Below, piece after piece: positions 1-64,000 of a stretch of 64,000 nucleotides of DNA (the first letter of the stretch is position 1; every line of letters starts with the position of its first letter). This DNA is from Mixia osmundae IAM 14324 (lineage: Eukaryota > Basidiomycota > Mixiomycetes > Mixiales > Mixiaceae). Position numbers and translations under genes: made by a program. The notes below the pieces were generated by a model. It did no database searches. It saw nothing but the letters and a program-made list of their open reading frames with translations, and had not been told where the DNA came from. The stretch is taken from positions 62,001 through 126,000 of the forward strand of contig NW_014575547.1 in the NCBI RefSeq assembly GCF_000708205.1, read 5' to 3'.

Positions 1-92
1 AGTTCTTGTCATGATGGCGTATGCATCTGTTGCTACAACGTCACGCGCGAAGCGGACATACAAGCTGCGTTGCGCCTTTTGAGCAGACTCTC

Positions 93-1875
93 TTACTTCA
101 TCGAGACAAGCTTGACTTCGAAGTTGAGCCATGCGTTGGCAGGAATGCCGTCTGTACCGGAGCGACCATACGCCAGCGCAGGTGGAACAGAGAGCTTACG
201 TTCGCCGCCGAGTTGCATGCCGGCGATACCCTCATCCCATCCTTTGATGACTTGACCCTTGCCAAGCTTGAATTCGAATGTCTTGCCTGATACATTCTTG
301 TCAAAGACCTTGCCATTGGCCAAGCGACCGATGTAACGCATCCCGATCTTTTTGCCCTTTACGGCCTTCGGGCCTTGTCCAACTTTAGTATCCTCAATGA
401 TCAAGCCAGAAGGAAGTTTGATCTTTGTAGGCTCTGCCTTGGTAGGTACTTTGGCCTCTGCCTTTGGCGCGTCCTCCTTTTCTTGCACTGCCTTGGTCGT
501 TGCCTTCAAAGCTTTAGCATCCGCAGCAGCAGTCTGTGTCTTGGTCTCTTTGTCCTTGTCTAGCAGAGCTTGCGCGGCCGCTTCCTTCTCGCGCCTGGCC
601 TGCTTCTTGCGCGCATTCTTGCTCAGCTTAGCGCTGGCTGTGCTTGCGTCTGCGTCCTCTTCTGCGGCAGTAGGCGTGGTGATGATAGTCTCTGTCACGG
701 CCACGGCCACGGGCTTCTTGGGGCTGCTCCTGTGAGTCTGTCTGAGCGCCAATCTGATCGTCACGCGAGAAACACTGACTTCTTGGCGGCAGCGGCTTGT
801 TCGGCGGCAAGGGCGGCTACATCATCTTCACTGACTTCTTCAAATCTGCTGCTCGCGTTCAAATGCAAATGAGCCAGATGTGGTTGATGTGCGTGGCAAG
901 CTTACCTGTCTTCATCCATCTCGTCTTCTTCTTCCGAGTCGCCTTCGAGCGCGAGGCCCTCCTCGTCGTCGTAGACGCCCATCTCATCGCTGTCGATCTC
1001 TTCATCCGAGTCGATGTCAGAGTCATACAGGCCCTCAGAGTCCTCGTCCGAGTCATAAGGTGGACGGTCATAGTCATAAGGGTCGATTTGACGGATGTAG
1101 TGACCAAGCAATGTGATTGCGTTGTCGCCAGCGACTGAGAAGATGTAAGGCGAGCCAGCGGGCAGGATCAAGTTGAGATTGACTTGCTCGTTCTGCATCA
1201 TTGCATCAGCAGGGACAATGCATCCATTTGAGTGCTTGTGCGCACCGTGTCTGTCTTCAGGCTGCAAAGAACAGTCTCTTGCAAGCGTTCGTCGAGCTCA
1301 CGCATGTAGTCGGCTTCTTCCTCATCTTCTTCATCAATGTCTGCATCTTCATCCGACTCCTCCTCTTCGCTGTCCTCGTCCTCTTCTTCATCGTCATCTT
1401 GCACCTTTGAGCCTTTGCCGTTGGCAGTCTTGCCATTAGCGCGCTTGGCTCTGATAGCAGCCTTGACGGTAGCCTCTGCACTTCGAAGTGCGTCATCGTC
1501 TGCAGCCTCCTGTTCGGCTTCTTCTGCTGCAGCCTCGAGGATGTCCATCTCGTCGCTGTCGAGCTCCTCGTCGTCAGACTCATCGGAGTCGCCAATGTCA
1601 TCCTCCTCAGCCGGCATATCGAGATAACGCATCGTCAGCACCGAGCGTGAGGGAGCACCGGACTCGGACTGTGGCAGCAGGATAGCTGTCGTTATTTGAA
1701 TGTCGCAAGGAGGCTCGAGGACAAAGCTTTCTTCAGGCGTGAAGGTCTGCGACCAGACTCCCTGAACGACGTGCGACATATTGTGCGAGGCGCTGGATTG
1801 CTTCTTGAGATTCCAGAGGGCTACGTCGACGTTGACTTGCCAAAAGTTCGCAAGGTCAAAGACGCTCTTTTGCAC
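93..1875 (-). CDS. FPR4: FKBP-type peptidyl-prolyl isomerase, nucleolar Fpr3/Fpr4-like
   Basis: The C-terminal exon (93 to about 737) encodes a complete FKBP domain with the typical end [18 protein letters not shown], preceded by a Lys/Glu/Ala-rich linker. Upstream exons encode the N-terminal nucleoplasmin-like part: a segment ending CSLKTDT, spliced to [18 protein letters not shown], followed by two long Asp/Glu/Ser tracts. This order (nucleoplasmin-like domain, acidic tracts, basic linker, FKBP) is that of Fpr3/Fpr4, which act as histone chaperones and prolyl isomerases in the nucleolus and chromatin. Three introns are visible: near 1193-1242 (GTGCGC..CAG), 858-902 (GTAAGC..CAG) and about 738-788 (GTCAGT..CAG). 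The 5' end is unresolved. The frame is open to a TAG at about 1900 but has no in-frame ATG, so a small first exon is probably missing. The upper coordinate is only the limit of supported coding. Confidence 0.85.
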
Positions 1876-1972
1876 GCAAAATTTCTCGCGACGATCATTC
1901 TACAGCCGAGCGCGGCACGTGTGGCGACATACATGCACGTATTCTTATAACATCATGGAGTTCAAAACTCAT

Positions 1973-3991
1973 TCAAAGCATCATAGACTCGTTCAGGTGC
2001 TCATCGAGGTGCAGATCGAGTGCCTGAATTCAAGCGTCAGCGTGCCTACGTCAGCGAAAAGAGCCCACTGACCTGTTCATCAGCGAAACGCTGTCCGCAT
2101 ACCTGACCGCCCGGTGGGATCATTTCGCAGATGTAAGGCGACTGGACATGCTCGTCTAGATAGCCGGGCGTATCGCCGTTGTGCCTGTCTGCAGATCTCG
2201 CGACTGCAGACTGCGCTATGACAGGCGACAGCGTCGCAACGTCTCGAGGCAATCGAGGTTCGTCAGGCTGGCGGATGAGCAGGCCAGGCCTGGGTGGCTC
2301 TGCATCGCTATCAGTCTCGTCGTCGTCGTCATCGTCGTCAGTCTGTAGCATGATGCGTCTGCGCTTCGCTATCGCTAGAGAAGGCATTTGCACGGGATCG
2401 CTGTGTAGATCAGAGACTAGCGAATTACGGTTGTTATCTCTGAGCCGGGCGATTTCCTTCTTGTACTGCCGATGGACATGGGCCAGTGTGTCCTCGAGGA
2501 ATTTGTTTTGACCCTTGACCTCGTCAAGCTCGTCCCGTAGCTGGTCGGCCCGCCCTGCCTCGATGCTGACATGCATAGCGATACCGGCGGACATTGTGCG
2601 TTCTAATCGTTCCGCTTTGGCTCTCCAAGCATCCATAGCAGGCCGCATCTCTTCCGCGGCCTGTGAAGCAGCTTGATAGATACCTCGAAACTCTTCAGTC
2701 TCCTTGTCGGCGCGCTTCTTGGCTTTGTTGGCTTTGTCCAGGGACGTCCGGGTCTCTTCTAAGGTCTGTTTGAGCTTGCTGATCTCTTCGAGCAAGGGCG
2801 CCGTGTCGACAGAGCTTCCGACTTGCTGCTTGAGCTCCCCGTTCTCTTTCTGTAGCGCGTCACGCTCCTGCATCGCAGCCTCGAGCGATCGAGTCAAAGC
2901 TTGTATGGTCTTCATGTGAGTCATTGCGTTCTGGTCTGATGACTCAGCTAACAATGGCGGGGGTGATGGCGCGGGCTGCGACGGTGATGGCAGCATGGCC
3001 GGGTGAGACGCAATGGGCGAGCCATGGGTCGGCATGGGGGACAAGACTCTTGGCTGTAGTCCTGCGATGGTTGCGGGCACCGTGGGCGCAGGTACTGGCC
3101 GCGCTACAAGCCGACGCGGCTCGAACCCGCTCAATCCGACCGCACCATCCGACGTTCGCCGTTGTGCCTGCGAATCGACACTCACATGAGCATTTCACAC
3201 CCCGCAAGCTTGTAATCTACCTGATTACTCGGATCTGGTGTGCGATCTCTGGTGCTCTGTGAGGGAAATTGCTCAATAGGCGAGCTTGCCGGCGGTTGAT
3301 CGCGCTCATAGGATCTGAATGTCTCCACATACGGCACCGGTACGGCTTTGAGCACGCGCGGCCGATGATCACCGGTCGGCTTCTGAGTGTGAGCATCAAT
3401 CATGACGACATCATCGTCTTGATTCGCATCCGCTGGCGATGCGGGTCTCGTGGCTCTATCTCGTAGAGCTGTTGCCGGAGGTGCCTCATTGTCTGACACC
3501 GCTCTAAAAAATGGAGTATGACCGTTGTCGCTGCTTCTGCCAGCATGTGGGCGTGCATCATCAAGAGGTGAGTGTCCCAGACGCGCTCTCCCAGCCATAA
3601 CGCCGGGATCAATTCTTGCCGGCACCAGGGGAGGCAGTGGACGCTGATGAGGGCCGCCGAGGACTGCATTCACGGGTCGAAGCCGATAAGCTTCTTCTGC
3701 GCTCGTCTGAGCTGGGTTTGACGTGCTTGGCTCGTTGCTCGTGGACTTTTTGGGTATTTTTGGCATGTAGAGTATGGACGAAGGCTCCGTAGCGCTCGGC
3801 TTGCGTACAAACGGCCGTCTGGCGCCGCTAGACGACATGCTTGCGCACCTATCGCACAAGGGGCCCTCGCTGTGACTGAGCGCTTTCGCTATGGAGCCTA
3901 CAGATTTCTCCATATCTTGAATTTTGGGTTGAATCGCATCGTCAGCGCGCGATTGCGACTGCGACTCCGCCATTCGCATCGGTCCTAGCAT
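1973..3991 (-). CDS. Coiled-coil protein with C-terminal C2H2-like zinc finger, unknown function
   Basis: I do not recognise a named family. Three exons joined by introns of 53 bp (near 3165-3217) and 49 bp (2024-2072) give 638 residues. The first ~350 residues are low-complexity, rich in Pro/Ser/Arg, with a CDRC pair near residue 50. The middle (about residues 360-530) is a long heptad-rich coiled coil with many Glu/Lys/Gln/Leu. An Asp-rich acidic patch follows. The last ~35 residues, only visible after the final splice, hold Cys-x9-Cys-x3-Phe...Leu-x2-His-x3-His, which resembles a single degenerate C2H2 finger. The start ATG at 3991 is the first in frame. The gene's 3' end lies about 70-100 bp from the 5' end of the FKBP gene on the same strand. 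A nuclear or scaffold role is possible, but that is inference. Confidence 0.75.
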
Positions 3992-4216
3992 CAGCAGGAC
4001 CTTGCTCAGGAGACTACAGACAGGTGGGCCATCCTAGACCGACTCTTGGCACGTGTGCTGACGGTCAGTGCTCAGATATATTCGCCAGATTTCGGTTCCA
4101 TCCGCCCGCGTGACCGATAAGGCAAGTCACTATCTACCCCGCTCACGAGGCCACGGAACTGACCCCGAAGGAGCTCAGAACTCGCAGGGGAGGTATAATA
4201 TCGATAGACAGACAAG

Positions 4217-6070
4217 ATGAGACAGTCTAGGGTGGCCATTGCGGCCGCAGCAGTGGGTGCATCGCTTGCTTGGGCCCGACCCTCGCCCTCGATCCTGAGC
4301 GATCTGCTCGACTCGGCTTCTAGCGCATCAGCTTCGATGCAAGGCGTAGCACTTGCGCCTCTCTATACACCCACAAACCCTTCGGGCGAGTTCGCCTCGT
4401 CCCAAGTCAACAACCATGGCTCGCCAAAGGACAACATCATTCCGGATAGCTACCTCATCGTCCTCAAAGACGACCTGACAGATCACCAGATCGAGGCGCA
4501 CCATCTCGCTGTCGAGCAAGCCCACGCCGAAGATGTTCAATTCAGGATGAACGAATACACTGCCCAGCGCCAATCTCGTCAGGCTCGGGGCCCAAGACGT
4601 CACACCCCTACTGACTTCTCAGCCTCAGTCAGTGAACTCATGGAAGAGGTAGAATCCATCCTCGAATCCATCACTGGCCCAAGCGAGATCCAAGAGGAGT
4701 CCTTCTTTGACTTTGAAGGTCTCAAGCACAAGATCAAGATGCCCGGCTTCAACGCCTACTCGGGACACTTCTCAGAGCGCGTCCTTGACGCCATCCGAGC
4801 TTCGCCTCTCGTCGCCTTTGTCGAAAAGGACATCACTGTTCAGGCTCTGGACATGCCTCAAGATCCGTCAGTCGGAATTACTGATATCGAAAAGGGCGCT
4901 CCCTGGGTCAGTGCAATCGATGCAAATCTGGCACTGTGCTGAATAGACACGCCAGGGTCTCGCTCGTATCTCACACCGCAAGCCACTCAGCCTCGGCACT
5001 TTCAACAAGTACGAATACGCTCATGATGGCGGCGAGGGTGTTGACGTCTACGTCATTGACACGTAAGACACTCTAGCCGTGCACACGGCCCAGACTGACG
5101 CTTTTGTACTGACAGTGGCGTCAATATCAACCACGAAGAGCTCGAGGGGCGTGCAAAGTGGGGCAAGACTGTCCCTCTGAACGATGTCGACCAAGACGCA
5201 AATGGTCACGGCTCTCACTGCGCTGGAACAATCGCCTCTCGCAAGTATGGCGTCGCTAAGAAGGCCAACATCATCGCAGTCAAGGTGCTCGGCTCGAACG
5301 GTTCTGGTACAATGTCCGATGTCGTCGCTGGCGTCGCATGGGCAGCCACATCCGCCGTCGAGAAGATGAAGTCTGCTGCTGCATCCAACGGAACCCACAA
5401 GGGTAGCGTTGCCAACATGTCGCTCGGTGGCGGCAAGGCCACTTCGCTCGATATTGCCGTCAACCGTGCTGTCAAGGCTGGCCTGCACTTCGCAGTCGCT
5501 GCTGGCAACGATAATGCTGATGCTTGCCGATACTCGCCCGCTGCAGCAGAGGATGCCATCACCGTCGGAGCTTCCACTCTCGGTGACGATCGTGCCTACT
5601 TCTCCAACCACGGCTCTTGCGTCGATATCTTTGCTCCCGGTCTCAATATCCTCTCCATCTGGAACAGCGGCAATACGTCGACCAACGTGATCAGCGGCAC
5701 CTCGATGGCTTCGCCTCACATTGCTGGCCTGGCTGCCTACTTCCTCAGTCTGTACCCGACCACTTTCTCACCTACGGCCGAAGACTTTGCCGCTGCTGGT
5801 GTTCCTATGCCCGCAGAAGCAAAGGCCTTCCATGAGGCTGCAGAGACGATCGAGCTGTTCTCGTTCGGTACCTGGCAGCGATCGAGCCAGGTCATCATGG
5901 ATCGTCTTCGCTCATACGCAGGTCGCAAAGCTACCGCTACGGTCGCCAAGCCGCTTGATCCCAAGGTGCTCAAGAAGAGCATGGAACGTCTCGCCACCAA
6001 GGGCGCTCTTGCCGCTCTGCCCGCCAACACGATCAACTTGTTGGCCTTCAACAACCAGACTGGCTACTGA
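4217..6070 (+). CDS. PRB1: Vacuolar subtilisin-like serine protease, proteinase B (cerevisin) family
   Basis: Three exons (introns 4907-4955 and 5063-5115) give 583 residues. There is a signal peptide (residues about 1-20), then an inhibitor I9 propeptide beginning near DSYLIVLKDD, then an S8 peptidase domain. The catalytic triad is visible: Asp in VYVIDTGV (split by the second intron), His in NGHGSHCAGT, Ser in GTSMASPH; the oxyanion Asn lies in VAAGNDNAD. A C-terminal extension of about 100 residues follows the catalytic core, as in other fungal proteinase B precursors. In yeast this enzyme matures vacuolar hydrolases and degrades protein during starvation. A TATA-like stretch (TATAATA) lies about 20 bp before the ATG. 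Identification is firm at family level. The vacuolar location follows from the family. Confidence 0.95.
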
Positions 6071-6269
6071 ACGCCAGTAGACGCCGCTCGCAGCACTTTT
6101 TTTCGCATCCATCGACGTGTACGCAAGATCCCGATCCTTCTGACCTTTCCCTCCAAGACCTGTAGCTCATAGACCCAATCACTCAATCCAGGTTGTCGTT
6201 AGCGCGTAGAGCGCACAATTGCAGAGTTTTGTCACAACATCACACACACAAAGTATACTGAGCTACCTT

Positions 6270-7775
6270 CTAGGCTAGGACTGGGTGTAATTGAGCAATG
6301 CGCATGGCGATGTCCTCAGTCTGCCTGCGCGTCAGTTTGTGCTCTCGACGCAGCTTATGACTCACCATCTGGTTGGCTTGACGGATCCTCATGTCCCATT
6401 GTACCGTTGCAGGCGCGTGCACTTGATCTTCTTGACGATCGGTCGCTGCTGCTGCGATGCCGACGTTGGAAACAGCAGCCTCGACTTCTTTCGGCTTGAC
6501 TTCGAATTCGATCAGTCCGCTGACCTGATTGATCGTCGCACTCAGTCTACCTTGCTGCACCATCGTTCTGGCCAACACTTCGGCAGCAGAAGGGGTGAGT
6601 GATAGCAGTAGCCCCAGACCAGTACATGTGATGTTGAGGTAGAGCTTGGATGCGCTCAGTAGGTTATGTTCCATGATGGCTCGGTCGAGAACGTTCATGG
6701 GCGCCCGTCGAGCTGTAGATGGCGCTGCCCGATCCTCATCGGTCTCCGGTATGACGACAGACGACGGCGGTAGCTTGGCTAACTGGTGAGGCTTGAGTGA
6801 AGCCGCGAATGCTGTCACTTCTGACTCTGGGATCATCTGATCGAGGAACATCTTGGACAGAACCGCATAGAAAGGCGTCTGCGCAGAACGCTCATCCCTG
6901 AAGAGCGATGACAATGCACGGGAGCGAATCGGTCCAGCGGGTGCAAGGATGGCGCATGTGATGGCTTGTTGTCTGACGAGCAGCGTCAGCAACGCGCTGC
7001 GCGGTGAGGAGCAAGCTTGCTTACAGAAAGATCAAACGCTCCTCTTCGTCAATTTCGACGGCAAAGCTGAGATTATGATACTTTGTCGTCGCTTCGTTGA
7101 ACTTGCGTTGCGAGTCGAGGATGCGCGCTTGACACAGCCGATAAGAGACTGCGTGGCAGCTCAGCAATTGACGCGATCGCAGCGTCGCAGACTTACGCTG
7201 CGTGGCAATGTCGGTAGAGGTGTGAATGATGAGTGAGGCCCGATTGAACGGACCTTCTGCTGATACAGAGTCGTCGTCCTCGAGGAACAAGCGAACAGCG
7301 CGCATGTAGAGCTGCAGCTTGTACTCGTCCGTGGCTCTGCGCGCCCCACGTCAGCGGCATGGTTGGAGTCTGAGGTGCAATCTCACCTCTTGCCTGTGTC
7401 AACAGAGATCGACAGCAGTGCCTTGGCGGCGCTCGACCAGTCCTCTTCCTCCTCGAGCACTCGAGCCAGCTTCTCCCTCAAGCCAGCCAATTGATCTTCA
7501 TATCCGACTTGACGCGCAGACAGACTGTCCAACGTAGCTTCGACGATCGTACGGCGTTGAGAGGCATCTTTGACGCCGTCGAGCCAGAGCAGGACTTCGT
7601 CGAGTAGCTGACGAGAGGCGACAGGTCCAACGCTGTCGTCTAAGCTTGAATGTACGAGTCCTTGGATCTGAGCTGTCGCATTGCTTGCGGGATCGATGGA
7701 GCGCAATGCTTCGATGAGTGCCTGTCCTCGCTTGCCCTGAGGCAGCTTGCCGATCTCTGAGAGACCCGCCGCCAT
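6270..7775 (-). CDS. CSN4: COP9 signalosome complex subunit 4
   Basis: The product matches CSN4, a PCI-domain subunit of the COP9 signalosome, which removes NEDD8/Rub1 from cullins and so controls cullin-RING ubiquitin ligases. The N-terminal helical repeats start at MAAGLSEIGK. The central part YRLCQARILDSQRKFNEA and the PCI/winged-helix part FLDQMIPESEVTAFAASL...LPPSS are recognisable. Introns lie near 7327-7386, 7125-7190 and 6970-7025. A fourth, 6321-6365, is 45 bp long, in frame and stop-free, so it could be read through. Splicing it gives WDMRIRQANQM joined to TEDIAMRIAQ, which fits the CSN4 C-terminus better. The divergent GH63-like gene begins downstream of its start. Confidence 0.88.
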
Positions 7776-8528
7776 CGATGACCGCCTGAGCTTGAGAGCA
7801 GGCTACGTTTGTCGCGTGGCAGCAAAGAGCAGAGCTGCTCGCCCTCGCAGCGACTGCCTGTCCACTGGCACGCACGGAGCTCACAGCCGTTCGGTCGATC
7901 GCCTGGGGTCCACGTTGGGCTTCGCACCGCCGCTTGCAGGGTGACATAAGCCAAAGGCAACGCTACGACGGCGCAATCAAGCAGCACCGTTGGGGGCCCG
8001 TCAGATAGCCTCATAGACAGGACCGCTGCTCCTGCTCTCTCGTCATACAGCTCAAGAGAGACGCAGTCGAGTGGGCGTACAAAGTCGAGCGACAGTCGTG
8101 CCACTCTCGCTCGCTCAAGCGCCAGTCGCAGCTCGCCGCGCAAATCAGAGGCAAGCGATTCTAGCGGCGATAGCGCTCGGTCTGCTTCTTCTGGCTCGGA
8201 CGGCGAAGACGAAAGAGAGCAAGACGGCTCAAAAGTTGACTTGAGAGACGTTTACGGCTCTCAGTTCTTTCATCCTCCTGCACCTGTCGCGTCAGGTCGA
8301 CTCACTCCTCTTGCTACCAATCTGCAGAGAGGCTCGCCTTTCCAAGCTGACCTCTTCGATCACGATCCCGTGACAGCTAGTCCAGACGACAACGCAAGCT
8401 CTGCGGGACAGTCTGCGTCGACCGCCTCAACGCCGACACTTCAGAGCACAGAATTTGAGCCACAACCTCGCAAGCTCAACACAAAGCTGTCGAAAGAGCC
8501 ACTCGCTCCTGTGAAGGCGACTGCCAAC

Positions 8529-11500
8529 ATGTCTACAAAGTCTACTCCGACGGCGTCTCCTACGGGTCCCGCTGATGGTGCATCCAATTATCTCGAGTCC
8601 CAAGGCCACAAGCCAAAAGGGGTCTCTGCTACCACAACGAGCGGTCCCGGCAGACCGCCTCTTCAGCCGAAAGGCGGCAAGCCATTCTCCGCACGACACT
8701 ACAACCATCCGCAGATGAAGCCTTTTCCTGCGCCAGGTCTCAAATTACGTCATTCTCACCGCGCACATGCCAGCACAGCTTCGACCGATGGCGAACAAGA
8801 CCCGAGATCGACCACACTCGAGGGCGACACGAGCATAGAAGAGTTCAGACTCAAGGAAGATGAAAAGAAGAAGAAGCACTGGAAGCGATGGGGTCCTTAT
8901 CTCTCTGAACGTCAATGGGTAAGTGAAGATCGTACTTCAGCTGCCGATGCTGATCTCGGTCTTTTACCAATAGGCCACAGTACGCGAGGACTATTCTGCC
9001 AATGGCGATGCATGGTCGCATTTTCCTCACGATCACGCACGCTCACGAGCTTATCGATGGGGCGAAGACGGCATTGCCGGTTTGTCCGACAACCATCAGC
9101 GCCTCTGCTTCTCCCTCGCACTCTGGAACGGCAAGGACGAGATCCTCAAGGAGCGCATGTTCGGTGTCACGGGTCATCAAGGCAATCACGGCGAAGATGT
9201 CAAGGAAATCTACTATTATCTTGACTCCACGCCCACTCATTCGTACATGAAGTTCCTCTACAAGTACCCTCAGGCGGCGTATCCATATCGCCAGCTCGTC
9301 GAAGAGTCCCAAAATAGGTCTCGCGAAGTCAACGAGTTCGAGATCACTGACACTGACGTCTTTGACGATGATCGATACTGGGATGTCTACGTCGAGTACG
9401 CCAAAGACGAAGACAACGTCGACGGCTACTCCATCAGAATCACAGCATACAATCGGGGTCCCGATCCCGCCGACCTACATATCATCCCGCAGCTCTTCTT
9501 CCGCAACACGTGGTCATGGCCCAAAGAGCGCCCAACAGGCAAAAAGATGCCTTCACTTCGTCAGCTTTCAGACACTTGCATCCAAGCAGATCACGAGACA
9601 CTCGGCCGCTTCTATCTCCATTGCAATTCTTCGCCTTCGCCTGCAGCCGCTCCACTTTCAAAGAAAGACGGTCCTGCAGAGGTCGAAGGCGTCGTCATGC
9701 CAGAACTGCTCTTCACGGACAACGACACAAACTTCAAGCGTCTTTACAACGGCAATAACGTCGTGCCTTATGTCAAGGACGCTTTCCACGATCACATTGT
9801 GCCCGGTCACCGACCAGCGCTGCCAAAGCGCGAAAAAGCGAAGAAACCCGAACAGGACTCCGAATCAGCCGATGGCGATAGCACACCCAATGTTACCGAT
9901 GAGGAAATTGAAGACGACCGTATCTTCGTCAATCCTGAGAAAGTAGGCACAAAGGCCGGCGTGCATTACACCTTCAAAGCTGTGCCTCCTAACGGCGGAT
10001 GCGCTGTTGTCCGTGTCAAGCTCACCAACGAAACTGCCGAAGACGACCAAGCTGCAAACGACGAAGAAAAGTTTGATGCCGTCATCGAAGAACGTCGTCT
10101 AGATTCCGACGAGTTCTACTCCCGCTTCGATTCAGGCGGACTGAGCGATGATCTGAAGAACATCATGCGACAGGCTCTTGGCGGCATGCTATGGACGAAG
10201 CAATTCTACTACTTTGTGCAGAAGGAATGGATCGAAGGCGATCCTGGTCAGCCGCCACCTCCGCCAGAGCGCAAATACGTTCGCAACAGGGTGAGGCCTG
10301 CTTTTCATTGCGCACGTGGGGACTACTGACTTGCACGAGCAGGATTGGAAGCACTTGTACATCGACAACATTCTGTCGATGCCTGATAAGTGGGAGTATC
10401 CTTTCTTCGCCGCGTGGGACACAGCCTTTCACTGCATTCCCCTCGCCATGGTCGATCCCGCATATGCCAAAAATCAGCTCGATCTCATGACGCGAGAGTG
10501 GTATATGAAGCCCGATGGTGCCCTGCCTGCTTACGAATGGAATTACGGCGACGTCAATCCGCCGGTCCATGCCTGGGCAACGTTCCGTGTTTTCAAAATC
10601 GAGCGCAAGATGCACGGACGAGAGGACATCAACTTCCTTGAGCGAGTGTTTCAGAAGCTACTCATCAACTTTACGTGGTGGGTCAATCGCAAAGATGCGG
10701 GAGGCAACAATGTCTTCGAAGGCGGATTCCTTGGTCTAGACAACATTGGCTTGTTCAATCGCTCCGAGCCGCTGCCGACCGGAGGTACGCTGCGCCAAGC
10801 CGATGGTACAGCGTGGATGGGCTTCTACGCTCTGAACATGCTCAATATGGCGCTCGAGCTGGCGAAGCACAACAAGAACTACGAAGACATTGCTTCCAAG
10901 TTTTTCGAGCATTTTTTGTTCATTGCCGATGCTATGACTTTCAAAGGCGCCGAAGAAGCTGACGAGACGCTTTGGAATGAGGAAGACGGATTCTACTATG
11001 ACTGCATCAATTGGGGACCTGGCAAATCACGTCAGCTCCCTGTGCGATCACTTGTCGGCCTTATCCCTCTGTATGCAACTTTGACGCTCGAGCCCAGCAC
11101 AATCAAGCGGTTCCCTGGTTTCAGCAAACGTCTCAACTGGTTCCTCGAGAATCGTACATCGATGGCTCATCGTAATATCGCAAACATGAAAGGTTGGCAA
11201 TATGTCTTTATACCTCGATCCGTAATGACGCCTCCTGTCTTCGACAGCCAAGGGCAAGGGCGATCGCCGCTTGCTGGCTTTCGCGAGCGAGGAGCGCATG
11301 AAGCGAATCCTGCAGCGCATGCTTGACGAGCAAGAGTTCCTCTCGCCGTATGGCATTCGATCGTCAGTCATTCGACCCGTCTCATCAGCTTTGCTGATCT
11401 CCTTGCAGGCTTTCACTCGCTCACAAGGACAACCCTTACTCGATGGAAGTCAATGGCGAGCGCTTCTCCGTCGAGTATTGGCCGGGAGATTCGAAGTCGG

Positions 11501-12057
11501 GCATGTTTGGTGGCAACAGCAATTGGCGTGGACCGATCTGGCTGGCGGTCAACTTCCTCCTCATCGAATCCTTGCAACGCTTCCATCAATACTATGGCAA
11601 CAAAGTCAAGATCGAATGCCCGACAGGCTCAGGCGACGAGATGACACTGGCCAACGTAGCAGAAGAACTACAGCATCGTCTTGCTCACTTGTTTGCCCGT
11701 GATCGTGATGGTAACCGGGCATGCAACGGAGGCTCAGATAAGCTCAATCGTGATCCACACTTCCGCGATCATGTTCCCTTCCACGAGTTCTTCAACGGCA
11801 GCTCGGGATCGGGCCTTGGTGCAAGTCATCAGACAGGATGGACGGGTCTCATCGCGTACTTGATCTGGCAGAGCGGAGCTTCTGCAAGACTACCTCGCAC
11901 GCCGCGCACGCCACGATCGACTGCAGCGTTCTACTTTGACGAGTCAGTACCAGGAACAGACACAGAATTCGGCACACCCGGTGGAAGCGAATTCGGCGAC
12001 TCTACAGATGGCTTTGACGTCCAATCGACGGGAGAGCTGTCTCCAGATGAGCTATAG
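8529..12057 (+). CDS. Glycoside hydrolase family 63-like (YgjK-type) protein
   Basis: Five exons (introns 8919-8973, 10291-10342, 11193-11247, 11363-11408) give 1106 residues from the first in-frame ATG. After a Ser/Pro-rich N-terminus the conserved core begins at [15 protein letters not shown]. The GH63 (alpha/alpha)6 barrel motifs include [58 protein letters not shown] and [19 protein letters not shown]. It lacks a signal peptide and the N-terminal domain of ER glucosidase I, so it is more like the soluble bacterial and fungal YgjK group; the substrate is unknown. The frame is open back to a TAA at about 7946 with no ATG. The upstream 580 bp also looks protein-like (Ser/Pro-rich), so either an undetected first exon adds about 190 residues or the start is 8529. 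Confidence 0.88.
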
Positions 12058-12200
12058 ACACAAAAGATGCAATTTGCCCATGTGGATCGTGTGTGACGCG
12101 CTCGGTCAGAATGACGTGACAAGTCGCGTGTGTAACGCGTCGCGCGTCGTACTGGAGGTGCTCACAACTTGGCACTCTAGCTCGCATATACGGGACCAAG

Positions 12201-14340
12201 ATGACGCTGCATCGCTCCGCATTGCGACTGCAGCTGTCCAATCGCGCGACACTCGACTCTGCTAGCGCGGGCAGCGCGCAGCTCAACGGAGCAGACGCAC
12301 GAACGCCCAGCGCTAGTCCTGAAGAGAACAAACGAGGCTATTTCGACATCATGCCACGATTAGACACTAGCTCGCTGGCGAGCACAGCTTGTGAGGAAGT
12401 CAAGACACCGCTGCCCCGCACACCCAACACTCTCTTTGGAGTGCTTCATGGCCATGCTGGCTTGCAAAACAACAACGATGACGGGGTTACCGAACCCTCG
12501 GCACTGAGCACGACTTACCTCACCGCCGGCGATCTCAACGGAGCAACATCTGGTATGATCACGCCGACTTATGGCCTTGCACCGCACACACCTCTGCCCT
12601 ACGCACTCAAGGACGGCTACCATACCCCGACCGTTGATGTATTCGGCTCTTCGACCGCCATGACACCCAACTTTGCCTTTGGCAGGGCTGCTCTCAGTCG
12701 GACTGGCTCGCGACCTTCGATGGGTCTCAGACGCACTTCCTCCATGTTCAGCGCTGGCATGAATATCTCTGATGACGAGGAAGAAGAGGCCGACGCGCTC
12801 CTGCAAGCGCGACTGGCGCGCCGTCGCCGCTCACTGCATGCTCGGACGGGCTCGACATCCTCTACGGCATCCAGCATGAGCGGCTTCGACGATCTCGCAC
12901 CTCACGCTATGCTTGAGAGCGAAGAAAGTGAGGAAAGCCTAGAGGACAAGGAGATGCAGACCGAATGGACGCCTTACGAGCGAGATATTCTCGCATCCGT
13001 ATGTAGCCTTGATGGTCTCATCACGATCAGAGCTGATGGCGATGACAGACATATGATGCGTACATCGACAAGATTGCACGCAGTGGAACACCCTTCACAG
13101 GCGTGCCACCCAGCCAGACACTCCATGCTATCGCCCGTCACCTTCTCACCCGGCACGCTGAGCCGATCGTCGAGAGCGGCCAGGCTCGACAGAAATGGCG
13201 ACACTCTCTTTTTGTCACGAAGGCGCGCGTGCTAGCGTTTGCCAAAGCGCGCAAAGCTTTCGAAGACTCACAGCTTGCGCCTGCGCACGAAGCAGGCAAT
13301 GGCGCTACACCCCGCGCTGCCCAGGACACGACAGACGTACAGATGCAGCCCGAAGCAGATGCTGCTCTGGCAACGCTCGCCAAGACCGGCGGAGTGGCTG
13401 TAGGACACAGACGAAGGCTCTCGTCTCAACGCTCGATGGACTTCCTGCCCTATCAGAAAGATACCAATGCGCTCTCCAAGTGAGTCGAGTCTGTCTGAGC
13501 TAGCATTCTGCTGATGTGCTGTACAGACTGTCGAGTCGTCTGCAGCCCCAAGAGGAGGCCAGCGCGCTCGACAATGCGCATATCTCTCTCATGCGTAGTT
13601 TCTCGAGCTCCGCCGTCGCGCCCGCCCTGACGACTGCCGTCGAGCCGACGCCAAGCTTGCTCAAGCCTAGCGGAGCATCGACTTTCACTTTCGGGACCGG
13701 TGCGACGGTCTCAGCTGTGCCCCTTGGTCTCGAACAGATCGCAAGCATCGTAACGGATGACGCGGACACCAAGAGCAAAGTCACTCCGCCCCGACCGCTC
13801 CAGCGCTCTCGCTCCTCGTACGGACAGACGTCAACGCTGCCTTCCCAAAGAGGTCACAACAAGAAGCCTAGCTTGTCTTCGTCCATCAAGATTCTGTCGA
13901 GAGCAGACAAAGCCTTGGCCGAAGAGAGCGCGTCGACTTATCTGCCCACGCCGCCCGAATCTGCTCGGAAGCACAGCAAGCTCACTTACTTAGACGCGAC
14001 GAAGAACCGACCTGCCCTCTTCTTGTCGCCTGCTGATCCGATCATGCCGCAGTTCGGTCGACCTGTCATGTCAAACGATGCAGACGCAGCAGAGGCAAAG
14101 AGGCAATGGCGAGCCAACGCGCTCATCGACTCGCCCAATTCTGACACGAACGAGTCAAGCCCAGGCGGCCGTACAGATGGATCTGACGAAGCGGACGAGC
14201 CATCAGGCAATCGCGCAACGAAGCGCAAGGCTTCCATCACGCCTCTGACGCCTCAGTTCCTCGAACCTAGCTCGTTCCGCGCGGGCGCAAACCCGACCGA
14301 AGGCGGACTGAGAAGTCCGTTCACCGCTGAGTTTGCATGA
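12201..14340 (+). CDS. Conserved hypothetical low-complexity protein
   Basis: Not recognised. Three exons (introns 12999-13048 and 13480-13526) give 680 residues. Most of the protein is Ser/Pro/Thr-rich with repeated TP and SP dipeptides (for example PTYGLAPHTPLPYAL and PNFAFG) that look like proline-directed kinase sites. There is an acidic patch (DDEEEEAD), an Arg-rich stretch (RLARRRRSLHAR), and a short ordered-looking segment straddling the first intron (YDAYIDKIARSGTPFTGVPP, then HAIARHLLTRH) that may be the only folded part. A basic KRK motif lies near the C-terminus. It follows the GH63-like gene on the same strand with a 143-bp gap. A regulatory role is a guess from composition only. 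Confidence 0.75.
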
Positions 14341-14513
14341 TGCTGTACCTCTCCACACACAGGCTAAGTCAAGCACGACACTCTGTATCGCTCGCAAATG
14401 CACTTCTGTCCTTGCACGAACAAGCGCGTCACTGTCTCTGTTGTATCAGCGACTCAAGCCATAGTCTGCCTCGGTGGACCTCACAAGAAGCAGTCCCATG
14501 CCACATGCCGCTG

Positions 14514-14855
14514 TCATGACTCTTCCTCCTCCTCCTCCGCTTGGCCGCCTTTCCCCTTCTGTTCTATCGCGGTCTGATGTTGTCTGTTGGCGATGAGTTG
14601 CTTCTTCTTATGAGCGATCATCGCCTCCACTCGTTCGTTCGCTCCGTGTAGGTAGAATCCCAGTCCTCCGAAGACGCCCATTGCGGCTGCGTGACCTCCC
14701 AGTCCTGACGCTCAGACAGCACGTGAGCCCGGCTGTCGAGCTGACGTGATGAAGGACCTGCCGTCAAAGACGTTGCGCTTCTGGATGCCAAGCTGCCACA
14801 TTCGGCAAGCTAGACCGAAGCCGGCCCAGCCTAGTGTAGACATCAGCACGCTCAT
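14514..14855 (-). CDS. Small two-span membrane protein, possible NUXM-like complex I accessory subunit
   Basis: Two exons encode 94 residues: a hydrophobic segment LGWAGFGLACRMWQLG, a short basic loop, a second Gly-rich hydrophobic segment GGHAAAMGVFGGLGFYLHG, and a charged tail ending in six Glu. Small size, two spans and the Gly-rich second helix followed by ANER resemble fungal complex I accessory subunits of the NUXM type; this assignment is tentative. No GT donor joins the two frames. A GC donor at 14761 with the AG at 14705 gives a 57-bp intron and the continuous sequence KRNVFDGLGGHAAAMG. Translation starts at the first Met of MSVLMSTLG. The gene is divergent from SCM3. Confidence 0.55.
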
Positions 14856-15015
14856 CTCGCTACCGTCGTCTTCCTCGCCGAGGCTGCCGGCTGCCGCTCC
14901 TCTCAACAAAATCGCGACTCTCTCGAGCGCTCTCTGCGACGACGAGACAAAGCAGAGTCGAGACAAAGTCGCGGACTGGTCGGGCAGTTCCTTGCTCGCG
15001 GCTCGGCCCGCCAAG

Positions 15016-16400
15016 ATGGCGTTGCCCGGCTCATCAGGGCTCCAGACGAGTGCAAGCATCCTGATGACACCGCCGCTGACGTCCTCTCAGGTCGATGAAG
15101 GTGAAGGTGCCAATGCCGGTTTGCGACAAGAGTCGGATGACTCCTTTCAACCTGGCTCGCAGTACAGCCCGGACTCCTCACAGGACGATGAAGAAGAGGA
15201 CGATTCATTCGAGACCGAGCTGAGCGATGGACGGTCAGACTTGACACTCGCGAGCGCACGCTGGTCGGCGCACGAAGCAGCAGGCAGTCCGATGCTGCAT
15301 CGACAGCTCAGCCCGATCCCCCATCCGGATACAGAGGCCTCATTCCCAGCCGAAGAATTCGAACAGCACTTCGTCAGTGCCTTACGAACACAGCTAGCAA
15401 CGCTCGACACGACACCGATAGATCTCGACGCGCCTGATGCCGCTCTCGAAGTGCCCGGGGAGCCAGACCTGCCACCCGTTCCTCAAGAAGATGTACCTCG
15501 TCTGAGATACGAGGCTGCCGTCAAGCTGCGTACGACGTGGGATGACATTGCTGCAAAGTACAGCCGACCGGAGTACGGTGAAGATCAAGACGATATCATC
15601 GATATCGAGACGGGCGATATCATCAAAGACCGCGGCCGTCTGCGTGCCTTATCTGAGGACCAGAACGATGACGCTAAGCCGGATTATTGGTCCTCACGAG
15701 CAACGACAAGCGCAGCATGGACGAGACGAGCCAGGGAGACCCGAAGGAAGAGGCGCAAGCTCGGCCGGCCGACGAAGCGCAATGCTGCTTCTGAGGAAGA
15801 CGAGGTGGATGCCAGCTTGAGCGAAGAGGATGAGTCGTCTGGTCTCTCGGGCGACAGCATCACGAAAGGTCGTAGGAGAGCGGAGCGTCGCAAGGCGAGA
15901 AAGCGGGTATGGAAGAGAGGTCCCTACCATACCTCGCACAAGTACCGCTGGCAGCCCGGTCAGAGCGGCGGATCGAAACAGCTCGTCGAATCTGTCTCTA
16001 CCAAGCCGACAGAACGCCTGCCTGCTAGTCGGACACCGTCACCGTTCCTAGATGCGCGATATTGGCTGCCCACAATGAGGCCGAGCGCGCCGCCGTACAT
16101 GCTCGAGCCTAAGCTCGATCCCCTCGAGCTCCTGCTGAAGGCAAAGTCGGAAACGCCTGCGCCTGTGATGAAAGCGATCAAAACAGAGACTGTCAAGACT
16201 GCCCCTGTTCCGGCAAAGCCGGTGCCGCAGCTCCCGTCGGTCGTTCAAGACGCTCTCAAGCTACTTCACAGACAGAACGCACCTCTGCCTAGCTTACCAG
16301 ACGCGTTTAGATCTCACTTCAGCAAGATTGGGTGAGTGACACGTCGAACATTTCGAGACAGCTGCTGATCGGGAACGACAACAGCAAGGTGACTCAGTGA
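15016..16400 (+). CDS. SCM3: Scm3/HJURP-family CENP-A histone chaperone
   Basis: A 443-residue protein with a recognisable Scm3 signature in the middle: a helix containing TTWDDIAAKYSRPE followed by DDIIDIETGDIIKDRGRLR. This matches the Scm3 consensus in which a KYG/KYS helix is followed by D-(I/L)-x-T-G-(D/E)-I-(I/V)-x-D-x-G-x-L-R. The family deposits the centromeric H3 variant at kinetochores. The rest is acidic and Ser-rich, with a very basic block (RRARETRRKRRKLGRPTKR) that could bind DNA. The start ATG at 15016 is preferred because an upstream in-frame ATG (14746) overlaps the divergent small gene. The frame reaches GGG TGA at 16333, where a GTGAGT donor creates the stop. Splicing 16332-16384 extends the protein by KVTQ to the TGA at 16400. 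If unspliced, the stop is at 16335. Confidence 0.82.
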
Positions 16401-17098
16401 TGGCCATGGATACCATGTTCCCTTTCGAAGCGGATGCCGCAGTATCTACACGTTGTTGTATCAGCAAAGCATTTCCGCATATCAACCCAGCGCGCGCGTA
16501 CGGGCATGCTTTCGAGCCAGGTTTGTCGAGATTGATGTACACCTGAGGGTGCCCGAGCGCGCCTCGTCCTATGTGATCCTCATCAGCATGGAACACTGTC
16601 TGGCAGTACGAGGCGCACCGCCATCGCAAGATGCTATCCTCGTGTTGACCAATCGAATGGGCTCCTTAGCGATCAGTTCGATTGCTGCTACGGGCTGAGG
16701 CTGGAAGTCCATCGATGTCTGCTCGAATCTCGGTCCTCTCATCGCATTCGCTCTGCGCCACAGCCTACTTCGGCGCAGCTCGCTGAGGACACGGTGAGAG
16801 CTTACTTTGGATTTTGGGTTTTAGACCATACACCGATGCGATTGGGCGCCTGACCCATAGGCAGATTGTGCGGTGGTTGTGGCATCCTGACGAGATCTAT
16901 CATGAGAGTGCGCAAGACGAGCAGAGGGACCGAGACTGACGCTACTTGACCTGGCAAGGGTCCACCGGATACTGCCTTTGACTCATTGGTCTCGACGGGC
17001 GCAGACTCGTGCGCATTGATCGGAACGAGCCGTGCTGCATGTCTCACTTGTCCATGTGTCCTTCGCAGCAACACGATGGGCCTTGTCGTGCGTAGCAT
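16394..17098 (-). CDS. NADH:ubiquinone oxidoreductase iron-sulfur subunit 6 (NDUFS6)
   Basis: Five exons and four introns of 50-56 bp give 163 residues. The order is a basic mitochondrial presequence (MLRTTRPIVLLRRTHGQ), the family motif QAPNRIGVWSKTQ, a segment around RGPRFEQTSMDFQPQP, then the zinc site: CDGG spliced to RGALGHPQVYINLDKPGSKA, then CP spliced to YCGIRFE. The Cys-His-Cys-Cys ligand set is therefore complete only in the spliced product. NDUFS6 is the zinc-binding 13-kDa peripheral-arm subunit needed for complex I assembly. The last seven coding bases overlap the end of SCM3 if that gene's final intron is spliced. The gene is head-to-head with the alcohol dehydrogenase. Confidence 0.9.
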
Positions 17099-17288
17099 CC
17101 TGCTGTACTGACGGCCCTGCTCGCCGTCGCGCCTGCAGGCCCAGACGGCGAAACGGTGGAGACGATCTGCGGGGACAGAGACCCTTGCGCCCTTGCTTGC
17201 AAAGTGCGATGAGCTCATAGCGCACAAGCTCCGCGGGAATTCCACTATCTCTACAGACACTCGCTCAGCTTCTGTTGATCGCCTCGAC

Positions 17289-18380
17289 ATGTCTGAGCAC
17301 AGCGTCAGTGGACTTCCGAAGACCTACAAGGCCGCCCAGGTCAAGTCCAAAGGAGCCAAATTCGAGCTTATCGATGTCGAGCTCAACTTGCCCGAACGTG
17401 GTCAGGTGCTCGTCAAAGTGCTCGCGTGTGGCGTCTGTCACTCGGACATGACGACCAAGTTTGAGGCCATTCCTGGCATTCTCCCTCGAGTGCCCGGTCA
17501 CGAGATCATCGGCGACATCGTTGCGATTCACGAGAGCGAGGATCATTGGAAGCTCAATGACCGAGTAGGATCTGGCTGGTTCGGAGGCAGCGATGGTTCT
17601 TGCAAGCAATGTCGTCAGGGGAGCCCCATCAATTGCCCCAAGCTGGCCATCAACGGCGTCACTCGCGATGGAGGATATGCTCAGTATGTCACCCTCCGAC
17701 GTGAAGCCGTCGTCAGTGTGCCAAAGGAGATGGACCCTGCCGAGGCTGCTCCTTTAACTTGTGCTGGCATCACTACCTACAACAGCATGCGCAAGTAAGT
17801 CTGCTTGCTTTGGTAGCAAGGCCGTGCTTGACAGTGGGGCAGCATGGGCGCACGACCTGGAGATCTTGTCGCCATTCAGGGCATCGGCGGCCTCGGCTCG
17901 CTCGCAATTGGCTTTGCTCGTGCGATGGGCTTCAGTACTGTAGCACTCTCATCGAGCTCGGCCAAGAAAGATCTAGCTACCAAGCTTGGCGCTCATCACT
18001 ATCTCGACTCGAGCGCAGAATCTCAAGCAGATGCGCTGCAGAAGCTCGGCGGCGCAAAGCTCATCGTCTGCACCGCGCCTTCCCAGGAAGTCATCAACAC
18101 GCTCCTGCCTGCTCTCCAGCCTGGCGGTACTTTGCTCCTGCTCGCTATCTTGCCCAGCGTCACCTTGCCCGCTCAGCAGATGGTGGCAAAACGGTTGACA
18201 GTACGCGGCTGGCCGTCTGGCTCGCCGCCAGACTGCGAAGATTGCATCAACTTTGCACAAGTCGAAGGCGTCAAGCCTATGATCGAAAGATACAGTCTCG
18301 ATGACGTCGAGGCAGCCTTTGAGCGCATGTCATCCAACAAAGCTCGCTTCCGCGCCGTTCTCATTCCCGATCACAAGTGA
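17289..18380 (+). CDS. Zinc-type alcohol dehydrogenase (MDR family)
   Basis: Two exons (intron 17795-17842) give 347 residues. Catalytic zinc ligands are seen as Cys in LACGVCHSD, the His in PGHEIIGD and a Cys following TCAG. The Rossmann motif is IQGIGGLGSLAIGFARAMG. The structural-zinc lobe reads GGSDGSCKQCRQGSPINC: only three of the usual four Cys remain, with Asp in the first position. The C-terminal part IERYSLDDVEAAFERM is typical of the family. It should be an NAD(P)-dependent cytosolic alcohol/aldehyde reductase; substrate not predictable. In-frame codons continue upstream of the chosen ATG without another ATG. Confidence 0.92.
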
Positions 18381-18548
18381 AGCCATGCACATGTAATCTC
18401 TGCCTCAATGCACACTCAAAGCGTCCGATATAGCGCGACTGTGAGTACAAACATGCATACACAAGCATGAGTGCCAAGACAGATCCAGCTGTGCAAAGGG
18501 GATGCGAGGGTCGTGAGATATAGCTTTCGTCAGGTCGGTCTTGGGTGC

Positions 18549-19724
18549 TCAGGATTGATCACCGCAGACAGCGAGATTCTGGAATGTGCCTGCTTTGCCA
18601 GAATAGGCGCTCTTGCCTTGCATCCACCAGTTGAGCAGTTGCTGCGCGGGCAAGTCAGTCAGAGGGCCGTATGGGAACACGGCGCGAAGTAACCAACCTG
18701 CAAGTAGTCGAGATTGTTCTGGCAGACGCAGCAACCTGTGCTCGCTGCTGCTGTGGCTGACGTGTAAGTCATGCCTGGCGTCCAGCCATTGTATTGTCCT
18801 GTCCGCTAATGAGCTCAATCTTGAGTGCATCAATGCGGTGCTCACCAATCGTGACGAGAACGCTGCCGCCGTTTGATGCGAGCGTAGTGGCAAAGTAAGC
18901 TGCTGCAGTCTTGACGTTGAAATCAGGATCGTTGCAATTGCCTATCGCGTTGCACAGTCAGCACGAACTTGAAGGCAATCCAGCCGCGACTGACCATTGG
19001 GCGCGCCTCCGCATTTGTCCGACGTGATCTGCATGAGACCGAACGCGCCTCCACTATCGCCAACGACAGAGGGATTGCAGCTCGACTCCTGCATGGCGAA
19101 AGAAGCGAGCAAGATAGGCGGAATATTGTTGAGTGCGCCGTACTTTTCAAAGATGGAAAAGTAGTCCTTGCAATCGCTGAACGTGCTGCCTGCAGACTCG
19201 AGGGAGGTGTAGACGAGCTCGTCCATCGTCACTTTGGCGGGTGCCCAGCCTGAGGACGGGTTCGATTTTGAGATGCCATTGGTGAGGAAAGCTTCGGATC
19301 CGTTCGGGCCGGCATCGACGGTGGACTGAGCCGTCGCGCCTGTCAGCTTGGAGACATGTCCTGATGAGGCAGTCCCGCTCGTCGTCGAGGTCGTCGTGTT
19401 ACTCGTGCCCGCAGACGAAGAGGTCGAGTTTGACTTTGACTTTGACTTGGACTTGCTGACTGCTTTGGAGTTGGCCGTCGTGAGACTGTCGACCACGCTG
19501 CCTTTTGCAGCCGCCTTCTTGCTCTTGGTCTTCTTCTTCATGACCTTTTGCTTGTGGTGCTTTGCATGCCTGTGATGGCTATGTTTGTGCTTGTGATGGT
19601 GTGACTTGTGCGTCGAGACTTCCATCTCGCATTCCTGCGCGTTGACAGAGACCGGCGCGACGATGGCAAGTGCGACGGCGACAAGAATGGCAAGACGCTT
19701 GAAGGTGGTAGTGTGTGCGAACAT
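18549..19724 (-). CDS. Secreted lytic-transglycosylase-like (SLT domain) protein
   Basis: Four exons. A signal peptide (residues about 1-29) ends near VSVNAQE. A His/Lys-rich stretch (HKSHHHKHKHSHHRHAKHHK) and a Lys/Ser/Thr-rich linker of about 100 residues follow. The C-terminal part is a lysozyme-fold SLT-type domain with the catalytic Glu in FAMQESSCNP, then DSGGAFGLMQIT, NDPDFNVKTAAAYFA and, after splicing, GQYNGW. Cys residues in the mature domain could form disulfides. Introns lie near 18954-19004, 18798-18846 and 18645-18699. The domain cleaves beta-1,4 links in bacterial murein; in a fungus it may act against bacteria or on chitin-like polymers, which is inference. The 423 bp upstream is probably its promoter. 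Confidence 0.85.
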
Positions 19725-20147
19725 CGTTGCTCGTGATGACTTTGTCCGACAAAGGCGTGAAAAGGTGTGAGCGCGTTAGCTGAATGTGATGATTATGAAA
19801 GAGGGTGCGAGTCTGAGTCCAGCTCAAGTGTGGTGGTATACGATTGCGCTTGTTCGAATCAGTCTGCCCTAGTTCTCTGCGTGGACTCGACCTGCGAGCA
19901 AATGTCTTTCGGCGAACAGAAGGTCATCAAATATCGAAGGCCATCAAAAACGCGTCGCGTGTCGCGTCCAAGGTCATGTCACTGGCGACCCGTCGTTGAT
20001 TTTAATATTTGCAATGAGCTATAATTCTATGAGTTTGTGCGAGATGGATCAGGATTACTCTGATTTTTGACGCTTTCCTGGCCTTTGCGACCCCATGATG
20101 CTGCAGATGGAACACGTTAGAGCAGTGCGAGCATGACAACAGCAGCC
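19725..20147 (-). promoter_or_regulatory. Intergenic region, probable promoter of the SLT gene
   Basis: This 423-bp gap lies between the SLT gene start and the 3' end of the next gene on the same strand, so it should contain the SLT promoter and the GFA gene's terminator. I see no open frame and no RNA gene. AT-rich runs such as TTTTAATATTTGCAATGAGCT near 20000-20020 stand out from the surrounding GC-rich sequence, but no specific factor site can be claimed. Confidence 0.35.
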
Positions 20148-21036
20148 TCACTGTTTCTCGGTGACTTCGCAAGCGTCTTCACCCAATAGCTCGGACTTGT
20201 TTTTCATGCCCGACCATTTGGGCAGGCCATCGGCCAGATCCATCGTCCTCTGGCTGTAGAAGATATGGCAAGATGGGTGAAACGATGCCGGCAGCTTGCC
20301 GTCTTTAAACTTGAAAGTGCCAGGATAAGCAATCATCGTCGACCGGCCCTCATCGAACATGGGCGAGCGACAGTTCTGCTCCCGAATTAATGGCGGTTGT
20401 ATACATGCAGTGATGAACGCACTGTGCAAGCGACTTTGCAGGGGACATAATGGATTGATTTCTTCTTTTCAGTCGAGAAAAAGTCGAGGCTCTCGCCTTC
20501 GTTCTTGCTCAATCGAACAGCAGCTTTGGGGAAGATGACGGCGTGCTGGAACGGTGCGCCGTGCAGGCCTGTAGATTTATTAGATCAGATCTTTGAATGC
20601 ACAAAGAGCGTACGCTGGCAGTCATGACAATGGCAGCTGCGGCAGCTTTGTTAGCTCAGTATCGCTTGAGACGGTCTCAGCGTACCATTTCGACGACAGC
20701 GGATCCTGTGAAAACTCGAAGCCGACGTTGCCGCACCAGCAAGAGCTGCGACCAAGATGAGCCAAAATCGGCGGAAAATCTATCATTCCCGCACGAAGTG
20801 TATTTCACCTTGAACTTATCGCCCGTAGACTCCCACTTGTACGGAGGCTTGGACATAAAGTCTGTCTCAGAGTCCCCTCCATCCTTGCTTGGAATGTCCG
20901 GACTTCCTTCCCATCCGGTTCCGATGTCCGTGAGCGCATTCTCGCCGTCTGGGAGATCTTTGTCCTTGCTTTTGTCTAGTGCATCCTGGACCTTGGTCGC
21001 ATGCTCTTTAGTCCTTGGCACCTTCTGACCAGCCAT
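20148..21036 (-). CDS. GFA/CENP-V-fold (Mss4-like) zinc protein
   Basis: Five exons with introns of 45-49 bp give 232 residues. All four introns are needed to recover the family motifs: FKVKYTSSCWCGNVGFEFS, CCHCHDCQRLHGAPFQHAVI, PCKVACTNCRSPMFDEGR and FHPSCHIFYSQRTMDL. The Cys pattern CxCG...CxCxxC...CxxC is that of the glutathione-dependent formaldehyde-activating (GFA) fold, which binds two zinc ions. Some members act on glutathione adducts, but for most fungal members the substrate is unknown. The C-terminal sequence DLADGLPKWSGMKNKSELL is typical of the basidiomycete subgroup. The start MAGQKVPR is the first ATG of the first exon. It is divergent from the tubby-like gene (174 bp). Confidence 0.88.
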
Positions 21037-21210
21037 GATGATCCACTGCAGTACTTACAGAGTGATGACGGTTGGCCGATGGGCGAAAACTTGACATCAA
21101 AGACAATTCGATCACGAGAAAGCAGTCGCGACCCGCGAAAGACAGTCACGAGCGAGGCACTGCATCCTCGGCAACGAGACGACTGAGCCCATCATCCGCC
21201 AGCAAGGTCC

Positions 21211-22325
21211 ATGCCGCTCGATGCGAATCGTCAGTGATATGCTAGTGACATTGCACATGCAGGCTGAACCATCAAGCAGTCTACACGCTCGATCTGAAGC
21301 CTATCACGCAAGGCGTCGCATTGCAGCATCACGGCGACGTTGTCTACCTCTTGCGCGCACCGCATGACAGCGAGGAGTCTCTCACGTTGTACGATGGCGC
21401 GACAGAAGCACAGCTTGCAAGTCTGGTCTATGTGACCGTGCGCGCTCGACGTATCACGCTCGTCAATCCGACTCAGCATGTGCAGATGGAAGTGCCCACA
21501 GGCGCTCTGTCTGCCCTCAAGGGCTTTCGCTGGACATTTCGATTCGAGAATCTCAAATTTTATTGGGATCGCGAGGTCGTGCTGGGCAGTCAGCAGAGGT
21601 CCTACTCGCTCTGGCTAAGAAGAGCGCCCGAACCGGATTGGCAATTGATGATCTGCAAGCCTGCGAGAGCGAGCCTGGAAGCAGACGAAGGTCTCGCTGC
21701 TACGCTTACTATTCTCGACTACAACCTCAACAGGGCAGGGCCTGCAGAGATGGAAGACCGTAAAGGTTTCGAGCTCGTCGCGCTCATCACGCTTGCCTCC
21801 TTTTTGGCGCCTACGATTCCATCCATCGCGCCCCCTACAGTACCGGTCGAGACAGCTAGGAAGACACCCGCGCCTGTGGTCAAACCCGCAGCTGCCGCAG
21901 CAAAGCCAGGCTTAACGACGCCAAGCGTGCCTCGACCCAAACCGCGCTCGCCCGTGCCAACGGCAACGAATGAGATTACCGTCAGCGAGCACAGCGAGAC
22001 GGTGCTGTTGCTCAAGCAAGCTGACAGCATCTTACGAGATCCTACGATCGTCTTCATCAAGCTGCTCGCCCAAGGCGGCGCAGTACCGATAGCCGTCAAG
22101 CTTGCCTCAGAAATCAAGCGACAGATCCTCAAGCAACGAGGAGGAGATCTGTGGATGTATCTCGTCGATACGAGGTCCTCAAAGACCTTGCCTACTGCAG
22201 CAAATACGGACACCGGCCTTTCGCGAACGCTCAGCAAGCTCAAGTCATATAAGCAGCCAGAGACCATCACCATCTACCTCTCGCGAATGCCGCTGGCTGA
22301 ACTGGACCCCAAGAAAGCCAAATGA
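21211..22325 (+). CDS. Unknown protein, possible tubby/LURP-like beta-barrel domain
   Basis: Two exons: a 19-nt first exon carrying the ATG (MPLDAN), a 47-bp intron (21230-21276, GTCAGT..AAG) and one long exon, 355 residues in all. The N-terminal ~170 residues alternate beta-like segments with a central Trp-rich strand (FRWTFRFENLKFYWDREVVL, then YSLWLRRAPEPDWQLMICKP), a pattern like tubby/LURP-one domains; this is pattern recognition only. A Pro/Ala-rich linker follows, then a helical C-terminal domain (SETVLLLKQADSILRD onwards) ending in LDPKKAK. The stop codon is only 4 bp from the stop of the convergent TSR4 gene. Function unknown. Confidence 0.65.
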
Positions 22326-22329
22326 TGCA

Positions 22330-23747
22330 TCAAATCTCGAATTCTACCGTCACATGTTCTCGCGAGAAGGTCGTTCCGCCTGGCAAAGCTATTGCTGCGC
22401 AATCGCCCGAGCAAGTAAAAATCCAAGCGGTTGACCAGCCTAAGATCAACTTTGTCCTGAGCCACGTGCACAGGGCAGGCATGAGCTGGGCTTCGAACAC
22501 TCTCTGCGCGCCACATTGCTCGCATAGAGGCGCACGGGCGGCCTCGAAAGCGATTGCGCCTGGCAGGAAAGCAGCAGGCGCGTATGCTGTTCGCGTGACT
22601 GTCGTCATGCCTTGCGATCCGGTAGACGCTTTGACGAGGTATCGTTCGTAGGCCGGACTGGTAGACGAGTAAGGCAACGGCTTTCCGGCATATTCGTACC
22701 TGATGAACTGACTAGGCTGTCGGGAGAGGACATCTTGGAAGTGCAGGAATACAGAGTCAACGCCTTGTATCCTTTGCACTTCATATGACTCCGATGCGCT
22801 CTTGCTGGAAGGATCGGGATGATCATCTAGATATGCTTTGGGTTCCTTCTTCTTGCTCTGCGCTGCCTTGACGGGCGGCTCAAGCATCGCGAAGCAATAG
22901 CTCATTGGCCAAACGGCGATGCCCCAACGCGTTGGCTTGTTCAACTGAGTCGACTGAGTCGACTGCGTCATGGCTACCGCACTCTCAGATGGTCCCGGTG
23001 CTGCGTCTTTGGACGCGGGGGTGGCAGAAAACGGGTTGTCGCCAAAGAGGGCATTGCCAAAGGTCGAGCTCGAGTCTGCCGAGAACGGATTGACAGACGT
23101 AAGCGCGGATGCGAATGGATTCAGAGCTGGCTCGTCCAGCTGCTATTGTACTGCCTCAGCTGATGCGCCGTTGAGGACGCACAAGGCTCACCGGCTTCTG
23201 GGCTTCTTGGCCAATCTGTCGCGTTATACGCCAGACGAACAGACCTCTGCTTGATGATCAGTCGACGTAGGCTATACAGGCAAGCACAACACACCCGTCG
23301 TCTTGCCCTACGCATTGCGGGCTGGCACATTGAGCGATGAGCAGTGTGCGATATGTGAGCTCATTCAGGGGTGCAGCAATGGCGCCAACGAAGTTGAGGT
23401 CCTTGGTGCAGCGGGGGCATTGGCCTGCATGCGTTCGAAGGAAAGGCTCATAGTGATACGATGTCTGCGGGCCCCGACAGCATTTGCATGTGTACAACGA
23501 GCCATCGACAAAAAGGGGGGCTCACGAATTGACCACCGAAATAAGTCAGGGTAGGATCTCGAAAGAGTGCCTCTCTGTCAGACTGTGAAGCGGGCTCGCC
23601 ATCTTCGAACAGGAGCCAAGTGCCCGTTGTGGCTTGCCGGTCAATGTAAGTCGTCTGCGAGCTGTCATCGTCATCGTCGTCCGGTTCGCTGAAATTGCCA
23701 GAGTCGGCAAATTCGACGGCCCTCAGCTTTGCTGCCACTGCACGCAC
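22330..23747 (-). CDS. TSR4: PDCD2/Tsr4-family ribosome biogenesis protein
   Basis: At least four exons. The PDCD2 N-terminal region reads DPTLTYFGGQF spliced to TSYHYEPFLRTHAGQCPRC, then LIAQCASPQC, giving the CxxC/C..C zinc motif of the family. A linker has NPF repeats (ALNPFASALTSVNPFSADS, DNPFSAT), which are EH-domain-type motifs. The C-terminal PDCD2_C domain has FIRYEYAGKPLP, LCEQCGAQRVFEAQLMP and TCSGDC. Tsr4/PDCD2 is a dedicated chaperone of ribosomal protein uS5 (Rps2) and acts in 40S maturation. Introns lie near 23472-23530, 23237-23290 and 23142-23187. The 5' end is unresolved: the frame starts after a TAG with no ATG, so a short first exon upstream of 23747 is probable. Confidence 0.85.
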
Positions 23748-24083
23748 TCTCTATGAGCCAAGAACTCTGGGAGAGTGATCGGGATGAGGATGAGGGGGCT
23801 TCAGTGGTAAGGTAGCGAAGGAGCATCGGTCATGCGAGCTGCGGCCGTCTCTTGCGAGAAAATTTGCCTCGACCAGCGAACCCTCTGACTCGTCATCTAT
23901 AATATCGTTGTGTCATCTTTGACAGTGCGGGACCTGATGGCTCTCGCTGCTGACGAGGACAGGAAGGAGCCGCACTTACTTTTTCTCAAGTTCTGCAACA
24001 AAGCCAAAGCGCGCGCGACGCGATAGATCGATCCTGTGCGGTCACGGCGTTGCATGATGCATGATCTACAATGTACAGCTTCG
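23748..24083. other. Intergenic region between TSR4 and KEI1
   Basis: This 336-bp gap lies between the 5' end of TSR4 and the 3' end of KEI1, both on the minus strand. It should hold the TSR4 promoter and its missing first exon. A TATA-like run (CTATAATAT near 23895-23905) lies here. No open frame or RNA gene is convincing. Confidence 0.35.
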
Positions 24084-25067
24084 TCACGTCGTCATCGCTG
24101 AACAACAGGACTCCTCGGTCGGGTCGTAGAAGACTCACGTGAGAGCGATTTGCTCTCTGTATTCCATCCTACTTCGTCCTCCTGATCTGCTTGCGCTTCG
24201 AACATTCTGCGGTTATCGACCGTCGAGCCATTGGGCCGCTTGTGGGCTGTTCCGTTCGACGAAGCAGTGACTGGCGGTGGCGGATCTGACAGTGGAAGCG
24301 AAGAGTATGTACCTCGCCTGACATGGATCGCAAAGGAGTAGAGACACAGTATAAAGTAGATCTGCGGTGTACAGCTTTCAGCGCTCCGTCTTCGGCGCGA
24401 GACGAGCGATCGCTTACCCTGACGAACCAGCCGATCAAGATGACAAAGCCAGAGAACGCGCGTTCTTCTCGCCAGACTGCCTGAGCTGCCATGGCTCTCG
24501 CCTCAGGATCCGATCCGCCCACTTGGCCGACGTTGGTGCCCTCTCCCATGAGCTCTCGTTGGGCGTCTGAGTTGGCTATCCTCCTGCCGTCGTGGGGATC
24601 GTAGACGTACCAGACGATGGCGAAGAAGGCCGTCCAGACGGTCGAGATGAAATGATCCAACGCGTACAAGTGAGCATACGTCAGAGTTCTCTCGACGCTC
24701 TCCTGTTCATGTGAGCCCGCGTTGAGCCTCTCCGGGCAGAGCGCAAGCAAGATTCGGACTCGCCTCTGCTACACCCTTGAGACCCCAGATGCAGAGACCG
24801 GCAGTCGCGAGCGAGTAGAGATACATGCTGACTTGGGCAAACGTTCCCCCGTGGAAGACGGCAATGATGCCATACACGCCCGCGACCTTGTTGAGCAGTG
24901 CAAAGAGTGTGATGATGGTCGCGCCTGCACACGTAGGTGAGCCTTGCTCGAGTGCTTGGCTGTCCGACTGTGCGCGTACCTATCTTGATGTCGAAGAGAC
25001 CGATGAAGGAAGTGAGCAGCGGTAGTCGGCTCGGCAGCTTCTGGAAGACGAGCTCGGCCGGAGCCAT
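24084..25067 (-). CDS. KEI1: Inositolphosphorylceramide synthase regulatory subunit Kei1
   Basis: Five exons give about 256 residues. The conserved start is LLTSFIGLFDIKIG spliced to ATIITLFALLNKVAGVYGII, then a second span (SMYLYSLATAGLCIWGLKG), a third (LDHFISTVWTAFFAIVWYVY) and a fourth (FSGFVILIGWFVR spliced to IYFILCLYSFAIHV). This four-span layout is that of Kei1, the Golgi partner of the Aur1 catalytic subunit in complex sphingolipid synthesis. The second intron is best read as GC-AG (24703-24763, donor GAG|GCGAGT), giving KGVAEESVERTLTYAH; a GT donor nine bases upstream would also keep the frame. The last exon adds only a few residues, ending at a TGA at 24084-24086. The gene is divergent from PRS (137 bp). 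Confidence 0.85.
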
Positions 25068-25204
25068 ACTCGTTGCGTGACTCAGTGAGCTCTCACTCTG
25101 CGGGGAGTGAGGTCGAGTCGAAAGACGTCGAGCAGCGAGCAGCGCGACAGAAATTCAGTCGGGTCGGGTCGAGTCGACTCCCTTGCCGGCCAAGGACGGG
25201 GGAC

Positions 25205-26598
25205 ATGCACAACGGCAGCTCGATCAAGCTCTTGACGGGCAAGCCGGACTGCTTCGGTGGATGATCACGTCCTGACCAGTCAGCTGTCTTGCAGGTAACA
25301 GTCATCCTGCCCTGGCACAGGCAGTCGCAGAAAGGCTCGTCGGCGTCAGCTGCCCAGTGCCTGTCGCTGAGAGTGTGCGCGACAAGCAGACTAGGACTAC
25401 GGCTGTGTCAGTGTACGGTCAAGAAGTTCTCAGACAATGAGACTTCGGTCAGTATCGGCGAATCCGTCAGAGAAGAGGATGTCTACATCCTCCAGACGGG
25501 CTTCAATCCTACACCGATAGCCTCAGACAAACCTGCTTCCTCACGACCCTCCTCGCCCAACTATCTGCCCGCAGCAGATCCGAACGACTTGCTCATGGAG
25601 CTGCTCATCCTCATCTCGTCAGTCAAACCCCCTTGATGAGACAAAGACGCGCTTCTTGTGGCTCATCACGGGTCAGATAGAGCTTGCAAGACGGCTTCCG
25701 CCCGACGCATCACCGCCGTCATTCCTTGCTTTCCCTACTCGCGGATGGACAGGAAGGACAGATCGAGAGCGCCCATCACGGCCAAATTGGTCGCCAACAT
25801 GCTCCAAGTGGCAGGATGCGATCACGTCATCACCATGGATCTGCACGCTTCTCAGATCCAGGGCTTCTTCGAGATTCCCGTCGATAACTTGTGGACGGAA
25901 CCCCTCATGCTGAGCTACATCAAGCTCAACGTACGCGATTGGCATAACAGCATCATCGTCAGTCCAGATGCTGGCGGTGCGAAAAGGTACTTTTCAGATA
26001 CTGGTCAATGACATATCAGATGACTGAGGAAGATCAGAGCGACAACACTTGCAGATAGACTGGGCGTAGACTTTGCCTTGATCAACAGGACAAGAGCCCG
26101 GGGTCAGAATGTAGAAAGCTCGTCTGACAAGATGGAGGTCCTCGTGGGCGACATAAAGGGGAAGAATGCCATCCTGATCGACGACATGCTCGACACGGGC
26201 GAGACGTTGCAACTTGCTACCCAGACACTCAAGAGCTCGGGGGCAAAGACGGTCTATGCTATCGTCACACATGGTCCGCAACGATGTCTCATCATGAGCC
26301 TCCTTTTGCTCACATGGACGATCCTGCCGACAGGTCTCTTGTCCGAGGACGCGCTAGACATGATCATCCAGCTGCCGATCGAGAAACTTGCAGTGACGGA
26401 TACGATCTGCCAGCACGAGAAGACCAAGCGAGCGCTCGACAAGCTAGACACCATGTCTGTCGCTCCTCTCATCGCAGAATCAATCAGACGGGTCAGTCTC
26501 ATTCAGAACAGTTGAGACGGATGCTGACGAGCTCATAGACCCACAATGGAGAAAGCTTGAGCTTACTCTGGAGCGAAGGCGGGGCAGCAGCATTCTAG
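25205..26598 (+). CDS. Ribose-phosphate pyrophosphokinase (PRPP synthetase)
   Basis: Seven exons give 353 residues. Motifs in order are [89 protein letters not shown], the PRPP-binding loop [13 protein letters not shown], and [14 protein letters not shown]. It makes 5-phosphoribosyl-1-pyrophosphate from ribose 5-phosphate and ATP for nucleotide, His and Trp synthesis. Intron 1 (25239-25294) must be GC-AG: no GT donor gives LLTGNSHP. Intron 2 is probably also GC-AG (25335-25389), giving [11 protein letters not shown]. Intron 5 (26274-26333) is 60 bp, in frame and stop-free, but interrupts a conserved motif. A Pro/Ser-rich insert of about 20 residues sits after LQTG, as in some fungal Prs paralogs. 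Confidence 0.92.
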
Positions 26599-26689
26599 AC
26601 CTTTTTCTTTGCTTCTCATGCATTTGTACGACCTCGGAACCAGCCGAAATTGTATCAATCCTTGCGGGACCTCTTTTGCTCGATGGGGA

Positions 26690-27667
26690 TCATCCAAAGT
26701 GAAAGGTGTCGCGTAAGACATGCCACACTGCCCCATAGGTCTTTTCTACTTGCGTCTCTTTGACGACTTGGCCTGTCAGGCCCTCTCGTTCGACGAGTGT
26801 ACAAGGTTGCTCTGTACTTGCTTCCCAGAGTAGCGAAGTTCTATTGCCGTTCCGGTGGAGTATCGAAGCGACGAGCAGATTGACAAACCGTTGCTCCTTG
26901 TGCGTCGCCATGTAATGATTGGCGACTTCAAAGTCGATCGGCGTCAGACTGATGGCATGCAAATGGTATGCAGGACTCCAGTAGCTCTTGCTCTCACCGT
27001 CACGTGCAGGGAAGTATCGCCAGAGTGTGTAGCCCTCTGGCATGTCTGGTAATTGCTCGACATCGTGTCCCGGCAGCTTTTCCTTCTTCATGCGATACTT
27101 GTAATTGCCAGCGATGGACGAGACAGTCTCATCGGTATCGAGAGGGACTGCATAGTCGGCCGCACCTCCGCCAAAGCCGACATCGGCCAGAAAGCGCGTA
27201 TCTCTTCGATCGGACACTTCGACGAGCATGACGAAGTGTGAAAAGGGCGTCCAAGCATAGTCCAATCCCGTAGGATCTTGATGCCTGTTCAAGTATGTTC
27301 TTGCGCCTACATCTGACACTCTGAAAGGCGTTGGCCAAGAGCGCAAAAGGGCAGAAAAGAGCGTGTTGAGTACAAAGCAGAACCCGCCGCGGCGTTGTTG
27401 GACGACGCGCGTATAGCAGAAATCGAGCTTGCTGAGGTAGCCTTCACCCTCTCTGAGGGCGATCGGTCTATCGGCATTCGATGGATCTAGCTCTGCGAGA
27501 TGGATGCCTGTTGTCTCAAAGGGCACGCTCAGGAGATGAGCAGATTGGAGTGTGTTGAGCGTTGCGAGCGTCGGCGGATCGTCAATGATCGACGGAGGTA
27601 GACCTATGCGATCCAGATAGGCTACGATCTGCTCACGAGAGAGAAGGGGACGTACGCCCCAAGTCAT
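26690..27667 (-). CDS. Arylamine N-acetyltransferase
   Basis: Single-exon gene of 325 residues with the complete NAT catalytic triad: Cys in QRRGGFCFVLN, His in PFSHFVMLVEV, Asp in FLADVGFGGG. The N-terminus REQIVAYLDRIGLP and the core AHLLSVPFETTGIHL are also family-typical. It transfers acetyl from acetyl-CoA to aromatic amines and hydrazines. In fungi such enzymes detoxify plant-derived aminophenols and benzoxazolinones; whether that applies here is inference. It is one of few intronless genes in this intron-rich window. The insert between Asp and the C-terminal part is longer than in bacterial NATs. It is tail-to-tail with PRS (91 bp) and divergent from the RhoGEF (131 bp). Confidence 0.92.
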   Translation of the reverse strand: MTWGVRPLLSREQIVAYLDRIGLPPSIIDDPPTLATLNTLQSAHLLSVPFETTGIHLAELDPSNADRPIALREGEGYLSKLDFCYTRVVQQRRGGFCFVLNTLFSALLRSWPTPFRVSDVGARTYLNRHQDPTGLDYAWTPFSHFVMLVEVSDRRDTRFLADVGFGGGAADYAVPLDTDETVSSIAGNYKYRMKKEKLPGHDVEQLPDMPEGYTLWRYFPARDGESKSYWSPAYHLHAISLTPIDFEVANHYMATHKEQRFVNLLVASILHRNGNRTSLLWEASTEQPCTLVEREGLTGQVVKETQVEKTYGAVWHVLRDTFHFG

Positions 27668-27798
27668 CGATCGCAGTTGGCAGCGGGCAGCGCCGAGTGT
27701 GTCGTAAATAGTTTTTCAGATGGACTCGCCTGTGCCCAGAGCTGGCACCAGTGTCGCCGAGTCGAGCAACCGTTCGGAGCGGCGGATGACCTCGTACG

Positions 27799-30700
27799 AT
27801 GGCAAGCCAACGTACGCCGCCCTCGCCAGAGGATGTGCGGGTCAGACGGACGGCCTGGCGCGAGGACGACAGCGATAGCTCGAGCTCGTCGAGCGTTCGA
27901 TCAACCACGCCGGCACCGTCTGCCAGTGCGAGCAGAAAGTCTTCCAGGAATGTCTTGTATGGCAGAGGGAGCTCCCCTGTCCCCGGCACATCTCCCGGCG
28001 CAGAGAACAGCTTCTCGCGACCCAAGAGGAGCGGCAGAACGCCCTTGTCTCCGTCGCAAGCTGCTACCACGACAGGCTCGCCAGATGTCAAGAAGCAAGG
28101 CAGCAGGATGTTCCCCGATACGAGCAAACCCTTGCCTCCGCTCCATCGGAGCTCGGCAGACTCACTGTCGCGAGGCAAAGATGCCCGGGTAGGCTTGGGA
28201 TTAGCTCAGCCCTCTGCGACCGGCAGGCAAAGATCGGACTCGCTCTCCTCTTCCTCGAGCGATGTACCCCGCAAATCGCGAACGAGCTCCACGCCTGATC
28301 TCGGGCGCACTGTGTCTGCTCCCCGAACGAGCAAGCCAAGCTCGAAGACGGCTAGCCCGCAGCAGTTGTCGAAACGCGGGTCGGGCCTCTTTGGCGTCAG
28401 GAGTAGAGACTCTGGCTACATACAATATGATCCAGAGAGTATAGCCATGGGGCGTACAGCCTCGGGTAGCAAACGCGAGGGAGGATCTTCCTCATCATCA
28501 CTCCACTCTCGGAGCGCCCGTCGTACGTCGTCCAGCTCGAACAGGCATCAGAGCCCCGCCGAGCTAGGCTTTGTAGCTGTCTCTCAATCGCTCTCGAACG
28601 AATCCGGTAGTGCTAGCACCTCCACGACTGGTAGATCTGGCTCGAGACCTCACTCGCCTTATCAATCTGGCTCGTCCGAGTTTCCTGCGTCAGCCCAACC
28701 GCAACGCCGGATTCCGCTGGGCAGCCGCTTGTCGTACAGCAGCATAGAAGCACCCTCGCCCACTCTAAGTGATTCAAAGTCCATCTCCAGTCAGTCTGAT
28801 CGCAGACGATCAGGCGCGCCTGTCAATCGAGCACGCGCGAGCTCGGCTCAGCTCTCTCCAAGAATCTGGACAACTGAGCTTGCGCAGCCTGTCGACAAAG
28901 TCAACAGCTCTGAAGGTGAGATGGACAAGTTCTCGGAAGCCGAATCTACTACCTCTTCTCGGCGCTCGAGAAGATCGACCGAGCAGTCACTCCGACTGAT
29001 CGGACGTGGTGGCATAGCGACACCGCCAGCCGTGCGAGAAGATGCCTCCGATGGCGCATATCTAGATGTCAAAGCGAGACCTTCCTTAGATGAGCCTGAC
29101 ACAGCACCTCGTGTTGCTAACAGTCGCAAAGCGCCAGGTAGGCTGGCTCTGCTTCGCGCTCGGCACGAGCATTAGCTAAAGCATATTGCAGTGCCCTTAC
29201 CTGCCAAATCGCCGAGACGGTCTCAGACGATTGCAATGGTGCCAGATCACCGGTCTGCCAGTTCACCAGCGCGAATCGCTTTGCCCACACTGACCGTGCA
29301 GTCTGCGAGCCCATCGCCTCGCAAGCCTCAGATACCGCTAGAAATCAATGATGAAGGAGCAGAGCAGACTCCTACCAGCGCAAGTCCGATCAGGCATGAT
29401 TATGCGGGCTTTCCAGACACTGCGGCGGACACACCAGTCGATGCGGAGCCTGCAGAACCGGAAAGCGTGCCCATGCCTCGCATCAGATCTGCTGGAACAA
29501 TTGCAGCAGAGCCAACCCAACGTAATTCCTGGTCGCCGCTATCCCTTGCTCTAGGCTTGCCGAATCTCGTCGGGCTCGGCACAAGCACTCTCAAAGGATT
29601 CCGACCCGCCGATCTGGCTACGCCTACTGAAGCCGAAGTGCAAGAAACGCGACTTGTCTCGCCTGATCTGCATCCCAAGGGACACAACAAGCATGATTCG
29701 ATCACATCGCTTGCTAGCTCAAGAAGCGACTGGTCTGCCTACTCGGTTTATGCATCAGAATCGCCTGCATGGGAATCGCACAGTCCCACATCGCCTGCTT
29801 TCAATGCCGCTTCTTTCAATCAAATTCAAGAGGAATCGGAGGATGATGATGCAGGCGATGACTCGGAAGAGGCGCAGAGGGCACGTCAGGCTCGCAAAGC
29901 CGCAGAGGCAGATCGTCGTAAAAGGACAGCGATCATGTTCAGTCAGCAGGCAGATCGGATGGCCAACGATACTTCGCCCACAGACAGGACGCGCCCACCT
30001 CTACGCGTTGTCCCTTCGACGTCACCTCCTGCTGCTGGAAGCTATTCTCCAGGCTCCTTCACGCAGGAGGCTCTTTTCAACACAGATCCGTATCCTGGCG
30101 CTGCAATGCCTAGCAGCCCAAGACGGGGTAACACAGAAGATGGCAGTGCACCGCGTACGCCGCCAAGAACACGTAGCAAAGCCTCAAGGGCGCCGGGTGA
30201 AGCGACTTCTATGACTCGCAGATCTTCAAACGCTTCCCTTATCAGTCAGAATAGGGGCAATTCGCCTGATCTGCCGAGAAGACAGTCTAGCTTGTCCATT
30301 GAGAAAATGGAAGCGAAGACGAAGCGACGTGACAGGTCAGGCTCCTCGAGTCCGACTGCGTTCCGCAATTCGCCAGTTTCCACACCTGGCTTGTCAGCGT
30401 ATGCCACGCCAGATGTCACGACGCCGCCAGACGTCAATGCGTTAAACAAGGCAGACCTCATCAATCCTCGTGCGCCGCGACAGGTCTCTGGCGGGATCAT
30501 GCAGGTGGCAGCGGCAGATGAGAAAGTATCCAAGCGACTCACGCAGACAGGCGACAAGCTACAGGAGCATCTGCAGGCCGAGCAAGTCGCACTCACTCAT
30601 CGACAACAGCAAAGGCGAGGCTGGGCGATACAGGAGCTTCTGCGCACAGAAGCCGCTTTCGCGACTGATATGGCCATCTTGCGAGATGTCTACCTGGCTC

Positions 30701-33138
30701 GAGCGCGAGGCATGGATCTGCACGCGATCAGCAAGCATATCAGTGAAGTCGAGTACGCTCCACCTACGCAGCCAATGGAATTTCACGAGCCAGGTCTATC
30801 GCACTCGACGGCGACAAGCGAACGCCTTGCAAATGGTCGAATATCGAGTACAGCGTTTTCGCCTTCGGCATCGTTCACCTCATCATTCGCAACGCTCGTA
30901 GCGCCATCCACAACGTCACTCGATGCACCGCTCAGCGCTCATGATATCAAGAAGATCTTTCTCAATCTTGAGGATGTTGCCAGCTTCTCAGAGCGGTTCT
31001 CGACGCTTCTGCATTCGGCTCAGGGGACGCTGGGTCAGCAAAGTATGGATGGGCAGTCGGCTACGATTGTAGGCGACACAATCGGCGCGACCTTTGTAGA
31101 GATGGTACGTTGCCTGCATTAGCTTGCTGAGCCAGCCTTATGCAGCGCTTTTCTCTACAGCTGCCCCGTATCCAGAGCATCTACACGCGGTACTGCTCAC
31201 GACACGACGCGGCTATTCAGCGACTGAGCGAGATGACGCCGTTCATCGGAGATTATCTTGCGGAATGTCGCGACCTATGCCGGACGATGACAAATGCTTG
31301 GGATCTCGCGAGCTTGCTCATTAAGCCCGTACAACGCGTGCTCAAGTATCCTCTGCTCATCGATGCAATCTTGAGCAACACGGCATCAGATCACCCGGAC
31401 TACAATGCCCTTCGGCGTGCCAACGAGGCAATACTCGCGGTCGCAGAAGACATCAACGAGGCCAAGCGGCGTCACGAGCTCATTGGCAAGGCCCTTGGCC
31501 GAGGCTCGGCGAAGTCTGCATCCAAAGTCGATGTCTCTACTAGCAAAGCAACCAAAAAGCGACCCGAAAACTCTCATTCTCGTGCATCGCTGAGCAGCGT
31601 CACCAAGAAGTTTGGTCGTGCCAGCCAGAAAGCCAGACAAGAGCTTGGCATGGATGCCCCGCTACAGATTGAGCAGAGCCTCACACATCTGATTGAAGAA
31701 CTTGATGCAAAGGAAGCTGCAATCCGCAACTTTCGCTCGGCTGCAAAGGCGTGGTCGCGCTCGGTCGCAGCGTATCTGGCTTCGCAGATCTCGCTCCTCG
31801 AGCAGTGGGCGTTGTGCAACGCGCGTATTGACGTCTCGGCCATGATGTCTATTGCCGACCGCGGAGAGAAGTCATTGCTCAATTCTGCGCTCACTGTCAT
31901 CAGACTATCTGTCGCGGATTGGCAGAAGATGGTAAGCTGTTGCCCGTCTGCAGAGCCGGCACTGATTCCAAGTCTCTAGGACATACAACTTCGTGCTCTT
32001 CTGACGAATCGAATCGATCCTTTGCTGATCCTGCTGAAGAATCCGCGGATCGTCATTGCGAATTGTCAAGACAAGCTGCTTGATAAGGAAAGATACAAGA
32101 ATGCGAAAGGCTCTGCGGATCGCGCAAAGGGACTTGAAGCGGCAACGGCCTGCGATGCTCTCACGCTGCAGCTGACGGAAGAGCTGCCTCGGCTTTGCGT
32201 GTCAATGACGCGCTATTTCGACATTGTCCTCGTTCAATGGGCACAGATTCAGGCGGGCTACTTTAGCAAAAGTCATGCTCACTGGGCTAGCATTCGACTA
32301 CCGGCGAGCTCGACAGATGCTCCCGGGTCAAGCTTGGTCATGCAATGGTGGCTCAAGCACAAGAACGCGTCTGAAGTCTACGAGCAGCTACTGCTTTCCA
32401 ATGATTCGTCAAGACGCCCTAGCCTGCGTGAGAGCACCGAGGGCGATCCTGCCGACACGATCTCTCTCGTCGAAAGTAGTAGAGGACCTTCGTTCAAGTC
32501 GGTCGGGGAAGCATCACCGAGTAGGCTTGCTGTCTTCGTAATGCCATAGGGCGCTGATGACGCGATCAGGCATGATGTCGTCGACAACCACGCCTGAAGG
32601 CTCAATTCACGCGCGACGTGCAACGACAGATGCAGTCATCGATGCGGACACTGTCTCGATAAATGAGAGACCAGCGAGAGCGAGCCTGCCACTCAGCTCG
32701 GGTGCAGCTGCAACTGCCCGACATTGGCTGAGTCGACGGCGTAGCCGACCGCGCATCAATTCGGATGAAGGCGGATTGACGCCGGAGAACGAAGAAGTGC
32801 CGCCGATGCCGACTGTTCTCCCTGCGCTCGGCTTCCAGAAAGAGAGCGTCAAAGCGAGCGCGGCAACAAATTCGTCTCTGGGTACGAATGTTGGTGGCGA
32901 ATCTCGTGCGTTAGAAGACAAGCCGGTACTGTATCGCGTACGAGCAGTAGACGACACCGATTCGACTTCACCAAACGGATCTGCGACGACGTATCCCATC
33001 ATTTCGCAGCGTGCTGGCGATGTCTACGAGGTGCTCCACGTAGATGCGCCAGAACGACCGGATACTTGGCTGTTTGTCCGCACGGTCTACAAGTCCTACG
33101 GCTGGGTCAGCGCCGTGGGTGTCACACTTTTGCCATGA
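27799..33138 (+). CDS. Large RhoGEF with DH, BAR-like and SH3-like regions
   Basis: Five exons (introns of 54, 56, 48 and 49 bp) give 1710 residues. The first ~900 residues are Ser/Pro/Arg-rich and disordered. A Dbl-homology domain begins near GWAIQELLRTEAAFATDMAI and continues through the second intron to LASLLIKPVQRVLKYPLLID, the characteristic final DH helix. A BAR-type helical region follows (RASQKARQELGMDAP to AQIQAGYFSKSH). The C-terminus has an SH3-like fold (YRVRAVDDTD...GDVYEVLHV...WLFVRTVYKSYGWVSAVGV). DH-BAR-SH3 is the architecture of the Tuba/DNMBP group, usually Cdc42 exchange factors linked to membranes and actin. An alternative ATG at 27720 lies in another frame and would need a very short intron, so 27799 is chosen. 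Confidence 0.9.
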
Positions 33139-33253
33139 GACGAACAAGATTAGCAGTTTTTCTTTAATGACGGGCAGACGGATGTTTTGTTGCGACTTGT
33201 GATGTACCTTAGTATTGCAGCATGAGTGTGCATCGATGTACAGTCTGATGCGT

Positions 33254-33958
33254 CTATTTCAGATGCTTCTTCATCAGTACGAATTCGAGCAGCCTCGGTG
33301 GATTCTCGCTCGTTTGGCGGTTGCGGTAGCCGTAGAATTTGTAGCCTCGTCTGATGTACCACTGTTCGTTCGAGACAGCAGCCATAGGCTTGCCGTCCTT
33401 TGCTCGCTCGGCAGCAATGACAGCATCGGGCAGCGTATCTAGGAGAACAACGCTGCAACTCAGCGGTGAGGTCGCGGCGCGTGCTTCTATGGCGTCCATT
33501 GCCGAGGAGCCTAGTCTCTGACCTTGCACTGCTGTGGAGATGTACAGTGCTGCTATCTTGACCACTCGGCCGCCTGCAGGATCATGCAGGCTCATGTCCT
33601 CATCTTCATCGATGAGATAAAGAGCAACATGACCGATCGGCAGAAAGCTGACACCGTCGGGATCCGTGAGCGTCGATGCTTGCTGAGGATATGCAGCGAG
33701 CTGTCTAGCTTCTACATTCTGCCGATGAGGGTCGTCACGAGGCAACGAGACCCAGAACATGAGCATTCTCCCTTCATCAGTCCATCGCTGCCACCGTGGT
33801 AAGCTCGCTTCTCCCCAGCCACATGCGAGTCGCTGAAGACGGAGGCGTTCAATATGATCATCACTGTGAGCGTCCCAGGCGTGCAGCTCCACTCGGGAGC
33901 AGGTCAAGCCGTGAGTCATCGGGTCAGGACGAGGACGGGGCGATAGTCGACTTGACAT
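33254..33958 (-). CDS. GNAT-family N-acetyltransferase
   Basis: Single-exon gene of 234 residues. The GNAT acetyl-CoA site is VKIAALYISTAVQGQRLGSS (beta-4, then the Q-x-x-x-G pyrophosphate loop), followed by the helix AMDAIEARA. The C-terminal strand WYIRRGYKFYGYR resembles motif B, where a Tyr commonly acts as general acid. Substrate unknown. The start ATG at 33958 (MSSRLSPR) is the first in frame; the next Met at 33919 (MTHGLT) is an alternative. It is divergent from UBC1 with only 56 bp between start codons. Confidence 0.82.
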   Translation of the reverse strand: MSSRLSPRPRPDPMTHGLTCSRVELHAWDAHSDDHIERLRLQRLACGWGEASLPRWQRWTDEGRMLMFWVSLPRDDPHRQNVEARQLAAYPQQASTLTDPDGVSFLPIGHVALYLIDEDEDMSLHDPAGGRVVKIAALYISTAVQGQRLGSSAMDAIEARAATSPLSCSVVLLDTLPDAVIAAERAKDGKPMAAVSNEQWYIRRGYKFYGYRNRQTSENPPRLLEFVLMKKHLK

Positions 33959-34014
33959 CGCGCCAAAAGGGGATCGCAGCCAAGCCGCTGTCGCCTCCAC
34001 TGACGACGGGCAGG

Positions 34015-35046
34015 ATGACAGATGCAAGGCAGAGAAGGCTCATGAAGGAGATCAGAGACTGCGCAAGGGATGCGAGCACTTCCGGCATCACCATACGATT
34101 AGCAGGCGCAGATCTCGACGAGGATCCCGGATCCGCTTTGGCGTCGGGCGGCGACATCTCCCATCTCATCGGCGTCTTCAAAGGTCCAGAAAGCTCGCCC
34201 TATGAGGGAGGCATCTTTGAAGGCTCGTACGAAGCTGCACAGAGCAGTATCAGGCTGATCGGCGATACGTGACGAGCAGTGGATATTGTCGTGCCGCCCA
34301 CTTATCCGTTCCAGTGAGCTCTGTGCGCCCTTTGCAGCTCAAGAGGATGCTGAACAGTCCTTGCGCTCGCCAGGCCACTCAAGATGAAGTTCATTACAAA
34401 GGTACATCGTCAGGCAAATGATGATGGACATGCTCACGCGACCGGTAGACCTACCATCCCAATGTCAGCTCACAAAGCGGCGCCATCTGTCTCGACATCC
34501 TCAAAGGTCAGCCTCTGTTCGCTTGAGTGATGCCGAGCTGACGAGCAAAGGCAGATGCGTGGACGCCCGTACTGACGCTCAAAACGGCGCTTGTCTCGCT
34601 ACAAAGCTTGCTATGCTCGCCGGAGCCAAACGATCCACAAGACGCCGAAGTAGCCAAAGTATTCCTCACAGATCGCAAGCAGTTCGATGACACTGCCAAA
34701 TACTGGACAACCGTACGTCAAGCCTGCCCGCGTGCACGCGAAAGAGGGCGCTCACACTCGTGCAGGTTTACGCGGGGGGCGATCGAGCTGCAAAGAGCAA
34801 ATTAGGGCCAGACGGCAAGCCTGTAGCGCTAGACGAGATCCAGCTCAATGGTCTCAGCCATGAGCACGTCAAGCAGTGTGTCCTCATCTGCCACTAATAA
34901 AGACTATGACCCAAGACTAGCTCAGGTTCGTCGATATGGGCTTTGAGCAAACGAGAGTCATTCAGACTCTGGCCAAGGTCAACTACCGCGGCAACAATGC
35001 GACGAACATCCCTGACGACACGATTCTCACGGCCCTGCTCGAGTAG
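34015..35046 (+). CDS. UBC1: Ubiquitin-conjugating enzyme E2 with C-terminal UBA domain (Ubc1/UBE2K type)
   Basis: Seven exons give 238 residues. UBC fold motifs are [20 protein letters not shown] joined to [18 protein letters not shown], and the active-site Cys in [10 protein letters not shown], with [19 protein letters not shown] after the next splice. A C-terminal UBA domain follows ([15 protein letters not shown]...ALLE). This layout is Ubc1/UBE2K, an E2 that extends Lys48-linked ubiquitin chains for proteasomal degradation. Intron 1 (34223-34279) must be GC-AG: only the donor GAAG|GCTCGT gives the invariant FEVDI. The other introns are GT-AG, 47-60 bp. Six introns in a 717-nt coding sequence is the highest density here. 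Confidence 0.93.
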
Positions 35047-35091
35047 ATCTACGCAAAGTTAAATGCCATCCTTGTTGTACCAACGCGCAAT

Positions 35092-36876
35092 CTACATCGA
35101 ATCTGTCTCTTCAGCAATGAGTAGAGCTGCCTTTTCGCCCAGTGCCAGTGCGACTGCTGCAGGATTGCCAGAGACGGTATCGGGCAGTATGGAGAGATCG
35201 ATCACTTTCAGTCGTGCTACGCCGTGGACATTCATGCGCGTATCGACTACGCCACCCTCGCCGAGTGGCCGCATAGGCAGCGTCCCCATCGGATGAGCAG
35301 TCGTACTGATGGTCGCCCGCACCCACTCTGCAATGATATCATCATCTTCAGAGCTATACTCGAGCATTCCTTCGGCTTTCTGAGCCGGTCCGTCCACGTC
35401 GAGCGACATGCAGCGAGCCGTCGAGTGATCTGGAAAGCGAGGATGAAAAGCGGCAGCCTCGCCACGATACGCAGGCAGTCGACGCATGATCTCGCGCGAC
35501 TTCTTGTATGCCCAGATGGCCACCTCCATATCCTGCTCGCAGCTCAGATATCCCGCATCGAACACAGCCGGCACAGCAGGATCGGTGCTTCGGATGTGAA
35601 TAGAGCCAGAGCTTTGGGGGTGTAGCATGACCAAACCGGCCGTCAGGTACTTGCCCGAGGCCAAATCGCCAGTACGAGCAGCTTGCAAACCTGGCACGAA
35701 CACGAGTTGGAGCAGGGGTCGATCGACCCAGTATGCAAAGCGCTCGCGCCAGTACTGCTTGAATCCTTGTGACATGTTCATGAGTGTGTCCTTGCATGGG
35801 CGGAGCTTGCATCCGACGTCAATGTAATTTGTCGACAGCGGTCCTGTGCCGCTTTTGAAAGATAGACGAGCTGTCGTCACTGCGTCTGACTCGGCGCAGA
35901 ATAGCGCGTCAAGCGTGTTCGTGTCATTTCCAGCGCGATAGACCGTCTTGAGGTTCGGATGGTCCCGATAGGTTGCACCGATGCCGGGTACAGCGGCGAG
36001 AACAGGTATGCCGAGTGCTTTGAGGATGTTAGGACGGCCGAGTCCTGAACGCTCCAATATAGCAGGCGAGGCGAGCGCGCCTGCGCCAAGGATGACAAGC
36101 TTCCGAGCGTGACAGGTGAGCATGGTGCGTTCCATTCTGACTGCTGTTGCCGATGGGCCGGCCGTACAACGTATAGGCTCGCGATAGATAACCACGCCCG
36201 TGGCTTCTTTATCAGCGTCGAAGAGGATTCTATCGACGCGGTGGCCCATGAGAACTTCTATATTGGTGCAGGTCGCGCGAGCAGGTGTGAGCATACAACT
36301 CGCTGGATCTTGTCGCTTGCCGTCTGCAACAAATCGAGGCCAGAACTGCACAGAGTGACCAAGCTGTCTGTCTGCGTCAAAAGGAATGCCTTGATTTTCG
36401 CAAGCTTGCACGAATTGTGTGACCAGATCCGAAGAAGCAGTCTCGCCCACGCTGGCTTTGACTGCGCCGAGCGATCTGTCAACGAGTGGCATCATAGAGT
36501 GACAATCGAAGCCCTCGCTTCCCATTGCGTCAAAGTCGCTCGCGAGCGGCTTGGTGTATTGCAGCCAATGCATCTGAGATGAGCCGCCAAGAGCATGACC
36601 TGTAGGTACGACGACGGGTCGACGCGCACCGAGATGTGGCGAAGGCGTGGCAATGTGATAGTCCACGGTCGCACTGTTCGGCACGAGATGACTGAGGAAC
36701 AAGCCTGGCGTGGAAACAGCGGGGTTCAGCGTCTGATCCTCGCCTTTCTCGATGATGAGAATTGAGAGATCTGGCCTCAAGTGAGCAAGTCGAGTCGCAG
36801 CGACGAGTGAGGCTGTCCCTCCGCCGATGAAGAGCACATCGCATTGCTTCGCCGCTTCAGACATCTCACTCGACAT
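35092..36876 (-). CDS. GMC-family FAD-dependent oxidoreductase
   Basis: Single-exon gene of 594 residues from MSSEMSEAA. The FAD dinucleotide motif is DVLFIGGGTASLVAATRLA, with Glu in ILIIEKGE. The GMC signature region includes PTGHALGGSSQMHWLQYTKP, and the second signature is around LVILGAGALASPAILERSG. The C-terminal catalytic part has TTAHPMGTLPMRP (catalytic His) and the SGNPAAVALALGEKAALLI segment, in which Asn holds the second catalytic position, as in alcohol oxidases. Substrate cannot be assigned. An in-frame extension of 29 residues upstream reaches 36963 but has no ATG before 36876. It lies between UBC1 (convergent, 45 bp) and TMEM14. Confidence 0.9.
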   Translation of the reverse strand: MSSEMSEAAKQCDVLFIGGGTASLVAATRLAHLRPDLSILIIEKGEDQTLNPAVSTPGLFLSHLVPNSATVDYHIATPSPHLGARRPVVVPTGHALGGSSQMHWLQYTKPLASDFDAMGSEGFDCHSMMPLVDRSLGAVKASVGETASSDLVTQFVQACENQGIPFDADRQLGHSVQFWPRFVADGKRQDPASCMLTPARATCTNIEVLMGHRVDRILFDADKEATGVVIYREPIRCTAGPSATAVRMERTMLTCHARKLVILGAGALASPAILERSGLGRPNILKALGIPVLAAVPGIGATYRDHPNLKTVYRAGNDTNTLDALFCAESDAVTTARLSFKSGTGPLSTNYIDVGCKLRPCKDTLMNMSQGFKQYWRERFAYWVDRPLLQLVFVPGLQAARTGDLASGKYLTAGLVMLHPQSSGSIHIRSTDPAVPAVFDAGYLSCEQDMEVAIWAYKKSREIMRRLPAYRGEAAAFHPRFPDHSTARCMSLDVDGPAQKAEGMLEYSSEDDDIIAEWVRATISTTAHPMGTLPMRPLGEGGVVDTRMNVHGVARLKVIDLSILPDTVSGNPAAVALALGEKAALLIAEETDSM

Positions 36877-36963
36877 TAGGAGTTTTGTCGTAGGAGAAGG
36901 TAAGCAGGTCTGAGAGAGCAGCAGGAGAAGAGCAGGTCCATGCGGCAGATCTCGATCCGACAA

Positions 36964-37393
36964 TCAGTATCCGACTCGATCTCGGTACAGCTTATTCAGG
37001 TAGAAGCCTCCGGCCAGCAGAGAAGTGACGGCAAGGGCTTGCGGTATTGGTCCTTTCCGGAATCGAGGCACGGAAGAGGCCAAGAGCACGGCGGACGCTC
37101 CTGCTCGTGGTGCTGCATCAGTGCTCGTCGCATAGTCTGGGCTTGCAGGTCTCGCACCTGCTGCAATCTCGTGACCATAGTCTGCGCCGGTCTGAAGTCT
37201 GTAGCCTGCAAGTGCATATGCTGAGCCGACGACGAGGCCTGCGATGAGGGAAGGACGAGAGCGAGTTCGGGCAAAGCCAGCTGCGCCTCCCAGCATGCAG
37301 ATCCTGCGGTTGCAATAAGAGGATCAGTCTCATCGGTCTGCTTCTCTGGCTATCGACACACCCTGCCATAGTGTAAGCTGGATGCTGTGACAT
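36964..37393 (-). CDS. TMEM14-family membrane protein
   Basis: Two exons give 123 residues: MSQHPAYTMAG joined across a 58-bp intron to ICMLGGAAGFARTRSRPSLI. Four hydrophobic segments follow the family pattern, including AGLVVGSAYALAGYRLQTG, GASAVLLASSVPRFRKG and ALAVTSLLAGGFYLNKLY. TMEM14 proteins are small four-helix proteins of mitochondrial or ER membranes; TMEM14C is involved in porphyrin transport in animals, but the fungal role is not established. The stop lies about 87 bp from the GMC gene on the same strand. Confidence 0.87.
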
Positions 37394-37497
37394 GTTGTAG
37401 AGCCCGAGACCTTGACGAGCTGTCTCTTTGCGCCAGTCGCGACGCAGCACGCACAAAATCCCAAAGCGTGCAACAATCAGAAAACGGACTACAAAGC

Positions 37498-39359
37498 TCA
37501 CTGAGTCGGCGGCATCTCATCTCGCGCCATGGCGCGTTTCCGCTTGCGCTCCTCCCAGCTCTCCAGATGCCCGTCCTCTTTCTGCACGCGCACTGTTCAG
37601 CACAGTGGAACGGAAGGGATGGCAAGTGACGTACGGCAGCCACGAAAGCAGCCAGATCTAGCAGACCTGCAAGCGATTCTTGTCCGACAGTCTTGATCTC
37701 TTCCGGCGGCAGAAGGAAGCCGTAGACGCCCAGATCACGTAGTTCGGCAGCGTATGACCAGACAACGCCAGCTGCGCCATACGTCCAATCGAGTGAATCG
37801 CCAGCAGCAGTGTAAGAGATCTCACACCGGCTTCCCGTCTGCACAAATGTCAGCCTGACGCTCGAAGATGCGAGCCTACTGACCTCAAAGACTGAGCCGT
37901 GTACCGAGCGAATCGCCTTGGCAGTATCGAGCGCAGCCTCGTACAGATTCTCTGCATCGCCAGGCTGCACTTCGCAGGAATAGCTGAATGGGAACATGAG
38001 CTGCTGTCCGAACGAGTGTACATCCAGATAGGCCGTCACATCGTTGGCCTCGTCTAAGACGTAGTCGGCGATACGCAATGATTCGACGGAGTCAAACGCC
38101 CTGTAGCCTGGGAAGACTTCGTTGCATGGGTTTGGCCGATAGGGCTGTGCCCAGTGATAGCCAAAATTACGATTGATGTCAATGCCGAAGCAGTCCTGTC
38201 CTACTGGCTGGCGAGTCTTCTTCCATAGCCTATCGTCCGTGAACGTATAGGAGTATCCGTCGGGATTGACAGTAGGCACGAATGTGATCTCAAACACATT
38301 GAGGATACGCTGCAATTTCGCCGACACTTCGGTCGAAGCAGCTTCTCGCAAGATCTCAGAGGCCATGTAGAGCACCGTCGAGGGAGCGATCCATTCGCGA
38401 GCATGGGCACCGCCGGTGACGAGGAAGCCTAGCTTGTCCGGGTAGCCGTGTCTGCCTTTCTGCCGTCGGACAGCTTTCTTACTCCATTCTCGGCGAGGAT
38501 GTCGATGCCTCCTGTGGCCACCATGTAGGTATTCCTCTGCTACTGACAGGCCGAGTCGGCTTCTGAGAGCGTAATAGAACGATCTGACTGCATGCTTTGT
38601 GTGATGCCAGTGGTGCTTGACAAAGCCAGAGCGATGATGGTGGCGATGATGCCGCTGATGATGGCGTCCGTGACCATGACTGTGGCGATGGTGGCCTCTC
38701 TTGTGGCATGGAGGTCCGCCCGAGCTGTGAGGATGATCGTGCTCGAAATTGCTAATCTTGAGGCCCAAAATGTCCCGACCCTCGTATGATTTGCCCAGAT
38801 TGACGACCCTCGCAAGCGCTGGATAGTCTGATGCTAGCATACTCAGTATCGAATTGATAGCTTCGGGTGGGTGGAAGATGGAATGAATATCGCCAGGATC
38901 GGTCTCTAAATGCGCAGTCGCGTTCTCGAATGGGTTGGTCGAAGTGCTCATTGTAAACGTGTCACGCAGAGCCTCGAGACTGTGAGGTAGATGTCGTGCT
39001 TCTGTGGATTTGCGGGGCAGTCTGACGACAAAGTGAGACTGTGAAGCTTGCAGTAGATCTGCCTCATCCTTGTGTGACACAGAGTGAGCACGACGCGGTA
39101 TTGCAAGCCAGAGGACGCGTACTTCGAGCGATGCGATGGCCTCTTGCACAGTCTGTTGACTCATGCTTGCATCTGAAGAGTCTAGTCGCAAGAAGAGGTC
39201 GTGGCTATGATCGACGAGTTGGGAGCTCGAGGGATGATGCGCAGTCGGTAGCGCGAAAGTGATCTGTTGCTCGTTCTGATTGTTCGCTACCACACTCGGC
39301 GCAGCAGATGTCACTGCGAGCTGTGCGCCCAGCAGCGCAACGCAGGCTCTGGCTTTCAT
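37498..39359 (-). CDS. M14 zinc carboxypeptidase (ECM14-like) with His-rich insertion
   Basis: Three exons (introns 37839-37883, 45 bp, and a 53-bp intron near 37576-37628) give 587 residues. A signal peptide (about 1-19) is followed by a propeptide-like region and the M14 domain from AINSILSMLASDYPALARVV. Zinc ligands are His and Glu in GGAHAREWI and His in YLDVHSFGQQLMFPF. Substrate-binding residues are in NPDGYSYT and DINRNFGYHW. The catalytic Glu appears intact in SYAAELRDLGVYGFLLP. Between the early domain and the zinc site lies an insertion of roughly 90 residues with a very His/Arg-rich core, similar in place to the insert of fungal Ecm14 proteins. As I recall, yeast Ecm14 is catalytically impaired; this one keeps its Glu, so activity is possible. 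It is secreted or vacuolar. Confidence 0.88.
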
Positions 39360-39506
39360 CCTCGGCCCTCAGTCTCTGGCACACGACCTTGGCTTAACGG
39401 CTGACTGCCACGTCTACCGAATGCGCGATTTGCCGCATTTGCCCGGCGCGACCGACAGACTTGCAACGCTTTCACGACCGTCAAAAGCGCTCTGATTGCA
39501 AGAGTA

Positions 39507-41365
39507 ATGAGCAGTCTGATTGCTCGACGAGTCGCTGGCAGCGCAAGGGTAGCATCTAGATCAGCGAGCAAGCAAGTCGCAGTCGCAAGAGTCCAGCGAG
39601 CCAGTCTTGCTTCCCTCGCGTCTGCAAGCCTTTCCGCGCCAAAATCAGCCTCAATCTCGACAAGAGCTCGCGCATTCTCTTCCAGCGCCATGCTTGCGTC
39701 AGCCGGCAGCGAATCCGCCGAGCGCGGCCAGCCTGATCAGGTACGCAGACGGCGCGCGAAGCTTAGACCGTGCTGAGACGGCTAGCGCAGGAACTGATTG
39801 ATATTGCCAAGTATGTGCACGAATTCAAGATTGACAGCGCCCTTGCCTACGATACTGCTCGGCTCTGTCTCATCGACACACTTGGCTGCGGTCTCGAGGG
39901 ATTGCGGGTGTCGAAGCAATGCTCAAACCTCATGGTAAGCTTCTGCCGGCCCAGTAAAAGACCCCCAGAGCTGAACGCATCACACCTAGGGCCCGGTGGT
40001 CGAAGGCACAGTGGTGCCCAATGGTGCTCGTGTCCCAGGCACAGACTATGTGCTCGACCCAGTACGAGCGGCATTCGATATTGGCACCCAGATCCGCTGG
40101 CTCGACTTTAACGACTGCTTCCTTGCAGCCGAATGGGGTCATCCCTCTGACAACTTGGGCGCCATCATGGCAGTCGCAGACTACCTGTCTCAAGTCAACA
40201 AGGCTTCAGGCAAGCCCGCCCTCAAGGTCAAGGACATCCTCACCGGCATGATTATGGCGCACGAGATCCAAGGCTGTCTCGCGCTCGAGAACTCCTTCAA
40301 CCGCGTCGGCTTAGATCACGTCGTGCTCGTCAAGGTCGCCTCGACGGCTGTCGTCTCAAAGATGATTGGTCTGTCACTCGAGCAGACTATTGATGCCGTC
40401 TCGCATGCCTGGATCGACGGACAATCTCTCCGGACCTACCGTCACGCGCCCAACACCGGCTCGCGCAAGTCTTGGGCTGCCGGTGACGCTTGCGCGCGCG
40501 CCGTCAACATCGCTCTGCTCGTCCAGAAGGGAGAGGTCGGCTACCCGACCGCACTCACTGTACCGACTTGGGGCTTCTACGACGTTGCATTTGGCAAGAA
40601 GCCTTTCAAGTTCCAGCGTCCGTACGGCAGCTATATCATGGTACGCTCCCCGCTCTGATCGCGGACCAAGCTGATTCTGGGTGCAGGAAAATGTGCTCTT
40701 TAAGCTCGCAGCGCCTGCAGAATTCCACGCGCAGACAGCCGTCGAAGGATCATTGATCCTTCACAAGAAGCTGAAGGAGATGGGCAAGAGCTCAGATGAC
40801 ATCAAGGAGGTCAAGATCCGCACTCAAGAAGCTGCCATCCGCATCATCGATAAGAAGGGCAAGCTGCATTCGTTCGCCGACCGAGATCACACTGTGTGTC
40901 CATATCTGATGACGTCAACGACTGACTGACTGACTGCCTTTATTACAGATCAACTACATGACGTCTATCCCGTTGATCTTCGGTCGTCTTGAGCCAGGCG
41001 ACTACCTCGACGAAGTCGCTGCTGATCCTCGCATTGATGAGCTGCGCGCAAAGACCTACTGTGTCCAAGATCAATTCTTCAGCGAGGACTACCACAACCC
41101 AGACAGCCGTTCGATCGGCAACGCCATCACCATCACCCTCAAGGACGGCACAGTGCTTGATGAAGTCGAGATCTTGTATCCGCTCGGTCACATGCGCCGT
41201 CGCGAGGAAGCCAAGCCCGTCCTGAATGCCAAGTTCAAGCGACACATCGATCATTGGTTCCCCGCCGAGCATGTCAAGAAGATCATCGACCTCACTGCTG
41301 ACCAGGCCAAGCTCGAGGCAACGGACGCGGACGAGTTTGCTGCTCTTTGGGTCAAAAAGGCATAA
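39507..41365 (+). CDS. PDH1: Mitochondrial 2-methylcitrate dehydratase (PrpD family)
   Basis: Five exons (introns of 50, 55, 46 and 55 bp) give 550 residues. A long Ser/Arg/Ala-rich presequence (about 75 residues, no acidic residues at first) indicates mitochondrial import. The PrpD core begins at [12 protein letters not shown], with motifs [72 protein letters not shown] and [14 protein letters not shown]. It dehydrates 2-methylcitrate in the methylcitrate cycle that detoxifies propionyl-CoA. Intron 4 contains a (GACT)4 run at 40920-40936. It is tail-to-tail with GRP94 (100 bp). Confidence 0.93.
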
Positions 41366-41465
41366 TTTATGCTGAGTGAGATGTAAGCGAGGATAGAATG
41401 CATGGACAGAGTCGCTCTGCACCTGTGTTAGCATGACGCAGCTTGCATTTTTAGGGGCGATCAGT

Positions 41466-44010
41466 TTAGAGCTCGTCATGCTCGCTAACTGGCTCCTCGG
41501 CCGGCGCTTCTTTGAGTGCGTCAGGCGTGATCTTGTCCTTCAGATCCTTCCAATCTGGCCAATTCTTCGCTTGCTCTTCGATATTGGCTTTCACGCTGTC
41601 TGCTGCATCAGAGACAGCTTCAGCAGCTTGAGTGATAGGCGACGGGTCTACTGGAGGTGCTGGCTTGACATCGACCTTAGGCTGAGCGGTTTCGCTCACG
41701 CCAAGTGATCGTCTAAGCAAGGCCTCGATGCGAGAGAAGTACAGGTTCGCGTCCTTGACGTTGTAGCCAGATTTGACGAGAGAAGTGTCCCAGAGAATGT
41801 TGGTCAGCTCGCTCAAGTCAGCAGCTGCTGTTGCGTTGTCTTCGATATCGGCAACCTTTTCGAGCAAGCCCCTGATGAGAGGATGGTGCGGGTTAATCTC
41901 GAGTATACGCTTGGATTCGCGGATGAACTTGGTCATAAAATCTTCGCCAGTCTTGCCACTCTGTGCTGCCATGAGACGCTCCATGTTGGCAGTCCAGGCG
42001 TACGAGTCTGCGGTGACGGCACAAGGACTGGTCGTCAATCGCGTGCTCAACACAACTGCGGCACCGTCAGCTTGCTCGCTTGCGAATGCAACGAGGCGTA
42101 CCTTCGCTAACGGATGCGTCCAGCTCCTTCTTAAGGTAAGCCACAAGAGGTTCGTATTCCTCCTTGAGCTCTGCCTCTGCAGCCTTTGAGTCATCATCGT
42201 CTTCGTCGCCAAAGATGAGTCCCTTCTTGGCGACGTCCTGGAACTTCATGCCTTCGTACTCCGGCACAGAAGAAGCGATTATCTCGTCCATGGGTTCCGT
42301 CAGGTAGAGCACTTCGTATCCGCGCGCGAGAGCCGTCTCGACAAAAGGGCTCTTCTCGAGGATCTCCTTGCTCTGTCCTGCTCCCGCCATGTAGTACATC
42401 TGCGTCTGGCCCTGCTTCCTGCGAGACACGTAGTCATCGAGGGAAGTGAAATCGTCGACGCTGGTTCTGAATCGGATGAGCTTGAGCAGTCGGGGTGCGA
42501 GCTTCTTGTCCTCGGCATGTGCTAGCTTGAAGGGTGTCGCAGCATACGTATGGAACTCCTTGTACGTTGCGGGATCATTCTTGGCAGCGTTTGTGAACAT
42601 CTCGATCGCTTTTCGCAGGATGGCGCTCTGAATCTGCTTGAGTGAGCGATTGTGCTGGAGTGTATCACGGCCAACATTGAGCGGCAGATCGTCGGCGTCG
42701 ATGACGACTTTGACCCAGTTCAGCCACTTTGGCAAGAACTCGTCGCCCAAATCAGAGGTGATGAAGACGCGTTTGACGTAGAGACGCGCAGAATTCTGCG
42801 ACTGGTAAGACTTTGTGTAGAAGTCGCCGACGATAGTCTTGGGTGCATAGATGAGTGCCTTGAAGGATGTTCTGCCTGCATCGCCGGAGAAGTGGGTCCA
42901 CATGGCCGGTTCGGGCCCTTCTTCTGGAATTGGGTTGCTGTCCTTGTTGAGGACGTTCTTGTAAAAGGAGATGTACTCTTCCGAGGTGACATTCTTTGGA
43001 TCTCGCATCCAGATAGGAGGACGATCGTTGATCCTCGACCACTTTTGAACAGTCACCCGCGTGTCGGCGGCTTTCTTCTTTGGCTTCTCGATAATGTTGC
43101 CATCTTCATCAAACTCAGGCTCGGCAGCGTCATCGATGGCTGACTGGCGAGTGTCTTCGTCATCCCGTGGGATGGTACCCGTCGTCGATGTCCAGAGATA
43201 GATGGGTGCAGACGTGGCAAATTCAGAGTGCTTTGCCACAAGTTCCTTGATCTTGTCTGTGCCGAGGTACTCTTGCGCATCATCTTTGAGGAACCTGCTC
43301 CCAGGCGTCAGAGCGAGCGCACCATTAGCGAGTGAACATACAGAGTGATCTCTGTGCCTCTGCCGAGGGTGATGCCGCGAGGATCCTCTCTGATTTTGAA
43401 CTCTGCCGCGTCTGCCTCGCTCTCAAAGACCCATTGAACGGGATCGTTGTTGGCTTTCGAGGCAACTTGCACGCGATCTGCGACGAGGAAGGAAGAGTAG
43501 AAGCCCAGGCCGAATTGACCTAGACGAGCGGATGAGCTCAAAGCAGGCCATGACGACCACTCAGCGCGTACCGATGAGGTTGGCGCCTGCGCCGGTCTTG
43601 CCCTCGCCAGACTCGAGCTTGCTCAAGAATTCTGATGTACCCGATCTAGCGATCGTTCCCAGGTTCTTCGTGAGGTCCTCCTTGCTCATACCGATGCCAT
43701 AGTCGGTAATCGTGAGCGTCTTCGTGTTGGCATCCGTCTTGATGGATATATTCAGGTAAGGCGCATCCGAATCTGTCAAGATGGTACTGTCCGTGAGAGC
43801 CTGGAACCTCAGCTTCTCGAGAGCGTCGCCTGCGTTGGAGACAAGCTCTCGTAGGAAGACATCTCTGTGATGGTAGAGGTGTGACACGACCACTCGCATG
43901 AGCCGAGCTACGTCCGACTGGAACTGCAGCGTCTCCTCCTCTGCTCGCACAGGTGTGCCTGACCATGCCAGCCAGGCTCCTAGCGCTAGCGCTGCTGATC
44001 TGACCCTCAT
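41466..44010 (-). CDS. Endoplasmin (GRP94), ER-resident Hsp90 ending in HDEL
   Basis: Four exons (introns of 52, 47 and 46 bp) give 799 residues. A signal peptide ([18 protein letters not shown]) precedes the Hsp90 ATPase domain ([48 protein letters not shown]). The middle domain contains [20 protein letters not shown], closer to GRP94 than to cytosolic Hsp90, and [13 protein letters not shown]. The protein ends SEHDEL, a canonical ER-retrieval signal, replacing the MEEVD of cytosolic Hsp90. The start ATG at 44010 is the one that gives the signal peptide. It should fold secretory and membrane clients in the ER lumen. An extended acidic/Lys segment in the charged linker is short. Divergent from MPP6 (117 bp). 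Confidence 0.93.
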
Positions 44011-44127
44011 CTCTGAGCGACTGCTTGTCACAAAGTTGTGGAGGCAGCGAGTCGCGAGAGAGGGCGACGACGACGTGTCGACGTGTCGACCCTTGCAGCC
44101 TTGCAGACGATCTGGCAACTGTCCAAG

Positions 44128-44937
44128 ATGCCTCCTCAGCTCTCATCGACCACGCTCGGGCTCAAGTTCATGCAGAGAGGCAATGCCAACAAATCACAAG
44201 CCACGTCTGAGCCTGCCCAGCCTAGCATCGTCCCTTCACCGAGCGCGATCGCACTTGGCAAACGTCGTGCTCCTTCGCCGCCTGTTGCTGCTCCACCTGC
44301 CGCCGTCAATGGCAAGCTTGCCACAGTCTCGGCAAGCGCACCTGCCGCAAAGCGAGTGCGCTATGTGACGGAAACCTCTCTGCTCAGCTTTCCCTTGGCC
44401 GGCTCTTCATCTGCTGCCACGCCGTTGCAGACTGGCCGAAGAACGTATGGCATCGCCGAGCCAGCACCCGCTGAAGCGAAAGACGAGGAGGAGGCCGCAG
44501 ACAGTGAGACTGAAGCAGAGAAGGAGTCACAGAGGATTCTGGCCAACCTCGCGCCTTCACTTTCCAGCGCGATATCACAGGCGCGCAGACCACAAGACAA
44601 GGCCAAACGGCAGCCGCCACTGTCAGCTCCCACGCCCGAACAGCGCGAAGCGCACCGGCAGAGGGAGGCCCGGCTCGAAGCAGAAGGGACGGAGCGTATC
44701 ATTCCCGTCAAAGAGAAAGCGTCACACGCTGGCAAGTCGGCGAACGGCTTCATGAAGCCAGGCGGCTACGATGCTATCACGGCAGCCGAACCACGCACTG
44801 TCGTACCGGCAGAGCCAGAAGATGGAGACAGCATCAAACCTCAAACGCTGGACGAGATCCGCGCGGCGCAGAAGAAAGACAAGAAAGCAAGGAGGGCGCT
44901 CAGAAAGGCTGCTGCCGCTCAGACAGCCGGAAACTAG
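44128..44937 (+). CDS. MPP6: Mpp6-like nuclear exosome cofactor
   Basis: Intronless gene of 269 residues. The N-terminal motif LSSTTLGLKFMQRGNANK matches the start of Mpp6/MPHOSPH6 proteins, where a L-(L/G)-x-(M/L)-K-F-M-Q-R helix contacts the exosome. The rest is Pro/Ala/Ser-rich with Lys/Glu-rich segments and a C-terminal GGYDAITAAEPR then DEIRAAQKKDKKARRALRKA. Mpp6 tethers the helicase Mtr4 to the nuclear RNA exosome. The call rests mainly on the N-terminal motif. The ATG at 44128 is the first in frame. Confidence 0.7.
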   Translation: MPPQLSSTTLGLKFMQRGNANKSQATSEPAQPSIVPSPSAIALGKRRAPSPPVAAPPAAVNGKLATVSASAPAAKRVRYVTETSLLSFPLAGSSSAATPLQTGRRTYGIAEPAPAEAKDEEEAADSETEAEKESQRILANLAPSLSSAISQARRPQDKAKRQPPLSAPTPEQREAHRQREARLEAEGTERIIPVKEKASHAGKSANGFMKPGGYDAITAAEPRTVVPAEPEDGDSIKPQTLDEIRAAQKKDKKARRALRKAAAAQTAGN

Positions 44938-45045
44938 CACATGAAGCAATCATGCATTGTCTGTTGTCATCCTATGCAGCATATTCAGCCTGTTGTCCTC
45001 GCGGCAATGTTTGCAAACTGACCTCTAGAGAGCGCCGCGCCGCGC

Positions 45046-45459
45046 TCAATGGTGATTCGACTTGTGATGCTTCAGATGCATCTGGTCTGAGGCCTCACCT
45101 CGTCAGCTCGGCAGAAGCGAGCCCAACAGCGGACTCACAGTGAATCGTGTAGCTGATGAGGAAGACGCCGACAATGGCGTGAACGAGCGGAGCCGCGCTA
45201 GCATTCTCTCCATCAAAGTAGCGAGCCTTGTATCTCGCCACAGGGTTCAGTCCGGGCGAGTTGTGGGGCGCAGGTCCCTTGGGCAGCTTCGAGTAAAAGT
45301 CGATGACCCTCGTCATGCGTTGTGCTGTCTTTTGCGCCCCGATAGCATTGGGTGACGCAATCTTGGGCGGTATCAGTGTGCGCAGCCTGCATCCCTCGCT
45401 GCAGATTAGCAGACATTCGGAGGACCTGCTGAGCCGAGAAGAACGCACGAGGAAGCCAT
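45046..45459 (-). CDS. ATP17: ATP synthase subunit f (Atp17)
   Basis: Three exons (introns of 50 and 52 bp) give 103 residues. The conserved block is FYSKLPKGPAPHNSPG, then RYKARYFDGENASAAPLVH and the single membrane helix AIVGVFLISYTIHY, ending MHLKHHKSNHH after the last splice. Subunit f sits in the membrane part of mitochondrial F1Fo ATP synthase, next to subunit a, and supports complex stability. The N-terminus (MASSEGCRLRTLIPP) is a short import sequence. The ATG is in exon 1, 45457-45459. Confidence 0.92.
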
Positions 45460-45781
45460 CTTGCTGTCGCTGCTGAGTCTCGCAGCAGTCGGCAAGCGCC
45501 TTGTCCTGTTTGTTGCATTTACTGTCTGCGCGTGTTTGCCTTTGCGCGATGCCACGCTTGCCTGGAATCTGTCTCTCATCCTTCACGGCTCCATGATTCC
45601 TTCCTCATCGTCGGCTTCTGCGCGGATATTGTCGTATTTCACAGCTACATGGTGCTGTTCCGGTCTCGAGAAGGCGAGATCTCGAAGATCGAGGCACCAG
45701 TCGCCAGCACGCATCGGTACCCAGCCTTCGTGACCTTATGTATCGCCAGCTGTCTTCGAGTGATCAGAAATTGACATACGA
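45460..45781. other. Intergenic region upstream of ATP17, no confirmed gene
   Basis: This 322-bp stretch lies between ATP17 and the inverted-repeat element. On the minus strand a frame ending at 45583 reads with an acidic tail (KYDNIRAEADDEEGIMEP) and can be connected by plausible splice sites to an ATG inside the left inverted repeat (45839). Other frames here are also open, so I do not call a gene. It should contain the ATP17 promoter. Confidence 0.3.
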
Positions 45782-45950
45782 ACCGGTACGTGAGAGTGTG
45801 ATACGAGTCAGCATTGCGAAAGGACCGACAGCAAGCCATCGAATCGATTGAGGCACGAAAGATCAGAAGACCTTTTGTTAGGTCGATGACCTGATTCTAG
45901 AGTTTCGTCTGCCAAGAACAGATACTACACTTCATCAGAGTCAAAAGGCC
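45782..45950 (+). repeat. Left arm of 169-bp inverted repeat
   Basis: Begins ACCGGTACGTGAGAGTG and ends GTCAAAAGGCC. It pairs with 47101-47269 on the other strand. It contains the near-palindrome TTAGGTCGATGACCTGA at about 45879-45895, which in the right arm is perfect (TTAGGTC, three bases, GACCTAA). Confidence 0.85.
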
Positions 45951-46163
45951 TGTTGACGAAAAAGCATTAGCAACCTGAATAGCGACCGAGCTAAAAGTGA
46001 CTGGGCAGAAACGGTTTTTGGGTTGGCGCTCACATCTACCCCTTGATGTGCCTCGATACACCTCTGTCATTCCACTCAATGATAGACCTTTTAGCTATAC
46101 GAAGAGTATGCTCACGTCTGAAATAGAAGCCTCGGTGATCAGCCTCTTCAGGATCGTCTCTAA

Positions 46164-46700
46164 ATTTGCCTCACGCATTCCAGGGACTCCGTCTTATCTA
46201 AAGGAGCGGCTGAAGCCCTGCAGCTGTCAGACGTCAGACCGCGACCCATTTCACTTCCGGAACGAAACAGAGATGATGCCATCATAACGCCGCTTCCGCA
46301 AGCAACGCATGCTCGAGATCTACTCTGTACACGTTCCATAGCGCCTTACATTGCTCGAGAGCCTTTGCCCGCTGTCGTTGACATCATACTAGACATATCA
46401 ACGCTGTCGGATCTCATCGCGCATTACGAACTCCCTGGTGACGCTTTCTCAGACTCTGCACGACGCTCTCCGTCGATGAGCTCGATCTGTCAAGATCATC
46501 ATCGAGACGGTACAGAGTGGCCGCAATTCAAAGCCATCTACCATACTCTAGGCAATGGCGACGTGCCTCTAAGTCTCGGTCAGCCAACAACAGGCATGGA
46601 TGCCATCTCTCGTTATCTGAATACAAGTGCAGTCTCATGTGCTTTTGTGAATGCTGGCTTGTCCCTCAAACGCTGGCAAGTATCGATCGCTGACTTCTGA
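46164..46700 (+). CDS. Open frame inside the inverted-repeat element, unknown, no start codon seen
   Basis: A 178-codon open frame ends at TGA 46698-46700. It has no ATG near its beginning, so if real it would be a downstream exon. The translation (for example PLPAVVDIILDISTLSDLIA and FVNAGLSLKRWQVSIADF) matches no family I know and is not a transposase. It may be a captured host fragment or simply non-coding. Confidence 0.2.
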   Translation: MCLTHSRDSVLSKGAAEALQLSDVRPRPISLPERNRDDAIITPLPQATHARDLLCTRSIAPYIAREPLPAVVDIILDISTLSDLIAHYELPGDAFSDSARRSPSMSSICQDHHRDGTEWPQFKAIYHTLGNGDVPLSLGQPTTGMDAISRYLNTSAVSCAFVNAGLSLKRWQVSIADF

Positions 46701-47100
46701 AGGCTCTCAAGCCCATGAGACATAGATTCGGCTGCCCCGCGGGCGAATTCGGCGACGGCGAACGCAGCGTGCAATAGCTTGTGTGAGATCATGACGTGTG
46801 CTCTGCACTCGCAGCCCATGCATAGCTGGCGTTGGGCATCTCTTTTACGTGCGAGCGAGCGTGCGCGAGTGTTTGGGCTGAGAATGTATGCAAAAGGATA
46901 GAACAACGCTCGATCTGATCTATCGAAGTGCTTTGAAAAGGCAAATGTAAGCCTGCCGACCGTATCAAGCATCGGTATGTCCACTGCACTGAGGTCGAGT
47001 CCTGTTCTACATTGTCCAACAGCCGTTGTGCCTTGATCACACTGAATCTTCTGGAAATTAGGTATATATAGTTTGCGCTGACTCGCAGGACACCGTTTCT

Positions 47101-47269
47101 GGCCTTTTGGCTTTGATCAAGTGTAGTATCTGTTCTTTCTAGACGAAACTCTAGAATTAGGTCATCGACCTAACAAAAGTTTCTCTGATCTTTCGCGCCT
47201 GAATCGATTCGATGGCTTGCTGTCGGTCCTTTCGCAATGCTGGCTCGTATCACACTTTCGCGTACCGGT
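47101..47269 (-). repeat. Right arm of 169-bp inverted repeat
   Basis: Inverted copy of 45782-45950. Both arms carry the same ATG-started frame reading outward from the element (ATG at 45839 on minus, 47212 on plus). The three codon differences I compared within it all change the amino acid, so there is no sign of coding constraint. Confidence 0.85.
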
Positions 47270-47478
47270 GTTAAGGCATCCCCTTCTTTTTTGGCTTTTC
47301 CTTTTTCTGCTCCACCTTGCTGTACGCGTCAGCCGAAGCGGGTTGTACACCACGCATGGCTGCCACGACTGGCCTGACGACTCGGTTTTGAAATCACATC
47401 CGGCTTGCGCTCGGTCGATCGCATAGACAAACATTATGTATGACATGCTACGGTGGGGCGTGAGAAAAGATTTTACCG

Positions 47479-47624
47479 TCTGGGATGGCCGAGCGGCAAG
47501 TCAAACTTGTGAGCCTGAGTGACGTCGCTGATATTCTGCACTCTCAGGTTTAAGGCGGCAGTTTTGAATTCCCTAGAATTAGCTGCTGGGTTCGCCCTCC
47601 TGTGTTCAAATCACAGTTCCAGAG
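47479..47624 (+). tRNA. tRNA-Ser(UGA) with anticodon-loop intron and a D-loop insertion
   Basis: The acceptor stem TCTGGGA (47479-47485) pairs with TTCCAGA (47617-47623, one G-U pair), with discriminator G, as in serine tRNAs. Box A is TGGCCGAGCGG (47486-47496), the T-arm is CTGTG-TTCAAAT-CACAG (47600-47616), and the long variable arm GGG-TTCG-CCC marks a type II tRNA. The anticodon stem GCAGT/GCTGC encloses a loop with anticodon TGA (47565-47567). A 12-nt intron sits at the standard site after position 37 (47569-47580). About 52 further nt (47497-47548) interrupt the D-loop between GAGCGG and TTTAAGGCG. Without both insertions the tRNA is 82 nt and folds normally. A Pol III terminator follows. 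Confidence 0.85.
47486..47496 (+). promoter_or_regulatory. tRNA internal promoter, box A
   Basis: TGGCCGAGCGG fits the Pol III A-box consensus TGGCNNAGTGG closely. The D-loop insertion begins immediately after it, so the box itself is not split. The B-box (TGTTCAAATCA) is in the T-arm at 47603-47613. Confidence 0.7.
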
Positions 47625-47628
47625 ATCA

Positions 47629-47634
47629 TTTTTT
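47629..47634 (+). terminator. RNA polymerase III terminator
   Basis: Six T residues four bases after the tRNA discriminator base. This is a normal Pol III stop and supports an intact, transcribed tRNA gene. Confidence 0.75.
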
Positions 47635-47768
47635 GCCGCTTCCGCGCAGCTCGTCTCATTGTAGTATGCAGTTGATCAAGACACGCGCTACGTATCTTTT
47701 TGATGTAAAGATTGACCTCGCGAGCTTTTGCGCTGTGGACGCGTGCAGCTTCTCGGACCTCGAGGACG

Positions 47769-48822
47769 ATGCTGAGGCGAGTATGCAGGCAATCGCTGCC
47801 CTTTGCTACAGCCCCGAGAGCATGCGGTCGCACTTTCGTTAGCTGCTCACCCCTCCGAGACGCTGCATCCGAGGCAAAGGCGGAAGCAAAGAGGCAAGCT
47901 CGAGAGACGCATTTTGGCTTCAAGAATGTGCCTGAGGGTCAGAAGGAGTCTTTAGGTCAGCCCACCCATTCCGTTCTCGAGTATGGAGCTGATAACAGTC
48001 TGCAGTCTCGTCGGTCTTTTCGTCCGTGGCATCGTCCTATGATGTGATGAACGATGCGATGTCGCTAGGCATCCATCGGCTCTGGAAAGATCACTACGTC
48101 AAGAAGCTCGATCCTCATGGCGGTCTCAAGTGCCTCGATGTAGCGGGCGGGACTGGCGATATAGCCATGCGAATCCTTGATCATGCCAAAGACAAGCATG
48201 CCGATCGCGAGACGTCTGTTCATGTGCTCGACATTAACCCTGACATGCTCGCCGAGGGTCGCAAGCGATTCGCAAAGACGATGTATCACGCCGGTAAGAT
48301 CGTAGCGCTTCACCCAACATTTCTCATGGAGAATGCAGGGCCTCAAGTTTCCTTCGAAGTCGGAAACGCTGAAGATCTCAAGTCGATATCATCAGACTCG
48401 CTCGATGTCTATACGATCGCATTCGGCATCAGAAATTGCACACACGTTGACAAAGTACTGTCAGAAGCTTACCGGGTTCTCAAGCCCGGCGGAGTGTTCA
48501 GCTGTCTCGAGTTCAGCAAAGTCACTAATCCCCTACTTGCAAAGTTAGCCGTCGTCTCTCGCTTCGTCTGCATGGCACCCGCTGACTCCGAGGCAGAGCT
48601 TATGAGGCATACTCCTTCTCGGTCATACCCAACTTGGGACACATCATTGCTGCCGATCGCGACTCGTATCAATACCTCGTCGAATCGATCGTCAAGTTTC
48701 CAACGCAAGAGAGATTCGCAGAGATGATAGAAGACGCAGGTTTCACTGCGCCACAGGGGGGCCAGATCTGGGAAGACCTCACATTCGGCGTGGCGGCAAT
48801 CCACACGGGTATTAAGCTTTGA
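47769..48822 (+). CDS. COQ5: Mitochondrial 2-methoxy-6-polyprenyl-1,4-benzoquinol methyltransferase (Coq5)
   Basis: Three exons (introns of 50 and 53 bp) give 316 residues. A basic mitochondrial presequence ([20 protein letters not shown]) precedes the UbiE/Coq5 methyltransferase domain: [20 protein letters not shown], the SAM-binding [61 protein letters not shown], and after the second intron [20 protein letters not shown]. It performs the C-methylation step of ubiquinone synthesis. The Met at 47769 is the first ATG in frame. The start lies 134 bp after the tRNA terminator. Confidence 0.94.
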
Positions 48823-48884
48823 TGCAGCATCGCGGAGGAACTGCAAATTGCTGTCAACAACAATGAAGTACACACAGGTATGCG

Positions 48885-50484
48885 CTAGTCGGCTACCGCG
48901 AGTCGTTCAGCGCCCGCCAAGCGTACAGAGCTGACGGGCGGGAAGCCCGCTTGTGGGCCTTTTTGCAAGACGAGCAAATTGCGCGCCTGGTGGATGTAAG
49001 CTTTGCTGTAGCCTTGCTCGTTCAGGCTAGCCGCAACGCAATGCATGTCGTCTAGATCGAGCGTCGGATCTCGCCAGGCATATTGTGCCGCAGCGAGTAG
49101 CTTGTCCAGTGGGAGCGTTGGAGGCCCTTCACTCGTTGGCCTGCCTTTGCTGAGTATCCACAGCCTACATCTCGCGATCAGCGGTGTCGGCCGAGCTAGC
49201 GGATAACGTACACTTTGCGGCACAGATTGCGCCAGCAGATTACTTCCAACTTCTCTTTGAGGAGAACGTAAGCCCCTTTAGATCTGTGCCACTCTCGCCA
49301 TCGATCGAGAGCTTGTACGCAGGCGGTATAGTCACCGAGCTATGCGCCCGTCAGCGGCGCTGAGCTGTAATGCAAAAAGTGAAGGCCTACTTTGAGCGCA
49401 TCGGTCAAGGGTCCATATTGCGGTTCCAGGTCATATTGTTGCAGCAATAGCTTGCTGGGCAGTATTCCGAGGGGTAAAGAGGCAGCGATGAGGAAGATGA
49501 GCAGCATTCTGCATTGGGCGTATGCAGCAGGAGAGCAGAGATCGAAAGCGGCTTGTAGCTCTTGTCTTGCTTGTCGCAGACGCCTTTGCGAGAGGTAGAT
49601 CCGCCCGATATAGTATCGATAGGTCACTCGATCGGACTTGGGAAAGTCGACGTCGAGGAACGGTCGAGCGTGTCGCGTGTTGTTGATGATCGTATCGGTC
49701 AGGCGCAGATTGTCAAGCTTAAAGTAGATGCGCAAGCATTGATTGGCGACATAGAAAGTTGCCAGACGCTTCTGAGTCGCGCCTCTGTTGGTACATGAGC
49801 TTGGGCCTGCTCGGATGAACGATGACCAACTTGTCCGTCGAGATGACATTCAAAGTGCGAATGAGCAAGCGGGATGCCAGACTTGCGCGGACGTTCTTGC
49901 TATCGTGCGCTGCCTCGTCCGCCTGTCATTGTGTCGATCAGCCCTGTACCGTTCATCTGACAGGACGAGCTGACTTGAAGTGCCAGCAGGGCGAGGGCGC
50001 GCGAAAAGAGCTTGAGCGTTGGCACGAGCCAATCACTATCTGGCTGCTGAAAGATACTCAGAACATCGCTGTATGCTCTTCAGCGATAGGCAAGCTCGGC
50101 GTTCGTGCGACATACGTGTAGCATGTTTGTATGAGCTCGTAGGCAGCTGCTTTGGCCGACAAGTCTGGCGAGCCTGGCCTTGCGTCATCGAGATAGCGTA
50201 AGTAGTCGTGTACCAAGTCTCCGAGCGGTCCGTTCTCCTTGAAGAGACTGCGAATGCTGAGCATGACGCTCTGTGTGTTGCGCCGAGGCATGAGCTGAGC
50301 CGGGACCTTAGCGCACACGGCTCACATTGGTAGCCTGGAGAGCAAGAGCGAGCTGTCGAGTGGGAGAGTCATTCTGAGCGCTGAGAAACCAGAGAGGCTC
50401 GAAGCAGGCTGCAAGTGCGCGTGCATCACCGCTTTCGTATGCGAGCTTGACCCTGAGGCCGAACCGGCGCACTTCATGCTCCAT
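48885..50484 (-). CDS. PCID2/Csn12-family PCI-domain protein
   Basis: Seven exons (six introns of 46-55 bp) give 433 residues. Family landmarks are KRLATFYVANQCLRIYFKLD, VTYRYYIGRIYLSQRRLRQA, MLLIFLIAASLPLGILPSKL, AYVLLKEKLEVICWRNL and the C-terminal winged helix DLDDMHCVAASLNEQGYSKA followed by YIHQARNLLVLQK. PCID2/Thp1/Csn12 proteins pair with Sem1 in TREX-2 (mRNA export) or with the COP9 signalosome; the closer subgroup cannot be decided by eye. Start MEHEVRRFG at 50484 leaves 82 bp to the divergent BIR1 start. Confidence 0.87.
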
Positions 50485-50566
50485 CGGACCGTCAATCTCG
50501 GCCTCGGCCTCCCAGCGAAACAATGAGGGACGCGACTTGCTGGACTTGCCTGTACCGACAAGCCCG

Positions 50567-52296
50567 ATGGCCAGCAAAGGCAGGGCAAAGGGCAAGGCGA
50601 GAGACGTACACAAGCAACAAGAAGCACTCCTCGCTCAGCCTGCCTTTCGCATCGGCACCTTCGAGAACGGCGGGATTCCCAAGACAAACATCGCGTGGCC
50701 TCATCCCGCAGAGTATGGCATCACACCGAGGTCGCTAGCAGAAGCGGGCTTCTACTATTCGCCGAGCGTAGGCGACGAAGACAATGCGACTTGCTTCCTC
50801 TGTGCCCGTAGCTACGGTGGCTGGTCCGAGGACGACGATGCGACGCAAGAACACTTTCGTCATCAACAGTACGCTGGAGAGTGCGCCTTTGCACACCTCC
50901 GCAAGATACACAGCGTCATGGGAGCATCCGTACAAGCCGGTCTACCGATCCCGCCTCTCGAAGATTGGATGGAGAACCCCACGAGCGAACACGAGACGAG
51001 GATGCGCTTCACTACCTTTGGCACTTGGTGGCCCCATGACAAGCGCGGCTGGACGCCCAATGCCAAGAATGCGAGTCCACTGTTCCAGCTCACGCGATAG
51101 CTGCTGATACCGATTGAGCAGATCGCCGAGGCGGGCTTCTTCTTCAGTCCCGATATAGATGACGGACGGATAGACACCGCGCTCTGTCCCTACTGCGGCA
51201 CCGGCCTAGACGGCTGGGAGAAAGACGACATACCATTGTACGCGCTCAGCAGGTTTTTTTGGGCCCATACTGACCTCACTGCAGTGATGAGCATCACAAG
51301 CGCAAGACTCACTGCGCATTCGTTCAGGCAGAATTGGCAAGACGAGCGAAAGCCGTCGAGAGCGCGCCAAAAGCGTCAACGAGCAAGAGGAGTAATTTGG
51401 CAGCGTCGAGGAGCAAGCCGACAAGCTCGGCGTCTATCGGCTCAAGGGCAAGTGCAGCTGACGATGTCCCGGAGCAAGCAACACGCGTCGAACCTGAAGA
51501 GGAACCTCGGCCGGCAGTACTGCCTGGCAAGCGACAGGTGTCCGGCGCAAAGCGACAGCGACAGATCAGCACAGACAGCATTGCGCGACGTCCTCCGGAC
51601 CGAACAGAGACGACGGGCGTGCAAACGAGGCGCGTGACTCGTTCGGCCTCTGTTGCTTCCCTAGCCAGCTCCACGCGTTCTGCGCCGCCATCGCACGACG
51701 AAGGCATAGCGGATGGACCAGCATCCTCTTCACCGCCTTTGCCCCAGGCGAAAAAGCCGAGGCGCAAAGCAACAAAGAGTCAGACTCGAACGGTCTCGAA
51801 GACAAGTCAGATACCGACCATCGATCTCGGCTCCACGTCATTAGATCTACCTGACGAGCCAGTCCATGCAAGCAAGATTTTACACACTGTCGAGCAAGTG
51901 TCCAGGGAGCCAGCACCGGCCCCAGGTCATCTACAGGCCCCTGCAGAAGCTACACCTCGCTCGAGCACATCTACTGCATTCCACTCGGTTGCCTCGCCCG
52001 ATCATTCCTTCTCGATCATCGAGGCGCCAGAGGCGAATGAAGATGCTACACTCCGCTTGCCCGTCATCAACGGCTCCGCTGCAGCCTTGCCGAGCAGTCC
52101 GAAGCGAGTATCTGATCTGATCGCCTTACCGCCCGCAATGACCGAAGCCGAACTCGATATGACGGTGGAGGAGTACATCACCCGCGCTCTCGATAGAGAT
52201 GCAGGAGAAGCCGAGAGAGCTTTGCGGCAGAAGCTCGAGGTCTTTGAGAAGCTCAGTGCGATGCACCGTCAACGGATCGAGCAAGCACTGTTGTAG
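50567..52296 (+). CDS. BIR1: Bir1/survivin-like protein with two BIR domains
   Basis: Three exons (introns 51071-51121 and 51239-51285) give 543 residues. BIR1 runs from FRIGTFENGG to HRKIHS-like sequence with the zinc pattern CFLC...EHFRHQQYAGEC. BIR2 is FTTFGTWWPHDKRGWTPNAKN spliced to IAEAGFFFSPD, then CPYCGTGLDGWEKDD and DEHHKRKTHCAFV. The C-terminal ~300 residues are Ser/Pro/Arg-rich with a terminal helix (EAERALRQKLEVFEKLSAMH). Fungal Bir1 is the survivin-type subunit of the chromosomal passenger complex with Aurora kinase and INCENP. Intron 1 must be GC-AG (AAT|GCGAGT). The coding end overlaps the next, convergent gene by 44 bp. Confidence 0.92.
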
Positions 52297-53521
52297 CTTT
52301 TGCAATCTCAGCTATTCGCATCAGTAGCACCTGACGCGGCCATTCTATGTTCTCGATCTGCGGATTGGACAGCCAGACCGCGGCTGTTGGTCCATTCGGC
52401 AGCAAGATTGTCAGGGCCTGATGGATATGATCGGATATTGACGATGTGCCCGTCTGCAACCTGTCCACGTTGGCGAGCGAAAGATGACAGTCTGCTAGGG
52501 CGAGCTTGCGCTCGTGAGTCTGTAAAGGTGGCTTGAGCGGCATTGCACCTTGCAACTTTGCCAATGCGCGACCGAAAGCATTCTGCGCGAGCTGCAGGAG
52601 GGTAGACCATTTCGCTCGATCCAAGCGCTGCTCTTCCACGACGAGCACGAAGAACTCGGCCAGGCTCGTCAGACCACTCGCGGGTAAGTCGACTGCCAAA
52701 TCGTTGACGAGCTCGTCGAGTATGGACACGAGCTGGGCGTCTGTGAATAGCGATATGTTGTGTGCCAACCTGCCGAGCTCGGCCACTCGGATGTCCTCTT
52801 GTCGATGAGACAAGGTGGCAAGGTCTACAGACGCAGAGAGCGGCTGCAGGACATGCTGGTTCGGCAGCAAACATTCGACGTCGCTCTTTGCGATGATCGT
52901 CGTGAGCACAATGTCGAGCGTAACAATCTCGGTGATCTGGATATCGTTATCCTCGACCATCCCCAGGGATGCATCAGGAACATCGTCATCTTGCGATGCT
53001 GGTTGTAAGCGTGAGATCTGGGATACCAGGAGCTCGTCCAGCAGACTAAGCGCTCTCTGAGGATCGTCAAGCGCGATGGGCTCATTGCCTGCAAAGTCGG
53101 TGTCCATCTCGTAACGAGTTGTCAGGGCAGCCGTCATGTTGAAGCAAGCATCGTCACGGCTGACTTCATACTGTCTAGCAGCGTCGAAGCGATCGATGGC
53201 TTGCGAGACAAGTTCTCGACAATGAGGAAAAGGCGTGAATGTGTCGCCTAGCTTTAGCAAAACGCGCGCTCTGGACTTCTGATGAGGATGATATCAGTCC
53301 ACACGACGAAGAGAAGCGCACTCGTTGTAGATGGCATCTCCGGTGAACCGAAACGTCTGAGCGAGCCGGTAGAGACGGAGAGATTCGTGATAATATCGCA
53401 ATGCTTTGTCGCCGAACTGGTAGCGCTCTGCTTGTTCCTCCTGGTGTACACCTGCATCAAGGGCTTCGTCGTAGTCGATAGGCTCTTGTTTTCCCTTGGG
53501 TTTGGCTTTCTTGGGGGGCAT
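52253..53521 (-). CDS. TPR-like helical protein, unknown function
   Basis: Two exons (51-bp intron) give 405 residues. The N-terminus is basic (MPPKKAKPKGKQEPIDYDEA), followed by helical repeats resembling TPR units (YQFGDKALRYYHESLRLYRL, TGDAIYNE joined to ARVLLKLGDTF, CRELVSQAIDRFDAARQYE). A long acidic loop (DDDVPDASLGMVEDND) lies in the middle. Later helices (RAKWSTLLQLAQNAFGRAL, HERKLALADCHLSLANVD) look like further repeats. I cannot name the family; the basic N-terminus plus TPR helices would suit a dedicated ribosomal-protein chaperone or scaffold, which is a guess. The 3' end overlaps the BIR1 coding end. Confidence 0.72.
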
Positions 53522-53678
53522 GAGATGACACGCCGACAGTGACAGAGCGATGACTTCATCGACACAGAAGCACTGCCCCAGGCTGCGCAACGAGCTTAAT
53601 TGCCAGCTCATTTCCCCGGCTTGACTCAAGGTACAGTACAGAGGACGACCTCACACAAGTCAGCAGATCAGCACAGAG

Positions 53679-54453
53679 ATGTCGACGCAACCGGGCGAGG
53701 ACGTTGCACTGGACAAGTCATCTTCAATCAACTCCGTCATTGCAAGCGAAAATGCCAATGCTGTCATTGACCGCAACACTACCCAGTCAGTCGCACAGCT
53801 TCAATGTGCATCCATTGAGCTTAACAAGCCCGACTGGACAGCTACTTTGCATTCTCAGCGGCCACTTTCCTCATCCTCATCTCGATCCCAATGATATTCT
53901 TTCCGAGGCTGCTCTCTATCGCTCTGGGGGACGACCTGGCTTCAGTCGAAGGCGAAGGCGGTGTGCTACGACCGCTGAGCCAGCTCGAGTGCTTTTTTGC
54001 CCTCATCGCAGGTATCGCACACGTTGCTCTCTCGCTCATGCTTATCATCCAAGTGAGTGCCCACGTAGCCCGTTGACAAGCGTCTCTGATGAACGTGTAC
54101 AGACGGGCGCAATCCCACTCGTGACCACGCTGTCTGCAGATGAGGGGGAAGCGATGGCCAGTCCTTTCCGCAGTCCGGCCATCGCCATTGCTTCTGGCTA
54201 TCTCGGGGGTCTCGCAGCCGTTTGCTGGTCACACAGTCTGCGCTTCATCGCAATCAACGCAGCCGGTCTCACTGTCTTTGGACTGTGGTCGCTCGTCTTT
54301 GGCGCAAACCTTTCGCTGAATTCGAAAGGAAAAGACAAGGTAAGCAGGCTCCTTGCTCAGTCCGGGTTTTGACTGACATGTATGCGCGACGGTTAGCATC
54401 AGAGCAGTTTCCCATTCAAGAATGATTCTGCAGAAGATCGCAAAAAGGCATAG
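53679..54453 (+). CDS. Four-span membrane protein, unknown
   Basis: Four exons (introns of 56, 50 and 57 bp) give 203 residues. A Ser/Asn-rich N-terminus of about 40 residues is followed by hydrophobic segments FSAATFLILISIPMIFF, FFALIAGIAHVALSLMLIIQ, IAIASGYLGGLAAVCW and FIAINAAGLTVFGLWSLVF, and a basic tail ending DSAEDRKKA. The first splice (donor GTCAGT after RNTT) is required to enter the first membrane span. I do not recognise the family; it looks like a small endomembrane protein. Divergent from the TPR-like gene (157 bp). Confidence 0.75.
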
Positions 54454-54570
54454 GAGCCCTTGCCTCACATACACCCTCATGTTCATGAACTCGCGCAATC
54501 AGTGGAAATAGAAAGATGTAGCGATCAGCAATGCATACACGAACAGTTGTCACGTCACTCTGCGCGGACG

Positions 54571-55870
54571 TCATGCGATTCTCTTGGGTTGGCCGTCTGA
54601 CGCGACGAGAGAGTGGTCTGCGCTTAGCACGCGCGGTCCGTCGCCTACTCGGGTATGGATAAGTCGGCTGACGCTTTCCGGCGGAAAGACAGTCGATACT
54701 TTCACGTTGAAGCCAGCAGGCAGGGAGCCTTCTTTTCTATCTTTCCCCGGAAAAAAGTGAGAGACGAGTGCGATGATCTCGGGCATGCTTTGCTCGAGTG
54801 CGTAGATGACCGCATTCGGCCCTGCGTCGAATGTGTAAGCCGCCACAAGACCTTTGCCAGCTTCTGTCGAGAGTCTGTTGAGTTCTGTGATGACTGCGAT
54901 GATTGACCTTGACACGTCGTTCAGATAGAAGATAGGTGGGAAAGTGTCCATGCAGACTGCATGGAAGCTATTCGAATCCTTCATGGTGATTGTTGCAAAG
55001 GTATCAAAATCGCGTTGGTTGATTGCCTTTGTGATCTCTGCCATTCTCTCGGGCACGACAGAATTGATGCGCTCTTGCAGCAGTGTCGAAGTCTGCACGG
55101 TCCTTTGCATGCCCGAAGTAGAAGAAGTGCCTTTCTTTGCATCCGACACCACGCAGATCAGTGCTTTCATGCCCGCCCAATGTGTCTCGGGCGCAACTTG
55201 GACAGCTAACGAGTCCTGCCCATCCGCAGAGGCGCCCATTTCCCAAGCGACATACCCGCCAAACAGTGACCGACAGGCTGATCCTGAGCCCTGTCGTGCT
55301 ATTCTCGATAGCTCAGATGCGTTCTCAGGCAGCTGGTATAGTTTTGCGAGCGTGAAGACAAGCGCTGCGAAGCCTGAAGCTGATGATGCTAGGCCGGCAG
55401 CGGTAGGGAAGTTGTTCTCTGACACGATGTGCAAGTGACAGCTCGACAGCGCCTGCGAACCGTGCACCTTGTCATCAGCCTTCTTTGCCTCAAAGAAGAG
55501 CTTACTTTGCCGTCAATGTCTTTCTGTGAGGCTGATTGTTCGAGTTGTCGCCTGAGCTTGCGCATTTCCTCGAGACAAGTCGTCATCCTGCCTTCGCCAT
55601 CTAGAGCGACGCTCGAGCCATTCAACCACAGCGCGTCTCGTGTGAAGGTTGCATCTGCACGTATGCTCGTTGTAGAGCGCAGATCATCTTGCGACAGCGT
55701 CAGAGAAAGGGACGAATTGGTTGGCAGAATGAGCGCAGTGTCCCTCTTGCCCCAATATTTGATGACTGCGATGTTGACCTGTTTTAGCACCAAAGCAAAG
55801 CATCAGCATACACATGATGTACATGCACTCGACTGACCGGCGCCGAGCATGTCGCCTCGACAAATGTCAT
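54571..55870 (-). CDS. MVD1: Diphosphomevalonate decarboxylase
   Basis: Three exons (introns of 59 and 38 bp) give 400 residues. GHMP-kinase family motifs are [29 protein letters not shown] and the ATP loop [21 protein letters not shown], then [20 protein letters not shown] and the catalytic Asp region [13 protein letters not shown]. It converts mevalonate diphosphate to isopentenyl diphosphate with ATP, the last step of the mevalonate pathway feeding sterols, ubiquinone and dolichol. Exon 1 encodes only [11 protein letters not shown]. Intron 2 has the atypical acceptor GACAAG; the next AG (TCGCAG) would delete VHGSQ. Confidence 0.94.
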
Positions 55871-56046
55871 TTCTGTGGGCTGAGCGACGTGGAAGCGTGA
55901 AACGCGGCACGCGGCATTGTTGCCTTTGCTAGTGCGCGCTAGTGCCCCGCGCTCACAACTTGAATCATCTAATTTTGGGTGTCGACTCCACGCAGTCGAG
56001 ATTGTCGCCCTCCGGTATAGCCCCATCGCTCAGGCCATCGCAAGTC

Positions 56047-57638
56047 ATGAGCGATGACGAGGATGAAGACCGACAGACGCTACTGTCGCCTCCGCCGGCA
56101 AAGGCGCTAGACAAGCCCCTCAAAAGATCGCAATGGGTCATCATGGTCATCATCATGCTTTGCGAGCCCGTTTGCTTCTCCGTCATCTTCCCCTTCATCA
56201 ATGCCGAGATCGCCTCGCTAGGTGTACCCACAGAGCGAGTAGGCTACTCTGCAGGCGCGGTCGAGTCTGCATTCGCCCTCGCGCAGCTATTCACTGTGCT
56301 CGCGTGGGGCCGAGCGTCAGACAAGTTCGGTCGAAAGCCCATCATGATCTCAGGCTTGGCCGGCGTTGCGATCAGTATATGTTCCTTCGGCTTGTCGAGG
56401 ACGATCCCCGGCTTGATCGTCAGCCGATCGCTCGCAGGCGGGCTGTCTGGCAATGTCGCCGTTGCCAAGAGCATGATGAGCGAGATGACGAGCCCTGGGT
56501 CCAAGCGGCGTACTAGAATGTTCTCACTCATGCCTGTCTGCTGGTCCTTCGGCTGCGTCATCGGCAGCGCACTCGGGGGCGGTCTGTCCAACGCGGCCAA
56601 ACGCTATCCCACCGTCTTTGGCGATTCTGCTTTCCTACATGCGTACCCTTACGCGCTGCCTTGTCTCATCGCCGCCGTCTTTCCCTTTGTTGGCGCCGTT
56701 CTCAGCTCGATCGTGCTGGAAGAGGTGAGCCAGTAGGGTATGCTGCAGGCCACGACTGATTCGCAGCACAGACGCATCCGAATCACCAGCCAAAGTACGA
56801 GAGGATAGCAAGCTATAGCAAGACGCTCAGGCATGAGCGCACGATCTCCGTTGCCTCGGCTTACAGTGACGATGCGCTGCTATCGCCAACGGCCGAGCGG
56901 CGGTCGAGTCAGTACGAAGATCATGCTTTGCAGGGTCAGGATGAGCTAGAACGGGAGGCTGCATTGCACGACAAGCCAAAGCCGAGTCAGCTAAGGATGC
57001 TGCTGAGAGACCCGCAAGTTCAGATCACACTCGCCAACTTTGCGACGCGCGCCACCGTCATCACCGCCTGGACAGCTATCCTGCCGCTTTTTGCATTCAC
57101 GCCAGTCAAGAGCGGCGGTCTCGGTATGTCCGAAGGTGAACTAGGCACGATGCTCAGCATCAGAGGCCTGTCAGTCACGTTCTGCCAGCTATTCCTCTTT
57201 GTTCCGCTGCACGAACGGTACGGCGGACTGAAGCTATATAGATTCTGCATGCTGCTCTATCCGACTACGTATATCTTTCCGCCTTTCATCAACCAGTTTG
57301 CACGCATGGAAGGCACACCCGCGCGCATAGCAGAATACAGCGTCTTATTCATCCATCTGGCAATCGTCAGCTTTGCCAACATCTCCTTTTCGTGCATCTC
57401 CTTGCTCGTCAACGCGCTCGCCTCAGGCTCGGACTCGCTCGGAACGCTGCATGGTCTTTCGCAGACGACAGTTTCGTTTGCAAGAGCTATCGCGCCCTGG
57501 GCAGGCACATCGCTATTTGCTTGGTCGATCACAGATGCTCCGGAAGTCTTCAATGGCTACCTCATCTGGCTGCTGATGATCCTATTAGGCCTAGTCTGCG
57601 CGTCGCTCTCCTTTGGCTTGAGCAAGGACACTCGGTGA
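56047..57638 (+). CDS. Major facilitator superfamily transporter
   Basis: Two exons (47-bp intron after LSSIVLEE) give 514 residues. Twelve membrane spans can be traced, with MFS motif A between spans 2 and 3 (AWGRASDKFGRKP) and SRSLAGGLSGNVAVAKSMM in span 4. A central cytoplasmic loop of about 90 residues is Ser/Glu-rich with possible phosphorylation sites (RTISVASAYSDD). The overall pattern resembles the fungal and plant ZIFL-like group, but the substrate cannot be assigned. The ATG at 56047 (MSDDEDEDRQTLLS) has a short acidic N-terminus; a di-Leu signal TLLS may target an endosomal or vacuolar membrane. It is divergent from MVD1 (176 bp). Confidence 0.9.
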
Positions 57639-58646
57639 TCTGTCGATGTTGTTGTATATTGAGAGTATGCAATATGCAATGTGTTTGTAGCATACGACCA
57701 GGCTCACCTGCGGGCCGCGAGTTTGATTTCATCATTTGATCTTGCTCGACCGCGATGGATCGTGGAAGCCGGAAGAGTCACGTGAGTAGGTCATGCTGAA
57801 CACTCGCAGCTGTCGTCGCCCCGCGACCTTGTAGAGCGAGGTGAACAGCTCCAAAACTCGCAGTCCATAGCCGCACGTGCGAATCGAAGTGCAGCAGCTT
57901 CACCAGTGAGGAGCACCCAGGCTCTGAGCGGCGTCCCACCACGTTAAGAACACCGACCAGAGCAGGCGCTTTCGAGCTAGAAGTGCACTCCTTCGACGCT
58001 CTGCGACTGCCTAGCAGCGCTCATCAGCTAGGCACAGCTCTACGCCAATCCTCAATCGATACGAGCTACCAAGCGAGCTCGCAAGGACAAGACAGCACGG
58101 TCACGACATCCGCCTGACCCTTGGGCGCGCTCGCAGTTGACTGCAGGCAGCGCCGAGCAGACGGGCAGATTCACAGCGGTTTTGCTGTCTCGCTGCTGCT
58201 GTTGTGGAGGCTCGACTCGATCCGAGAAGGAAGCTAGCTGCGCTCTCAACTCGGACTTGGCTGTCGACTCCCACCGCGCCAAGTCGACTACCTCTTCGCG
58301 GCGACCTCATTCTTCGACGCTCGTAGGTGATCAGACCTCACTCTCGCTCGCTCTTGCAGATTCTTCTGGCAAGAAAGACTTCGGTGAGCAAGAACGGATT
58401 GAGCTACCTCTCTTCGGCGTTCTAGCACCAAGGCCGACTCGGCAGCCTCCCCAACCTAGGCGTCAGCGAGTGTCACCACCTTCAGCAGGCTCTCAGCAGA
58501 CCCCTGGCAGTCGAGACTCGTATCGACGCATTTTTTCGAGACACTACGGCCGACTTTCGCGTGCCGTTGAGTCGACCTCTTCCGCTGCCTCACGTGAGCA
58601 CGACTGTAGCGCTCCTTCGGTACCGGAACAACCTGATAATAGCGAC
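57639..58646 (+). other. Long intergenic/leader region upstream of GSK-3
   Basis: This 1.0-kb region is the largest gene-free stretch besides the inverted-repeat element. Several frames are open but lack start codons. One, 58137-58646, is in frame with the GSK-3 ATG and Ser/Arg-rich. An intron-like segment (GTAGGT..TTGCAG, about 58324-58361) is visible. It most likely holds the GSK-3 promoter and a long 5' untranslated region, perhaps with a leader intron. No conserved protein or RNA is recognisable. Confidence 0.35.
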
Positions 58647-60217
58647 ATGGCCTCTATGGGACCTATCAACGGTCTACGCGTCGGCGTCGGTTTGTCGCCC
58701 CTTTTCATCCCTGTCTGATCGGCGCTGACGTTACGTCACAGAGGACGCCACAAAGCACATCAAAGTGTCTGCCTCTGATGGCAAGTCTGGAGCGCCAAAG
58801 GAGCTCGTCTATACCAACTGCAAAGTCGTCGGCAATGGATCCTTCGGTGTCGTCTTTCAAGCAAAGCTTGTGTCATGCACTCCGGGCGAGGGAGAAGCTT
58901 CTTCGCCCGTCGGCGAGAATGGCGAGCAGAAGCAAGGTAGTGGCATAGCCGCAGGCGAAGATGTCGCGATCAAGAAGGTCCTGCAGGACAAACGCTTCAA
59001 AGTGGGTCGCGCGTACATCACGCGTGCACGTTGCTCATTCGTACGCGCAGAACCGAGAGCTGCAAATCATGCGCCTCGTCAGCCATCCTAATGTCGTGGA
59101 CTTGCGAGCATTCTTCTATTCCAACGGAGAAAAGGCGCGTCATTGCAGTGCTGCGCTATCTCTGTGTGCTGATAGCGAATCACAGAAAAAGGACGAGGTC
59201 TACCTCAACCTCGTTCTCGAATTTGTGCCAGAGACAGTCTACCGAGCTTCGCGGCACTTTGCAAAACTGAAACAGACGATGCCGATGGCGACGATCAAGC
59301 TGTACATGTACCAGCTGCTTCGGTCGCTTGCTTATATCCACTCTCTTGGAATCTGCCATCGCGATATCAAGCCACAGAATCTCTTGCTCAATCCGATCAC
59401 AGGCGTTCTGAAGCTTTGCGATTTCGGTAGCGCGAAGATCCTGATCGCTGGCGAGCCGAATGTCAGCTATATCTGCTCGAGATATTACCGAGCTCCAGAG
59501 CTCATCTTTGGCGCGACGAATTACACCACCAATATCGGTCGGTCCTGATATGCCCGGTGCTCTGTGGATCAAGCTGACTGGGACCTGCGAGCAGACGTGT
59601 GGTCGACAGGCTGCGTGATGGCAGAGCTCATGCTCGGGCAACCTCTTTTCCCTGGCGAGTCCGGCATCGATCAGCTGGTCGAGATCATCAAGGTACTCGG
59701 CACGCCGTCGCGCGATCAGATCAAGACGATGAACCCCAATTATATGGAGCACAAATTCCCTCAGATCAAGCCTCATCCCTTCTCAAAGGTTGGCCAATTC
59801 ACATGATCGCATCATGCGGGTTTGCTTATGACCTTCACAGGTCTTCCGACCTCGAACGCCGCAAGATGCGATCGATCTGATCTCTCGCTTGCTCGAGTAT
59901 ACGCCCTCGTCTCGGCTGACCGCCGTGGAAGCCATGTGTCATCCGTTCTTCAACGAATTGCGCGAAGCAGACGCCAAGATGGTCAACGGCAAGGATATGC
60001 CGCCCCTCTTTGACTTTACGCTCAATGGTGCGACCCATCCTCGTCTCTTGCTTAGACTGTACTGACCTGTCGAGGTTGGTCAGAGCTGAGTGTACGACCG
60101 GATCTGAACGCTCAGCTGGTGCCGGGTCACGCGGAAGAAGCACTCAAGTCGAGGGGGATCGACGTGCACAACTTCCAGCCACTGTCTGCAGAAAGCATGC
60201 GCATCACGCTCGACTAA
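58647..60217 (+). CDS. Glycogen synthase kinase 3 homolog (serine/threonine kinase)
   Basis: Seven exons give 417 residues. Kinase motifs are the Gly loop [29 protein letters not shown] joined to [16 protein letters not shown], then [15 protein letters not shown], the catalytic loop [22 protein letters not shown], and the GSK-3 activation segment [19 protein letters not shown] with its conserved Tyr. [19 protein letters not shown] and HPFFNELR follow. An unusual insert of about 30 Gly/Glu-rich residues lies between the Gly loop and VAIKK. Intron 3 (59135-59185) must be GC-AG (AAAAG|GCGCGT). The C-terminal MRITLD is family-like. GSK-3 kinases control stress response, meiosis and morphogenesis in fungi. 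Confidence 0.94.
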
Positions 60218-60223
60218 CGACCC

Positions 60224-60244
60224 GCTCGCTCGCTCGCTCGCTCG
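60224..60244 (+). repeat. Short (GCTC)5 tetranucleotide repeat
   Basis: About five tandem copies of GCTC begin 7 bp after the GSK-3 stop codon. It lies in the 3' untranslated region. No function implied. Confidence 0.8.
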
Positions 60245-60469
60245 GTGTTCTGTCATTATGTTCACGTGCATCTGGAGAGTAAGCCAGGGATCGCTTTGGC
60301 CCGGTACCACAACAACAAAGCAAGAATGCGATGAGCCTGGCTCGCGCTCGCATATGGCCACTGGCGTGTTCCTGATCGTGTCTCTCTCTGTGCTGCGCTC
60401 TGTACAACTGTAAGGCAATTGCAAACGAATTGATCGCCTCTACGTCTGTCCTGCAGGCTTGCGTTTCGC

Positions 60470-60959
60470 TCAGGCATTGACTTTTTTGGTCCTGCCGAGC
60501 TTCTTCTTGAAGCGTTGCAATCTCTTGGCGCTCATCTGCAGAGACTCGGTTCAGCATGATCACGCGAGTTGATATGTCGAGATCGACCTTTTGGGCAGCT
60601 TCGGCTATCCGCCGCTTGTCTTCTAGGATCTTTTTGCGCTCAGTATTGATGGCCTTTCGTCTGTCGATATCAGCTTGCTTGTCGTCCTTGAGCTCCTGTT
60701 CTATCTTCCTGATCGCATCACGCTTCGTCTTATCTGCCATCCTGGCCTGCCAAGCAGCAGACTGCTTCTTCGGCTTCCCTTGCACTGCACTGTCACCATC
60801 TACAGCGAGACTGTCCGGTAAGGCAGACACGGTGGCTGCATGGGCGGGCTTGCGTTGCGACCGATTGGTGGCTGTCTTGAGCTGTTTCCATGGTCGCCCC
60901 GATACATTTGATCGTAGCTTGGGCTCTGGTGCTGTGGATGTCGATGCAGTCGCTGCCAT
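60470..60959 (-). CDS. CGR1: Cgr1-like rRNA processing protein
   Basis: Two exons (52-bp intron) give 145 residues. The family start is GRPWKQLKTATNRSQRKP, a middle of charged helix (KTKRDAIRKIEQELKDDKQ) follows, and the last exon encodes the very basic tail MSAKRLQRFKKKLGRTKKVN. Cgr1 is a small nucleolar coiled-coil protein needed for 60S subunit (ITS2) processing. The intron GTCGAT..CTGCAG is required to reach the conserved tail. The ATG at 60959 gives MAATASTSTA. It is convergent with GSK-3. Confidence 0.85.
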
Positions 60960-61328
60960 GATCGTCTGACGTGTCCGCAATCGCTTTGACTGATCCCGAA
61001 ATGTTGGCAAGTCAATTTATTTATCGTGCGCCTCCTCTGGGAGTGATCGATTAATCAATCAATCGATGCGGTCATTCCAACCAAACTGCGCACAGCGACT
61101 TTGGCCAGACTGGACGCTCACATTCTGCTTCTGCCCTGGCAGACATCTGCCCAAGCAGACACTGGACACTAGACGCTGTGCAGTGTAGCGACAGCGTGAA
61201 CCAGGACAGCCATCATCGACCCCACAGAGCCAATGTACAGTGCACCCCGTCCTGAGCCCACAAGCACGCTATCGTAGAGCCACATTCGCTTCTTCATAGT
61301 CTGTCAGCACGCTCATATAGCCCACAAC
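60960..61328. promoter_or_regulatory. Bidirectional promoter region between CGR1 and the K+ channel
   Basis: This 369-bp gap separates two divergent start codons. It holds an AT-rich segment with a (TCAA/TCGA)-type run, ATTAATCAATCAATCGATGC at about 61050-61070, and a string of CAGACACTGGACAC-like sequence. No gene or RNA is seen. Confidence 0.4.
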
Positions 61329-63772
61329 ATGGCACCCCACGAGAGCAGTCAGGCTACTGCGACCAAAATGCGCGAATGCAGAGATGAGCACGCCAATGCA
61401 AGCGACAAAATGAGCAGTGAGGGCGGGAGCGATGCAACCATCTCTCCGTCCAAGGCAGCCGCAGACAAGTCGGAGAAGATGGAGGATGCTCAGGCTGAAG
61501 CCAACAAGCAAGTCGAAGCAGAGGAGGAGTTTGACAAGGCGGAAGAGATCGTCCAACATCCTCACGAGGTCATGTCGTCCTTCAGGCGAGCAGCCTTGCA
61601 CCGGATCCGCCATACTTTCAGGAGAAAGAGTGCGATGCATCGCCTGAAGGAATTTGCCAAAGTTGCCCCGCTCATCTCTGCCATCCTTGCACCCCTCTCG
61701 ACCCTCATGGATATCCCCGCCCTGTCCGAGCGAGTACGTCGCGTCTCGCTCTTCCTCATCATGGGCTCGAGCTCACGTCTTCTTTTGATAGTGGTACACA
61801 TTCAACGGCGTGGCTTTACCGGATCCGACTGCCTCTCTAGCTCTCAGCGCAGTCGGCCTTGCATTCAATCTGATCGCCAACGTTCTGTTGATGATCCGCT
61901 TCTCGGCCCAGAGCTCCTGGTGGAGACTCGCCACCCGGCTCTCACTGCTCGGCTGGCTCATGAAGACCATTCTGGCACTCGCCAACCTGATCTTGTTCGG
62001 CATCACCACCCGCAACGGGCCTGGCTACTCTTACGACGAAGGCTTCTGGTGCGCTGTCGTCTCTGTCTGCATATCAGGCATCATCGTCATCATGCTGGGC
62101 ATTCATTACTTCCTCGAATTCAAGCACTCCGATGTCTTGGCTTCCCGAGAGATCAGGTGAGTCGAGTCTCTGCCTGTGCGAGCTGCACTGAATCACAAAG
62201 ACAGGGTGACAGGAAGGCATTTCATGATGTCAACAGCAGCCATGTTCGGCCTGATCGCCATCCAAGCTCTCATCTTTTCGAGAATCGAACATTGGACCTA
62301 TCTCGAGGGCATTTACTTCAGTGTCGTCGTCATGCTCACAATCGGCTACGGAGACTTCTACCCTACCCACACAGCCACACGCATCCTGCTCTTCTTCTTC
62401 TTGATTGCCAACATTGCTGCTCTGGCACAGCTCGTCAACGGAATGGTCACGTTCTTCAAACAAAGAACCGATCAGCGCAAGAAAGACTATCGCGAGACCT
62501 TGGCGAACGACAAGAAGATCCGAGCAAAGACCGGTTACCTAGAGAAGGAGGCCACCCTCGTAGATGAGATGGCGTTCCTCGAAGCCATAGAAGCTCGCGA
62601 AGAGGTGTGCTTCGTCTCATAGCGCTAGATCGATGTGCTGATGCAGCCTGATGATACAGCAAGTGGCCCAGTCGATCGAATTTGCCATGTCAATCACTGT
62701 CTTCTTGCTCTTTATGCTTCTAGGTACCTGCGTGCTGCTTACTTATATATAGTTGCTAAAATCCGTGGTAACAGGTGCATGGATCTTCAGCTCAATAGAA
62801 GGCTGGACCTACGGCGATGGCCTTTACTGGTCCTACGTCACCTACTCTACGCTCGGTCTGGGTGACTTTTCACCTATCACCCCAGGCGGCAGAGTCATCT
62901 TCATTGTGTGGTCACTCCTGGCCGTGCCAATCGTCACATCAGCCGTCGTCAGCGCAGTGTCCAATTGGATCTCTGCACTGAGTCAGCGAGAGCTCGAGAA
63001 GCGCAAGAAAAAGACGGGCACTTCTGCTGACCAGATCGAAGAAGTGCATCAGCTCGAGGCGGAGATGCGAAAGGAAGGTCGCTCTGGAAACCTCGATGAG
63101 GCCGAATTGGCCCAGAGAGTCATGACGAAGAAGCACCAGGAACGATTCATTGAGCACAGCGCAATTGTCGATCGAGGGCTCAAGCAGCTCGACTTTGAGA
63201 TCAAAGAACGAAGGGCGTCCATGTCCGTCGAAGACGACACAGACAACAACTCGATCACGACGGCCATGACAGAAGAGGCCTCCCTCTATCTTGCCGAACG
63301 CATCCTGCGCGCAGCTCTCGAGCTCGAGATCAACGCAAGAAGTATGCTTATTGCCACGCTCGACAAGAGCAGCAAAGCTCGCACACTACTAAGAGCCGAT
63401 CGTAATATACAGATCAGAGATCTGAGAATGCTACAGGAGGATAGTGAGATGGATCACCCCATGGCCGAACAAGAGCTTAATATTATCTTGCCCGGCGAGG
63501 ACGACAACATGGATATGCTCAATGATGAGCAGATCTGGGAAGGCGTTACGAAGCATCGCGAGTCGCTCGGCACGCTTCTTGCTGCCGGTGTTCGTCTGAA
63601 GCGTCTAGAAGGAGTGCACAAACAGATGTTCGAGCGTCGTCGCCATTCGGTCACGAAACTCGATCCTGAGCAACAGGCCGATCTTGATGCAGACTTGGCA
63701 GAGCATGCGCCGGCTGTGCAAAGAACCGACTACGCTAATCACAAGCTTGATCATCGCAATCAGACAGTATGA
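61329..63772 (+). CDS. TOK1: TOK-type outward-rectifying potassium channel
   Basis: Five exons (introns of 58, 48, 55 and 51 bp) give 743 residues. The cytosolic N-terminus is charged. Eight membrane spans follow, with pore loops in the TOK arrangement (span pairs 5-6 and 7-8). Pore 1 filter is TIGYGDFYP and pore 2 filter is TLGLGDFSP. The C-terminal cytosolic region (~300 residues) is rich in Glu/Arg coiled-coil-like sequence. Tok channels are K+ outward rectifiers of the fungal plasma membrane that help set membrane potential. Introns 3 and 4 must both be removed to join the first pore half to AQSIEFAMSITVFLLFMLLG and then AWIFSSIEGWTYGDG. Confidence 0.92.
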
Positions 63773-64000
63773 GCTGCTGTTTGACTCTATCTTGTTTGAA
63801 GTAAACACGTCTGTATTGCTTGCTGAATTGTAAGATGATTAAGTTGTATGACAATGTAGCAGTACTGATTCGGTTCACATATGGAAGCCTGAGCTTGGCC
63901 CGCCTCGCATGACTGCCATATCCCAGGGCCCTCGGAGCTCGCTATTGCGCAAGGTGTCAGCTACGCCTATGATGAGCAGCCGGAAGCGCACTTCTTGTAT

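What the first reader, a model, noticed from the sequence alone, without database searches (positions are those of the whole stretch)
47479..47624. Serine tRNA gene interrupted in the D-loop as well as in the anticodon loop
Besides a standard 12-nt intron after position 37, about 52 nt (47497-47548) lie between the box A end GAGCGG and TTTAAGGCG. Removing both yields a normal 82-nt type II tRNA-Ser(UGA) with all stems paired, discriminator G and a T6 terminator. The insert begins with a hairpin (CAAGT/ACTTG) and ends with another (CCTGAG/CTCAGG), each abutting a junction. Ectopic tRNA introns are established in archaea and some red algae; I know of none that is standard in nuclear fungal tRNA genes. 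If spliced, this implies an endonuclease that tolerates non-canonical sites.
Basis: partly seen in the sequence, partly recalled or inferred. Interest (0 to 1): 0.82.

Follow-up and report, generated by a model that had tools for sequence, protein, structure and literature searches.

The report
Spliceosomal introns inside nuclear tRNA genes
In the small fungal genome that holds this window, at least six tRNA genes, including the serine tRNA gene first noticed, appear to be interrupted by ordinary messenger-RNA-type introns, so the fungus would need its mRNA splicing machinery to make working tRNAs.

Summary
In detail: window 47479-47624 is a tRNA-Ser(UGA) gene with a 12-nt anticodon intron plus a 52-nt insert in the D-loop. 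The reading as a non-canonical tRNA-endonuclease intron is probably wrong. Phased one base to the left (47496-47547), the insert looks like a GC-AG spliceosomal intron: donor GCAAGT, branch GCTGAT 16 nt from the end, acceptor TCAG. Five more of the 36 tRNA genes that I found in this genome carry a 48-51-nt GT-AG or GC-AG insert outside the anticodon loop: Ser(GCU), Leu(UAA), Arg(UCU), Pro(AGG), Pro(UGG). In all six, tRNA structure alone narrows the excision to 2-30 choices, of which exactly one has GY...AG ends; 0 of 23 ordinary anticodon introns do. No uninterrupted copy of any of the six was found. Boxes A and B are unbroken in the DNA and T-runs follow, so the genes look Pol III-transcribed. 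The insert's hairpins are at chance level. One protein points to Mixia osmundae or a near-identical strain. My searches found no report of spliceosomal introns in tRNA genes, but subscription journals and preprints were mostly not searchable. No RNA evidence was available; splicing is inferred.

The parts
47479..47624 (+). tRNA-Ser(UGA) gene, 146 nt with both introns, 82 nt mature
47479..47495 (+). exon 1: acceptor 5' strand to G18
47496..47547 (+). spliceosomal-type intron, 52 nt, GC-AG, between positions 18 and 19 (donor GCAAGT 47496-47501, branch-like GCTGAT 47527-47532, acceptor TCAG 47544-47547)
   Evidence: structure-only excision search; score against predicted mRNA introns; coordinates
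47548..47568 (+). exon 2: G19 to A37 (anticodon TGA 47565-47567)
47569..47580 (+). canonical 12-nt tRNA intron after position 37
47581..47624 (+). exon 3: position 38 to discriminator G73
47486..47496 (+). box A TGGCCGAGCGG; its last G is the first base of the intron, so box A is unbroken in the DNA
   Evidence: sequence
47604..47612 (+). box B GTTCAAATC
47629..47634 (+). T6, Pol III-type terminator
47435..47440 (+). TATA-like element TATGTA 44 bp upstream (5 of 6 to TATAWA)

Best explanation
The D-loop insert is a U2-type spliceosomal intron (GC-AG, 52 nt). The gene, and at least five other tRNA genes of this genome, is transcribed by Pol III from internal boxes A and B and an upstream TATA-like element. 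The pre-tRNA is then spliced by the spliceosome, while the short anticodon intron, where there is one, goes by the usual tRNA endonuclease and ligase. Shown here: the sequences, the structural need for excision, the splice-site ends, and that no uninterrupted copies were found. Inferred: transcription by Pol III, removal by the spliceosome, the order of the two reactions, and function of the mature tRNA.
For: (1) Of 36 tRNA genes found (35 tabulated, plus Arg(CCG), L124, recognised by eye), six need an excision outside the anticodon loop. All excisions of 30-80 nt were scored on tRNA structure alone, 1,729 to 3,619 per gene. The best sets hold 30, 2, 3, 16, 4 and 12 excisions (Ser(UGA), Ser(GCU), Arg(UCU), Leu(UAA), Pro(AGG), Pro(UGG)), and each holds exactly one with GY...AG ends. 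(2) Control: the same search on every tabulated gene of 100 nt or more (11 genes) raises the structure score by 4.2-8.7 in the six and by at most 1.9 in the other five, and 0 of 23 anticodon introns have GY...AG ends in any equivalent phase. (3) The six read GCAAGT..TCAG, GTGAGC..ATAG, GCAAGT..CCAG, GCAAGT..ACAG, GTGAGC..ATAG, GTCAGT..TCAG, 48-52 nt long; 112 predicted GT mRNA introns of the window, none over 70 nt by choice, have median 52.5 nt. (4) With a splice model from those 112 (GC allowed at 2%), random genomic inserts put into the same sites scored as well in 49, 1, 27, 364, 5 and 8 of 20,000 trials. (5) ARAGORN gives the expected anticodon for 0 of 6 unspliced and 5 of 6 spliced sequences; the sixth, Ser(UGA), once its 12-nt intron is removed too. 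(6) Spliced sequences searched in the genome: 14 matches, all exons of the six genes or of the identical C17 copy. Ser(GCU), Leu(UAA) and Arg(UCU) are needed for AGY, UUA and AGA codons (decoding rules, recalled). (7) 6 of 6 have unbroken boxes A and B and a T-run; 21 of 35 tRNA genes have TATAWA 15-70 bp upstream against 0.4% of random stretches. (8) Introns of U6 snRNA and U3 snoRNA genes are known in fungi, those of U3 removed by the pre-mRNA machinery (PMC5832005, passages).
Against: No RNA data. The mRNA intron set is ab initio: one predicted GC intron in it is contradicted by the annotated Mixia protein, so the GC-AG rate in mRNA is unknown, while 3 of 6 tRNA introns are GC-AG. With GC penalised, Leu(UAA) and Arg(UCU) score low (4th and 11th percentile of the GT introns), and Leu has a weak branch match. 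The Leu(UAA) and Ser(GCU) introns contain TTTT, a possible weak Pol III terminator, although Ser(UGA) and Gln(UUG) have TTTT in the anticodon loop region too. Box A of Leu(UAA), TGTCCGAGGGG, departs from the usual TGG start. Boxes and T-runs were in part search criteria, so their presence is partly by construction. U6 of this genome has no intron. The tRNA inventory is incomplete (no Phe, Asn, Cys or Lys gene found). No related species could be compared.
Confidence: 0.88

Rival explanations
1. Ectopic tRNA-type introns cut by a tRNA endonuclease with relaxed recognition, as in Cyanidioschyzon merolae or cryptophyte nucleomorphs.
For: Introns in D and T arms exist in nucleomorphs and at many positions in C. 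merolae (PMC4090602 and PMC3978253, passages), and many nucleomorph ones lack a defined BHB motif. The gene also has a canonical anticodon intron.
Against: All six have GY...AG ends, a donor-like hexamer and the length of mRNA introns, against 0 of 23 anticodon introns with such ends. No strict bulge-helix-bulge (4 of 4 central pairs) at any of 21 equivalent junctions; but only 1 of 23 anticodon introns reaches 4 of 4, and 166 of 5,000 random inserts pass a strict test, so the measure says little and a relaxed motif is not excluded. The hairpins are at chance level.
Confidence: 0.06
2. Disrupted tRNA pseudogenes: dead copies with insertions, intact copies elsewhere.
For: Insertions in D or T arms of eukaryotic tRNA genes have been taken for pseudogenes (PMC4090602). 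The survey did not find every tRNA gene.
Against: No uninterrupted copy of any of the six (for D-arm types); cloverleaf complete after excision; random insertions would seldom have such splice-site ends.
Confidence: 0.03
3. The inserts are kept in the mature RNA as enlarged loops.
For: Nothing here forbids it for the D-loop case alone.
Against: The other five lie at 25/26, 22/23, 45/46, 52/53 and 53/54, where most would break the D stem or the T arm; the ends are splice sites.
Confidence: 0.01
4. Spliced by the spliceosome, but from a Pol II transcript rather than a Pol III one; here the gene lies 200 bp downstream of U2 on the same strand. (This overlaps with the best explanation, except for the polymerase.)
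For: The U2 snRNA gene at 47092-47279, + strand.
Against: Boxes A and B and T-runs are present in 6 of 6, also where the intron touches a box; partly search criteria.
Confidence: 0.07

Closest known systems
Spliceosomal introns of U6 snRNA genes (Schizosaccharomyces pombe and other fungi)
   Same: mRNA-type intron in a short, structured RNA gene transcribed by Pol III (U6 by Pol III: abstract of PMC10484740 in the listing; S. pombe U6 intron: reference list of PMC5832005)
   Different: Host gene is a tRNA; several different tRNA genes of one genome are affected; U6 of this genome has no intron
Spliceosomal introns of fungal U3 snoRNA genes
   Same: Removed by the pre-mRNA splicing machinery from a structured small RNA (PMC5832005, passages)
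   Different: Not tRNA; that paper (2017) names U3 and U6 as the only small structured RNAs known to be often interrupted
Ectopic tRNA introns of Cyanidioschyzon merolae and cryptophyte nucleomorphs
   Same: Introns in D and T arms of tRNA genes of eukaryotic (or nucleomorph) genomes
   Different: In C. merolae they come with BHB motifs; the G. theta nucleomorph ones are 3-24 nt long, many without a defined BHB motif. Those here have GY...AG ends and 48-52 nt
Canonical nuclear tRNA introns (37/38)
   Same: The same gene also carries one, 12 nt
   Different: Position, ends (0 of 23 in this genome with GY...AG) and length of the second intron

Membership tests
U2-type spliceosomal intron | GT/GC...AG ends with a donor hexamer like that of the genome's introns | tested here: met
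   6 of 6; control 0 of 23 anticodon introns
U2-type spliceosomal intron | branch-like site at a usual distance from the 3' end | tested here: met
   GCTGAT, GCTGAC, GCTCAC, ACTAAT, GCTCAT, GCTTAC at 16, 13, 28, 14, 11, 11 nt; the Leu(UAA) match is weak; predicted mRNA introns 11-29 nt, 5th to 95th percentile
U2-type spliceosomal intron | length within the range of mRNA introns of the genome | tested here: met
   48-52 nt against 5th-95th percentile 45.6-63 in 112 predicted GT introns of at most 70 nt
U2-type spliceosomal intron | removed by the spliceosome through a lariat | not testable with these tools
   needs RNA
BHB / tRNA-endonuclease intron | strict bulge-helix-bulge at the junctions | tested here: not met
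   0 of 21 equivalent junctions of the six genes has 4 of 4 central pairs
BHB / tRNA-endonuclease intron | relaxed motif accepted by eukaryotic enzymes | tested here: inconclusive
   my measure recovers only 1 of 23 anticodon introns (4 of 4 central pairs), so it cannot judge relaxed motifs
functional nuclear tRNA gene | complete cloverleaf after splicing, Pol III boxes, terminator | tested here: met
   boxes and T-run were partly search criteria
functional nuclear tRNA gene | expressed and charged | not testable with these tools
   no RNA data
tRNA pseudogene | an intact synonymous copy elsewhere | tested here: not met
   none found for six of six; a strongly diverged copy could be missed

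The most novel reading that the evidence does not exclude
In this fungus the spliceosome is an obligatory tRNA-maturation machine: Pol III precursors of several single tRNA genes, among them the only ones found that read AGY, UUA and AGA codons, are spliced by the spliceosome, some of them by the tRNA endonuclease as well, so that decoding, and through it all translation, depends on mRNA-type splicing.
Probability: 0.78. Interest if true: 0.92.

Novelty: new variant of a known kind. Interest (0 to 1): 0.86.

Why it matters
tRNA introns are taken to be a separate class with their own endonuclease and ligase. Spliceosomal introns in essential tRNA genes would join the two pathways, show that the spliceosome can act on ~130-nt Pol III transcripts that fold into tRNA, and give a natural test of whether splicing needs a capped Pol II transcript. 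Practically, tRNA finders stumble on such genes: ARAGORN gave the right anticodon for 0 of 6 unspliced, and the Rfam tRNA model over the genome listed 1 of 6, Arg(UCU) (it scored 63 of 180 candidates), so 'missing' tRNA genes in small genomes may hide introns of this kind.

Tried and rejected
Rejected: hairpins as recognition signals; strict BHB; a common mobile origin of the six introns (15 pairwise comparisons, z between -2.7 and 1.7); the C17 copy as a second independent allele (3,071 bp identical; 8 of 8 sampled 100-bp points identical over about 130 kb; three further C8 pieces were taken at a wrong offset and replaced). A first intron finder with strict codon scores failed and a signature count was only weakly enriched (59 against 35 in reversed sequence). 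D-arm patterns gave mostly chance matches, fewer than the reversed control. A search for more interrupted genes among the loci held had only 5 candidates and gave none. U6 has no intron.

Full report
What is there. Window 47479-47624 is a type II tRNA-Ser gene with anticodon UGA, a 12-nt intron after position 37, and 52 extra bases in the D-loop. Box A, box B, discriminator G and T6 are present. The hairpins in the insert are real but not more stable than in shuffled sequence.

Phase of the insert. The extra bases can be removed at three equivalent positions. One of them, 47496-47547, starts GCAAGT, ends CTCTCAG and holds GCTGAT 16 nt (from its A) before the end: the signature of a GC-AG spliceosomal intron. 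The neighbouring COQ5-like gene has a predicted 50-nt intron (47956-48005) with the same GCTGAT element.

More genes. I looked for tRNA genes by Rfam model, box B plus terminator, D-arm patterns and structure. This gave 36 distinct genes, the identical C17 copy not counted and two poor structural matches (L055, L083) dropped before the count. The box B listing stopped in C11, short of its 107 places, and not every place was read. Six genes need an excision outside the anticodon loop: Ser(UGA) at 18/19, Ser(GCU) at 25/26 (L016), Leu(UAA) at 22/23 (L066), Pro(UGG) at 45/46 (L065), Pro(AGG) at 52/53 (L048), Arg(UCU) at 53/54 (L093); position numbers are my own assignment from recalled standard tRNAs. 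Ser(UGA), Pro(AGG) and Pro(UGG) also have a canonical 12-13-nt anticodon intron. I first recognised the five others by eye in the outputs, partly by their splice-site ends, so the test below was made independent of splice motifs.

Test. For each gene all excisions of 30-80 nt were scored on cloverleaf structure only. The best-scoring sets (30, 2, 3, 16, 4 and 12 excisions, in the order Ser(UGA), Ser(GCU), Arg(UCU), Leu(UAA), Pro(AGG), Pro(UGG)) each hold exactly one excision with GY...AG ends. Run on the 11 tabulated genes of 100 nt or more, the search improves the structure score by 4.2-8.7 in the six and by -0.7 to 1.9 in four others; the fifth, Asp (100 nt), allows no valid excision. None of the 23 anticodon introns tested has GY...AG ends in an equivalent phase. 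A splice model from predicted mRNA introns puts the six between the 17th and 56th percentile of such introns (130 introns, GC included), or between the 4th and 54th when trained on 112 GT introns with GC at 2%. Random genomic inserts in the same sites, with the set of excisions held fixed, reach the observed score in 49, 1, 27, 364, 5 and 8 of 20,000 trials. Shuffles of the inserts gave 7, 2, 0, 49, 6 and 4 of 3,000. GY...AG ends alone are not rare in the larger sets (for Ser(UGA) 8,958 of 20,000 random inserts); it is the whole signal, and its recurrence in six genes, that is improbable. The weakest case is Leu(UAA).

Limits of the intron model. The mRNA introns come from my own gene finder, which itself called the tRNA insert; that and three neighbours were removed before testing. 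The finder gave full-length conserved proteins, for example a GSK3-like kinase aligned nearly over its length to PDB 4e7w, with 26 residues (60-85) unaligned, but it also made at least one false GC intron. The share of GC-AG introns in mRNAs (24 of 150 predicted, the tRNA insert among them) is therefore an overestimate of unknown size.

No intact copies. The spliced sequences of all six, searched together, match only their own exons and the C17 copy (14 matches). Contig C17 equals the end of C8 at every sampled point, so it is assembly redundancy or a recent duplication. A strongly diverged synonymous gene could have been missed. If there is none, the codons AGY, UUA and AGA cannot be read without splicing.

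Transcription. All six keep boxes A and B unbroken in the DNA. Where the intron touches a box, intron bases complete it: its first G ends box A in Ser(UGA), and its last G starts box B in Arg(UCU). All six are followed by a T-run. TATAWA, which was not a criterion, lies 15-70 bp upstream in 21 of 35 tRNA genes (2 of the 6 interrupted ones; the other 4 match 5 of 6 bases) against 0.4% in random stretches. I infer Pol III transcription. The U2 snRNA gene 200 bp upstream leaves Pol II read-through as a lesser possibility.

Organism. A diphosphomevalonate decarboxylase predicted from the window matches L969DRAFT_89421 of Mixia osmundae IAM 14324 at 374 of 374 residues, apart from a 21-residue gap that I ascribe to my own prediction. 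Whether the window is that strain's assembly was not shown otherwise.

Literature. Ten searches of an open-licence library listed no report that I could recognise of spliceosomal introns in tRNA genes; one search searched six exact phrases and found no paper. Passages seen: PMC4090602 (insertions in D or T arms of eukaryotic tRNA genes taken for pseudogenes; nucleomorph exceptions), PMC5832005 (U3 and U6 the only small structured RNAs known to be often interrupted), PMC3978253, PMC13149111, PMC11782384, PMC7181583, and PMC3376729, a Mixia genome paper in whose text 'tRNA' and 'intron' do not occur. The Mixia genome paper of 2014 (New Phytologist; seen only as a reference) was not looked up, and the U6 intron survey (PMC4829304) was not held. 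Subscription journals and preprints are mostly outside this library, so novelty is provisional.

Verdict. Observation confirmed; mechanism probably the spliceosome, not a tolerant tRNA endonuclease. RNA evidence is the missing piece.

Noticed in passing
window 47092-47279 (+): U2 snRNA gene (Rfam RF00004, 103 bits) 200 bp upstream of the interrupted tRNA gene on the same strand.
   Followed up: partly
G000 C8 end and C17: C17 (152 kb) is identical to the end of C8, window included, at every sampled point: assembly redundancy or a very recent duplication.
   Followed up: partly
tRNA genes of G000: An exact TATAWA element 31-57 bp upstream of 21 of 35 tRNA genes, and terminators often TTTTTGC.
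   Followed up: partly
tRNA genes of G000: tRNA genes found look mostly single-copy (Gly(GCC) has two), and no Phe, Asn, Cys or Lys gene was found; they may be interrupted too or have unusual box B.
   Followed up: partly
L003 (C1:153958-154031 -): Initiator-like tRNA-Met with a poorly paired T stem in the standard register.
   Followed up: no
window, predicted genes: Possible frequent GC-AG introns and degenerate donors (GTNNGY) in mRNAs; partly gene-finder error.
   Followed up: partly
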